Assembly (NCBI GenBank): GCA_017450695.1
Contig: JAFSTA010000129.1
Coordinates: 1 to 41,029 of the forward strand
Direction of reading: 5' to 3'
DNA from: Kiritimatiellia bacterium
Lineage (GTDB): Bacteria; Verrucomicrobiota; Kiritimatiellia; RFP12; UBA1067
DNA length: 41,029 nt
Made by a program: the position numbers and the translations under genes. Shown here piece after piece: positions 1 through 41,029 of this stretch; within the stretch, counting starts at the first letter, position 1; every line of letters begins with the position of its first letter. The notes under the pieces were generated by a model that had not been told where the DNA came from, did not search any database, and worked only from the letters and a program-made list of their open reading frames with translations.

Positions 1-29
1 AGTGATTCGATTCAGATAACTTCTCCGAT

Positions 30-136
30 TGTTCACAATTGGCACAATTGTCATCATTGCCACAAATACAAATTGAAATGGCATTGTGATTTGTGACATG
101 GTTGGCATTTGTGAGCATTTGAGATTTGTGAACAAT
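30..136. repeat. AT-rich region bounded by a 10-bp inverted repeat
   Basis: TTGTTCACAA near position 30 is the exact reverse complement of TTGTGAACAA near 127. Between them the motif ATTTGTGA and variants recur several times together with complementary CACAAAT. The stretch could fold into several small hairpins. It is much richer in A+T than most of the window and holds no convincing gene. Its role is unknown, and it may be a decayed repeat or an edge of a larger element that starts before the window. Confidence 0.4.
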
Positions 137-204
137 GAAGTCATAGACGAGCTGTTGGCTAGTAGGTGGGTGTTGGCTGGAGGGTGTTAGCTTTTGCGTC
201 GATC

Positions 205-293
205 CTGGCTCACGGGGACTGCCGATTTCAAGTCGCGTCAGCGACGATTTAACCATTTAACTTAACCACCCAACTACCCAATCACCTAACCAT
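205..293. repeat. Intergenic modular repeat with hairpin
   Basis: This block contains TTTCAA, then stem GTCGC (232-236), loop GTCA, stem GCGAC (241-245), then GATTTAA. The same flanks with a different but still self-complementary stem occur at 7301-7325 and, as GATTGAA variants, at 30291-30319. A run of ACC/AACC-type short repeats (251-293) follows up to the end of the neighbouring minus-strand gene. It lies just downstream of that gene. Confidence 0.6.
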
Positions 294-1433
294 TCATTCA
301 GAACCGGGAACAGCGGCGTGAGCCGCTTGGCGTGGCGGATTGAGCCGGAAATCGCAGGCGCCGGGTTTGAATTCGTTCGGGGCGTAGTTCTTTCCGCAGT
401 AGATGATGTCGCGAAAGCGGGCATTGCCGTTGCCTTCGTAAATGGTCAGGGCGTCGAGATTTTTACAGATCATTCCGTCGGCCACGAGCATCGTGCCGCC
501 GGGTTGCCGGAAGACGAACATCTTGTCCAATTTCTCCGGCTTGACGTGTTTGATACATCCCGTGTTGTAAAAGTAGGTGCAGCCGAGGATGCGCACCTCC
601 CATCCCTCGTTCAGGAAACCGATTGAGGCGGTGTCGGCATAACACTCACGCAAGATGATATTCGCCGAATCCTTGCGGATCCGGAAACCGATCGAGCCTT
701 GGAGGTATTCCGGCATCTCACCCGGTGCGGGGGCACCGACTACACCGCCCCACACATGGCAACGCGTGAAGAGGTTCGCGCCACCCTCGATGTCGAAACC
801 GGTGGTGTAGTCCATCGACCAGCAGTCGGTGAAATGATCGTCGCATCCGCTCACGCGTACAGCCGTGTTGCCCGCGTTCCCGCTCACCTTGTTGACGCAG
901 TGGAGGTTGTATGCGTTGAGTTCGGCTCCGCCTGGTCCCTGTTCGCCCTTCACGCGCAGACCGTACAGCTTGCCGTTGTGGAAACAGACATCCCGGAGCG
1001 TAAAATGAATGTACCCATGGATCGAGAGGCAGGAGGCGATACCGCATCCGTCGATACGTCCTCCTTTGAAGAATGTGCCGAAGTCCATCCTGTCGCGGGC
1101 TTTGAATACGGGTGACAAATTCACCCGCACGACGAAGTCCATCGGTTTTTTCGCCTGAAGCCGGGCGCCCTTGTGCATCAGCACGGAACAGAAGTTGGTA
1201 ATGACGAGCGTCTGCGCCAGCTGGTAGTCTCCGGACGGCACGAACAGTACCCGGTTCTCGGTTGCATCGACGGCTCGCTGGAGTCGAGGCGCATCATCCG
1301 TCTCTCCCTCGATTCGGGGAAATTCGGCGACGCTTCGATCCCAGTATTGTGGTTCCCCGCTTACGGCTTTCGCCATCTGGCACAATCCCAGTGCAACCAC
1401 GATTGTCCCCGCCGTCATCCGTAAATTTCTCAT
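294..1433 (-). CDS. Secreted right-handed beta-helix protein (pectate-lyase-like fold)
   Basis: A 379-aa protein with an N-terminal signal peptide (basic MRNLR, then a hydrophobic stretch to about residue 25 and AKA/SGE cleavage-like residues). The body begins with the pattern typical of the N-cap of pectate-lyase/GH28-like beta-helices: D-A-P-R-L-Q-R-A-V-D about residues 47-56, then VLFVPSGDYQL. It continues with short strand-turn units rich in G, N and C. It is likely exported and acts on or binds a polysaccharide; the substrate cannot be told. The start is supported by AAGGAGAA (1439-1446 on the complementary strand) five bases upstream. No catalytic triad was identified, so lyase activity is not claimed. 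Confidence 0.7.
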   Translation of the reverse strand: MRNLRMTAGTIVVALGLCQMAKAVSGEPQYWDRSVAEFPRIEGETDDAPRLQRAVDATENRVLFVPSGDYQLAQTLVITNFCSVLMHKGARLQAKKPMDFVVRVNLSPVFKARDRMDFGTFFKGGRIDGCGIASCLSIHGYIHFTLRDVCFHNGKLYGLRVKGEQGPGGAELNAYNLHCVNKVSGNAGNTAVRVSGCDDHFTDCWSMDYTTGFDIEGGANLFTRCHVWGGVVGAPAPGEMPEYLQGSIGFRIRKDSANIILRECYADTASIGFLNEGWEVRILGCTYFYNTGCIKHVKPEKLDKMFVFRQPGGTMLVADGMICKNLDALTIYEGNGNARFRDIIYCGKNYAPNEFKPGACDFRLNPPRQAAHAAVPGSE

Positions 1434-1438
1434 CCCGT

Positions 1439-1457
1439 TTCTCCTTGTCTATAAGTT
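1439..1457 (-). promoter_or_regulatory. Shared leader with ribosome binding site
   Basis: AACTTATAGACAAGGAGAA (minus strand) is identical to 2331-2349, which precedes the next minus-strand gene set. AAGGAGAA is the ribosome binding site and TTATAG may be a -10 element, but no matching -35 is evident. A shorter relative, AACTTATAG, is found near 39274 next to another repeat block. Confidence 0.5.
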
Positions 1458-1462
1458 AATCA

Positions 1463-1488
1463 CCCGCCCGCGCTCCGCACGGGAATGT
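1463..1488. repeat. GC-rich dispersed repeat, copy 1
   Basis: The 26-base sequence from 1463 to 1488 recurs at 40845-40869 with a single base missing. On the complementary strand it can pair CCCGTGC with GCGCGGG (one G-U pair) across a 2-3 base loop, so both copies keep the hairpin. It lies in the leader between the beta-helix gene and its upstream neighbour. Confidence 0.5.
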
Positions 1489-1506
1489 GAATGAGGATAA
1501 CTTTCT

Positions 1507-1872
1507 TCAACCACCGAACCTTGAAGGTATAGCCAAGCTAGAAGCTAATACCAATCGATTTAACGCAACCTCGATTTCGGGGAACAGATAGCAAGTGACT
1601 ATGCCCAACATGAGAGCTGATAACAGCAGCACAAACACCTTCTTCACCAGTTCCAAATGAGTAGGATGATCCGAGTCGCAAGATTCCCCTGGGACGGGAG
1701 ACGATAACACTTTGACCATGCGCGAAAGGCTGTAGATAATCAAGAAAAATAGAAGTGAGGCTACAATGGCTGAACCTTGTCTAGGTCTCACGAAGAAACA
1801 CCCGTGGAGAATGACAAGAACGGATAGAAACGTGGAAAGAAAACAGATGACATCCGATCCCCTCAATCGCAT
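1507..1872 (-). CDS. Small hypothetical membrane protein
   Basis: A 121-aa protein with three hydrophobic segments at about residues 8-27, 34-51 and 78-99, separated by a short polar loop containing CDSDHPTH. No family is recognised. The gene overlaps the 3' end of the preceding 153-aa gene by 10 bases, so the two are probably co-transcribed and translationally coupled. Together they form a two-gene unit of an anchored exported protein and a membrane protein. There is no evidence that it is a toxin or a transporter. Confidence 0.55.
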   Translation of the reverse strand: MRLRGSDVICFLSTFLSVLVILHGCFFVRPRQGSAIVASLLFFLIIYSLSRMVKVLSSPVPGESCDSDHPTHLELVKKVFVLLLSALMLGIVTCYLFPEIEVALNRLVLASSLAIPSRFGG

Positions 1873-2324
1873 ATCTTGACCCCTTTCTTGAAACGCCAGC
1901 GTTCTGCCCCAATTAGACCGCTGTTATCAGAAGGGTCTTCTGCCTTCGGTATCCTCGATTTGTCACCATAGTAGATGTAACATGAAAATGGAGAACGCCC
2001 GCAATGCCATCTGCAATACCACCTGACTGTGCGTGTCCTTGTGTCCGTACGTATGCCATCCAACCCGTTGCGCCTAAGAAACTCCTCTATTTGGTCAACC
2101 CCTTGCCATCTTGCTGTATTTTCACCCGCCATTCCTCCTCTGATGAACCAGGAAATATTGTGTGGAATCGACAAAAGACTTTCCGAGATCGTCTCCATGT
2201 CCGTCCGTCGTTTTTCTCCAAAAAAGACCTCCGCATTTTCAGAACTGAAATACTGCAACGTGAAAAGAACCTGCATGGAAAAGAGAATGGCCGTGATTAG
2301 AAATAGACCGCTGCAACTTTTCAT
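1863..2324 (-). CDS. Hypothetical exported or membrane-anchored protein
   Basis: A 153-aa protein with an uncleaved-looking N-terminal hydrophobic segment (about residues 5-24) and a soluble remainder containing two Trp-Arg/Cys-rich strands (VRWYCRWHC, CYIYYG). It probably sits outside the cytoplasmic membrane. No family is recognised. AAGGAGAA lies six bases before the ATG (2331-2338, complementary strand), which fixes the start. It overlaps the following membrane protein gene by 10 bases. Confidence 0.55.
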   Translation of the reverse strand: MKSCSGLFLITAILFSMQVLFTLQYFSSENAEVFFGEKRRTDMETISESLLSIPHNISWFIRGGMAGENTARWQGVDQIEEFLRRNGLDGIRTDTRTRTVRWYCRWHCGRSPFSCYIYYGDKSRIPKAEDPSDNSGLIGAERWRFKKGVKICD

Positions 2325-2330
2325 CGATAC

Positions 2331-2349
2331 TTCTCCTTGTCTATAAGTT
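2331..2349 (-). promoter_or_regulatory. Shared leader with ribosome binding site, copy 2
   Basis: Identical 19 bases to 1439-1457, again placed directly before an ATG. The copy is joined on its upstream side to the repeat block 2350-2552, so the repeat block ends almost at the ribosome binding site. Confidence 0.5.
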
Positions 2350-2552
2350 GGTTCGGCGTGTTCAGCATTGCGGACGCGACGGGGCTCGTCCCTCCCAATT
2401 CAGGCAACGAGGACGTTGCCCCTCCCGTTTAAATGAAACGGTGGACATGCGACACGCGCGGCGACATTCCGACTTCCCCCACTACTGCCATACTCCCTTC
2501 TTCTCAGCTTCTCAGCCTCCCCGCTTCTCAGCTGGCGGCGTTAGCCGCCGCC
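2350..2552. repeat. Intergenic modular repeat block
   Basis: Several hairpin modules are strung together. GGACGCG/CTCGTCC at 2372-2391 has one mismatch. GGCAACG-agga-CGTTGCC lies at 2403-2420. A GCGACACGCG-type motif is near 2446. CTTCTCAG-type direct repeats run at about 2497-2533. GGCGGC-gtta-GCCGCC lies at 2534-2549. The last hairpin overlaps the end of ispH, whose TAA stop lies in its loop. Each module has relatives elsewhere in the window. No gene is seen between 2350 and 2540. Confidence 0.7.
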
Positions 2553-3485
2553 ACCCCGTTCGACTTCTGGAGGGAGGCGGAAGACGCAACCGTTTTCCTC
2601 CACGGCGGTGAATTCCTCCGGCGCCTCAAACCCGAAGCGTTCGCGCAGGATGGAAATCACCTCGTGCAGGAAAGACTCCGGCGTGGAGGCGCCGCTGGTA
2701 AGCCCGACGACGCATGCTGCGGGAAACGCGCAGTCTTCGAGATCGCCGGTCTCGCTGATCAGGCGCGCCTCTGCGCTCGCCCGCTGGGCGGTTTCGACCA
2801 GTCGCAGGCTGTTCGACGAGTTGCGGGAACCCAAGACGAAAACAAGCGGTGCGGTTTCGGCAAGCGTGCGCACAGCCTCCTGGCGGTTTTGCGTAGCGTA
2901 ACAGATTTCCGTGGCATCGGGGAGGAGAAGGTTCTGGAACTTGTCGGAAAGGAGCGACAGCATTCCGCCCACCGAGTCCATGCTGAGCGTCGTCTGCGTC
3001 ACGACCGCGAGCGGACGGTCGGAGGAGGGGAGGGAACGGATTTCGTCTTCGTCCTCCACGATCCGGACATGGTCGGGCGCTTCTCCCGAAACACCCACCA
3101 CCTCGTCGTGGTTGCGGTGCCCGATGCAGATGACGTCGCGCCCCTCGTTCACATAGCGGCGTACCTCCGCGTGGACTTTCGCGACGAACGGGCAGGTGGC
3201 ATCGATCACGCGCAGGTTCCGCTCTGCCGCGCGCGCCCGCACGGCGGGCGAGACCCCGTGCGCGGAAAACAGCAACAACGCTCCCGGCGGCACGTCTTCC
3301 ACGGACTTGACGAAGACCATCCCCTGTTGCGAGAGGCGCTCGACAACCTGGCGGTTGTGGACGATTTCGTGCAGACAGAAGACGGACTCTGATCGATGCT
3401 TCGCGAGCAGCGCCTCTGCGGTCCGGATGGCGCGGGCAACCCCCGAGCAGAAACCGTGCGGCTGCACAACGATCAGTCGTCGCAT
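2541..3485 (-). CDS. ispH: 4-hydroxy-3-methylbut-2-enyl diphosphate reductase IspH
   Basis: A 314-aa protein taken from the ATG that gives MRRLIVVQPHGFCSGV; a longer open frame upstream only reads through the HNH gene. IspH reduces HMBPP to IPP and DMAPP in the last step of the MEP isoprenoid pathway, using a [4Fe-4S] cluster. The three cluster cysteines are visible: Cys13 in HGFCSGV, one in DATCPFV and one in CYATQNRQ. The substrate-binding motifs SAHGVSP, GHRNHDE, TQTTLS and SRNSSNS are also present. The start overlaps the preceding HNH gene by 13 bases. The C-terminal ...ERGGGG and the TAA stop are encoded by an intergenic-type GC hairpin repeat. It is the last gene of the ispD operon. Confidence 0.95.
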   Translation of the reverse strand: MRRLIVVQPHGFCSGVARAIRTAEALLAKHRSESVFCLHEIVHNRQVVERLSQQGMVFVKSVEDVPPGALLLFSAHGVSPAVRARAAERNLRVIDATCPFVAKVHAEVRRYVNEGRDVICIGHRNHDEVVGVSGEAPDHVRIVEDEDEIRSLPSSDRPLAVVTQTTLSMDSVGGMLSLLSDKFQNLLLPDATEICYATQNRQEAVRTLAETAPLVFVLGSRNSSNSLRLVETAQRASAEARLISETGDLEDCAFPAACVVGLTSGASTPESFLHEVISILRERFGFEAPEEFTAVEENGCVFRLPPEVERGGGG

Positions 3486-3805
3486 GGCAAACCTTCTTCT
3501 TCCGGAAGCTGCCCCTCGTCCTCCAGTTGCTGGAGGATCAATTCGGCGGGGGTGTAGAACCCTTTCCCTTGGTTGCAGGCGAAACAGCAGGGGACGATAT
3601 TCCCCTTGGTGCTTGTCCCGCCGCGCGCGACGGGAATGACATGATCCATCGTCAGGTTTTCCGCTCCGACGTGCTTCCCGCAGTAATGGCAGACACCCTT
3701 GCGCAACTGCGCCTGCCACCATTCGGACTCGCGCAGCTTTTTCGCCTTGGCGCGTTCCCGCGCGATGTGCTGTTCGTCTGCGCGGATGTCAATCCAGTCG
3801 GCCAT
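3473..3805 (-). CDS. HNH endonuclease domain protein
   Basis: A 110-aa protein beginning MADWID. It has a compact HNH fold with zinc-binding cysteines: CHYC about residues 41-44, the catalytic-type segment DHVIPVARGG, then N and CCFACN. It is a small stand-alone HNH protein of the kind often annotated only as HNH endonuclease; target and role are unknown. It starts 8 bases after the metallophosphoesterase stop and overlaps ispH by 13 bases, so it is firmly embedded in the isoprenoid operon. A defence role is possible but not indicated by these neighbours. Confidence 0.85.
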   Translation of the reverse strand: MADWIDIRADEQHIARERAKAKKLRESEWWQAQLRKGVCHYCGKHVGAENLTMDHVIPVARGGTSTKGNIVPCCFACNQGKGFYTPAELILQQLEDEGQLPEEEGLPCDD

Positions 3806-3813
3806 TCTTTGCC

Positions 3814-4545
3814 TCAACGTCCTTGTGCCAGACGGGCGGCGAGACGTTCCGGCAGGTTTGCCTTGCGCACCCGGTCCATAGCCGTCTGGACATCGTACTC
3901 CAGACGGTGAAATTCGATTTCCTTCGTCTTCACGTTGTAGGTGACGTAACAACAGCGGGGGTCGCCGTCGCGCGGCTGGCCGACGCTGCCGACGTTGATG
4001 AAGTACTTCTTGCCGAAGACCACCTGGAGCTTGCAGGGGTCGATCCGGATGATGTCGTCATGCTGTTTCTGGTAGGTCATCGGGACGTGCGTGTGCCCGT
4101 GGAAACAGAGGGAGGTGATCTGGTAGTTGAAGTTCCCGCTCGCCTGGAACAGGTCAAAGACATACCCCCACGCTTCCGGCGTGTCCAGCGTACCATGCAC
4201 CAGCGTGAACCCGTTTACCATCTTCTTGTACGGCAGGCTGTGCAGCCAGGCGCGGTCATCCTCCGTGAGCTTGCGCCGCGTCCATTCGACGACACTGGCG
4301 GCAAGCGGCTGGAAGTCGTCCAGGTTCTCGCCGGAGGAACAATAGTGGTCGTGGTTCCCGCGCACGGTCACGCAGTTCAGGTCGCGGACGATCTTGATAC
4401 ACTCGGAGGGACAGGCGTTGTACCCCACGATGTCACCGACCGACACGAAGTCCGTCACGCCCTCTTTCCGGGCATCCTCGACCACCGTTTGCAGGGCATC
4501 GAGGTTCGCGTGAATGTCTCCCAAAATAGCGAATTTTTTATCCAT
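3814..4545 (-). CDS. Calcineurin-like metallophosphoesterase
   Basis: A 243-aa protein with all the metal-site blocks of the family in order: GDIHANLDAL (about residues 9-18), GDIVGYN, GNHDHYC, VHGT and GHTHVP. This two-metal phosphoesterase class (YfcE/MJ0936-like) hydrolyses phosphodiesters or small phosphate esters; the natural substrate is not determinable. It lies 19 bases downstream of ispD and 8 bases upstream of the HNH gene on the same strand, so it is part of one operon. Confidence 0.88.
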   Translation of the reverse strand: MDKKFAILGDIHANLDALQTVVEDARKEGVTDFVSVGDIVGYNACPSECIKIVRDLNCVTVRGNHDHYCSSGENLDDFQPLAASVVEWTRRKLTEDDRAWLHSLPYKKMVNGFTLVHGTLDTPEAWGYVFDLFQASGNFNYQITSLCFHGHTHVPMTYQKQHDDIIRIDPCKLQVVFGKKYFINVGSVGQPRDGDPRCCYVTYNVKTKEIEFHRLEYDVQTAMDRVRKANLPERLAARLAQGR

Positions 4546-4564
4546 GGCTGGTATCGCCCCTCCG

Positions 4565-5245
4565 CTAGACGATTTGCATTTCGGCTGCCGCCAGCGGGAT
4601 GTCTTCCGCCGTCGTGATCTTGATGTTCGGACGCTTCCACTCGATCAGGCGGACCGGCTCGCCAATCAGTTCGACGGCTGCGGAGTCGTCCGTGACAGTG
4701 GCCTTCTGTTCGTTGACGGCCTTGTACGCGCGCATCAGGAGCGGCAGCTCGAACGCTTGCGGGGTCGCGACGGCCCACAGCTTCTCGCGGTCCAGCGTGT
4801 GGTGGACGACCATTCCCTTCTCCACGTACTTCACCGTGTCCCAGATGTGCGACGCGGCGACCGCGCAACCGTAACGCTTGGCGCCCTTGACGGTTTCGGA
4901 GATGAGTTCCGCCGTGACGCAGGGACGCGCGCCGTCATGCACCACCACGATTCTCGTGTCTGGATCGACCTCCCTCAGACCGCACTGCACGGAATCCTGA
5001 CGCTTCCCCGCCCCCGCGATGATACAACGCAATTTCGAGATGCCGAACATGTTCGCCAATCCTTTTGCTGGTTGGATCTGTTCCTTACGGATAACCAGAA
5101 TGATTTGGTCAATATCCGGACAGCGTTCGAAAGCCAGCAGAGACCAAGCGATAATAGGTTTCGATCCCAGCGAGAGAAAAGCCTTGTCGATATTCGGTCC
5201 CATCCGTTCGCTTTTCCCAGCCGCCACGATAACCGCAGAATTCAT
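4565..5245 (-). CDS. ispD: 2-C-methyl-D-erythritol 4-phosphate cytidylyltransferase IspD
   Basis: A 226-aa protein from the ATG that follows AAGGAGG (the longer upstream frame reads through repeats). IspD couples CTP to MEP, giving CDP-ME, in the MEP pathway. Visible motifs are the nucleotide loop VIVAAGKSERMG (residues 5-16), KAFLSLGSKPI, AGAGKRQDSV, VVVHDGARPCV, TDDSAAVE and the C-terminal ITTAEDIPLA. It is the first gene of the operon ispD-phosphoesterase-HNH-ispH, placing the third and last enzymes of the pathway under one promoter (5326-5354). Confidence 0.95.
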   Translation of the reverse strand: MNSAVIVAAGKSERMGPNIDKAFLSLGSKPIIAWSLLAFERCPDIDQIILVIRKEQIQPAKGLANMFGISKLRCIIAGAGKRQDSVQCGLREVDPDTRIVVVHDGARPCVTAELISETVKGAKRYGCAVAASHIWDTVKYVEKGMVVHHTLDREKLWAVATPQAFELPLLMRAYKAVNEQKATVTDDSAAVELIGEPVRLIEWKRPNIKITTAEDIPLAAAEMQIV

Positions 5246-5325
5246 TCCATCCTCCTTTTTGCCATGTAACCTGATGAGCCGCCTCTTCCATACCCACAGG
5301 AACCGTAACTCGTCATTTCCTTTCC

Positions 5326-5354
5326 AGTATAGTGTTTTCTTTCCAGTCAGGCAA
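5326..5354 (-). promoter_or_regulatory. Sigma70-type promoter of the ispD operon
   Basis: On the minus strand, TTGCCT (5354-5349) and TATACT (5331-5326) are separated by exactly 17 bases. The -10 element lies about 80 bases upstream of the ispD start, leaving a leader of about 75 bases. No operator is evident. Confidence 0.7.
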
Positions 5355-5365
5355 GCAAAGAATTG

Positions 5366-5625
5366 AAGAGTTTTAGGGGCGGGGGGGGTAAAGCCCCCCG
5401 CTGGGAAGCGGGGGGGGGCGCTGCGCGCCAGCTGAGAGGCGGGGAAGCTGAGAGGCGGGGAAGCTGAGAGGCTGAGAAGCTGATTGAAAAGCAATAGGTG
5501 CGCGTCGTATGTCGCGTGTCGCTTGTCGCACGCAGAAAAATGGGAGGGTCGCGCTCCGTCGCGACCGCAATGCGTTTCCGGCATATCCGGTTTACCCGGC
5601 ATATCCGGTCTTTCCGGTCTAACAC
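5366..5625. repeat. Intergenic modular repeat block
   Basis: The block contains GGGGGG/CCCCCC (5383-5399), GGCGC-tgc-GCGCC (5417-5429) and tandem GGGAAGCTGAGAGGC units (about 5437-5480). It continues with CGCGTGTCGC-type units (about 5495-5530), hairpin GGTCGCG-ctccgt-CGCGACC (5547-5566) and repeated CCGG(C/T)-A/T-rich units (5579-5620). Every module has relatives in other intergenic spaces of the window. No gene is seen here. Confidence 0.7.
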
Positions 5626-5926
5626 GCTTGCCTAGGGATTTGGAAACAACATTGAGAACAACTTGAATCGAGTTGTTGATCCGTTGTTTCTTTTGTTGTT
5701 CTTTTTCACTCTCCGGTGTTTTCCGTAGTCAGCGGATGATTCGGGGAAGCGGCACTCCTGCCGCTTCATCCGGTTGCTCCGTGAAGCGACGTGCGACACG
5801 CGACGGGCGACAGGCGCATGTCCTTTTATTCCGCTCGGAATCACCATTTCAAGAAACGGATGATGTTTCCATAGTATTCCGTGTATTCCGCGGTTCTCCC
5901 GAATTGTCCAACGGCGGAGTCTAGGT
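5626..5926. repeat. Gene-poor spacer with hairpins and a dispersed repeat
   Basis: AACAACT/AGTTGTT forms an imperfect hairpin near 5658-5680. GAAGCGGCA-ctcc-TGCCGCTTC (5746-5767) is a perfect 9-bp stem. A GCGACACGCGAC-type unit lies near 5785-5815. The segment 5872-5929 (ATTCCGTGTATTCCGCGG... AATTGTCCAAC) resembles 35552-35605. No convincing coding region is present on either strand. Confidence 0.5.
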
Positions 5927-7057
5927 TTAGTAGAACAGGACACGTGAGAAACGTTTCCAGCCCTTGGCGATGTTCGCTAGGTCTGTTCCAGTTTCGAGTT
6001 GCCGTCTCACGGTGTCGGTTCCGTAGAGTTTGTCGAACCATTCGGGGCGGACGCCTTCGCTTTTCCACACTCTCTCCGCCCCGTACAGTTCGGTTAGGGT
6101 TCGGATGACGGCGAGGGAGGTTTGCACCGGACGGAACTTTCGCGCGTCTGTTACCGTCAGCCTCACGCCGTCCAACTCCTTGCCGTCGTGTCTGCCCCCG
6201 ACGGCAGTGTAGCGATGCGGGGAGAAGGTGACGCCGTGTACGCCAAGGTCGGCGACCTTCCTGCAAAATTCCTCGGCGTGAATCCACGGTGCTCCGAAGA
6301 TTCGGAAGGCCAGCGCAGTGTTGCGTCCGCAGTCGATTTCCGGAATCGCCTCGCAGAAGACCGTCGCGGCGTATGTCATCGCCGTTTCGCGGGAACGGAT
6401 TCCTGGGGAGGGCGGGATGAAATCGGGAAACCCGCTTTCGGCGAATCCCGGCGAGGGACGGCGGTAACCGGTCATCTTCACGACATGCAGGGAGACGTCC
6501 AGGCTGAGGTGCTTCACCATCCAGGTCGCGACTTCCCCCATTGTCATGCCATAGACCATCGGAACGGCGACGGGGGCGACGAAACTGGCGAACGGCGCAT
6601 GGAGCATCGGGCCGTCCACCACATCGGGTAGGGGAATCGGGCGATCCGCGACAACCACGCGCAGATGGTTTTCTGCGCAAGCCTCCAACAGGAGTTGCAG
6701 CGTGCCGAGGTAGGTGTAGCAACGAACGCCTAGATCCTGTAAGTCGAAAACCATCGTGTCGATACCCGCCAACATGTTGGGTGTGGGTTTCCGCGTGTCG
6801 CCGTAGAGCGCATAGACGGGGATGCCCCAGTCGGGATGCTGTCGCCCAACCGTTCGTTCCCCCGCGCCGAAATTCCCGAAAAATCCGTGCTCGGGACCGA
6901 AAAGAGCTACTAGATTCTTACCCAGTGCGCGATGGAGCAGTTGTGCGGAGGTTGCCCCGCATCTGCCCACAGCCGCCAGATGACTGAGCAAGCCCACGCG
7001 CTGTCCCGCGAGTAGTTTGCAATTCCCGTCTATTAAAACATCAATTCCAACTTTCAT
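5927..7057 (-). CDS. DUF1343 / NamZ-type exo-beta-N-acetylmuramidase
   Basis: A 376-aa protein matching the DUF1343 family over its full length: N-terminal GIDVLIDG, FGPEHGFFG (about residues 53-61), VFDLQDLGVRCYTY, VVADRPIPLP, VPMVYGMTMGEVA and GVTFSPHRY. Characterised members such as Bacillus NamZ remove terminal N-acetylmuramic acid from peptidoglycan fragments in cell-wall recycling. No signal peptide is seen, so a cytoplasmic location would be inferred here, although characterised enzymes can be exported. The gene appears to be expressed from its own promoter as a leaderless message. Its TAA stop adjoins a dispersed repeat. Confidence 0.85.
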   Translation of the reverse strand: MKVGIDVLIDGNCKLLAGQRVGLLSHLAAVGRCGATSAQLLHRALGKNLVALFGPEHGFFGNFGAGERTVGRQHPDWGIPVYALYGDTRKPTPNMLAGIDTMVFDLQDLGVRCYTYLGTLQLLLEACAENHLRVVVADRPIPLPDVVDGPMLHAPFASFVAPVAVPMVYGMTMGEVATWMVKHLSLDVSLHVVKMTGYRRPSPGFAESGFPDFIPPSPGIRSRETAMTYAATVFCEAIPEIDCGRNTALAFRIFGAPWIHAEEFCRKVADLGVHGVTFSPHRYTAVGGRHDGKELDGVRLTVTDARKFRPVQTSLAVIRTLTELYGAERVWKSEGVRPEWFDKLYGTDTVRRQLETGTDLANIAKGWKRFSRVLFY

Positions 7058-7064
7058 GCCAACC

Positions 7065-7070
7065 AGTATA
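7065..7070 (-). promoter_or_regulatory. Minus-10 element of a probably leaderless gene
   Basis: TATACT on the minus strand ends only 7 bases before the ATG at 7057. Transcription would therefore start at or next to the start codon, and no Shine-Dalgarno sequence is present. A -35 at 17 bases is poor (TCGTTC). Confidence 0.5.
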
Positions 7071-7137
7071 ACAAAATGCGGACTTGCGAACGAGGAGAAA
7101 ATGAGGGCGGCAATGACGCCCGCGAGATAAGCGCGCT

Positions 7138-7325
7138 AAGCGTGTTAAGCCGGTTAGGCATGTTAAGCCGGGATGCTGAAAAGCGGGGAGGCTGAGAAGA
7201 AGGCAACGAGGACGTTGCCTGCAACGGACTGGCGGAACTGGCGGCTTTACATTCATTCGTCATTGCTTCGCGAAGTGAAGTTATCGGTATCGCTAGACAA
7301 TTTCAAGCCGCAACGCGGCGATTTA
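7138..7325. repeat. Intergenic modular repeat block
   Basis: This block contains GTTAAGCCGGTTAGGC-type units (7145-7172), GCTGAGAAG-type units (to 7200), hairpin GGCAACG-agga-CGTTGCC (7202-7219, identical to 2403-2420) and hairpin TTTCAA-GCCGC-aac-GCGGC-GATTTAA (7301-7325). It lies between divergently arranged genes, upstream of both. Confidence 0.65.
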
Positions 7326-7376
7326 ACCTTTTCATTGGCGTCGGTGCCTCGGATCGGCAATATGTCAAAAACACCC

Positions 7377-7405
7377 TTGAATCAAGTGAAAGGCGATGTT
7401 ATATT
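7377..7405 (+). promoter_or_regulatory. Strong sigma70-type promoter
   Basis: TTGAAT (7377-7382) and TATATT (7400-7405) are separated by exactly 17 bases. Transcription is predicted to begin near 7412, directly at the base of a strong hairpin, and to read through the structured region into the methylase gene. Confidence 0.7.
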
Positions 7406-7411
7406 GGATTC

Positions 7412-7649
7412 GTTCGTTCGCGCGGTGCGCGGACGAACCTGGCGAGGCGGGAGAAATCCGCACGTCTGAAGATTGCTTAGCATCAACGCGAACAAGTCGT
7501 TCTGTCGAAGTACTACCACTATTTCAATCTGTAAACGATATGTGAGCGATGATGCGCCCGTATGGGCGCATTGTCTCTTCATGTATTTACAGATTAGCCT
7601 GTGGTAGGGCTACGACAGAGTGTATGAATGGGTAATGCGCTCTCTTTTT
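7412..7649 (+). ncRNA. Candidate structured RNA or 5' leader
   Basis: There is no convincing coding frame here. The predicted RNA starts with hairpin GTTCGT-t-CGCGC-ggt-GCGCG-g-ACGAAC (7412-7438). A 119-base four-arm imperfect hairpin follows: 7501-7507 with 7613-7619 (7 bp), 7513-7519 with 7601-7607 (7 bp), 7526-7535 with 7586-7595 (10 bp) and 7552-7559 with 7564-7571 (8 bp, GTAT loop). Internal loops are almost symmetric (5/5, 6/5, 16/14). GAGTG/CGCTC (7618-7642) followed by TCTTTTT could act as a terminator. It may be a stand-alone ncRNA or an attenuating leader of the methylase gene. No known RNA family was recognised. Confidence 0.5.
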
Positions 7650-7741
7650 ATGCATGTGACATGGTGTCCGCGACGCGGCGAGCGCACCAGACGAAAGGGT
7701 CACGGCATGGGTATTAAGAATCGGGCGATTATCGCCCTGCT

Positions 7742-7762
7742 CTCCGCGCTCCTTTGCGGAGG
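7742..7762 (+). promoter_or_regulatory. Hairpin covering the methylase ribosome binding site
   Basis: CTCCGC (7742-7747) pairs with GCGGAG (7756-7761), burying the Shine-Dalgarno GGAGG (7758-7762). A second hairpin, GGGCGA-tta-TCGCCC (7723-7737), stands directly upstream. GGAGG has ideal 7-base spacing to the ATG at 7770, so folding would reduce methylase translation. Confidence 0.5.
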
Positions 7763-7769
7763 CATGACG

Positions 7770-8756
7770 ATGGGCGACGTAAAAGGACTTCACGCCGCAA
7801 AGAAGGCGAAGAAGGACGAGTTCTATACGCAGCGAGTCGATATCGAGAACGAATTAAGGCACTACAAGGCGCATTTCAGGGACAAGGTTGTCCTCTGCAA
7901 CTGTGATGATCCACGTCAGAGCGAGTTTTTCAAGTACTTTGCGGAGAACTTTGAGATGCTTGGTTTGAAACGCCTCATCGCTACCTGCTACAAGTCGCAG
8001 GATGTTGATCTCTTCTCGCAGGGCGACTGCGAACGGGCTATCTGCCAAATCTATGAGGGCGACAAGAACGGGAACATGATTGTCGATGATGACGAGATTG
8101 GCGTTCGCGAACTCAAGGGCGATGGCGATTTCCGGAGCGAGGAATGTATCGAGATCCTGAAGGAAGCGGACATCGTCGTTACCAATCCGCCATTCTCGCT
8201 CTTCCGCGAATACGTCGCGCAGCTCGTCCAGTACGGTAAGAAGTTTCTGATCATCGGTCATCAGAACGCCATCACCTACAAAGAGATATTCCCTCTCTTC
8301 AAAGGAAACAGAATCTGGCTCGGTTTCGGGTTCAAAGGGAATGCCGCCCATTTCCGTTCCCGCTATGAGGATACGGCGGTGGCATCGGATCACCGAGAAG
8401 GGATGATCCGAGTGTCTGGGGTCATGTGGTTCACCAATCTCGACATACAGAAACGTCACGAGATACTTCCCCTCTACAAGAAATATACACTGGCGGAATT
8501 CCCGAAGTACGACAATTATGATGCGATTGAAGTTTCCAAGTCTGCGGACATACCATGCGACGATTACGGCGTGATGGGCGTTCCAATCACATTCATGGAC
8601 AAGTACAATTCGGATCAATTTGAAATCATAGGATGTAGTGATAACGGCGCTGTTGCTGACGAATACAAATTACCACATTTTAAAAGTCATAATGAACCTT
8701 ACTTGAATGGTAAAAAAGTTTATAAGCGCATCTTCATCCGACGGAAACAGAAATGA
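7770..8756 (+). CDS. EcoRI-type adenine-specific DNA methyltransferase
   Basis: A 328-aa protein with the N-terminal signature of the EcoRI methylase family: HAAKKAKKDEFYTQ, then DIENELRHY (about residues 7-30). It also has the amino-methyltransferase motif IVVTNPPFSLF and the late block GVPITFMDKYN. The family methylates the inner adenine of GAATTC; the specificity here is inferred only from family membership. The length is close to that of M.EcoRI. The ATG at 7770 is chosen because GGAGG lies 7 bases upstream. An in-frame ATG at 7707 would add a signal-peptide-like stretch that makes no sense for this enzyme. No restriction endonuclease partner is visible nearby. GC is lower than in flanking core genes, suggesting acquisition. 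Confidence 0.88.
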   Translation: MGDVKGLHAAKKAKKDEFYTQRVDIENELRHYKAHFRDKVVLCNCDDPRQSEFFKYFAENFEMLGLKRLIATCYKSQDVDLFSQGDCERAICQIYEGDKNGNMIVDDDEIGVRELKGDGDFRSEECIEILKEADIVVTNPPFSLFREYVAQLVQYGKKFLIIGHQNAITYKEIFPLFKGNRIWLGFGFKGNAAHFRSRYEDTAVASDHREGMIRVSGVMWFTNLDIQKRHEILPLYKKYTLAEFPKYDNYDAIEVSKSADIPCDDYGVMGVPITFMDKYNSDQFEIIGCSDNGAVADEYKLPHFKSHNEPYLNGKKVYKRIFIRRKQK

Positions 8757-8789
8757 TATTCAAAACGACATACCCTCGAACTGCGAACG

Positions 8790-8809
8790 GGCGGTTGCAG
8801 CCGCCTTTT
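8790..8809 (+). terminator. Rho-independent terminator after the methylase
   Basis: GGCGG (8790-8794), loop TTGCAG, CCGCC (8801-8805), then TTTT. It lies 33 bases after the methylase stop and separates it from the next gene, which has its own promoter. Confidence 0.6.
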
Positions 8810-8824
8810 GCCTGAGGAATGTTG

Positions 8825-8853
8825 TTCCAACAGGCATGGGATTTTGGTACAAT
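8825..8853 (+). promoter_or_regulatory. Candidate promoter of the 872-aa surface protein
   Basis: TTCCAA (8825-8830) and TACAAT (8848-8853) are 17 bases apart. The -10 is embedded in TTTTGGTACAAT, the same extended form (TTTG/C-TA-N-A) seen at several other promoters in this window. The -35 is weak. Confidence 0.5.
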
Positions 8854-8874
8854 GCGGGAGAGAAGTGAAACGCG

Positions 8875-11493
8875 ATGAATCCGTATGACGCCATAGAAAC
8901 CTGCCGGGGCTGCCTGGTATGGGTCTGCGAGGGGACGCTTGCCGTCCTCGCGGTCGCCCTTTTTGTCGCGGTGATGCTGCGTACAGGGCGAGGGCTGGCC
9001 GCTGCGCTGCGCCGCAGGTTCTCGTCGCCGGGCGCCTCCGTGGCGTTCGCGCTCTGCCTGTACGCCGTCTGGTGCGGTGGCACGAAGCGTGGCGGAAATC
9101 CGCCTGGAGGCGGTGAGCCGCCGCCCGACAGGTCGGGAGGCGGACAGACCGTGACCATCACCGCCGAGGACATCGCGCGGGGGTGGCGGCTGGAGGGCGT
9201 CGCGACGAACGGCGCGGTCTCCTACGCGATGCCGTCGAACGGCGTCGAGTACGCGCGCTGGTCGCTGCGTGGCGGGCGCGAGACTCATTTCGCGCTGGAC
9301 CTCGGTGACTTCCGGTTCCCCGCCGGGACCGGCGTCGTGCGCCGCATCGATGTGCTTTCGGGCGGCGCAGTCGAGTCACTGCCGCGCAGCAGTCCGCCGT
9401 TGTTCTCGGTCTGTGCGGCGAGGGAATGGGCGTCGCTCGTGCCGGGCACTGGGCGTTTCTGGTGGACGGATGCAGAGGGCGGCGCGGCGAAACTGCTCAC
9501 GTGGGAGAACGTCTATGCAGGGCGCGATTTGACGGGACAGTACTCGGCGCAGGTCGAGCTGCGGGGGAACGGCGACTTCACGGCACGCTCCAACCACGTC
9601 GAGCGAGTCTTCCGCAGGGTACCGCCGTTCGACTGGGACGATGACGGGCTGGAGAACTCCGTTGATCCAGACCCGCTGGTCGCGGGACCTGACGCGCACG
9701 GCACGAACGCCGAGTGGTACAACAACGTCTGCTCGAACGTCTTCCTCGCCGCGGAGACCCCCGGCGGCGGAGTCGCCCTCTCCCCCCGCGCCCCGGACGT
9801 GAACACGAACGCTTACTACTTCGTCGATGTCGTGGTCTCGAACGGGCCCGCGCCTGTTTACTTCACCGCCGACGGTCCGTCGCGCCTCGGCGACCCGGTC
9901 ATCGTCGCGCGGGCGGGCGAGACGAACCGCGTGCCGCTGCTGATCGGCGCCACCTATGCGGTCTCGTCGGACGTGCCGGTCACCGTCAGCGCGCCTGCGG
10001 ACGCGGTCCTCTCTAGCGCCGCAGTCCCGTGGGGGGACGGGATCTCGATCAGCTGGCCGGCGGAGTCCGTCTTCGACCCGATGCCCGGAGCCTACGTGTT
10101 CTCCATGATACCGGAGATCCTGTCCGGTCGGTTCTCGTGGACGAACGGCTGCTGTATTACGGCGAGGGACAACGTCCTGCGGTTCAACTGCAACGGCGCA
10201 TGCGACTGCGGCGGATGCTTCGCGGCGGGGTCGTTCCTGTACGAGGGGTACGCCCTCCCGCTCGTGGTGCTCGGATGCGGGTGTCCGGGAGCTTCCCAGC
10301 AGGGCGGGCCGGGGACGAACGGCTGGGAGACTGGGCTTTCCGTCGGGCTCTCGCTCGAAAGGGACGTCGTGCTCTTCGAGGACGCCTACACGAACGCGCC
10401 GGGGGAGGCTGTCGCCAAGCAGGCGACGTTCTCGGAGATCGCGCTGGATTTCGCGGCTGGCGAGAATCCGGCGGTCGTCTCCCTCCTTGTCACGCAGGGT
10501 GCGGGGAAGATCGCGCTGCACGAAGGAAGCACGAACGGCCCCGTGGTGGCGGGCTGGATCACGAACCTCCCGGCGCGGGTGAGCGGGAGCCGCGTGTTCT
10601 ACGCGGAGGGGATGGAGCCGAGCGGTTCCATGCGCGACGTCTGCCTCCGGGCCGAGGTCCGCGACGCGGAGGAGTCCGCGCTGGCGAACAGATACATGAC
10701 CTCCGGAGAAATCGAGGTCTATGCCGTGGATCCGTTCCCGACGAACCATCACCGCCACGTCTTCGGACCGTTTGAGACGGTGGAGGTAAAGCGTTATCCC
10801 GCTGGTTTACCGCTCCAGCTCAACGGGATCCTTCCGTTTGACGGATTAAACACTTTAAGCAACGGCTGTATTTCCATTAGGGTTCCATCAAAAGCGTGTG
10901 CATTCTCTCTGAATGTCTGCGTCGGGGACAACAGTCTTGGTTTGCCTTTCCGGGTAATCGTGCCGTCGTCGGTTCTTAATGTGGATTGTGTACGGTTGCC
11001 TACGACAAACGAATGGCTGGATGTAATGGAATTGGAACCATTTGTCGAGGGGAACATTGGAGCCGCGCTTCACATCGACACTAGCCTTAGCCCGAAAACT
11101 GTTTCTTTTAAGAACATCATAATGATGGAGGGGCTTGCGAATGCGGTGGAGGTGCAGGGCTATTTCACCAATGCGGTCTTTCGAGGTTTAATTAACCATA
11201 ACATCAGGGCGGGAGCCTTTAGGAAGGCTAAAGTCATGGACGGAAACGTCATCGGGACTGGGGACAATCTTTGCATCGGCTTTAACCCGGAATATCTGCC
11301 TGGCAGCATCGAGAACGGAAGTTTTAAGCTTTGCATCCCCTTCTATTGGTTTGTGGAAAGTGAAATTGAAACGAACTTGCTCAGTTTCCTCTGGTCATAC
11401 AACGCAATTTACACGAACGCTGATATGGAAGTAGGCAAGTACGGTGTCGGTGCTAGACGCGGCACGAATGACTTTACGACATTCATACCTTGA
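8875..11493 (+). CDS. Large anchored surface protein with chimeric C-terminus
   Basis: An 872-aa protein. Two hydrophobic segments (about residues 20-36 and 53-67) are followed by a Gly/Pro-rich linker (about 70-90), suggesting an N-terminal membrane anchor with an exported body. An Asp-rich motif, DWDDDGLENSVDPDP (about 252-266), looks like a calcium-binding DxDxDG unit. A Cys-rich cluster lies at about 425-472 (CDCGGC, GCGCPG). From about residue 640 (10790) the base composition falls sharply: 72% GC in bases 10201-10260 but 50% in 10801-10860. The tail is therefore probably a later replacement. No known domain is recognised in the tail. The organisation resembles polymorphic effectors with swapped C-termini, but toxicity is only inferred. 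No strong Shine-Dalgarno is seen. Confidence 0.7.
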   Translation: MNPYDAIETCRGCLVWVCEGTLAVLAVALFVAVMLRTGRGLAAALRRRFSSPGASVAFALCLYAVWCGGTKRGGNPPGGGEPPPDRSGGGQTVTITAEDIARGWRLEGVATNGAVSYAMPSNGVEYARWSLRGGRETHFALDLGDFRFPAGTGVVRRIDVLSGGAVESLPRSSPPLFSVCAAREWASLVPGTGRFWWTDAEGGAAKLLTWENVYAGRDLTGQYSAQVELRGNGDFTARSNHVERVFRRVPPFDWDDDGLENSVDPDPLVAGPDAHGTNAEWYNNVCSNVFLAAETPGGGVALSPRAPDVNTNAYYFVDVVVSNGPAPVYFTADGPSRLGDPVIVARAGETNRVPLLIGATYAVSSDVPVTVSAPADAVLSSAAVPWGDGISISWPAESVFDPMPGAYVFSMIPEILSGRFSWTNGCCITARDNVLRFNCNGACDCGGCFAAGSFLYEGYALPLVVLGCGCPGASQQGGPGTNGWETGLSVGLSLERDVVLFEDAYTNAPGEAVAKQATFSEIALDFAAGENPAVVSLLVTQGAGKIALHEGSTNGPVVAGWITNLPARVSGSRVFYAEGMEPSGSMRDVCLRAEVRDAEESALANRYMTSGEIEVYAVDPFPTNHHRHVFGPFETVEVKRYPAGLPLQLNGILPFDGLNTLSNGCISIRVPSKACAFSLNVCVGDNSLGLPFRVIVPSSVLNVDCVRLPTTNEWLDVMELEPFVEGNIGAALHIDTSLSPKTVSFKNIIMMEGLANAVEVQGYFTNAVFRGLINHNIRAGAFRKAKVMDGNVIGTGDNLCIGFNPEYLPGSIENGSFKLCIPFYWFVESEIETNLLSFLWSYNAIYTNADMEVGKYGVGARRGTNDFTTFIP

Positions 11494-11511
11494 AAGGAAC
11501 AAAACGATGAG
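11459..11511 (+). repeat. 53-bp exact duplication, copy 1
   Basis: Bases 11459-11511 are identical to 14828-14880. The copy includes the last codons of the 872-aa gene, its stop, the ribosome binding site and the start of the next gene. Similarity continues into the signal-peptide codons of both downstream genes. Confidence 0.9.
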
Positions 11512-13096
11512 GCGAGGATTCACTTATACGGTAGTTGCGGTTATGCTTTTCGGTTTCTGCCGAGCCGAACAGGATGACATCATGGCGTCTTTTGAAAAGG
11601 CGTTGGCGGATCCGGATATCGTCGCATGCTGGAATGCCTTCTCGCCGTTATTGGGAAAGGCGAAGGCGGAAGGGTACTTCACCGATGCGCAAAAGTCCAA
11701 CGCGCTCCTGACCTTGGTCGCGGACCGAATCCTGGACAAAAGAATCAGCCCCGAAAATTCACTGAATGACAAGATGCGCTTTCGCGGCATGGAAAGCCTT
11801 ATGCGTGAAATCGTATGTTGTGACTCGATCGCACAGACGAATGTCTATTTCCTCAAGCTCGCGGATTATCTGGCGGGCGAGAAGATGATCTCGACTACCG
11901 ACTGGTGGGAAAAGGTCAAGCTCGCCAGAGAGAAAGATGAAGCCCTGATTGCCGCAGGGGAGATTCAGCCTCCGCCCGTTGTCACAGGAGGTCCATACAC
12001 TCCAAACCTGTCGGCACTCCGACAGGAGTATGACCATATCAGGGACTATAATCAATCGCTCTTCGTGCATCGTAAACGTGTTGCCGCCATCTTTGCCGAG
12101 CGGATGGAACAGTATCTGCGCTCCCTGAACGAAGAAGAAGCGGAGGGGTTCTGCAAGCTGTTCAGCAAACGGGCGGGGCTGACCGAGAAAGAGGAAGATC
12201 GCTTCTTCCCTGAAAGGGCCAAGAAGAAACAGGATGCGCCGCAAACGGGACAAGACCGCGTGGCGCAACAGGATGAGTTTCCCGACATCGGTATTGCCTC
12301 GTTGCCGTTTGATTTCTTAAGGCGGCGTCCCGATGAACCCCTACGGAGAGACGTTGGTAGCAGTGGACGGTATTGTGCGGGAAAAGAAGGCGGGGGGCGG
12401 AATAAACTCCATGCGCGGAACGGACGCTGCGGCGTCGATCAGGATGAGATCATGGAAGCCTTTAAAAAGGGATTGTCCGATCCTGACATTATCATTTGCC
12501 AGATTGATTGCGAGCCCCTTTTTCAAAAAGCGGAGAAAGAAGGTTTCTTTGCCGACACGAATCCGCACGGCGAGCTGTTGTCACTGGTTGCAGGTCGGGT
12601 ACTGGCAAACAGGATCAGTCAAGAAGACTGGAATGCTTGGGAGCGTTTTCACAGCATGGAGTACTTCATGAAGCGGATCGTATGTTTTGATGAGATCGCA
12701 CGGACGAACATCTACTTCCTCAAGCTCGCGGATTATCTGGCGGCTGAAAAAACGATTCCGACTCCCGACAAGGAGAAAGAATGGGAACTCGCCAAGAAGA
12801 AGGATCAGGCTTTGGCGGCTTCCGGGGTGAAAGAACGCCCTGTGGTTATTGTCAACCGCTATGTTCCCCCGAATGAACGCGCATGGTGGCAAAAGTACGG
12901 TCCTATCGAAAATTGGAATATTTGGGCGGGAAAGCATCGGCATGAGGTCGCATGGATCTTTGCTGAACGGCTGGGGCAGTATCTGCGTTCCCTGAAGAAA
13001 GAGGACGCCGAGGCGTTCCGCAAACTCTTCACCGAGCGGGCTAAACTGTCCAAGGAGGAAGAATCGCTTTTCTTCCCGCAGAAAGGAGGAAAATGA
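11507..13096 (+). CDS. Exported protein with two tandem copies of an unknown domain
   Basis: A 529-aa protein. A signal peptide (MRRGFTYTVVAVMLFGFCRA) is followed by domain 1 (about residues 21-250) starting QDDIMASFEKALADPDI. After a linker of about 55 residues, domain 2 (about 310-529) starts QDEIMEAFKKGLSDPDI. Both halves contain a REIVC/KRIVC stretch followed by YFLKLADYLA and end in YLRSL...EEA/EDAEAF. The domain recurs as the single-domain gene at 14876-15604. No known family is recognised; it is all-helical in appearance with conserved Cys. The chosen ATG has AAAGGAAC upstream. The linker looks like a decayed second signal region joined in frame. Adjacency to the chimeric surface protein makes an immunity or accessory role possible but unproven. 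Confidence 0.7.
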   Translation: MRRGFTYTVVAVMLFGFCRAEQDDIMASFEKALADPDIVACWNAFSPLLGKAKAEGYFTDAQKSNALLTLVADRILDKRISPENSLNDKMRFRGMESLMREIVCCDSIAQTNVYFLKLADYLAGEKMISTTDWWEKVKLAREKDEALIAAGEIQPPPVVTGGPYTPNLSALRQEYDHIRDYNQSLFVHRKRVAAIFAERMEQYLRSLNEEEAEGFCKLFSKRAGLTEKEEDRFFPERAKKKQDAPQTGQDRVAQQDEFPDIGIASLPFDFLRRRPDEPLRRDVGSSGRYCAGKEGGGRNKLHARNGRCGVDQDEIMEAFKKGLSDPDIIICQIDCEPLFQKAEKEGFFADTNPHGELLSLVAGRVLANRISQEDWNAWERFHSMEYFMKRIVCFDEIARTNIYFLKLADYLAAEKTIPTPDKEKEWELAKKKDQALAASGVKERPVVIVNRYVPPNERAWWQKYGPIENWNIWAGKHRHEVAWIFAERLGQYLRSLKKEDAEAFRKLFTERAKLSKEEESLFFPQKGGK

Positions 13097-13135
13097 ATAT
13101 GTTTGAAGGCGAGATCTTCCTAAATGGAGAACGAT

Positions 13136-13939
13136 ATGGACCTTAATAGATGCATGTTTGTTTTGATTTCCATGTTGACGCTTGTCATCCCGGTTGTGGG
13201 GTGCCGGGATAACGAGCGTACGTTATCGGAAATCATGACCGGGAAATTCGGAAAACTCCCTGTGGGGACAGAAGAACGCCTCCGCGAGGTTTCGGAAGGT
13301 CAGGAAGATATTTGGAGATTGTTCAGCCGAGTTCCTCCAAACCGGAGAAAAGAATTCATTGCCGCGTTGGCCGTGCGTTTTCGCAAACTGGAATTCGACG
13401 AACGTTCTTATGCCCTCCGCGCAGCCGCCCTGTCGGATTATTTTCGGATCGTTTCCGAATTAACCGACCGGTTCCGATTGACGGAGGATATTCAGGATAC
13501 AGCCTGGCGGTTCAAACTTGACGCACTGGACAGGGTGAACGAGGAAATCCGGCGATGCGAAAACGAACCGCCGGAAGGTGTGTACAGCATGGAGGAAATC
13601 GGTCGCGGTCCGTTCATGACGAAACAGTTGTATCTGGAATCGCTGAAAACCATGCGGTCGGATTTCATTTGGAGGGGGTTTGAGATGAACCCGTTTTCCT
13701 TATACTTCAAATCTCTTCCCGAAAAGGAGAAAGCCGACTGGCAAGGCAGGCTCAAGAAAGTCGCCCGGCGCGAGTTGTACATCTGGGATCCTGACAATCC
13801 AACCGTGGGGAAGCCAACCCTTGTTTCTGGAGGCTGTTTGAAATTCTTCGACGGCACGAACAAATGCGATGAATTTCTTGTTCCGATTAAAGGCGGGACA
13901 ATAAAAATGAGGCGAACAGAGAAATGGAAAAAAGAATGA
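13136..13939 (+). CDS. Hypothetical lipoprotein
   Basis: A 267-aa protein with a lipoprotein signal: a hydrophobic run ending LVIPVVGC, giving Cys23 as the lipidated residue. The remainder is charged and largely helical in appearance, with several RF/WRF and EKEKADW segments and a Lys-rich end. No family is recognised. GGAGA five bases upstream favours the ATG at 13136 over the in-frame ATG at 13124. A 17-codon open frame overlaps the previous stop (ATGA at 13093) and ends just inside this gene; it could couple translation. The stop overlaps a further ATG by four bases. Confidence 0.6.
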   Translation: MDLNRCMFVLISMLTLVIPVVGCRDNERTLSEIMTGKFGKLPVGTEERLREVSEGQEDIWRLFSRVPPNRRKEFIAALAVRFRKLEFDERSYALRAAALSDYFRIVSELTDRFRLTEDIQDTAWRFKLDALDRVNEEIRRCENEPPEGVYSMEEIGRGPFMTKQLYLESLKTMRSDFIWRGFEMNPFSLYFKSLPEKEKADWQGRLKKVARRELYIWDPDNPTVGKPTLVSGGCLKFFDGTNKCDEFLVPIKGGTIKMRRTEKWKKE

Positions 13940-13990
13940 CAATAATTTCCCGACTACTTTTACGCAATATTCGTTATCTTGGTGACCATG

Positions 13991-14005
13991 AAAGGAGGAC
14001 TGTGA
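13991..14005 (+). repeat. 15-bp direct repeat at a gene start
   Basis: AAAGGAGGACTGTGA occurs here and again at 14800-14814. The first copy supplies the Shine-Dalgarno and GTG start of the 270-aa gene; the second supplies its last codons and stop. The gene is thus bounded almost exactly by a direct repeat. Confidence 0.7.
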
Positions 14006-14814
14006 AGCATTCATTCACGAAAACCATTCTGCTGGTATCCGTATGCGCCTTTGCGTACGGCGCAAAGCCCGCATGGTGTGCAACGAATGACGTAGTGACT
14101 GCTGGGAACACAAATGAGACTTCCTGGACAATTTCGAAGGAAGGACACGAGATTGAGGAGTCTATTGCGAAGGCTCCAGAAGTGATCCTTTCCATGACCA
14201 ACAATGTCGAAGAGTACACTTCCATGATCTGTGAAAAAATCGTGAAGTGTCCCGTCCCTGAGACGCGATACCGTTATTTTCGTAAGCTTATGGAAAGTGC
14301 CTGTCAGGTGGATTTCGTGAAGATTGTAGAAAATGTACCCGAGGAAAAGATGCCGGATGAGTCAAATGGGTTCCTCATCTGGTCGGGTATGTACGGTGAT
14401 CCTAAATTGGGTGCGTTGTGGGACGCATATCGTCCACTAAGACGACTGGCTGATGATATATGGGAAAATCTTGCATTTACACGTGTGTCGACACCCTGCG
14501 CTGAACAGTTCGAGCCATATTTCAAGCTCATCGAAAAGTTGAAGACTGAGGAACGGAGACTGGAAAAATCGATACCATCGACAATCGAACATATTCGGGA
14601 AGAGGTGGAATTCGTGGCGGACCGTATAGAGTACCACTTTCATTTCCTTTATTTGCAGCATTTGTGTAAATCACCGGATCCCCAAGACCTCGCGCTTTTC
14701 AAGGCGAGGTTCGAGCGGGTGGTCGGCAGACCGGTCCGTTCATTGGATGAATACGAGGCTGACTCGCGGCGGAGGATGGACGAAATCATCAAGAGACGAA
14801 AAGGAGGACTGTGA
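14002..14814 (+). CDS. Hypothetical exported protein, GTG start
   Basis: A 270-aa protein from the GTG. A signal peptide runs KHSFTKTILLVSVCAFAYGA with cleavage around AWCA. The mature part is acidic and helical in appearance, with EESIAKAPEVIL and a C-terminal basic end RRRMDEIIKRRKGGL. No family is recognised. AGGAGG is only three bases from the GTG, but the upstream ATG of the longer frame would put 26 unrelated residues before the signal peptide. An alternative five-codon frame (ATG AAA GGA GGA CTG TGA) overlaps the start. GC is about 45% in 14161-14220, well below the flanking surface-protein genes. Confidence 0.55.
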   Translation: MKHSFTKTILLVSVCAFAYGAKPAWCATNDVVTAGNTNETSWTISKEGHEIEESIAKAPEVILSMTNNVEEYTSMICEKIVKCPVPETRYRYFRKLMESACQVDFVKIVENVPEEKMPDESNGFLIWSGMYGDPKLGALWDAYRPLRRLADDIWENLAFTRVSTPCAEQFEPYFKLIEKLKTEERRLEKSIPSTIEHIREEVEFVADRIEYHFHFLYLQHLCKSPDPQDLALFKARFERVVGRPVRSLDEYEADSRRRMDEIIKRRKGGL

Positions 14815-14827
14815 GATTGTGTCATGT

Positions 14828-14880
14828 GCGGCACGAATGACTTTACGACATTCATACCTTGAAAGGAACAAAACGATGAG
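14828..14880 (+). repeat. 53-bp exact duplication, copy 2
   Basis: Identical to 11459-11511. Here the fragment of the 872-aa gene's last codons is stranded between two small genes and no longer in a long frame, which shows the direction of the duplication: this copy is the derived one. Confidence 0.9.
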
Positions 14881-15604
14881 ACGAGGGTTCATTTATGCGG
14901 TAGTTGCGGTTATTCTGCTCGGTTTCTGCCGTGCCGAACAGGATGATATGGTGACGGCTTTTGAAAAGGCGTTGGCTGATCCGGACATTATTATTTGCGA
15001 GGAAATGGCCACACCGCTATTCAGACAGGCCGACAAAGAAGGATATTTTGCCAATACCTGCAAGCCGAACGAACTCCTAACTCGGATTGCCGATCAAGTG
15101 TTGGACAAAAGAATCAGCATCGGAGCTCCAATGGCTTGGGAACGCTTTAACAGCATGGAAAGTTTCATGCGCGAAATCGTATGTTGCGACGCGATCGCAC
15201 AGACGAATGTCTATTTTCTCAAACTTGCGGACTATCTTGCGTCGGAAAACTTGATATCAAAGACGAACCAGCTGGAAGAGATAACTTTTGCTCGGAAACA
15301 GGACAAGGCACTGGTTGATTCGGGCGCAATAAAGCTTCCGCCGATTATCATCGGTATGTATCCCCGAACTCCAAACCTTCGTGCGCTCTATAACAAGTAT
15401 CGACGAATCGACAGATGGAATCATACCGCAAAGAATCATCGGTATCATGTTGCGGGCATTTTCTCGGCTCCGATTTCTCGTTACCTGCGTTCCCTGAAGA
15501 AAGAGGACGCCGAGGCGTTCCGCAAACTATTTATTGAGCGGGCTAAACTGTCCAAGGAGGAAGAATCGCTTTTCTTCCCGGAAAAAAGAGAGGAAGGAAA
15601 ATGA
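14876..15604 (+). CDS. Exported single-domain paralogue of the 529-aa protein
   Basis: A 242-aa protein with signal peptide MRRGFIYAVVAVILLGFCRA and one copy of the domain beginning QDDMVTAFEKALADPDI. The 5' end is nearly identical to that of the 529-aa gene. The 3' end (for example 15485-15528) is identical over 44 bases to 12983-13026 in domain 2, while the middle is more diverged. The gene therefore has the outer ends of the two-domain gene, as expected from collapse or unequal crossing-over. Function is unknown. Its TGA overlaps the ATG of the next gene by one ATGA unit. Confidence 0.65.
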   Translation: MRRGFIYAVVAVILLGFCRAEQDDMVTAFEKALADPDIIICEEMATPLFRQADKEGYFANTCKPNELLTRIADQVLDKRISIGAPMAWERFNSMESFMREIVCCDAIAQTNVYFLKLADYLASENLISKTNQLEEITFARKQDKALVDSGAIKLPPIIIGMYPRTPNLRALYNKYRRIDRWNHTAKNHRYHVAGIFSAPISRYLRSLKKEDAEAFRKLFIERAKLSKEEESLFFPEKREEGK

Positions 15605-16137
15605 TTACTGCGCTGTTTTTCGCCGCCGCGCTTACGGTGACGTCGTTGCCGGAGCCGGAATATGGGGACTTCGAGGTCCTCACCAACTGCACCTTCGATG
15701 TTTCGCGGGAATCGGGCGGGATGTTCTCAGTCCGGATCGAACTCGACGCCTCACCGTCCAACTGCGTGGAGGTGGTGTTCGGGCGCGACGCTGACAGGGA
15801 CGGAGTTCTTTCGCGCTCCGAAGAGGGCATGGCCGTGGGGTACGACTGCGGGGAGTGGAAGATCGTGGATTGCGCTGGCGGGGAGGAGACGGTCTGCGCG
15901 GGATCGCAGGGGCGCGTCAGGCTCGACTGGAAACTGCGCCTTGACCGCGACAGAAAACCCCGCTCGCTTTCGGCGACGGTGAACGGTCAGCCGGTCTTCA
16001 CGCAACCGCAGACGCCGCCATTCCTATTCGACGCGACATGGAACGCCGCGAAGGTGGTTCGCAGGGGATGGAGTCCGTCGAACCCGAACGTCGTCTGTTC
16101 CGTCGGCGACGAGCCGATCGTGCTTTTCATCCGATGA
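15601..16137 (+). CDS. Small exported protein with EF-hand-like motif
   Basis: A 178-aa protein with a hydrophobic N-terminus (ITALFFAAALTVTSL) and a DADRDGVLSRSEE motif (about residues 62-74) that matches the calcium loop of an EF-hand or dockerin-like unit. It is GC-rich like the first three quarters of the 872-aa protein and unlike the four genes between them. It may therefore belong with that protein as an older neighbouring pair. ATGA overlap with the upstream gene implies translational coupling. The 233 bases after it show no gene or clear terminator. Confidence 0.6.
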   Translation: MITALFFAAALTVTSLPEPEYGDFEVLTNCTFDVSRESGGMFSVRIELDASPSNCVEVVFGRDADRDGVLSRSEEGMAVGYDCGEWKIVDCAGGEETVCAGSQGRVRLDWKLRLDRDRKPRSLSATVNGQPVFTQPQTPPFLFDATWNAAKVVRRGWSPSNPNVVCSVGDEPIVLFIR

Positions 16138-16370
16138 AACGGAGAGGGTAGAAATGTGCAGATGTGAGAATATCGAATGCCAATATCCAACAACCAGCTT
16201 CTCTTGTTGTGCGGCATTGGACGCTACGATACGCGGGCGAGACGTCCGTGCCAGAGGGGGCGGTCGTGGCTGGAACGGATGCGGAAGCGTGTCCATCCCA
16301 TTTTTTCGACCGCCGTATCTGGCGTGACGAAAACCTGTCGAAACGCAAACCATGAGAAAGGTACAGGACT

Positions 16371-17489
16371 ATGAAAATCGAACTGCATAGGATTACGATA
16401 CGAGAACTCGTCGAAGGGTATGTCGATGATGCCGAGGCGGGCGTGCGCGGGTACGGTGGACGTCTCGACATCCGTCCTCCATATCAGCGCGAGTTCGTGT
16501 ACAAGGAAAAGGAACGCAACGCGGTCATTTCCACCGTGATGAAGGGCTTCCCCCTGAATGTGATGTACTGGGTGAAACGCCCGGACGGAAACTTCGAGGT
16601 GATGGACGGGCAGCAGCGGACGATCTCGCTCTGCCAGTACGCCAACGGTGATTTCTCGTGGGGCGAGCTGGACATCGGTGCCAAGTTCTTTCACCGCCAG
16701 CCGAAGGACATCCAGGAGCGGTTCCTCGGCTACGAGCTGATGGTCTATTTCTGCGAGGGGACGGAATCGGAGAAGATCGACTGGTTCAAGGTCATCAACA
16801 TCGCGGGGCTGAAGCTGACGGGACAGGAAATGCGGAACGCCGTCTATTCCGGACCGTGGGTCAGTGACGCGAAAAGGTATTTCAGCAAGCCGGGGTGCGT
16901 GGCGCAGAAAATCGGCTCGCGATTTCTGAACGGGAGCGTCGATCGGCAGGAATACCTGGAGACGGCGATTACGTGGATCATCAACTCGACGAAGGACAAG
17001 GCGATCGAGGACTACATGGCGATTCATCAAGGGGACACAGAGGCGACGGCGCTTTGGTTGCATTTCCAAAAGGTGATCAACTGGGTCGAGACGCTGTTCC
17101 CGAAATACCGCAAAGAGATGAAGGGGCTGGAGTGGGGGCGGCTCCACAAGGAGTTTGGCGAGAGGCGTTACAATCCGAAGGAGCTGGAGGTGGCGGTCTC
17201 GGAATTGATGGCGGACCGGGAGGTGCAGAAGAAGGGCGGCGTGTACGAGTTCCTCCTCTCGGACAGGACGCGATACGAGAGGCTGAATCTGCGTACCTTC
17301 GATGATGCGGAGAAACGCGAAGCGTACGAACGGCAAAAGGGGATTTGCCCGATCTGCGGAAAGCATTTCGAGTTCGGGGAAATGGAGGGGGACCACATCG
17401 TCCCGTGGTCGAAAGGCGGGAATACCGTTCCTGAAAACCTCCAGATGCTCTGTCGCCGGGACAATGCGCTGAAAAGCGACAAGTTTTGA
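16371..17489 (+). CDS. DUF262-HNH nuclease-type protein
   Basis: A 372-aa protein. The N-terminal DUF262 (GmrS/ParB-like) domain shows PPYQREFVY (about residues 37-45) and the diagnostic DGQQR (about 80-84). The C-terminal HNH domain shows CPICGKHFEF, the catalytic-type DHIVPWSKGG and NLQMLCRRDN (about 328-366). In GmrSD-type type IV restriction systems, DUF262 is linked to nucleotide-dependent DNA recognition and the HNH-related domain to cleavage. Here both lie on one short chain, with an intervening helical region. The role is probably defence, with modified or foreign DNA as the inferred target. It lies at the end of the accessory stretch that begins with the methylase. Confidence 0.82.
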   Translation: MKIELHRITIRELVEGYVDDAEAGVRGYGGRLDIRPPYQREFVYKEKERNAVISTVMKGFPLNVMYWVKRPDGNFEVMDGQQRTISLCQYANGDFSWGELDIGAKFFHRQPKDIQERFLGYELMVYFCEGTESEKIDWFKVINIAGLKLTGQEMRNAVYSGPWVSDAKRYFSKPGCVAQKIGSRFLNGSVDRQEYLETAITWIINSTKDKAIEDYMAIHQGDTEATALWLHFQKVINWVETLFPKYRKEMKGLEWGRLHKEFGERRYNPKELEVAVSELMADREVQKKGGVYEFLLSDRTRYERLNLRTFDDAEKREAYERQKGICPICGKHFEFGEMEGDHIVPWSKGGNTVPENLQMLCRRDNALKSDKF

Positions 17490-17553
17490 GTTTTGGATTC
17501 TTCGACCTAGATTCAGAACTTGGGGAATCTCAACATTTCTTTCGCGCTTTGTC

Positions 17554-17582
17554 TTGTTGCGGGATGAAGTTTTTGCTACACT
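17554..17582 (+). promoter_or_regulatory. Sigma70-type promoter of the beta-helix/uvrC operon
   Basis: TTGTTG (17554-17559) and TACACT (17577-17582) are 17 bases apart, with the extended form TTTTTGCTACACT. Leader length to the chosen ATG is about 90 bases. Confidence 0.65.
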
Positions 17583-17681
17583 CTCTTTTGTGATTTGGCG
17601 GTATTCGGTGTCGCGGACGGCCTTTGGGAACGTGGGCTGTCTTGCGGGGTGAAGCGTGAAGAGTGGAAAACAGAGGGGCGT

Positions 17682-19850
17682 ATGATGAGGAGCGGTGATG
17701 TCTTGCGGATCGGTGCAGTGGTGGCTTGCGTGGTGTCGGCGCAGGGCGGAAGCCTCTTCGTCAACCCTTCCGCCGCGCCTGGCGGGAAGGGGACGGAGGC
17801 TGCCCCCTTCCGGACGATCGCGGAAGCCCAGTCCGCCGTGCGAGGCTTGCGGCAGTCTGGTTCCCCGACTCCCGACGGACCGACGGAGATCGTTCTGGCG
17901 GCAGGTACCTATACGCTCTCCGATACATGGAAGTTCTCGAAGCAGGATAGCGGAAGCGCGCGCGCGCCGGTGGTGTGGCGGTCCGACGGCAAGGGCGCGG
18001 CGCGGGTGATCGGCGGAATCCCGATTTCCGCCGCGCGCTTCCATCCGGTTTCCGACGAGGGGATTCTGCAGCGTATCCCGGAAGGGGCGCGCGCGCATGT
18101 TGTCGTGGCGGATCTTGCCGACCTGGTGCCGGGAAAAATTCCGGAACTGGCCGATTCCTACGGCGCAGCCCCGAATCCGCCGCTGCTCTACGTCAACCAC
18201 AGGCTGATGGAATTGGCCCGTTGGCCGAACGAGGGATGGACTTCTTTCACGAACGCGACCGACCACGGAATCGACAAGGAGACGAAAAAGAAATATCCCG
18301 GCGCGTTTCTGTACGGCAATCCCCGGATTCGTCGCTGGCATCCAGAAGAGGGGGTCTGGCTCAACGGATTCTGGACGCACGATTGGGATAACCGCAGTCT
18401 CCGCGTGGCGACGATCAACACGTCCAGCAACGAAATCCGTCTGGCGGGAGTCTCGCCCTACGGGATCGCGGGTGGCACGTGGGGACGCAAAGACCGCCGG
18501 TTCTATGCGTTCAACCTGTTGGACGAACTCGATGCGCCCGGCGAATGGTATGTGGACCGGACGCGGAAGTTGCTCTACCTCTACCCGCCGGAGGGGAAAC
18601 TCGCGGGCGGGGAGGAGATCGTTCTCACGCTGGCGAATCGCCCGCTCGTCCGATTCGAGCCGGAAAGCCGCCACATCTGTTTGCGGCATCTCTCATTCGA
18701 GTATTCTTACGACACCGTCATCACGCTCGCGAATGTCGAGGACATCGAGATCGACGGTTGCGCGATCGCCAACGGGGCGCAGGGGGGAATCCACCTGAAC
18801 GGGCGAAAGTGCGCCGTCCGCCGTTGCGACATCGGGAATTTGGGGAGAGGCGGCATCTCCGTCAGCGGCGGGGACAGGAAACAACTGATCCGTGCCGACA
18901 ACGTGCTGGAGAACAACCGGATTCATGACTATGCCCAGTTCCAGAAGACATACGCCGCCGGCATTCATGTGAACGGCGTGGGGCAGGTGATTCGCCACAA
19001 TGAAATCTGTCGGGCACCGCACTGCGCGGTGCTGTACGGCGGCAACGATCATCTGTTCGAGTACAACGACGTACACCACGTGTTGCTGGAGACCGGCGAC
19101 GCGGGCGCCTACTACACGGGGCGCGACTGGACGACGCAGGGGACGGTCTTGCGGTACAACTTCACGCACGAGCTGGGTTCCGGCGCGGAGGGCGTCGGCA
19201 ACACGATGGGTTTTTATTTCGATGACTGCGACTGCGGCGACGAGGTCTATGGCAACATCTTCTGGAAGGTGAGCCGCGGCATCATGATCGGCGGCGGGCG
19301 CGAACATCCGGTTCGCAACAACATCTTCGCGGCGTGCCACATCGGCATGAGCATCGACGCGCGTGGCATGATCTGGAAACAGTGGAACAATCCCGCCGAC
19401 CCCAGCTGGTGTCTCGACAAGAAGGCGCGGGACCTGAACTATCAGGAAGAGCCGTGGAAGTCGCGGTATCCCCGTCTGGCGAACATCTGGAACGACTCGC
19501 CCCGCGAACCGCTCTACAATCCGGTGGAGACCAACCTTTTCCTCGACTGCCAAAAGGAGGTGCTGGTGCTGGACGAAAACACGCGCAAGTTACAGGAGAA
19601 GCTGGCGATTGACGGGAATCTGGCCGTGAACACCACGGGGGAGTCCTCTTTGGCGAAGCCCGATCCGCGCGTGAAAGGCGTCGGTTCGGTTTCGGGAACG
19701 GCGGGGAACCCGATCGTTCTGGGGTTCCGTGATGCCGCGCGCGGCGATTTCCGGATCGAGTCAGGAGCCGAGCTTTTCCGCTTGATGCCCGGCTTCCGGA
19801 GGATTCCCGTCGAAGCGTTCGGTATTCAGAAACAACAGGAAGTGAAATGA
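17682..19850 (+). CDS. Secreted right-handed beta-helix carbohydrate-active protein
   Basis: A 722-aa protein with a short signal peptide (MMRSGDVLRIGAVVACVVSA) and an N-terminal FVNPSAAPGGKGTEAAPFRT motif typical of secreted parallel beta-helix enzymes. A central insertion domain (about residues 120-330) carries RWPNEGW and AGRDL-like aromatic strands. Long beta-helix rungs rich in N, G, D and H follow (about 340-620: IRADNVLENNRIHDY, HLFEYNDVHHV, GIMIGGGREHPVRNNIF). It resembles the large beta-helix glycosidase or lyase proteins of polysaccharide degraders. The substrate is unknown. It overlaps the sugar kinase start by four bases, which supports sugar release followed by phosphorylation as a shared task. 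Confidence 0.75.
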   Translation: MMRSGDVLRIGAVVACVVSAQGGSLFVNPSAAPGGKGTEAAPFRTIAEAQSAVRGLRQSGSPTPDGPTEIVLAAGTYTLSDTWKFSKQDSGSARAPVVWRSDGKGAARVIGGIPISAARFHPVSDEGILQRIPEGARAHVVVADLADLVPGKIPELADSYGAAPNPPLLYVNHRLMELARWPNEGWTSFTNATDHGIDKETKKKYPGAFLYGNPRIRRWHPEEGVWLNGFWTHDWDNRSLRVATINTSSNEIRLAGVSPYGIAGGTWGRKDRRFYAFNLLDELDAPGEWYVDRTRKLLYLYPPEGKLAGGEEIVLTLANRPLVRFEPESRHICLRHLSFEYSYDTVITLANVEDIEIDGCAIANGAQGGIHLNGRKCAVRRCDIGNLGRGGISVSGGDRKQLIRADNVLENNRIHDYAQFQKTYAAGIHVNGVGQVIRHNEICRAPHCAVLYGGNDHLFEYNDVHHVLLETGDAGAYYTGRDWTTQGTVLRYNFTHELGSGAEGVGNTMGFYFDDCDCGDEVYGNIFWKVSRGIMIGGGREHPVRNNIFAACHIGMSIDARGMIWKQWNNPADPSWCLDKKARDLNYQEEPWKSRYPRLANIWNDSPREPLYNPVETNLFLDCQKEVLVLDENTRKLQEKLAIDGNLAVNTTGESSLAKPDPRVKGVGSVSGTAGNPIVLGFRDAARGDFRIESGAELFRLMPGFRRIPVEAFGIQKQQEVK

Positions 19851-21451
19851 AGAACAATCTGTATCTCGGTTTGGACTGTAGCACGCAGTCGATGAAGGCG
19901 ATCGTCATTGACCCGGTCGAGGGCAAGACGGTTGCGGAAGCCAGCGTCAATTTTGGGAAGGACTTGCCGCAGTACAACTGTCCGGAGGGGTATCTGGCGA
20001 ACGCCGACCGTCTGGTGAAGCACGCGGATCCCTTGCTGTGGCTCGCCGCGCTGGATCTCGTGCTGATCCGGTTGCGGGACGGCGGATGCGACATGGCGGC
20101 GATTGCCGGAATCGGCGGGGACGGGCAGCAGCACGGATCCGTCTATCTCAACGCCGAATGGCAGAAGCGTGTGCAGTCGCTGGACCCGCGCCTCGGTCTG
20201 CCCGCGCAGATCAATCCCGCCCTGGCGCGCACCACCAGTCCGATCTGGATGGACAGCTCCACCTTCACCCAATGCGCCGATCTCAACGCCGCGTTCGGCC
20301 GCCAGATTCAGACGGAGACGGGTTCTTCGGCAATCGAACGGTTTGCCGGGCCGCAGATCATGCTCTTCTCGCAGACGGAACCGGAGCTGTACGCCGCGAC
20401 GCAGCGAATCCACCTGGTCAGCTCCTTCCTCTGCTCCGTCCTGATCGGAGGGGACGCGCCGATCGATTTCGGTGACGGGGCGGGGATGAGCCTGCTCAAC
20501 CTCAAGCGGGGCGAGTGGGATCGGGGGATCACCGCGTTCATCGACCAGCGCGCGGAGGAGGCGCGGGAACGGAGCCGCGTGCAGACTCCCGTACGGCCGC
20601 TCGTCGAGAAACTGCCCCTGCTCCGGAAGAACGGCGTGGCGGGAAAACTTTGCCGCTACTTCACCAAGTACGGATTGCGGGCGGGGATTCCCGTCGCGAT
20701 CTGGACGGGCGACAATCCCGCGAGCTTGGTGGGGACGGGCGCGTGGGCGTCCGGCGTCGCGGTGGTCAGTCTGGGAACGAGCGACACCTTCTTCGCCTCG
20801 ATGGATGCGTTCCGGACGGATCCCGACGGGTGCGGGCATGTGTTCGGTAATCCGGCGGGCGGATTCATGAGCCTGATTTGCTTCAAGAACGGTTCGGTCT
20901 CGCGGGATCGCGTCCGCACCATGCTGGATGCCTCTTGGCAGTTCTTCGATGAAGACGCCTTTGCGCTGACGCCTCCGGGAAACGAGGGGCGGATCGCCCT
21001 GCCCTGGTTCGAGGCGGAGATCACGCCGCCCCGCGCGGAAACTGGGCTGCGGGCGAATTTCGACTGGGCGAAGGTCTCGCCCGAAGTGCTGGTCCGCGCG
21101 GTGGTGGAGGGACAGGCGCTGGCGATTCGTCACCACTCGCAGTGGATCGGGGAGTTCAACACCATTCGTGTGACGGGGGGCGCGTCGAAGAGCGTGGGTA
21201 TCCGGCAGACGCTGGCGGATGTCTTTCAGGCCAAGGTCGAACGGATCGCGCTGGAGAATTCGGCGGCGCTCGGATCGGCGATGCTGGCGGCGTCTTCCGC
21301 CGCCGCCGAATCGTCCCTGATCGGCGGCGCGACGTCCCTCTCCGCGATGACGAAGGTGTTCACCCCCGTGCAGGACGAGGTTGTGGCACGGCCTGAAACG
21401 GCCGCGTGTTACGAAAAACTCCTGCCGCAATTGACGCAGCTGGAAAATTAA
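19847..21451 (+). CDS. FGGY-family carbohydrate kinase, xylulokinase-like
   Basis: A 534-aa protein with FGGY-kinase blocks in order: N-terminal YLGLDCSTQSMKAIVID, IGGDGQQHGSVY, a GDGAGMSLLNL block, WTGDNPASLVGTGAW, the nucleotide-binding SLGTSDTFFA, and the C-terminal VTGGASKSVGIRQTLADVF. The family phosphorylates pentoses, hexuloses or polyols with ATP; GDGQQHG and overall order are most like xylulokinase, but the sugar is not proven. ATGA overlap joins it to the beta-helix gene, so the sugar is likely derived from the glycan that protein handles. Confidence 0.88.
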   Translation: MKNNLYLGLDCSTQSMKAIVIDPVEGKTVAEASVNFGKDLPQYNCPEGYLANADRLVKHADPLLWLAALDLVLIRLRDGGCDMAAIAGIGGDGQQHGSVYLNAEWQKRVQSLDPRLGLPAQINPALARTTSPIWMDSSTFTQCADLNAAFGRQIQTETGSSAIERFAGPQIMLFSQTEPELYAATQRIHLVSSFLCSVLIGGDAPIDFGDGAGMSLLNLKRGEWDRGITAFIDQRAEEARERSRVQTPVRPLVEKLPLLRKNGVAGKLCRYFTKYGLRAGIPVAIWTGDNPASLVGTGAWASGVAVVSLGTSDTFFASMDAFRTDPDGCGHVFGNPAGGFMSLICFKNGSVSRDRVRTMLDASWQFFDEDAFALTPPGNEGRIALPWFEAEITPPRAETGLRANFDWAKVSPEVLVRAVVEGQALAIRHHSQWIGEFNTIRVTGGASKSVGIRQTLADVFQAKVERIALENSAALGSAMLAASSAAAESSLIGGATSLSAMTKVFTPVQDEVVARPETAACYEKLLPQLTQLEN

Positions 21452-21468
21452 CCTGTGAAGGAGCTACT

Positions 21469-24400
21469 ATGTTTTTGGCATTTCGTTCTATCCCGGTTGG
21501 AAGATGGCGTTTCACGAGATTAGGCGTTTTTGCGGTCTTCCTGATTTCCCTGATTGTCTATGCCTGCACCGCCAGCCGTTCCGTTTTCCCCGGATTGTCC
21601 GCGCAGTGGGTCGCGTGGGTGACGGGGGCGGATGTCCGCGAGGTGGTCACGCACCCGCTCCTGACCGCGCTGGGCGGTTGGGTGGCGAGCCTTTCGTGGG
21701 GAACTTTGGCAATCCGCCTGAATCTGCTGGCGGCGCTTGCCGGCGCGTTTTCTGTCGCAATTGCCTTCGAGGCCGCGCAGTTCCTCGCCTACGAATATCT
21801 GCGCGATGAATCGGAACGGAAGTGGTCGAATCTCGTCTCCCTCATCGCGGGTGTCGTCGCGGCGCTTTTCGCGGGCTGTTCCATCGGCATTTGGGAAGGG
21901 GCGATCCAGTTCCGCCCGGAGATTTTCGATACGGCGTGGATCTTCCTCTGCATCCATCTCCTGATTGTCTATGCCTATCACAATCCGCCCATCTCCGCCG
22001 AGGATCTTTCGGATGCGGAAGAGTTCGATCAGAAACCGAAGTGGATTGTCTGGATGTTGCTGTTCGGCATCCTGCTGGGGGCGGGATTTGCGGAGAGCAC
22101 GACCTGTATGCTGGCGGCTCCGTTCTTGCTGATCCTTGCGGTTCTTGTGGAATGGAAGATTTCCTGGTGTCGGTTTTCGACGATTTTGGGCGCCTTGCTC
22201 CTGGCGCTGCTGTCAGCTGCCGGCGTGTATCTCTATGCCGAGTATTTGACGGCGGGGAGGGAGACGTTCTCCGTACTTCGGGCGTTTCCCGATTCGGTTC
22301 CCATTTTGCGGGAACAGTGGAGGGAACTGGGCGAACTATTCAACATCCGGTTCTGGATCGCCATCGCCTTCCTCGGATACGCGGTTGCGATCGGCACTGT
22401 CTCGGTGTCGATGAAAGTATTTGTCAACGTGAGAAGGTGGAGCCACTTGCTGTTCTTGCTGATTCTCTCCGTGCTAGAGATCGGCCTGCTGTTCAGCTTC
22501 TCCCATTCGCCCGACACCCTGCTGATGCTGCGGGGTAGAATCCCCGCGTTGATTTACGCGGTGGCTGCGGTCGGGTTCGGGTTGGCCGTCGCGTCCTGGT
22601 TCTCCTATCTGATCATGGGCGATCCGGACGAGACACTGGCGGCGAACGGATGGAATCCGAAGGCGAAAGAAGACGCGGATCCCGAAGAGTTGCCGCCCTC
22701 GCACCCCGTAATCTGGAAACTGACCCGGCTGGTGGGATTCTTCATGTTCCCGCTCCTGTGCATCCTGCTGATCTTCTCCGCCGTCTCCCATGCGAAGTGG
22801 GTGCTCGCCGAGAAGGTCGATTTCGCCGACCGCGCCGCGCGTGAGCTGCTGGACGATCTCGGCAACCGCCGCTGGCTGATTTCGAACGGCGTGATCGATT
22901 CGCATATCCGGATCGCCGCCAAGGTCTCCGGCAAAGACGTCATCCTGCTTTCCCCGTTCCGGCTTCAGGAGCAGAAATACCTTGCCTATGTTTCCGACGC
23001 CATCCAGAATGCGCCGGAATTGACGGAGAACACCAAGTTGCGCGCGAAAAACCTGCTGGAGTACAACCTCCATCTCTTCCTGGAGGACTTCTTTATCGGC
23101 GACGACAAGATCAACGAGAAGGCCGTCACGATCGGAATTCCCGACCTCTGGTATGCCTCTACGAACTGGACGCCGGTGGCAAGTACGTTTTTCTTCACGG
23201 GGGCGCGAGACGTCCGCAAGCTTCCGATTGAAGAGCTGTACCAGAAGCATACGGACTTCTGGCAGAAGTGGGACGATTTCTTCCAGAACCAGGAAATGGA
23301 CGAGCGTCGGCTCTCAACCCAGACGCGGAAGCTGCTGCTGCACCACATGGCGTTGCTGGCCAACGATCTGGGAATCGTGCTGGATGAAGCCGGGTATTCC
23401 GAGCTGGCGTTCCAGACATACGAACAGGCGTTGCGGATTCTTCCCTCCCATGTCAGCGCCATGCTCAACCTTTTCGAGCTGATCAGCCGGGGAGTCCACC
23501 CCGAACGCAAGGACACGGTGGAACGGCAGCTGATGGAAAAGGTCCGGGATCCGAAATCGCGGTATCCGCTCTGGGCCTTGAACAACTATTACGGATACGT
23601 CCGCAATTACGAGTTGTTCGTCCGCATGGGATGGGCGTGGGCGTTGTCCAGTTCGCCGGGGTCCGTTCTGGCCGGTATGCGGCGCACCTACGCGGTCGAA
23701 GCGGACGTGGAGAAACGTGCGCGGTTGAGCGCGATGATGGCCGCGATCTACGCCTTGAAGGGCAATTACGCGAAGAGCCGCGAGGAATACCTGAAAGCGT
23801 TGCAGGTGAATCCTGCGGATGTGGAGGCGCTCACTGGACTTTCCCGGATCGCCATTCAGGAAAACGATGCGCCTGCGGCTCGCGCCATTCTCGAAAAAGG
23901 AGAGTCGGCTGGCGCGGACAAGGAAAAACTGCGGCTGGACTGGGCGGCCATTGCGTTCGCCTCCGGCGACCTGGCACAGGCGCGGATGCAGCTAGAACAG
24001 ATGTGCATGGGGGAAAAGCCGTCCTCGATGGCGCTCTCCCTGCTCGCGATCACGATGCTGGAGCAGAACGACTATGTCGAGGTCGAGCACAAGATCCTGC
24101 CGACGCTGATCAAACGGTCGAACGGGCAGGACAACTATTTCTCGTTCGTCATCAAGGGGAAACTGCTGGAAAAGAAGAAAGACAATCCGGAAGCCCTGCA
24201 ACAGGCGCGCAGCTGCTACATCCGGGCGCTTTCCATCAATCCCGGCATGGTCACCTTGCTTCGCACGATCCTCTCGCTGGACATGGAGCTTCGCGACCGC
24301 AAGTCCGCCATTGCCCATGCGCTCACGTTGCTGCGTTTGGCACCGGAGGATTACCTGGCCTCGTTCGTTCTCGGAACGATCCGGCTGGAAGACGCGGAAT

Positions 24401-24819
24401 ACGGGGACGCGGAGCGATACCTGAAAATCGCTTGCAAAGACGAGCAGGGGGCCAAGCCCGAAGTCTTGAACAACTACGCGATGCTCTTGTGCCTGATCAA
24501 GAAGAACGCGGATGCCGAGCGGATCGCGCGGCTGGCCGCGAAGAAGGATCCGGAGGGCTACGAGGCCCATTCCACGTTGGCATACATTCTCGCCGAAAAC
24601 GGGAAGCTGGACGAGGCCGAGAAAGAGATCGAGCTAGCCTGGAAACGGAAGGATACGGATATGCGCCTCTATTTCACGGAGGCGCTGATCGCGATCAAAC
24701 GGTCGAACAAGGAACAGGCGCAGAAGGCGTTGGCGGCGATCGGGAATACGGACCAATTCTCGAAATCGGATTTGCGTATTCTGGAAGACCTCCGCGATGA
24801 GGCGAAAAAGCTGAAATGA
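21469..24819 (+). CDS. Polytopic membrane protein with C-terminal TPR repeats
   Basis: A 1116-aa protein with about ten hydrophobic segments over residues 1-440 and a soluble TPR region over about 620-1110 (YEQALRILPSHVSAML, YLKALQVNPADVEAL, CYIRALSINPGMVTL). The first loop has HPLLTALGGWVASL followed by RLNLLAAL, resembling the HPPGYPL and NLxSA motifs of DUF2723-type GT-C glycosyltransferases. It could be a diverged member, but the usual acidic residue in the first loop is not secure. It may glycosylate exported proteins or lipids. AAGGAG five bases before the ATG fixes the start. It overlaps uvrC by four bases. Confidence 0.65.
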   Translation: MFLAFRSIPVGRWRFTRLGVFAVFLISLIVYACTASRSVFPGLSAQWVAWVTGADVREVVTHPLLTALGGWVASLSWGTLAIRLNLLAALAGAFSVAIAFEAAQFLAYEYLRDESERKWSNLVSLIAGVVAALFAGCSIGIWEGAIQFRPEIFDTAWIFLCIHLLIVYAYHNPPISAEDLSDAEEFDQKPKWIVWMLLFGILLGAGFAESTTCMLAAPFLLILAVLVEWKISWCRFSTILGALLLALLSAAGVYLYAEYLTAGRETFSVLRAFPDSVPILREQWRELGELFNIRFWIAIAFLGYAVAIGTVSVSMKVFVNVRRWSHLLFLLILSVLEIGLLFSFSHSPDTLLMLRGRIPALIYAVAAVGFGLAVASWFSYLIMGDPDETLAANGWNPKAKEDADPEELPPSHPVIWKLTRLVGFFMFPLLCILLIFSAVSHAKWVLAEKVDFADRAARELLDDLGNRRWLISNGVIDSHIRIAAKVSGKDVILLSPFRLQEQKYLAYVSDAIQNAPELTENTKLRAKNLLEYNLHLFLEDFFIGDDKINEKAVTIGIPDLWYASTNWTPVASTFFFTGARDVRKLPIEELYQKHTDFWQKWDDFFQNQEMDERRLSTQTRKLLLHHMALLANDLGIVLDEAGYSELAFQTYEQALRILPSHVSAMLNLFELISRGVHPERKDTVERQLMEKVRDPKSRYPLWALNNYYGYVRNYELFVRMGWAWALSSSPGSVLAGMRRTYAVEADVEKRARLSAMMAAIYALKGNYAKSREEYLKALQVNPADVEALTGLSRIAIQENDAPAARAILEKGESAGADKEKLRLDWAAIAFASGDLAQARMQLEQMCMGEKPSSMALSLLAITMLEQNDYVEVEHKILPTLIKRSNGQDNYFSFVIKGKLLEKKKDNPEALQQARSCYIRALSINPGMVTLLRTILSLDMELRDRKSAIAHALTLLRLAPEDYLASFVLGTIRLEDAEYGDAERYLKIACKDEQGAKPEVLNNYAMLLCLIKKNADAERIARLAAKKDPEGYEAHSTLAYILAENGKLDEAEKEIELAWKRKDTDMRLYFTEALIAIKRSNKEQAQKALAAIGNTDQFSKSDLRILEDLRDEAKKLK

Positions 24820-26324
24820 ATGTGAATCCGATTCTGCGGGAAAAACTGGCATCGTTGCCTACGAAACCCGGTTGCTACATCATGCGGGACCGGAAAGGCA
24901 CGATCATCTATGTCGGCAAGGCGGTCAATCTCCGCCGCCGCGTCCAGAGCTATTTCCGCGAATCCTCCCTCCGCACGGCTCCGCCGAAGGTGCGGAGCAT
25001 GGTTCACTCCGTGGCCGATCTGGAGACCGTTATCGTCCGCAACGAGGCTGAGGCGTTGTTGACGGAATCCAATCTGATCAAGCAGTACCGTCCCCATTTC
25101 AACATCCTCATGCGCGACGACAAGCGTTACCTGGCCCTGCGCGCCGATCCGGGCGACCCCGTGCCGCGTATCACGACCTGCCGGATCATTCGCGACGACA
25201 ACGCCCTCTATTTCGGTCCGTTCCCGTCCGGAACGGTCGTGCGTACCGTCTTGGACTTTACCGAGAAGCGGTACGGGCTTCGTCGCTGTTCCCCGATCCA
25301 GCCGGACGAGGAGACCTACCGCCACTGCATCAACGACATCGTTCGCTTCTGCACAGCGCCGTGCGTCCACCACATCTCGGAGGCGGACTACCGGGCGCGT
25401 TTCGACGAGGCGTGCGCCTTCCTGCGCGGAGAACGGCTGGAGGTGATCGAGGAGGTGCGCCGCGAGATGTACCGCGCCTCGGACGACAAGGACTTCGAGA
25501 AGGCGTCCGCGTTGCGCGACACATGGCTGGCGTTGAAGGAGATGGTGAAGCAGAAGATCCATCTCGTCCAGCAGCCCGAACTGTTCGCGCAGGAAGCGGC
25601 GCACGGAATCCGCGAACTGCAAAAGGCGTTGAACCTGCCCGTCTTGCCCGCGTTGATCGAGGGGTACGACATCTCGAACCTCTTTGGAACGAATCAGGTG
25701 GCAAGCCTCGTCGTTTCCGTGAACGGGATTCCGGACCGCCGTCTCTACCATCGGTTCCGGATCAAGTCGGTGGTCGGCGCGGACGACCCGCGCTCGATGG
25801 CGGAGGTGATCCGGCGGCGCTATTCCCGCCAGCTCGCGGAGAATCGGAAACTGCCGGATTTGATCTTGATCGACGGCGGCCAGACGCAGTTGCGCGCGGC
25901 TCGCGCGGAACTGGACAAGCTGGGACTTTCGCATATCGCCAGCGTGGGCTTGGCGAAGCGCCAGGAAGAGATCGTGCTGGATGACGGACGCGAGAACGTG
26001 TTGTTGCCCCGTGACAGCAGTGCGCTGCAGGTGCTGACCCGGTTGCGCGACGAAGCCCACCGTTTCGCGATCACCTACCACCGCCGCTTGCGCAACCGGT
26101 TGATCCGCGAGTCCGCGCTGGACACGATTCCCGGGATCGGTCCCGCGAAAAAGAAGATGTTGCTGTCGCACTTCGGTTCGGTCACGCGGCTGGCGAACGC
26201 GCCTGTCTCCGCCTTGCTGGAGTTGCCGGGAATCACCGAGACGCTGGCGGAGGCGATTCACCGCGCCGTCTCGCCGAGCAAACATGCCTCGCCCGGCGTG
26301 AAGGCGGAGGCGAGTCTCTATTGA
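24816..26324 (+). CDS. uvrC: Excinuclease ABC subunit C, UvrC
   Basis: A 502-aa protein. UvrC makes both incisions in nucleotide excision repair as part of the UvrBC complex. Visible features are the GIY-YIG nuclease domain (GCYIM... IIYVGKAVNLRRRVQSYF, residues about 18-47), the UVR motif for UvrB contact (DKDFEKASALRD, about 224-235), the RNase-H-like C-terminal nuclease (EGYDISNL, LILIDGGQTQL) and two helix-hairpin-helix units (IPGIGPAKKKMLLSHFG, LLELPGITETLAEAI). It is about 100 residues shorter than typical UvrC, mostly between UVR and the C-terminal nuclease, but all catalytic parts are present. ATGA overlap with the TPR gene puts it in an unrelated-looking operon. Confidence 0.95.
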   Translation: MNVNPILREKLASLPTKPGCYIMRDRKGTIIYVGKAVNLRRRVQSYFRESSLRTAPPKVRSMVHSVADLETVIVRNEAEALLTESNLIKQYRPHFNILMRDDKRYLALRADPGDPVPRITTCRIIRDDNALYFGPFPSGTVVRTVLDFTEKRYGLRRCSPIQPDEETYRHCINDIVRFCTAPCVHHISEADYRARFDEACAFLRGERLEVIEEVRREMYRASDDKDFEKASALRDTWLALKEMVKQKIHLVQQPELFAQEAAHGIRELQKALNLPVLPALIEGYDISNLFGTNQVASLVVSVNGIPDRRLYHRFRIKSVVGADDPRSMAEVIRRRYSRQLAENRKLPDLILIDGGQTQLRAARAELDKLGLSHIASVGLAKRQEEIVLDDGRENVLLPRDSSALQVLTRLRDEAHRFAITYHRRLRNRLIRESALDTIPGIGPAKKKMLLSHFGSVTRLANAPVSALLELPGITETLAEAIHRAVSPSKHASPGVKAEASLY

Positions 26325-26349
26325 CACGGGACGGACGGAAGGCTTTGGG

Positions 26350-27356
<1,007 letters not shown>

Positions 27357-27372
<16 letters not shown>

Positions 27373-28160
27373 ATCAGCTGCAAGTGACCTATCGGCAGAT
27401 CGGACGTCCGCCGCTCCGTGCGGTGCGAGGCATCTCCTTCGAGTTGAACGCGGGCCAGTCGCTGGGGATTGTCGGGGAGAGCGGATGCGGGAAATCGTCG
27501 GCGGCAAAGGCGATCATCGGACTCCAGACGGAGTTCGACGGGGAGATTCGTTTCGAGGGGAAATCCGTACACAAGATGAACCGGGCGGAGCGCATCCAGT
27601 ACCGCCGGAGCGTGCAGATGGTGTTTCAGGATGCCGTCGGCTCGCTCAACCCGCACATGACCGTGCGCCAGACGCTGGAAGAGGTGCTGCGCGTACACCG
27701 TATGGTTCCAGCCGGACAAATCCCGAAACGTATTTCGGAACTGCTGGAACTGGTCAGCCTCCCGGAACGCGTGTTGGCCGCCTATCCGCGCGAGATCAGC
27801 GGGGGACAGTGCCAGCGCGTCAGCTTTGCCCGATGCCTTGCGCTGAATCCCCGCGTGATTCTGGCGGATGAACCCGTCAGCGCGCTGGATGTCTCCGTAC
27901 AGGCGCGAATCCTGAACCTGCTGCGCACCCTACAGAAAGAATTGAACCTGGCGATCCTCCTGATCTCCCACGATCTTGCCGTGGTGCGCACGATCTGCGA
28001 CCGCGTATGCGTGATGTACAAGGGGCAATTCGTGGAAACGGGTACGACGACAGCCGTGTTGGAAACCCCGCAGAACGACTACACGAAAAGCCTCCTCGCC
28101 GCAGTCCCGGACGTCAACCGCTCCCTCGACGCGGGGCGCGGGGCGCTTCGGGCCAGCTGA
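27357..28160 (+). CDS. Oligopeptide-type ABC transporter ATP-binding protein, OppF-like
   Basis: A 267-aa ABC ATPase taken from the ATG six bases after GGAGGG. It has Walker A GESGCGKSS, Q-loop VFQDAVGSLNP, signature ISGGQCQR, Walker B VILADEPVSALD and switch His in LISHDLAVV. It is the usual partner of an OppD-like subunit, forming a heterodimeric motor for a peptide importer. The C-terminal peptide-transporter extension is short. The final codons and the TGA stop are supplied by an intergenic-type repeat (CAGCTGA). It is the last gene of the operon starting at 17682. Confidence 0.9.
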
Positions 28161-28310
28161 AAGGCGGCTATGCCGCCAGCTGAGAAGCGGGGATGCTGAG
28201 AGGCTGGGAAGCGGGGAAGCTGAGAGGCGATACACTTGCCGCCGCTTATCAGAGTGTTGTTGGACGCGCCCCGTCGCGTCCACAAGCGCAGCGATTTAAT
28301 TTTTCCGCTT
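28155..28310. repeat. Intergenic modular repeat block
   Basis: The block has GGCGGC-tat-GCCGCC (28163-28177), GCTGAGAGGC/GGGGAAGC direct repeats (28178-28230), hairpin GGACGCG-ccccgt-CGCGTCC (28262-28281) and an AAGCGCAGCGATT unit (about 28284) shared with 30281. It starts inside the OppF-like coding region. Bases 28161-28385 hold no gene. Confidence 0.7.
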
Positions 28311-28385
28311 CCCCGATCCGCACGGCGAAACAACGTCGATTCGGTGACGATTCCCAGCGGTGTTTGCGCAGTCGAGGAAAACCGA

Positions 28386-28414
28386 TTGAAGGGGAACAGA
28401 CGGTTTGCTAAAAT
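28386..28414 (+). promoter_or_regulatory. Promoter preceding the RHS remnant
   Basis: TTGAAG (28386-28391) and TAAAAT (28409-28414) are 17 bases apart, with extended form TTTGCTAAAAT. The same arrangement, TTGATG-17-TAGAAT, precedes the second RHS remnant on the minus strand at 38333-38361. Confidence 0.55.
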
Positions 28415-28798
28415 GAACCGCGTGATGATGAGAACGAGACAGATCAGGATTCCGAAAACACGCCGCGACTCGGACACGTCCGCCGTGGAATCGTCCATGC
28501 GCTCGTTGCCGCGAACGGCTCGGTCGCCATCTCGTATTCCTGCGACTCATTGGGCAACCCGACGGCGGAAGCCAGAAATTTTAAGTGGACGGAAGACAGT
28601 TTCCCCCCTTTCAAAACCGATCAATCAGGGAATCTTGCGGAGGTGTATAAGAAAAATGGCAACAACGGATGGGGTGAGATAAAAGCAAGTTGGGATTTCT
28701 GCGAGGGAGAACAGAAATTGGAATTTGGGTCTAAAAGTCGTTCAGGAAATGGCTTAGGAATAGGTTCGAAACGGGGTAAGTTCGGGGAGGACAGATGA
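28412..28798 (+). pseudogene. RHS-repeat remnant with C-terminal tip
   Basis: An open frame from 28412 contains VHALVAANGSVAISY followed by CDSLGNPTAEARN, a typical RHS/YD unit. An unrelated C-terminal tip of about 80 residues follows, rich in Lys, Gly and Asn and ending GEDR. There is no long RHS core or shell upstream; the 5' end matches the fragment at 38220-38334, but in another reading frame near 28480, so the piece is frameshifted and probably derived. It looks like an orphan RHS C-terminal tip left by recombination. Its TGA overlaps the ATG of the next gene (ATGA at 28795), as is common for effector-immunity pairs. Confidence 0.55.
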
Positions 28799-30151
28799 AG
28801 GATATGGGCAAGGTTTGTATATTGTGGCTCTGGATGATCTTCCCATGCGGGTTACTGCCGTTGAATTCTTTTTGCTCTGATGCGCATCCTGTCGAAAATG
28901 TACTGTTGAAAATCGGAACCAGGTGTAATCCGTTTTCGTTCGCGTCTCCAGCGTTTGGTAACGGTCCAACCCACCACTATGACATGGCCCGCCTGGATGC
29001 TGCGGAAACAAACCGGGTCTATACATTCAGCAGGCGGCTTCCGGCGGGGGAGTTCGGGAGGCTTTGTACGGGAAGACCTTTGTCATGACTCGGTGGATCT
29101 TTACTTTCGGGACGAGAAGGGTCTCCCCCCGATCCTCGAAGCCGTGAAATTTTATGCCGCCCCCGCGCCTGGAGGATGGCGATGGAAGTGGGACGCGGGG
29201 ATTCCCCGGATGAGTTTCAGGGAAGCTGCGGCTTCTTATCCTGAGCAGGTCTGGGATAAAAGCCCATTGAACTTCGTGAGGGTGGATGGAACCCGGTATG
29301 GATGGACGAATCGGATTTACGTTCTCCGGTTTGAGGGGACGAATCATACCTCCACGCTTGCCGTGGAACGGTCTGTGTATAACGATGGAATAAGGGACGG
29401 TGGATCGATGTCTCGCGGCGGTGAAATGAGACCGTCTGACGTGTTCACCTTCCGGAAGCATCTCGAACCTCCGATTTATGGAGGGCGGATAAATACTTCG
29501 CCATACAAACCGGCGGCGAGGGAAATAACGAAAAAACAGCAGATTTGTTCGTCCAGTCGAAGTTACGCGGATTTTCTTGCCTTGACGGATGCCCGTCTTG
29601 AAAGATTCCAATTTCGGTTTGACCACCGGTTCTCCCCAAGTGCCCTGTGGGTGAAAATTTATTCCCATCCGTCCGGTATGCAGTCATGGTTTGCAATTCA
29701 CCCTTATGACGAGGACTTTGCTCGCGCGTTCATAACCCATTGTTTTCAGGATTGCAGGGGAATTCCCGCTGCGACAATAAGGTGGCGCAAGGGATTTGCC
29801 GGTTATACAAGTGAAAGGGTGTCTGGAATAAATTTGAAATCGAGTATTGTTCAAGAGGCGTTGTCATGTGGCGATATGGTCTATTTGGACGAAACGCATT
29901 TCCTTGGAATGATCCCAGTTCGCGAAACGATGAATACGCTGGACGGGCAAAGAAGAATTTACAATGTTGGCGAATACGATTATTTCCTGTTTGAAAACGG
30001 GCGGTTACAGAGTGTCATGTTTTCGCAGTTCCCCGGAATGGAAGATATTTGGCATCTGCTCTGGTTTGCGGGAATGGCATCACGCTGGGAACGTGATGAT
30101 GAGTATGCGGGAACTTACGTGCAACCTAAATACGGAGCGGAAGAATTCTGA
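28795..30151 (+). pseudogene. Exported protein gene with one-base frameshift, possible RHS-tip partner
   Basis: The first reading frame (28795-29088) encodes a signal peptide (VCILWLWMIFPCGLLPLNSFCS) and about 60 mature residues. The second frame, shifted by one base, continues to 30151. Removing one G from the GGGGG run at 29046-29050 joins them as a 451-aa protein (452 codons including the stop), so the break is a single extra base. The long downstream part contains DLYFRDEKGLPP, an FRFDHRFSPSALWVKIY segment and a C-terminal YDYFLFENGRLQSVMF. No family is recognised. GGGGAGG precedes the ATG. The coupling to the RHS tip suggests an immunity role. The frameshift may be a sequencing error. 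Confidence 0.55.
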
Positions 30152-30174
30152 CTGATGGATCACGCCGAATCGAA

Positions 30175-30320
30175 AACAATCGCCTCCGTCGGAGGCTTTC
30201 AATCGGCGCGGGTGCCTTGTCGCTTTTCGGAGTGTTGTTGGACGCGCCCTGTCGCGTCCATAAGCGCACTTTCATTTTTAAAGCGCAGCGATTGAAAGCC
30301 GCGCCAGCGGCGATTGAATC
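30175..30320. repeat. Intergenic modular repeat block
   Basis: The block contains GCCTCC-gtc-GGAGGC (30182-30196), GGACGCG-ccctgt-CGCGTCC (30240-30259) and GATTGAAA-GCCGC-gcca-GCGGC-GATTGAAT (30290-30319). The first and third share flanks in opposite orientation but have different paired stems. A TAAAAT box with extended TTTGG follows at 30348-30353. No gene is present between 30152 and 30530. Confidence 0.7.
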
Positions 30321-30378
30321 TTTCCTTTCTCCCTCCGGGCGGTTTGGTAAAATGGACAGCGCGGGAATGAAGTGCCGG

Positions 30379-30407
30379 TTGCAGGCGTGACCGTAATTTG
30401 CTAGACT
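30379..30407 (+). promoter_or_regulatory. Promoter of the strand-repeat surface protein
   Basis: TTGCAG (30379-30384) and TAGACT (30402-30407) are separated by 17 bases, with extended form TTTGCTAGACT. Transcription would start near 30414, leaving a leader of about 115 bases. Confidence 0.65.
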
Positions 30408-30530
30408 ATTTCCCACTAACAAACAAGGGCGCGGGCATTTGCCCTGCAACGGGTGTCGCAGTTGGCAGCGCCCGGCGGGCGGGGTGGTTCGGAAGAGAAG
30501 TCGCGAGTAGGATTGATCAAGGAGATTGGT

Positions 30531-33500
30531 ATGCAGGACATGGATTTCACGGTCAAGGGATTCATGCGGATGATCCGCAGAATGGCGCTGTGCGGTTGCG
30601 TGTGCATCGGGCTGTCCGCGAGCGGGGTGACGCGCAACTGGTCGGCGGCAGACGGTTTTGTGGACGTCGCGACCAACTGGAACGGCAACATTCCTCCGAC
30701 ACAGGGCAGCGGCAGCACCGCCGGGGATACGGCGTACTTTACCGGTTCCGGGAACAAGACCGTGCGGTTCCCGTCCGGGGGCTGGACCGACACGGGCATC
30801 TACTACTTCGCGAAGGACATTGCGGCCGGCAATACGTTGACCTTTGACGCGACGGGCACCTGGTGGCTCTTGGGACCCGGAACCTACCCGGCCTACTGGC
30901 AGATCTTCACGATGTGCGGCGGACCGAGCGGCGTTTCCTACCCGCATATCCTCGAAGTCCGCTTCAACAGCGAGTCCCCGACGACCTCGTACCCGGTGTT
31001 CAAGTTGACGGACGGGATCGTCCGTCTCACGCCGGACATCAACAACGGCTCCGTGCTGGAACTGGCGCGTGGAACCTGGGATTTTTACGAGGCGGGCGGA
31101 ACCGCCACGGAGAGGAACATCCTCAATTGCTTTGCGGCGGCGGCTTCGCGCGCCCAGGACAAGATCATCCTTCGCGACGGCACCACGCTGAAGGGCGGTA
31201 CGATTTCTCTCTCCCCCGGGGCCAACATGGCGGACTCCCTCTTCCTGGTGGAGGGCGGTTCCCATTTCCTGCGGACGGTCAACATCGGGGCGGGATCGTC
31301 CGCCAATCCCTCGCGGATGCGGATTGAGGGCGGAACGGTTGCGGTTGGCAGCGCGGTGCAGGTCGGAAACCGCACGTCGGCCCGCGTGAACGAATTGATC
31401 CTGACGGGAACGGGGACCCTGCTGGCGACCAACCTCCATGTGGGAACCTCGGCGCGCTCGACGGGGACATTCTCGATGGACGGCGACACGACACTGGAGG
31501 TCCGCCAGTTGTCGGTCGGCTACGGCAGCGGTTCCTACGGGGGAACCGGAACGGTGACGATTGCGGGACAGGCCTGCGCTTCGGTGTCGGGAAACCTGCA
31601 GTTGGGCGGATACGCCTCCGTCTCGGACGGATACGGGAAGCTGACGCTGACGGATGACGCGGTGGTCACGGTCGGCGGGTACGTCTGGCCGGGGAACGGC
31701 AAGGGCAACGCATACGGCGAGGTGATCGTGGGCGGCAACGCGGAACTGCTTGCCACCAGCACAAGCGACAGCAACGGCGGCATCCAGATCGCCACGTCGG
31801 GCGGGACGGGCAAACTGACCGTGGCGGAGAACGGGCGCGTCGTGACGGCGGCGCGCGTCACCGTCTCCCACAATCCGTCCGGTTCGGGCGAGCTGACGCT
31901 CTCCGGCAACGGCGAGCTGACGACGACGAGCGACGCGGGCTTCATCCTCGGACGGTCGAAGGACACGCACGCGACCGTGCGTATCCGCGACAACGCCCGG
32001 CTGGTCTGTTCCGGCAACTGCCTTTCGTCGGATGTCGGTCTCTCGACATCCGGCAACTGGCGGTTCGGGAACAACAATGCGGCGGAAGCCCGTCTCTTCC
32101 TGGAGGGCGGCGAGATCTCTTTCCCGCAGGGTATCTTTTACGTCGGCGGCACAAACTCGATCGTCCGGTTCGACGGCGGCGAGACCACGTTCCACCAGTG
32201 GAACCTGACGGGGGAACCGCAGAACGGAATTACCGATCCCGCGTGGATTCTGCCGACGAACACGCTCTACATCACGGCGGGCGAGCATCGCGTGACGGGA
32301 TACAACGGGCAAAACACCTCGGTTTCAATCGGCAACACCAACGGCAACATCTGCGTCGAGATGAGCGGCGGCAGGGTGATTGCCAATTCCTGTGTCCGGC
32401 TGGGCGTGGGCAAGACGATGAGCGGGAGCGGAGCGCCGGACGCGGGTACGGACCACCCGGCGGTTTTCCGGATGCGCGGCGGCACCTTCACCATCAACCA
32501 GCGGAACAATAGCGCAACCGGGGACTCGAAGTTCATCTGCTCTCTCAGCGGCGAGGTTTCCTCCGTCCTGGAGTTCACCGGCGGCGAGATCGCCGCGCTC
32601 TGTCTTCGCGGCGGCAGCGGCACTGCCACCCTCCTTGCCGACGGCGGCACCTTCACGGTATTCGGCGCTGTCAGCGGGACGGCGGCGCTGGAGCGTTTCA
32701 CCCGTGCGATTCTCGGCACCAACGGACTGACCGTCGCCGTGCAGCAGGGCGTGACGGCTGAGACCAAGCAGACGTTCACGGACGCGGACGGCGTGCAGGG
32801 GCTTTTCACCAAGACAGGCGCGGGGACGCTGCTGGTCTCCGCCACCTCCTCGCACGCGAAGACGATCGTCTCGGAGGGGACGCTCACGGGAAGTCTCGCC
32901 ACCCTCACCTACGGCAGGGAGGTGACGCTCGCCTCCGGCGCCACGCTGGATCTTTCCGGAACGGCGACGACGCTCGCCGCCGATTCCCTGACGTTGGGGA
33001 CGGGCGGCGTGAAGCCGGCGGTCATCCGCCTGGACACGGGGGATGTACTGGACGTCTCCCAGAATGGTGGCTTTTCCATTCACGGCAAAGCGGCTCTGCT
33101 GTTGACCGATTCATCCACCGCCGGAACCTATCCGGTCCTCCGCGTGGCGGGAACCTTGGCGGCGGGCGCGCTCGACAACCTCTCGGTCGCGAACGAGACC
33201 GCCGCACGCGGCTATGCGTTCACCACGGCGGAAGAAAACGGCGTGACCGTTGTCTCCCTCACGATCTCGGAACAGGCGGTGACGGACAACACATGGACGG
33301 GTACGGCCGGAAGCGTGTGGGACGAGACGGATTTCACCCAGCCCCCGACCGCCTACCAGCGGTATTCTTTTCCGGGCGACGCCACCTCTTTCTCCGTCTC
33401 CGTCCCGAATGAAACGGCGGTGCAGCAGATCACGCTGGCGGGGAATTACACGTTCTCCGGCGGTTCCTTTCGTCTGCCGACGGGAATCGGCGCGACGGCC

Positions 33501-35342
33501 GGCACGAGCACGGTGAACACGCCGCTGCACCTCTCCGGAGCCTCCGCAGATTTCGGTATCGCGGCTTCCGCCGATGTCACGCTCGGTGCGGCTGTCAGTG
33601 GAACGGGCGTCTCCGCCGTGAAAACCGGCGGCGGACGCCTGCACCTGACGGCGGCCAGCCCGCTCTACGACGGCGCATGGACGCTCTCCGGCGGATTGCT
33701 GGAGTTCACCGACCCGCTTGCCTTTGGAACGACGGAGAACGTGCGTCCCCTGACCATCACGGCGGGAACCCTGCGTTATGCGGGAAATACGGCGGCCACG
33801 CTGGAACGCGCCATTTCCGTGCGGACCGGTTCGAATGAGGGGCGCGTGATTTTGGACACGGCTAACGACCTGACCGTCTGCGGCGCGTACTCCTCCGTCG
33901 GCGGTCTGATCAAACGGGGCGACGGGACGTTGGTGCTGGATCTTCCGGCCGGTTCTCACACGCTGGGTTCCGGAACCGAAAACCAGTCCGACGGCGTGAT
34001 CTGGTCGCTTGAGGACACCGTCTATGATCCGCCTTCCGCTTCCACGGGAAACCAGGCGGGACTGCAGATTCTCAACGGCACACTCCGCGTCCAAGGGGAG
34101 GGGAGGAGCGCCACGACCGTCGCGCAAACCCAGCGGACGAATATCGGTACGGGCTATGCCGGGCAACTCGCGGAAACCCGTCTGGAAATCGCCGACTGCA
34201 CCTATACGCAGGGTGGGCCGTTACGTGCGCTGTGCGTCGGATACAATGCGGCGACCTCCGCGCCGAAACATCCCGCGCTCTCGCTGACCAACAGCACCTT
34301 CTGGTGCAACACGGTTGACCTGGGATCGACCAGCGCCGGAAATGCGATCTACCCCACGCTGGAGGTCATCGACTCTTCGATGGAATTGCAGTACGCGCTC
34401 AACATCGGCGTGGCGAAGGATACCGTACACCCGCGCGTCGTGATCGGTCGGAACGCGGAGGTGTACCAATACCGCGCCAGCGGCTCCACTCTCGGCATCA
34501 CGTTTGCGCGCGACGTCGATGTCACCGTCACCGACGGCGGCATCTTGCGGGCGGAGCGGAACGGTTCCGGGGGGAAGGGAATGCAAATCACCTCTGGCGC
34601 ATGGGGAACCGTGCGCGTCACCAACGGCGGCGTTTTGCAGACGACGCACTTCACCTCGGAGAACACCGGGGCGACAGAGGAGAAGCACCTCGATTTCATC
34701 TTCGACGGCGGGAAGTTGGAGATGCGCGGCGGCGGCACGACCACGTTCGCGGTTCCCGCCTGTCAAGGTTTCACCACGCAGGGAAACGGCATGGAGGTTT
34801 ACATCGGAGGCTCGATACACCACGCCTTCGCCACCCCGTTCCGCGGCACCGGCACGGTCACGAAAACCGGTGCCGGGATTCTGGCTCTCGCCGCGGTTTC
34901 CGACAACGGGGATGTCTTCCGGCAGACGGGCGACACGATCCTTGCCGAGGGCGCGATCGATCTGGGCGGGACGACCGCCGGATTCGCGGCGATTCGCGGA
35001 ACGGGTGTGATCTCGAACGGAACGCTCTCCGCCCATTCCCGGTTGGCGGTCACGCTGGACGGAACGGAGTCCGGCGTGCTTCGCTTCGGTAGCGACCTCT
35101 CCCTGCCCGCGAATCTCACCGTCCGGATCGAAAGCCCGAACGGGGAGGACGGGTACCAGGCCTATCGCGAATCCGGCGAGGAGATTCCCGTCGCGGTTCT
35201 CGCGGGATGCGACACGCCGGATGTCTCCGGATGGATACCCAAGTTGGATTCCACACGCTGCACGGCTTTCTTCACGGTGGAGAACTCGGTCATCTACGCA
35301 ACGGTGATCGGCATCCACGGACTGATCCTGCAGGTTCGTTGA
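30531..35342 (+). CDS. Giant secreted protein with autotransporter-type strand repeats
   Basis: A 1603-aa protein. The ATG follows AAGGAGA by six bases. The N-terminus is basic then hydrophobic (IRRMALCGCVCIGLSASGV), consistent with a signal peptide. The whole length is Gly/Thr/Ala-rich short beta-strands. Units of the passenger-associated strand repeat type, KTGAGTLLVSATSS, KTGGGRLHLTAASPLYDGAW, KRGDGTLVLDLPAG and KTGAGILALAAVSDN, occur near residues 760, 1030, 1128 and 1444. No C-terminal 12-strand barrel or terminal aromatic residue of a classical autotransporter is seen, so it is probably a surface or released beta-helix adhesin or glycan-binding protein using another export path. Confidence 0.8.
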   Translation: MQDMDFTVKGFMRMIRRMALCGCVCIGLSASGVTRNWSAADGFVDVATNWNGNIPPTQGSGSTAGDTAYFTGSGNKTVRFPSGGWTDTGIYYFAKDIAAGNTLTFDATGTWWLLGPGTYPAYWQIFTMCGGPSGVSYPHILEVRFNSESPTTSYPVFKLTDGIVRLTPDINNGSVLELARGTWDFYEAGGTATERNILNCFAAAASRAQDKIILRDGTTLKGGTISLSPGANMADSLFLVEGGSHFLRTVNIGAGSSANPSRMRIEGGTVAVGSAVQVGNRTSARVNELILTGTGTLLATNLHVGTSARSTGTFSMDGDTTLEVRQLSVGYGSGSYGGTGTVTIAGQACASVSGNLQLGGYASVSDGYGKLTLTDDAVVTVGGYVWPGNGKGNAYGEVIVGGNAELLATSTSDSNGGIQIATSGGTGKLTVAENGRVVTAARVTVSHNPSGSGELTLSGNGELTTTSDAGFILGRSKDTHATVRIRDNARLVCSGNCLSSDVGLSTSGNWRFGNNNAAEARLFLEGGEISFPQGIFYVGGTNSIVRFDGGETTFHQWNLTGEPQNGITDPAWILPTNTLYITAGEHRVTGYNGQNTSVSIGNTNGNICVEMSGGRVIANSCVRLGVGKTMSGSGAPDAGTDHPAVFRMRGGTFTINQRNNSATGDSKFICSLSGEVSSVLEFTGGEIAALCLRGGSGTATLLADGGTFTVFGAVSGTAALERFTRAILGTNGLTVAVQQGVTAETKQTFTDADGVQGLFTKTGAGTLLVSATSSHAKTIVSEGTLTGSLATLTYGREVTLASGATLDLSGTATTLAADSLTLGTGGVKPAVIRLDTGDVLDVSQNGGFSIHGKAALLLTDSSTAGTYPVLRVAGTLAAGALDNLSVANETAARGYAFTTAEENGVTVVSLTISEQAVTDNTWTGTAGSVWDETDFTQPPTAYQRYSFPGDATSFSVSVPNETAVQQITLAGNYTFSGGSFRLPTGIGATAGTSTVNTPLHLSGASADFGIAASADVTLGAAVSGTGVSAVKTGGGRLHLTAASPLYDGAWTLSGGLLEFTDPLAFGTTENVRPLTITAGTLRYAGNTAATLERAISVRTGSNEGRVILDTANDLTVCGAYSSVGGLIKRGDGTLVLDLPAGSHTLGSGTENQSDGVIWSLEDTVYDPPSASTGNQAGLQILNGTLRVQGEGRSATTVAQTQRTNIGTGYAGQLAETRLEIADCTYTQGGPLRALCVGYNAATSAPKHPALSLTNSTFWCNTVDLGSTSAGNAIYPTLEVIDSSMELQYALNIGVAKDTVHPRVVIGRNAEVYQYRASGSTLGITFARDVDVTVTDGGILRAERNGSGGKGMQITSGAWGTVRVTNGGVLQTTHFTSENTGATEEKHLDFIFDGGKLEMRGGGTTTFAVPACQGFTTQGNGMEVYIGGSIHHAFATPFRGTGTVTKTGAGILALAAVSDNGDVFRQTGDTILAEGAIDLGGTTAGFAAIRGTGVISNGTLSAHSRLAVTLDGTESGVLRFGSDLSLPANLTVRIESPNGEDGYQAYRESGEEIPVAVLAGCDTPDVSGWIPKLDSTRCTAFFTVENSVIYATVIGIHGLILQVR

Positions 35343-35867
35343 CAGCGTTCCTCGATTTTTCGATTTGGGTTCTCACGCAGAGCGCAGAGGGCACAGGGTA
35401 CGCAGAGAAAGTGTCAAAAAATGAGGTTTTTCAAAACACCATGCGCGACTGGAGAGCGGGAGACCATTCACCCGAATGGGAATCGGCGCAAACGAATGGA
35501 ATCCGCCTCCCGATATGCAACATGCGGGGAAAGTCGCGTTTCCTCACCGGCTCATACCGTGAGTACCGTGCATTCCGTGGTTTTCAAATTGTTCAACCTA
35601 GACTCCTCTTTTGGGTTCTCACGCAGAGCCGCTGAGAGCGTAGAGAAAGGTCTGAAAATAGGGGCATTTTGCAGGATCGAGCGAGGTTTGGGAAGAGAAA
35701 AGAAGGGATCGATTCTTCACCAAATGGGTGAAGCGAAAAACCGCCCGGAAAACCATCGCAAACTTGCCGTATCTCCGCACCTCTGCGCCTCTGCGACAGA
35801 TCAAAACCGTTGTCCGGTAAAAGGAACAGAGGAATTTCGGTTGACTTTTTTCCAAGGAGTGTACGTC
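35343..35867. repeat. Gene-free spacer with direct repeats
   Basis: An exact 20-bp repeat, TTTGGGTTCTCACGCAGAGC, lies at 35364-35383 and 35610-35629, each followed by a GCAGAG/GAGAGCG-rich tail and AGAGAAAG. A diverged inverse-type copy with CACCTCTGCGCCTCTGCG lies near 35778. A segment at 35552-35605 resembles 5872-5929. TTCACC-aaat-GGGTGAA near 35717 could form a hairpin. No convincing gene occurs until the ATG at 35868, although the frame before it is open by chance. Confidence 0.65.
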
Positions 35868-38096
35868 ATGCGTATCTGTTTTCTGCCGTTGCTGTTGGTT
35901 CTTTTCGCTTCCTTCGCGTCCCGCGCCGCCGATCTCCGTCCGAACGCGCCACGTTTGCGCGGCGTGATGGTGGCGCCCGTTCCGCGCGAGGCGGATTTCC
36001 GTGACCTCCGCGAGATGGGGGCGTCGCTGATCCGGTACCAGCTGTGCGCGGAAGGTTCGCTTCCGACCAACGCAACCCGCAAGGCCGCGATGGATCACTT
36101 CGACACGTGGCTCGGCAAGCGGCTCGACATCCTCGAAACGCAGATTCTCCCGTGGGCGCGGAAATACAAGCTCCAGGTCGTTGTGGATCTGCATGACGGG
36201 CCGGGCGGACGGATGCCGGACGGAGAGACGCGGTTGTTCCACGATCCCGTGCTGGCGGCGCATCTCGTGCGGACGTGGGGGCGGATCGCCGCCCGGTTCA
36301 AGGGCAACGCCGACATCCTCTACGGCTATGATTTGCTGAACGAGCCGATCCAGCGGAAACCGGCGGCGGCCAACTGCGACTGGCAGACCGTCCAGCGTCG
36401 CTGTAGCGATACCGTGCGTGCGGTCGATCAGGCGACCACGCTGATCTGGGAGGTTGCGGACGGGGATTTGCCGGGCGGATTCGAGGCACTCAAGCCTTCC
36501 GGCGACACGAACACCGTGTATGAAGTGCATGTGTACCAGCCCCACGCTTTCACCCACCAGTTCGTCCTGGCCGGATTGACAAACGCCGTGGATTATCCCG
36601 TGACGGACGCGAACGGCAAGGTGACTTTCGACAAGGAAAACCTGCACCGCCTGTTGAATCCGGTCATGGCCTTTTCGAAACAGGCGCGGTCGCGGATTTA
36701 TGTCGGCGAGTTCTCCGCGATCTCCTGGGCGCCCGGCGAGAGCGCCGCCCGTTACTTGGCGGACTGCATCGCGCTCTTCGAAGAATACGGCTGGGATTGG
36801 ACGTACCACGCCTTCCGCGAGTGGCAGGGATGGAGCGTGGAACACGCGCCAGCTGCCGCCCCCGGAGTCCACAAGTTCATCCGCAGCGACGACAACCCTC
36901 GCAAGCGCGTCCTGCTTGCCGGATTCAAAGGGCAATCCTTCCCCCTCGTTCGCGCCCCGGTTGCCGACACGCGGTTGCGCGAGGCGAGCGACAAAGGATG
37001 GCGGCGCGCGATGGGATTCTGGTACGAAAAGACCGCGCTCGTTTATGACTGTCCCGCCGAGCGTGTCCAGTCCTCCGCGAACAGCACCAACAACCTTTTC
37101 CACTGGCATCCGGGACTTCTGAGCGGGTACGGTGCGGGAATGTCCGATTGCGCGTTGATCTGCGGAACCGCGCTCTCTGGGCTTGCCGACAAATGGTTGG
37201 TCACTCGAGACCCTTCCGCGCGGGAAGATGCCGCCAAGGTCGCGAAAGGCGTGTTGAACCTCGCGAAAGCCCACGGGTACAAGGGATTCGTCGCGCGCGG
37301 GATTTGCGCGGATGACGGGAAGACGGCCTGTTCTCTCTCCTCGCGCGATCAATACACGCACTGGGTACACGGGCTATGGCGCTATGTAACCTCCGGCATG
37401 GCGGAACCGGAACTGGTGAAGGAATACCAACGCCTGGTCGAAGAGGTCGCCTCATTCATGGAACGCCGAATCGTTCCCGAAACGAACTGGAATTTCGGGT
37501 TGGCGGACGGTTCCAAAGACCCGAGAGGAATCTGTACCATGTGGGGACCGGATGTCTGGCCGCACGAGGCCGCGCGCCTGCCGATGATCTATTGCGCCGC
37601 CTATCTGGCGACGCGGCATCCGCATTGGAAGGAAATGTACGAACGGTACATCGACGAGGCGATCGAGCGGACGCTGCAGATCCATAAACTCTCACCGCAG
37701 GAGATCGGCGGACGGATGCCGTGTTACTCCCTCTTCCAGGCCAACACCTCGCTGGAATTGATCCTCGCCTGGGAAAAGGATCCGTCGCGTGTCGCGAAGA
37801 TCCAGGAGGCGATGTCCGCCTTCGCGAAGCTGGCGCACGAACGCGAATCGTCGGCGCTGCGCTACCCGCGGGTGAAACACTACGGGATGTGCTGGGAAGG
37901 GGAGTTGTTGTTGACCCAGCTGATGACCCCCGATTGGCCGTTCACGGCGGACGAGCGCCAGTTCCTGGAAAATTCGCTCCTCCGCGATCGTCCGGAAATC
38001 GTCGGCGTCTGCCGTATCGCCCACCTGATGACCGCCTACTGGCGCTACCGCCGCCTTCAGCGGATGCAAGGGGAAGTTAAGAAGCGGGAAGGCTGA
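35868..38096 (+). CDS. Two-domain secreted hydrolase, N-terminal GH5-like
   Basis: A 742-aa protein. AAGGAG eight bases upstream and a clear signal peptide (MRICFLPLLLVLFASFASRAA) fix the start well inside a longer open frame. The N-terminal (beta/alpha)8-type domain has GH5/clan-A features: VVVDLHDGPGG, the acid/base Glu159 in YDLLNEPI, VYEVHVYQPHAF, and the probable nucleophile Glu281 in RIYVGEFSAI. The C-terminal region (about residues 370-735) is all-helical with Trp- and Cys-containing segments (LFHWHPGLLSGYG, TNWNFGLADG, MCWEGELLLTQL), like an alpha/alpha-toroid glycan enzyme. It may be bifunctional. The last codons and stop merge with an intergenic repeat. Confidence 0.8.
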   Translation: MRICFLPLLLVLFASFASRAADLRPNAPRLRGVMVAPVPREADFRDLREMGASLIRYQLCAEGSLPTNATRKAAMDHFDTWLGKRLDILETQILPWARKYKLQVVVDLHDGPGGRMPDGETRLFHDPVLAAHLVRTWGRIAARFKGNADILYGYDLLNEPIQRKPAAANCDWQTVQRRCSDTVRAVDQATTLIWEVADGDLPGGFEALKPSGDTNTVYEVHVYQPHAFTHQFVLAGLTNAVDYPVTDANGKVTFDKENLHRLLNPVMAFSKQARSRIYVGEFSAISWAPGESAARYLADCIALFEEYGWDWTYHAFREWQGWSVEHAPAAAPGVHKFIRSDDNPRKRVLLAGFKGQSFPLVRAPVADTRLREASDKGWRRAMGFWYEKTALVYDCPAERVQSSANSTNNLFHWHPGLLSGYGAGMSDCALICGTALSGLADKWLVTRDPSAREDAAKVAKGVLNLAKAHGYKGFVARGICADDGKTACSLSSRDQYTHWVHGLWRYVTSGMAEPELVKEYQRLVEEVASFMERRIVPETNWNFGLADGSKDPRGICTMWGPDVWPHEAARLPMIYCAAYLATRHPHWKEMYERYIDEAIERTLQIHKLSPQEIGGRMPCYSLFQANTSLELILAWEKDPSRVAKIQEAMSAFAKLAHERESSALRYPRVKHYGMCWEGELLLTQLMTPDWPFTADERQFLENSLLRDRPEIVGVCRIAHLMTAYWRYRRLQRMQGEVKKREG

Positions 38097-38220
38097 GAAG
38101 CAGATACGTGGCGGCTGCGCCGCCTAAGTGGCCCTACGTGCCTAAATGGTGCTGGCGCCCCTAAGAGGCGCTTTGCGCCAGCTGAGAGGCGGGGAATCTG
38201 AAAGGCTGAGAAGCAACAGT
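38085..38220. repeat. Intergenic modular repeat block
   Basis: The block contains GCTGAGAAGC-type units at both ends, GGCGGC-tgc-GCCGCC (38110-38124), CCTAAGTGG/CCTAAATGG units and GGCGC-ttt-GCGCC (38167-38179) followed by AGCTGAGAGGC. The stop of the upstream hydrolase lies within the first unit. It also forms the 3' end of the minus-strand RHS remnant. Confidence 0.7.
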
Positions 38221-38334
38221 CGTACCGACGAGCGCGCGGACGGTGCCGAGCGGGTCGGTCACGGCGTAAGCGTCTCCGTCGCGGCGTGTTTTCGGCATCC
38301 TGGTCTGTCGTACTCTCGTCATCACGCGGTTCAT
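38220..38334 (-). pseudogene. RHS-repeat remnant, second copy
   Basis: A minus-strand frame from the ATG at 38334 begins MNRVMTRVRQTRMPKTRRDGD and continues AYAVTDPLGTVRALVGTTVA, a recognisable RHS/YD motif. It then runs straight into modular repeat sequence. About 85 bases at its start closely match 28402-28490. There is no RHS core, shell or toxin tip. It is read as a recombination remnant with its own promoter. A short expressed peptide cannot be excluded. Confidence 0.5.
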
Positions 38335-38361
38335 TCTACCAGACCTCCCGTATCGCATCAA
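38333..38361 (-). promoter_or_regulatory. Promoter preceding the second RHS remnant
   Basis: On the minus strand, TTGATG (38361-38356) and TAGAAT (38338-38333) are 17 bases apart. The -35 overlaps the stop codon of the HEAT-repeat gene. The arrangement matches that at 28386-28414. Confidence 0.5.
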
Positions 38362-39124
38362 TCCATTTCCGATGGCTGCGCGAGTGCGGCGGAGAGGCGT
38401 TCGTCGGTGTTGGTCGCGGCGAGGACGCGGAGGGCGGCGAGGTCGGACACGGTACCCAGACGGCGGAGCGCGGCGAGGGAGGCGAGGCGCAGGGGGACGG
38501 CGGCGTCGCGGTCATACGCAAGGGTGCGTGCGGTTGGCAGGATGTCGTGGCAGCCCTGTTCGGCGGCAATTTGCACGGCGGTGACGCGGGCGGCGGGATG
38601 GGAGTGGGATGAGGCGGCGACAGCCAACGCGCGGGAACGGAGGAACGCGCGGTCTTCGGCATCCGCGTCCGGCATCCGGGAAAGGGCGATCAGCGCGGTG
38701 CCCGACCACGGGGCGGAGTCCTGTCCGGCGGCCTCGCGCAGACATTCGCGAATGTCCTCCCGCTCCGCGCGGCGGAGAGGTCGTTCCAGCGTCACGCCGA
38801 GGTGCTGCAGGGCGTAGTCGCGGACGGCGGGCGGCTGCGCGGGATCGCGGAACACGGCTACCGTCACGGGAATCAGGTCAGGGTGACAATCGTCTGGTTC
38901 CGCAGGAGATTCCAGACGTCGTTCTTCAGCGCGGCGACGCGCTCCGGGCGCATCGCGCCGTCCGGCGAAAGCAGGTAGTCCAGCAGCGCGTCCGTCTCAT
39001 CCCGCGCGAGGTCCCGCCCCAGCGAGGCCAGCGCCCTCGACCGCAGGGCGTACCGTCCCGCCGTCTCCGGGTCAAGCCCAGCGACGCACCGCACGGCTGC
39101 GGGCGCGTCCGCCTCGCGTCTCAT
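38358..39124 (-). pseudogene. HEAT-repeat protein gene with one-base frameshift
   Basis: The 5' part (39124-38873) encodes 83 aa ending ...KNDVWNLLRNQ then TIVTLT; the 3' part (from about 38893 to 38358) is in another frame and encodes DDCHPDLIPVTVAVF, then RDPAQPPAVRDYALQHLG and Ala/Leu-rich helical HEAT-type repeats (SLAALRRLGTVSDLAALRVLA). Inserting one G at the CAG-ACG junction near 38895 restores a 255-aa protein. The N-terminus lacks a signal peptide and starts next to a repeat block, so it may also be truncated. HEAT repeats usually mediate protein contacts; no function can be assigned. The break may be real or a sequencing error. Confidence 0.6.
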
Positions 39125-39129
39125 GTCCC

Positions 39130-39290
39130 TGCTCGTCTCACGCTGAGAACGGTCGCGTCACGTCGCGTCCGCATTACGTATCCGGCTTCCCCGGCTTGCC
39201 CGGCCTACCCCACTTCTCAGCTTCTCAGCCTCTCAGCTTCTCAGCTTGCCCGGCTTACCCGGCTTAACACGGGGCTAACTTATAGGCATT
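39130..39290. repeat. Intergenic modular repeat block
   Basis: The block contains hairpin GGTCGCG-tcacgt-CGCGTCC (39151-39170, one mismatch), several CCCGGCTT units (39183-39208 and 39246-39270) and CTTCTCAGCTTCTCAGCC-type direct repeats (39213-39245). AACTTATAG near 39274 is related to the leaders at 1439 and 2331. No gene is present here. Confidence 0.7.
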
Positions 39291-39298
39291 GGACGATT

Positions 39299-40711
39299 TT
39301 ACACTTCGCGGAAGAGGTCGTCGAGCGTCACCTCGGACTGTACCATTCCTGCGTTTGCGTTCCGCTTGACACCATACGTCGTCACGAATGTCAAGTGTAC
39401 GGATTTGCGGGTACCGGTTTCGTCCTTGAAGAGCTGCACCCTGTCACGAAGCCTTTTGGCGTAGGCATCGCCTATCGAAAACTCTCCCCGCGTGAACTTC
39501 ATCTCGCATACGTTCACCACGCCGTCGGCGCGGTCGATGAGCATGTCAATCTGTGCACCGTTCGTTTTTGCCGCACTGCGCCACGATGAAATCTCCACCG
39601 ATACGCCCGATATCCCAAGCGCGGCCTTAATAGCGTCCTGGTGCCACATGCAGACCCGCTCGAATGCGATGCCCTCCCATGCGTTACGCAGGGCGGTATC
39701 AACATTCGATAGCCAGAACCCGTTCCTGACGGAAGACATCCCCGCCATGAACTGGAGATGGAAGATGGTGAAGTTGTCCATCAGCTGGTAAACCGTGCCG
39801 CGCTTCTTGCGTCCCGACGGCGCGAATCTCCGTAGGAATCCGCTTTCCTCAAGTTCCTCCAGCACAAGCGTAAGTTTCCCTGTCGCCGGCATTTTCGCCT
39901 TCTGAGAGATTTCTTCGCGAGTAAGCCCCTCCCGGCGGTCGTAAAGAACGGTAATCACCCGAAGGTGCTTTTCGGGGTGCTTGAACACCGATGCGTAGAG
40001 TCGGCGGAACTCCCCCGCGAGCTCGCCTGCGGCGGTAAAACAGAGCCTGTCGATGTTCTGAGCCATCGACAACGACTTGTCAAGAAGGCTCCAGTAGTAC
40101 GGCGAGCCGCCGAACACCATGTAGCCTTCGGCGATCTCGTACCGCGACATCGCGAATCCACTGTCCCTCATATATTCTTCGCACTGGCGCAGCGTAAATG
40201 GCTCAAGGTACAGAACGCGGTTTGCGCGATTGAACAAGCCGCCTTTGTTCCGCAGGACCGTCCTGATCATCCAGCTCGTGGCGCTTCCGCACACGATGAG
40301 TACGATGTCCTTCCTTGCGGCGCACCATCCGTTCCAGAAGTTCTCAAGGGCCCTGACGAACCGCGCACGCGGGGTGTCCATCCACGGTAGCTCGTCGATA
40401 AAGATCACCTTGCGCCCATCGGGACTGGATTTTAAAAGCCTCTTGAGAAGCGAGAATGCCTCGATCCAGTCCTTGGGGCGGTCCACGTCTAGAAGCCCCT
40501 GTTCTGCGAGTGATTCGCGAAAGGCATCAAGCTGCTCGCTCATGGGCGCGCCCTCTATGCCCGTATGGGAAAAGGCGAAAGAGTAGTTGAACGTCTCGCG
40601 GATGAGGTATGTCTTGCCTACACGACGCCTTCCGTACACGACGATGAACCGCGAACGGTCTGCATTAGCCGCATCCATAAGGATTTTCGATTCGACCTGC
40701 CTTCCTATCAT
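39299..40711 (-). CDS. ATPase with C-terminal DUF234 nuclease-like domain
   Basis: A 470-aa protein of the archaeal-type ATPase_2/DUF234 class. Walker A is GRRRVGKTYL (about residues 27-36), Walker B VIFIDELPWM, sensor-like VCGSATSW, and GYMVFGGSPYYW is typical of the class. A winged-helix-like segment (EGLTREEISQKAKMPATGKL) follows. The C-terminal domain has a PD-(D/E)xK-type pattern, QIDMLIDRADGVVNVCEMKF. The biological role of this widespread class is poorly known; it has been linked to mobile or defence contexts. The ATG is supported by AAGGAGA five bases upstream. It has a strong promoter overlapped by an operator-like half-site. Confidence 0.88.
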   Translation of the reverse strand: MIGRQVESKILMDAANADRSRFIVVYGRRRVGKTYLIRETFNYSFAFSHTGIEGAPMSEQLDAFRESLAEQGLLDVDRPKDWIEAFSLLKRLLKSSPDGRKVIFIDELPWMDTPRARFVRALENFWNGWCAARKDIVLIVCGSATSWMIRTVLRNKGGLFNRANRVLYLEPFTLRQCEEYMRDSGFAMSRYEIAEGYMVFGGSPYYWSLLDKSLSMAQNIDRLCFTAAGELAGEFRRLYASVFKHPEKHLRVITVLYDRREGLTREEISQKAKMPATGKLTLVLEELEESGFLRRFAPSGRKKRGTVYQLMDNFTIFHLQFMAGMSSVRNGFWLSNVDTALRNAWEGIAFERVCMWHQDAIKAALGISGVSVEISSWRSAAKTNGAQIDMLIDRADGVVNVCEMKFTRGEFSIGDAYAKRLRDRVQLFKDETGTRKSVHLTFVTTYGVKRNANAGMVQSEVTLDDLFREV

Positions 40712-40743
40712 TGCAATCTCCTTTTAACCCAAAAACGGACTAT

Positions 40744-40772
40744 ATGATACCCAAATCATCCGATAAAGTCAA
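40744..40772 (-). promoter_or_regulatory. Strong promoter of the ATPase-DUF234 gene
   Basis: On the minus strand, TTGACT (40772-40767) and TATCAT (40749-40744) are 17 bases apart. Transcription would begin near 40737, giving a leader of about 26 bases with the ribosome binding site at 40717-40725. Confidence 0.75.
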
Positions 40773-40829
40773 GTTATATATTATAATTGGACTTTATCTA
40801 TGCGATTTTATGAGATAAAGTCCAATTAT
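40761..40829. promoter_or_regulatory. Operator-like inverted repeat and third half-site
   Basis: ATAATTGGACTTTATCT (40783-40799) and AGATAAAGTCCAATTAT (40813-40829) form a perfect 17-bp inverted repeat around 13 bases. A third related half-site, GATAAAGTCAAGTTAT (40762-40777), contains the -35 element of the ATPase promoter. A protein bound to it would block RNA polymerase, so repression, perhaps autoregulation, is inferred. The inverted repeat lies upstream, where it could also form a cruciform or mark an outward terminator. Confidence 0.65.
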
Positions 40830-40844
40830 CGAATTTCAGGTTGC

Positions 40845-40869
40845 CCCGCCCGCGCTCGCACGGGAATGT
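40845..40869. repeat. GC-rich dispersed repeat, copy 2
   Basis: One base shorter than the copy at 1463-1488, with the same orientation and the same hairpin potential. It is not inside a gene. Confidence 0.5.
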
Positions 40870-40902
40870 AAACCTAAAAACCTCCGTAGATTTTTGTTTC
40901 AG

Positions 40903-40925
40903 CCGCAAAGAACGCAAAGAACGCA
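40903..40925. repeat. Short tandem GCAAAGAAC repeat
   Basis: CCGCAAAGAACGCAAAGAACGCA is a short tandem repeat. The rest of the right edge (40870-41029) shows no gene on either strand; a CACCcaaatGGTG hairpin lies near 40980. Confidence 0.45.
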
Positions 40926-41029
40926 TAGGAATGGCGCAAAAGGCCAATTGTTGTTTGAGATGGTGTATTTATCCATCTCACCCAAATGGTGAAGAGGAGA
41001 TTTCATTCTTTTCTTCTTACAGATATTCA

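Follow-up and report, generated by a model that had tools for sequence, protein, structure and literature searches.

A large family of structured leader RNAs in Verrucomicrobiota with competing conserved pairings at a terminator ahead of restriction-modification and surface-protein genes

Results

A structured leader precedes an orphan methylase gene

The window, that is, the whole stretch of 41,029 nucleotides from a Kiritimatiellia bacterium that was analysed here, belongs to a genome assembly of 5.0 Mb. A leader region in it is flanked by a divergent gene on the minus strand (5927-7057) and by a gene for an orphan EcoRI-type adenine DNA methyltransferase on the plus strand (Table 1). The start of the methylase is most likely at 7707 or 7770. 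An 872-amino-acid frame follows the methylase on the same strand (8875-11493) and has no Pfam match.

From 5′ to 3′, the leader comprises a start-site hairpin, a variable domain, stem A, strand a, a long hairpin built from helices b, c, e, f and g, and a hairpin with a U-tract. The whole leader (7412-7660) folds to -107 kcal/mol (z -6.7), and the 119-nt long hairpin by itself to -63.7 kcal/mol (z = -10.1). A first-pass annotation, made from the letters of the window, had proposed the promoter TTGAAT-17-TATATT, a hairpin at the first transcribed base, the 119-nt hairpin and a weak stem with TCTTTTT. All four were confirmed: the -10 element is preceded by TGn, the start-site hairpin is typical of related copies, and the weak stem is a conserved hairpin resembling an intrinsic terminator, followed by CTTTTT. 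An extended -10 motif (TGnTAnnnT) was found 40-200 nt 5′ of the conserved core in 87 of 129 copies, against 14.8 expected. When the first 30 nt after the -10 motif were folded in 81 copies, the energy was -12.6 kcal/mol, compared with -8.0 kcal/mol for shuffled sequences. Another hairpin, which had been proposed to hide the ribosome binding site of the methylase, was not supported. The Shine-Dalgarno-like GAAAGGG of the window is mostly unpaired (0.75-1.0 at six of its seven bases), and the segment 3′ of the terminator was no more structured than shuffled sequences in the 106 copies folded.

Table 1 Features of the leader and the controlled gene in the window
Feature	Position	Strand	Evidence or remark
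Promoter TTGAAT, 17 nt, TATATT, extended -10 (TGn)	7377-7405	+	Sequence; extended -10 common in related copies
Hairpin at presumed transcription start	7412-7438	+	In 84% of 81 copies, folds more stably than shuffled sequences
Variable 5′ domain	7439-7473	+	81 related copies: -24.4 vs -20.9 kcal/mol shuffled
Conserved RNA core (models R1, R2)	7474-7655	+	184 bits, E about 1e-38
Stem A, loop AUCAAC	7476-7493	+	One mismatch, hence weak in window copy; covaries in family (z -11)
Strand a of pseudoknot a/a′ (GTCGTTC)	7496-7502	+	Two-sided changes in 7/7 pairs
Long hairpin	7501-7619	+	Helices b, c, e, f, g
Helix b	7501-7507/7613-7619	+	Swap z -29
Helix c	7513-7519/7601-7607	+	Swap z -20
Helix e	7526-7535/7585-7594	+	Swap z -28
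Strand a′ (AAACGAT)	7533-7539	+	Shares 3 nt with helix e and 2 nt with helix f
Helix g	7548-7559/7564-7575	+	Part of long hairpin
Switch strand f′ (TTCATGTA)	7578-7585	+	Partner is f (7538-7542) or terminator 5′ arm
Terminator hairpin AGAGTGTAT (7617-7625)/ATGCGCTCT (7635-7643)	7617-7643	+	5′ arm and loop also form antiterminator with f′
Terminator U-tract CTTTTT	7644-7649	+	TTTT conserved in family
Controlled gene: orphan EcoRI-type adenine DNA methyltransferase, 349 aa	7707-8756	+	Pfam PF13651, E 7.5e-133

The leader belongs to an uncatalogued RNA family

Rfam 15 contains no family that matches the window or 18 distant loci at the gathering threshold, in line with the earlier impression that no known RNA family was present. 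A permissive Rfam search gave chance-level matches only. MIR1878 and UptR were rejected as identities because they fell far under their cut-offs and reflect a chance resemblance of the long hairpin. The RNA is undescribed in the literature searched; a survey of 224 RNAs (10.1093/nar/gkx699) lay outside that search.

BLASTN detected nine copies in the genome of the window and copies in 17 of 60 relatives, with about 70-80% identity over the core. We aligned 38 copies (alignment A1) and built covariance model R1 from them; by covariance model, the genome of the window holds about 18 core copies. R1 matched 80 of the 115 genomes of the GTDB family, including 25 of its 29 high-quality ones, with up to 13 copies per genome. 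It matched 112 of 162 genomes in the order and 49 of 289 genomes in a sample across the phylum. A broader model (R2), built from 107 more diverse copies, found the RNA in at least 124 of 388 phylum genomes and at least 68 of 197 genera, within and beyond the class of the window; these counts are lower bounds because six candidates were scored per genome. Matches on the reverse strand (for example, window 7501-7619, minus) were also seen, and we rejected them as copies since they merely reflect the self-similarity of the long hairpin.

An exact-core pattern occurred in 84 stretches of bacterial genomes, essentially all of them Kiritimatiellae-like; the named relatives with the element are metagenome-assembled genomes of Kiritimatiellae or 'Lentisphaerae', mostly from ruminant gut. 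Two contigs carrying the element are named Bacillota (L061) and Bacteroidales (L133) and are probably mis-binned Kiritimatiellae. The same pattern gave 0 matches in 2.9 million viral contigs, and nothing in the phage and plasmid collections matched the element; a phage or plasmid origin was therefore rejected. Leader sequences do not group according to genome or gene family, so the element is an old, reassorted regulatory module rather than a spreading repeat. From these comparisons of sequences, the folded RNA is a large, previously uncatalogued family with many copies in Verrucomicrobiota.

Selection acts on RNA of the gene sense

The first-pass annotation had named covariation among relatives as a check on the folded arms. 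RNAalifold on the 38 copies gave 46 consensus pairs, and 23 of them show two-sided compensatory change, so the RNA passed this check. At the paired positions of the 107 copies, we counted 4176 Watson-Crick pairs, 534 G.U pairs and 52 A.C pairs. This tenfold excess of G.U over A.C shows selection on RNA of the gene sense; neither a minus-strand RNA nor a DNA hairpin that works via the opposite strand would produce it. The mark of an integron attC site, namely selection on the bottom strand of the folded DNA, was thus not seen.

Next to the consensus pairs, we evaluated pairings by a swap test, which depends little on the alignment: for every copy, the energy of the duplex formed by its two strands is compared with that of strands exchanged between copies. 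Because shuffles leave relatedness in place, we used representatives of less than 80% identity and an independent set of 40 distant copies that had been used in neither model.

The switch strand and the terminator 5′ arm have exclusive partners

Two pairings that are absent from both models covary strongly. The first is the pseudoknot a/a′, GUCGUUC with GAACGRC, which takes the forms GUUGUC/GACAAC and UGGCAA/UUGCCA in other families. In the second, f′ (UUCAUGUA) pairs with t5 (UGCAUGAA), which comprises the terminator's 5′ arm and its loop; in other families this pairing is UCCGUGUA/UGCACGGA and UUUCACGUA/UGCGUGAAA. Of the 8 f′/t5 pairs, 7 show two-sided change. Taken together, a/a′ and f′/t5 are 92.4% paired, with two-sided change in 14 of 15 pairs. 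None of 500 shuffles reached this count, and slid registers were far lower.

In the swap test with 60 divergent copies, the z-scores were -9.2 for a/a′, -8.8 for f/f′, -10.5 for f′/t5 and -6.9 for the terminator stem t5/t3, and five control pairings all had |z| < 2. With the 40 independent distant copies, the values were -8.6, -4.8, -4.2 and -6.1, respectively, and the controls ranged from -1.0 to +2.7. The leader thus carries both a conserved terminator hairpin with a U-tract (t5/t3) and a selected pairing that excludes it (f′/t5). Attenuation is recognised by alternative pairings that are conserved separately and centre on an intrinsic terminator. Because f′ (with f or t5) and t5 (with t3 or f′) have exclusive partners that are separately supported, the pattern argues for transcription attenuation. 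Support for the antiterminator declines among the most distant copies, and in some variants the terminator is poor or missing in the alignment. In the GTDB family of the window, AUGCAU past the U-tract was considered as an alternative antiterminator partner of t5 and rejected, since it is transcribed after the termination point and was not seen in the other families.

When growing 5′ prefixes of the window were folded, the a/a′ hairpin appeared at 7575-7590, followed by the long hairpin and by the terminator at 7645, as the U-tract emerges. The nested long hairpin is thermodynamically dominant, and in the window copy f′/t5 (-8.9) is weaker than the terminator (-11.7). Unpaired GAAA and GG/GGGC segments are strongly conserved; with the pseudoknot and the internal loops they give the core the look of an aptamer domain, and they are candidate binding sites.

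The RNA is tied to the gene directly behind it

The core ends a median of 46 nt before a start codon; a few copies (e.g. L201, L210 and the second copy of L235) have no gene called within 150 nt. EcoRI_methylase accounts for 34 of 128 downstream proteins, and the core lies directly upstream in 23 of the best 30 EcoRI-methylase loci of the family, one more being cut by a contig end. However, specificity for a methylase, which the first-pass annotation had implied, was not supported. The RNA precedes type I, IIG, III and ISP systems, C5 and N6 methylases, helicases, transferases and BspA/LRR proteins. Restriction-modification and DNA-processing targets include N6_Mtase/HsdM, D12, N6_N4 (type III), Mrr/type ISP, MmeI-like and Eco57I proteins, SacI endonuclease, C5 methylase, UvrD-PD-(D/E)XK, SNF2 and Z1; other targets are many BspA/LRR and further secreted proteins, glycosyltransferases and acyltransferases. 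A similar mix is seen in outlying families of the phylum (HsdR, SNF2 helicase, type III and EcoRI methylases, MBOAT and secreted proteins). The device is thus a general regulatory module and not specific for methylases.

Of 137 copies, 71 have an immediate gene that matches a restriction-modification or DNA-processing representative, whereas such a gene occurs elsewhere in the flanks (678 kb) of only 7 copies. The RNA is therefore tied to the gene and not to a defence island, and hitch-hiking with defence islands was rejected because the neighbouring genes are not enriched in restriction-modification functions. We regard the existence of the RNA family and its gene association as near certain.

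Several observations concern the downstream proteins themselves. Several methylases behind the leader (window 7707-7772; L033, L044, L052, L105, L106, L128, L065 and L075) have a hydrophobic N-terminus that resembles a signal peptide, and a second good start comes after it. In the window, the N-terminus reads MGIKNRAIIALLSALLCGGMTMGDVKGL...DEFYTQ, and such a segment is odd for a cytoplasmic enzyme; perhaps it is a relic of a leader that brought signal-peptide codons from a secreted-protein gene, or an in-phase upstream frame. Two leaders on the same strand, separated by about 1.8-2.3 kb and followed by genes unrelated to each other, occur in L017 (G013:C86), L234 (G116:C17), L042 (G000:C42) and L205 (G145:C6), and some of these units encode a DUF4417 protein. 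In outlying phylum families, a large membrane-anchored or secreted protein family recurs behind the leader (L218, L298, L301, L304, L309, L310, L316 and L320), with a motif like DPDEYxxLMxxxVxDIYDLEQYF; both members scanned gave weak TSP3-repeat matches. Small proteins at L112, L092, L039 and L051, whose sequence starts VKSRERVS..GEVFTAxREVNAMLD..FLEPACGxGNFL, have a methyltransferase-like look, and the one scanned, L112, has no Pfam match.

Discussion

We consider it likely that the leader is a cis-acting, riboswitch-like transcription attenuator. Polymerase would start at about 7412 and make a structured leader with an intrinsic terminator just before the gene. In the predicted OFF fold, the long hairpin is complete and f holds f′, so that t5 is free, the terminator forms and an RNA of about 240 nt would be released. 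In the ON fold, f′ would pair with t5, the terminator would be blocked and polymerase would enter the restriction-modification or surface-protein gene. Since helices e and f share bases with a′, the pseudoknot should release f′ for capture by t5; a stabilised a/a′ would then favour read-through, although we assign the pseudoknot to the ON state only tentatively. The RNA family, its strand, the helices, the pseudoknot, the terminator and antiterminator as conserved pairings, the promoter and the gene association are read from the compared sequences; we infer that these pairings replace one another in vivo, with the balance set by a ligand or a protein. Attenuation through f′/t5 versus t5/t3 is probable, and ligand binding in the manner of a riboswitch is possible. 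Of the readings offered by the first-pass annotation, 'leader' and 'attenuation device' have gained good support from the position, the promoter, the conserved terminator and the competing, covarying antiterminator.

The proposed design resembles known systems. Transcription-terminating riboswitches (e.g. SAM-II metZ, PMC9373788) share the large pseudoknotted leader, the terminator as expression platform, the exclusive pairing of a switch strand and the release of a terminated leader RNA, which is predicted here. However, this RNA matches no Rfam riboswitch in sequence or structure, and its targets are mainly restriction-modification and surface genes. In AlpA-dependent terminator bypass (PMC9371919), polymerase is likewise let past an intrinsic terminator before effector genes, but AlpA acts via an element within the promoter, whereas the conserved element here is RNA. 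RNA control of a phage-defence gene is also seen in AbiF regulation (PMC12373285); the present RNA differs in preceding many unrelated genes, the two being set apart by literature description and Rfam only.

Two rival explanations are about equally improbable in our view. One is processive antitermination, in which the nascent RNA would act on polymerase directly (HK022 put-like) or via a NusG-type or other factor and make it resist its own and later terminators. A promoter-proximal structured RNA adjoins a terminator, as in put RNA (PMC9378689) and LoaP/RfaH-type systems (PMC12691694, PMC7819879), where such an element decides terminator passage; moreover, surface, restriction-modification and long-gene targets resemble specialised NusG regulons (PMC7819879), the surface-type targets recalling RfaH in particular. 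Several of these genomes have a second NusG paralogue. However, the RNA is a different one and has a conserved competing-strand design, and processive antitermination needs no covarying f′/t5 that blocks the terminator. The paralogue does not track the RNA either: G038, G043, G039 and G004 each combine a single NusG match with several copies of the RNA, and in G006, G009 and G011 there are two NusG matches and no RNA match. A NusG-paralogue partner was therefore rejected. The shorter second NusG-like protein itself, a candidate of the RfaH/LoaP type (G000:C274:8762-9001 and similar), occurs in many genomes of the family.

The other is a single static pseudoknotted RNA, protein-binding or ribozyme-like rather than two-state, with a/a′ and f′/t5 formed together round the central loop. 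The partners of strand a and of t5 lie in one and the same internal loop, on its 5′ strand and its 3′ strand, respectively, and the strongly conserved unpaired segments would suit such an RNA. However, f/f′ and f′/t5 share bases, as do t5/t3 and f′/t5, and each pairing is separately supported; f/f′, f′/t5 and t5/t3 therefore cannot all coexist. In addition, a and t5 join helix b nearly without a linker, which would make simultaneous formation sterically demanding.

Still less probable is a stand-alone small RNA, a discrete trans-acting transcript of about 240 nt with the adjoining gene expressed separately. The complete transcription unit and the conserved terminator would fit, but the start codon is close and the gene directly behind the RNA is specifically of one kind. 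Furthermore, a trans-acting RNA would not need as many as 13-14 divergent copies, every one before a different gene. The short distance to the start codon makes a purely stand-alone RNA, as the first-pass annotation had offered, less likely; the terminated product of about 240 nt could nevertheless have a role. Finally, a DNA element, namely a folded site for recombination like attC or a terminus of a cassette-carrying mobile element, is very improbable and was rejected by the strand test and the lack of clustering: many copies, diverse and often horizontally mobile genes behind them, a long imperfect palindrome and several methylases that look as if leaders and genes had been re-joined speak for it, but the excess of G.U, the conserved promoter and start-site hairpin, the absence of clusters expected from recent amplification, the lack of phage, plasmid or viral matches and the unenriched neighbours of the immediate gene speak against it.

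Returning to the attenuator, restriction-modification and surface proteins may be a set that is adjusted when cells face phages, or may be typical variably expressed genes. The broader proposal, that the element is a new riboswitch class, widespread in Verrucomicrobiota, which directly binds a small molecule that signals the capacity for DNA methylation or an attack by phages (SAM/SAH or a nucleotide signal, for example) and controls restriction-modification and surface genes jointly as an anti-phage regulon, seems doubtful to us at present; because the downstream functions are too mixed, no ligand can be named. With the strands of the terminator, the antiterminator and the pseudoknot delimited at single-base resolution, the attenuator model is testable at once, and as a new orphan riboswitch-like class its signal can be sought directly. 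Restraint of restriction-modification genes, and any rise in their expression when needed, is usually explained by control proteins or promoters. If the model is true, a phylum-wide RNA switch before many unrelated restriction-modification genes and surface genes would amount to a common RNA-based layer in the control of defence.

Follow-up and report, generated by a model that had tools for sequence, protein, structure and literature searches.

The window analysed here, a 41,029-bp stretch of a Kiritimatiellia bacterium (contig JAFSTA010000129.1), contained on the minus strand at 39299–40711 a gene encoding a 470-aa protein. The protein matched Pfam ATPase_2 at 49.2 bits (cut-off 33.2) and PADLOC PDC-S27, with profile PDLC04984 covered over its full length (E 1e-192, protein residues 1–467 on profile positions 4–473 of 474); a PHROGs search returned no family. 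The AlphaFold model (pLDDT 91.3) showed an ATPase followed by a winged helix and, at the C-terminus, an alpha/beta domain. Based on this model and on sequence motifs, the protein is predicted to be a single chain joining a STAND-like AAA+ ATPase part (residues 1–240; 39992–40711, minus strand), with Walker A GRRRVGKT and Walker B FIDELPW, to a winged helix-turn-helix (residues 247–310; 39782–39973, minus) and a PD-(D/E)XK nuclease domain (residues 340–444; 39380–39694, minus). An earlier note on this DNA had pointed to a winged-helix-like region in the ATPase, and the model placed it at residues 247–310, comprising elements at 247–259 and 265–272, a recognition helix at 278–289 and wing strands at 293–296 and 307–310. 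The segment 39845–39886 (minus) encodes this recognition helix together with residue 276, which stands at its start. Among 190 homologues, the putative catalytic residue E351 was present in all, and D389, E403 and K405 in 189 each (1 gap), with the Walker A and B residues likewise conserved. The C-terminal domain, when folded alone, resembled EndoMS (Z 8.1, 107 aligned, 3.0 Å), AF1548 and other nucleases. The best structural matches of the ATPase and winged helix were two archaeal ATPase_2 proteins, PABY2304 (2qen; Z 20.2, 302 aligned, 3.3 Å) and SSO1545 (2fna; Z 19.9, 292 aligned, 3.0 Å), followed by CED-4/NLR proteins and Cdc6/Orc1. The alignment with 2fna and 2qen stopped at residue 320–321, leaving the C-terminal nuclease outside the match.

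A ribosome-binding-site-like AGGAG (40718–40722, minus) lay 6 nt ahead of the start codon, and upstream of it was a sigma-70-like promoter (40744–40772, minus) with a -35 box TTGACT (40772–40767), a -10 box TATCAT (40749–40744) and a 17-nt spacer, matching the consensus at 10 of 12 positions. Further upstream, a perfect 17-nt inverted repeat (40783–40829) had arms at 40783–40799 and 40813–40829 separated by 13 nt, and scored 17 compared with a shuffle 99% point of 12.0. The 41-kb window had three exact copies of the 9-mer GATAAAGTC, at 40762–40770, 40790–40798 and 40814–40822, and thus none outside the ATPase upstream region. Two of these copies lay in the repeat arms, as exact copies of each other: half-site 1 (GGACTTTATC, forward, 40814–40823, minus strand) and half-site 2 (GGACTTTATC, reverse relative to the gene, 40789–40798, plus strand). 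The remaining exact copy, half-site 3 (TGACTTTATC, forward, 40762–40771, minus), coincided with the -35 box. The perfect repeat and the half-site on the -35 box, both described in the earlier note, are therefore real, and the repeat scores above the shuffle 99% point; its count of three half-sites was correct as far as it went, yet the array is larger, because a fourth, GGACTATATG (reverse, 40737–40746, plus; 8 of 10 letters matching), over the -10 box had been missed. In the 9-mer register, the fourth half-site lay 26 bp past the third; relative to the start codon, the forward sites stood at -112 and -60 and the reverse sites at -86 and -34, so that orientation alternated at spacings of 26, 26 and 26. 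Half-sites 3 and 4 overlapped the predicted -35 and -10, respectively, an arrangement of operators over the gene's own promoter.

Homologues were recovered mainly from rumen and gut bacteria, including Kiritimatiellae, Bacteroidales, Treponema and others (80 loci from one scan). Among 161 genomes of the order, 42 had matches at E<=1e-125; at E<=1e-20, matches were present in 25 of 60 genomes of relatives, with a maximum of 27 per genome (genome G050). In the first scan of 81 upstream regions, the best inverted repeat exceeded the shuffle 95% point in 72 and the 99% point in 46, and in the set used for geometry (133 non-redundant among 158 upstreams) it exceeded the 99% point in 100. Repeat scores above 11 were found in 125 of 170 ATPase upstreams; at the same loci, this value was exceeded in 22 of 241 regions ahead of other ORFs and in 8 of 213 far flanks. 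Neighbouring symmetry centres in the 133 upstreams were 26 bp apart 43 times and 27 bp apart 30 times, against 1.6 and 0.6 times per shuffled set, with lesser peaks at 31–32 and 36 bp. Two duplicates (L097 and L098, of L001 and L002) were removed from every count, and the covariation and control sets also excluded short, cut or distant loci (L002, L011–L014, L114–L116 and L122).

Arrays could be confidently placed in 90 of 147 non-redundant homologues. The other 57, with an array score <27, were left out of the half-site alignment, so the covariation described below covers clear-array loci only. The 90 genes had 199 matches to their own half-sites in the 200-bp upstreams (11.06/kb), compared with 0.08/kb inside the gene, 4 matches in 15,724 bp downstream (0.25/kb) and none in 20,981 bp further upstream. 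The direct-repeat period among 88 placed arrays was 51–54 bp in 42, 62–64 bp in 26 and 72–74 bp in 9. Comparing the spacings of L143 (25/38/25) and L109 (23/49/23) with those of L124 (25/27/25), the forward–reverse distance stayed constant while the reverse–forward distance grew by about 1–2 turns, which suggests that a rigid pair is the unit and that units are helically phased, although the Rayleigh curve for this phasing was broad (R 0.71–0.76 over periods 9.5–10.75). TTG[AC] occurred 32 times among 68 second forward sites and 8 times among 68 first ones, indicating that half-site 3 doubles as the -35 box. Among eight further homologues, the layout was found before those on plasmids or phages of Butyrivibrio, Emticicia, Malaciobacter (24/27/24) and Phocaeicola and before that of Wolbachia phage WO (27/29/27), while arrays were absent or weak before those of Segatella, Desulfosarcina and the archaeon Halorientalis (L258, L261 and L264); some clear orthologues, L023–L025 among them, also had no array. 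The Wolbachia phage WO homologue (L262, MN180249.1) was located among head and portal genes, was preceded by an alternating array and is annotated as an archaeal ATPase fused to DUF234. The description of these sites as operator-like in the earlier note thus gains comparative support from the geometry conserved upstream of homologues. The search it had proposed for GATAAAGTC-type sites before homologues would have been misleading: spacing and orientation were mostly retained, but the letters varied by paralogue, so a literal search for the half-site is uninformative.

The genome from which the window comes (5.0 Mb, 287 contigs) contained 16 matches to the protein. By inspection, 11 of these were preceded by an inverted repeat whose arms were perfect over 10 nt or more, in differing letters (e.g., GTCTTGAAATTT, GGGCGTGAAATT, and TTAGGTGAACCA). 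The pair GACTTTATC-N10..20-GATAAAGTC occurred at only two places in this genome, in the window and before the paralogue L002, and a reversed control pair at none. L002 encodes a truncated protein of 189 aa that starts at the winged helix; the shared part was 49% identical to the window protein and the recognition region almost identical (PATGRLT versus PATGKLT). This locus (G000:C204, ~12630–13260) had no ATPase domain, and retained the winged helix, a partial nuclease and three GACTTTATC sites; it could be either a pseudogene or a free repressor of the window gene. In other genomes, the site pair of L124 was found once in its own genome, and the 11 placed arrays of G050 each had different words. 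In genome G048, the word of L143 also matched L099 twice, so operator privacy is not absolute. The best reading of these sequences is that operator specificity would be private to each paralogue, with a layout common to many relatives.

For covariation analysis, the half-sites of the 90 clear arrays were brought into a common register on the basis of symmetry centres; an initial run on 47 loci had placed helix residues near the top with much noise, and was redone with 90. In the resulting half-site consensus a C and an A were nearly invariant, and the bases flanking the C varied freely. With overall identity regressed out, residue 276 was the best protein column in 3 of 3 pair sets, and it ranked 1 of 404 protein columns for half-site column 10, the base after the C; the Z values of this covariation are inflated, because the loci share ancestry and it is the alignment that sets the register. 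Asparagine at residue 276 was accompanied by T (17 of 24), serine by A (15 of 23), and leucine and aspartate by G (6 of 7 and 8 of 13, respectively). Among pairs of proteins at 42–62% identity, the base was in common in 238 of 480 pairs with the same residue 276, and in 449 of 2280 otherwise. When the half-sites were aligned without protein data, residue 276 ranked 1, 1 and 2 over three stringencies, each of which put wing residue 296 at rank 1 for column 8, the base before the C. Residues 39, 41, 160 and 213, outside the helix, also scored high, half-site columns 7, 9 and 13 did not clearly point to the helix, and the letter assigned to proline at residue 276 depended on placement method, being T in one and A in the protein-free alignment. 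Overall, the covariation is strong circumstantial support for the predicted reading of the sites by the protein's own winged helix, and it is very probably the ATPase's own DNA-binding domain that reads the four half-sites.

Operator and gene were also inherited together. Between copies with at least 75% DNA identity in unrelated surroundings, the left end of homology had a median of -89 (97 of 112 within -30 to -200) and the right end one of +1 nt beyond the stop codon (75 of 85 within -30 to +40), the pairs compared not being independent of one another. By these boundaries, operator and gene behave as a single-gene cassette. No separate partner gene, as in toxin–antitoxin or restriction–controller systems, travelled along with these copies, whose homology stopped at the stop codon. 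Half-sites were nearly absent downstream of the 90 loci, leaving no matching sites at both ends of the kind expected of a mobile element. Searches for empty sites of two cassettes gave partial flank matches and no clean empty site. In one genome (G028:C25, ~35669–36623; L300/L287), a solo array retained four half-sites and the start codon, with the gene body deleted to ~45 nt past the stop. This locus was considered as an empty site and rejected, being a gene deletion with the array retained.

The interpretation that we favor, with a probability of about 0.85, is that the window gene encodes an autorepressed ATPase-nuclease with paralogue-specific operators. The winged helix would bind the four alternating half-sites over its own promoter and the protein would thereby repress itself, as the earlier note had proposed; comparative support for this proposal comes from the conserved geometry, the covariation between helix and letters, and the joint inheritance of operator and gene. 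As to binding, repression as its sign, cooperativity and stoichiometry, we infer that a pair of protomers on one forward–reverse pair of half-sites (~26 bp apart) would form one unit, and that two units facing the same side of the helix, 5, 6, or 7 turns apart (period ~52, 63, or 73 bp), would cooperate, the proximal unit covering -35 and -10. Recognition-helix residues and half-site letters would have been altered together in each paralogue, which would allow dozens of copies per genome with little cross-talk, and operator and gene would move as a unit. Costly or toxic expression is plausible given the intact nuclease motifs, and an intact nuclease would explain such tight control. A single-gene defence role is suspected from the naming of the family as candidate PDC-S27.

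It is unlikely that the sites instead serve another regulator, whether host-encoded or neighbouring, with the ATPase uninvolved. Unlinked factors with palindromic operators are common, and other defence loci have separate repressors, such as RptR in the part of PMC12255303 consulted; however, the letters differ among the paralogues of a single genome (11 arrays in G050), which would call for one factor per paralogue. They also covary with the recognition helix of the ATPase itself, and no partner gene is shared, because homology ends at the stop codon. Slightly less probable still is that the array serves as a mobile element's binding end or as a cleavage target of the nuclease rather than as a transcriptional operator, as might be imagined from the sharp edges of the single-gene cassettes, their numbers in G050 (up to 27 matches at E<=1e-20), the make-up of ATPase, PD-(D/E)XK and winged helix, and the copies on plasmids and in Wolbachia phage. 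Against this, the half-sites were one-ended (11.06/kb upstream versus 0.25/kb downstream), half-sites 3 and 4 agree in position with the -35 and -10 boxes, and neither of the two cassettes searched gave a clean empty site. The 17-nt perfect arms would also be able to fold, yet an RNA or single-strand DNA hairpin (attenuator or terminator) is very improbable: half-sites 1 and 2 are upstream of the -35 box and hence would not be transcribed from the predicted promoter, a spacing rule over many half-sites suits double-strand binding, and the letters covary with a protein residue.

Building on the autorepression model, a more speculative and rather doubtful extension is that each operator–gene cassette forms an 'immunity group' of its own. 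Incoming cassettes with the same operator would be silenced by a resident copy, and a cassette entering a cell without a matching repressor would be derepressed, unleashing its nuclease. Selection against overlap between groups would then drive the joint divergence of helix and operator, explaining dozens of mutually orthogonal copies, and the solo array of G028:C25 and the helix-keeping truncated L002 would be decoys or immunity remnants. The co-divergence, cassette mobility, solo array and truncated paralogue are consistent with such groups.

Cdc6/Orc1 initiators likewise have an AAA+ domain followed by a winged helix, and matched the window protein at Z 14.8 (2qby; 301 aligned, 6.2 Å) and Z 14.4 (1w5t; 302 aligned, 4.3 Å). 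In archaea, Cdc6/Orc1 binds origin boxes that form ordered arrays. These proteins are replication initiators, whereas the sites in the window were at the gene's own promoter, with no sign of a replication role. Toxin–antitoxin systems, restriction controller (C) proteins and phage repressors exert self-repression via arrays of half-sites, with specificity differing among relatives. In those systems the antitoxin, controller or repressor is a separate protein, whereas repressor and nuclease would here be one polypeptide. According to the part of PMC12255303 consulted, RptR represses the promoter of a type I restriction-modification defence island via repeated sites; it is a small stand-alone regulator with a single conserved site of 6 bp, whereas here the effector itself is the proposed repressor, with private sites. 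IniR, a mycobacterial signal-transduction AAA+ ATPase, is described in the consulted part of PMC5760070 as a promoter-binding regulator with a predicted SSO1545-like structure; unlike the window protein it has no nuclease, and it has a MalT-like sensor domain and activates another operon.

The window protein has the domain make-up given for PDC-S27, an ATPase fused to PD-(D/E)XK, in PMC12988326, the consulted portion of which makes no mention of 'operator', 'inverted repeat' or 'autoregul'. No description of such operators was found in the literature searched, which included parts of PMC1913061, PMC12988326, PMC13356809, PMC11834463, PMC5760070 and PMC12255303, most subscription papers being outside its scope. 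As far as searched, the operator arrays and winged-helix code are thus new for PDC-S27. This family is among the commonest single-gene defence candidates, with counts of 3503 in archaeal genomes and 4562 in bacterial ones in the portion of PMC12988326 consulted, which also states that validation is pending for most PDCs, and of 2865 in rumen MAGs in that of PMC13356809. If the autorepression model is true, these would be self-contained genes with effector and repressor in one chain, and the promoter and induction at infection time would give an immediate experimental handle on PDC-S27. It would also offer a protein–DNA code readable across the many variants found in nature, together with a collection of mutually orthogonal repressor–operator pairs.

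Other repeats were seen in the same genome and window. ATPases with DUF4143 (PDC-S01-like) had 47 matches in the genome; of 30 loci fetched (L227–L256), a start was found for 24, and 12 of these 24 had strong upstream inverted repeats. Symmetry centres were 16 bp apart in some (e.g., L254 and L256), a spacing that also occurred among the 241 control ORFs, and DUF4143 is perhaps a second family with private operators. In the window, two adjoining minus-strand ORFs at 38358–39124, one with HEAT repeats (PF13646), look like one gene split by a frameshift. Short tandem CTTCTCAGC-type repeats at 39185–39265 and 38070–38215, the inverted counterpart being ~1 kb off, flanked these HEAT-repeat ORFs.
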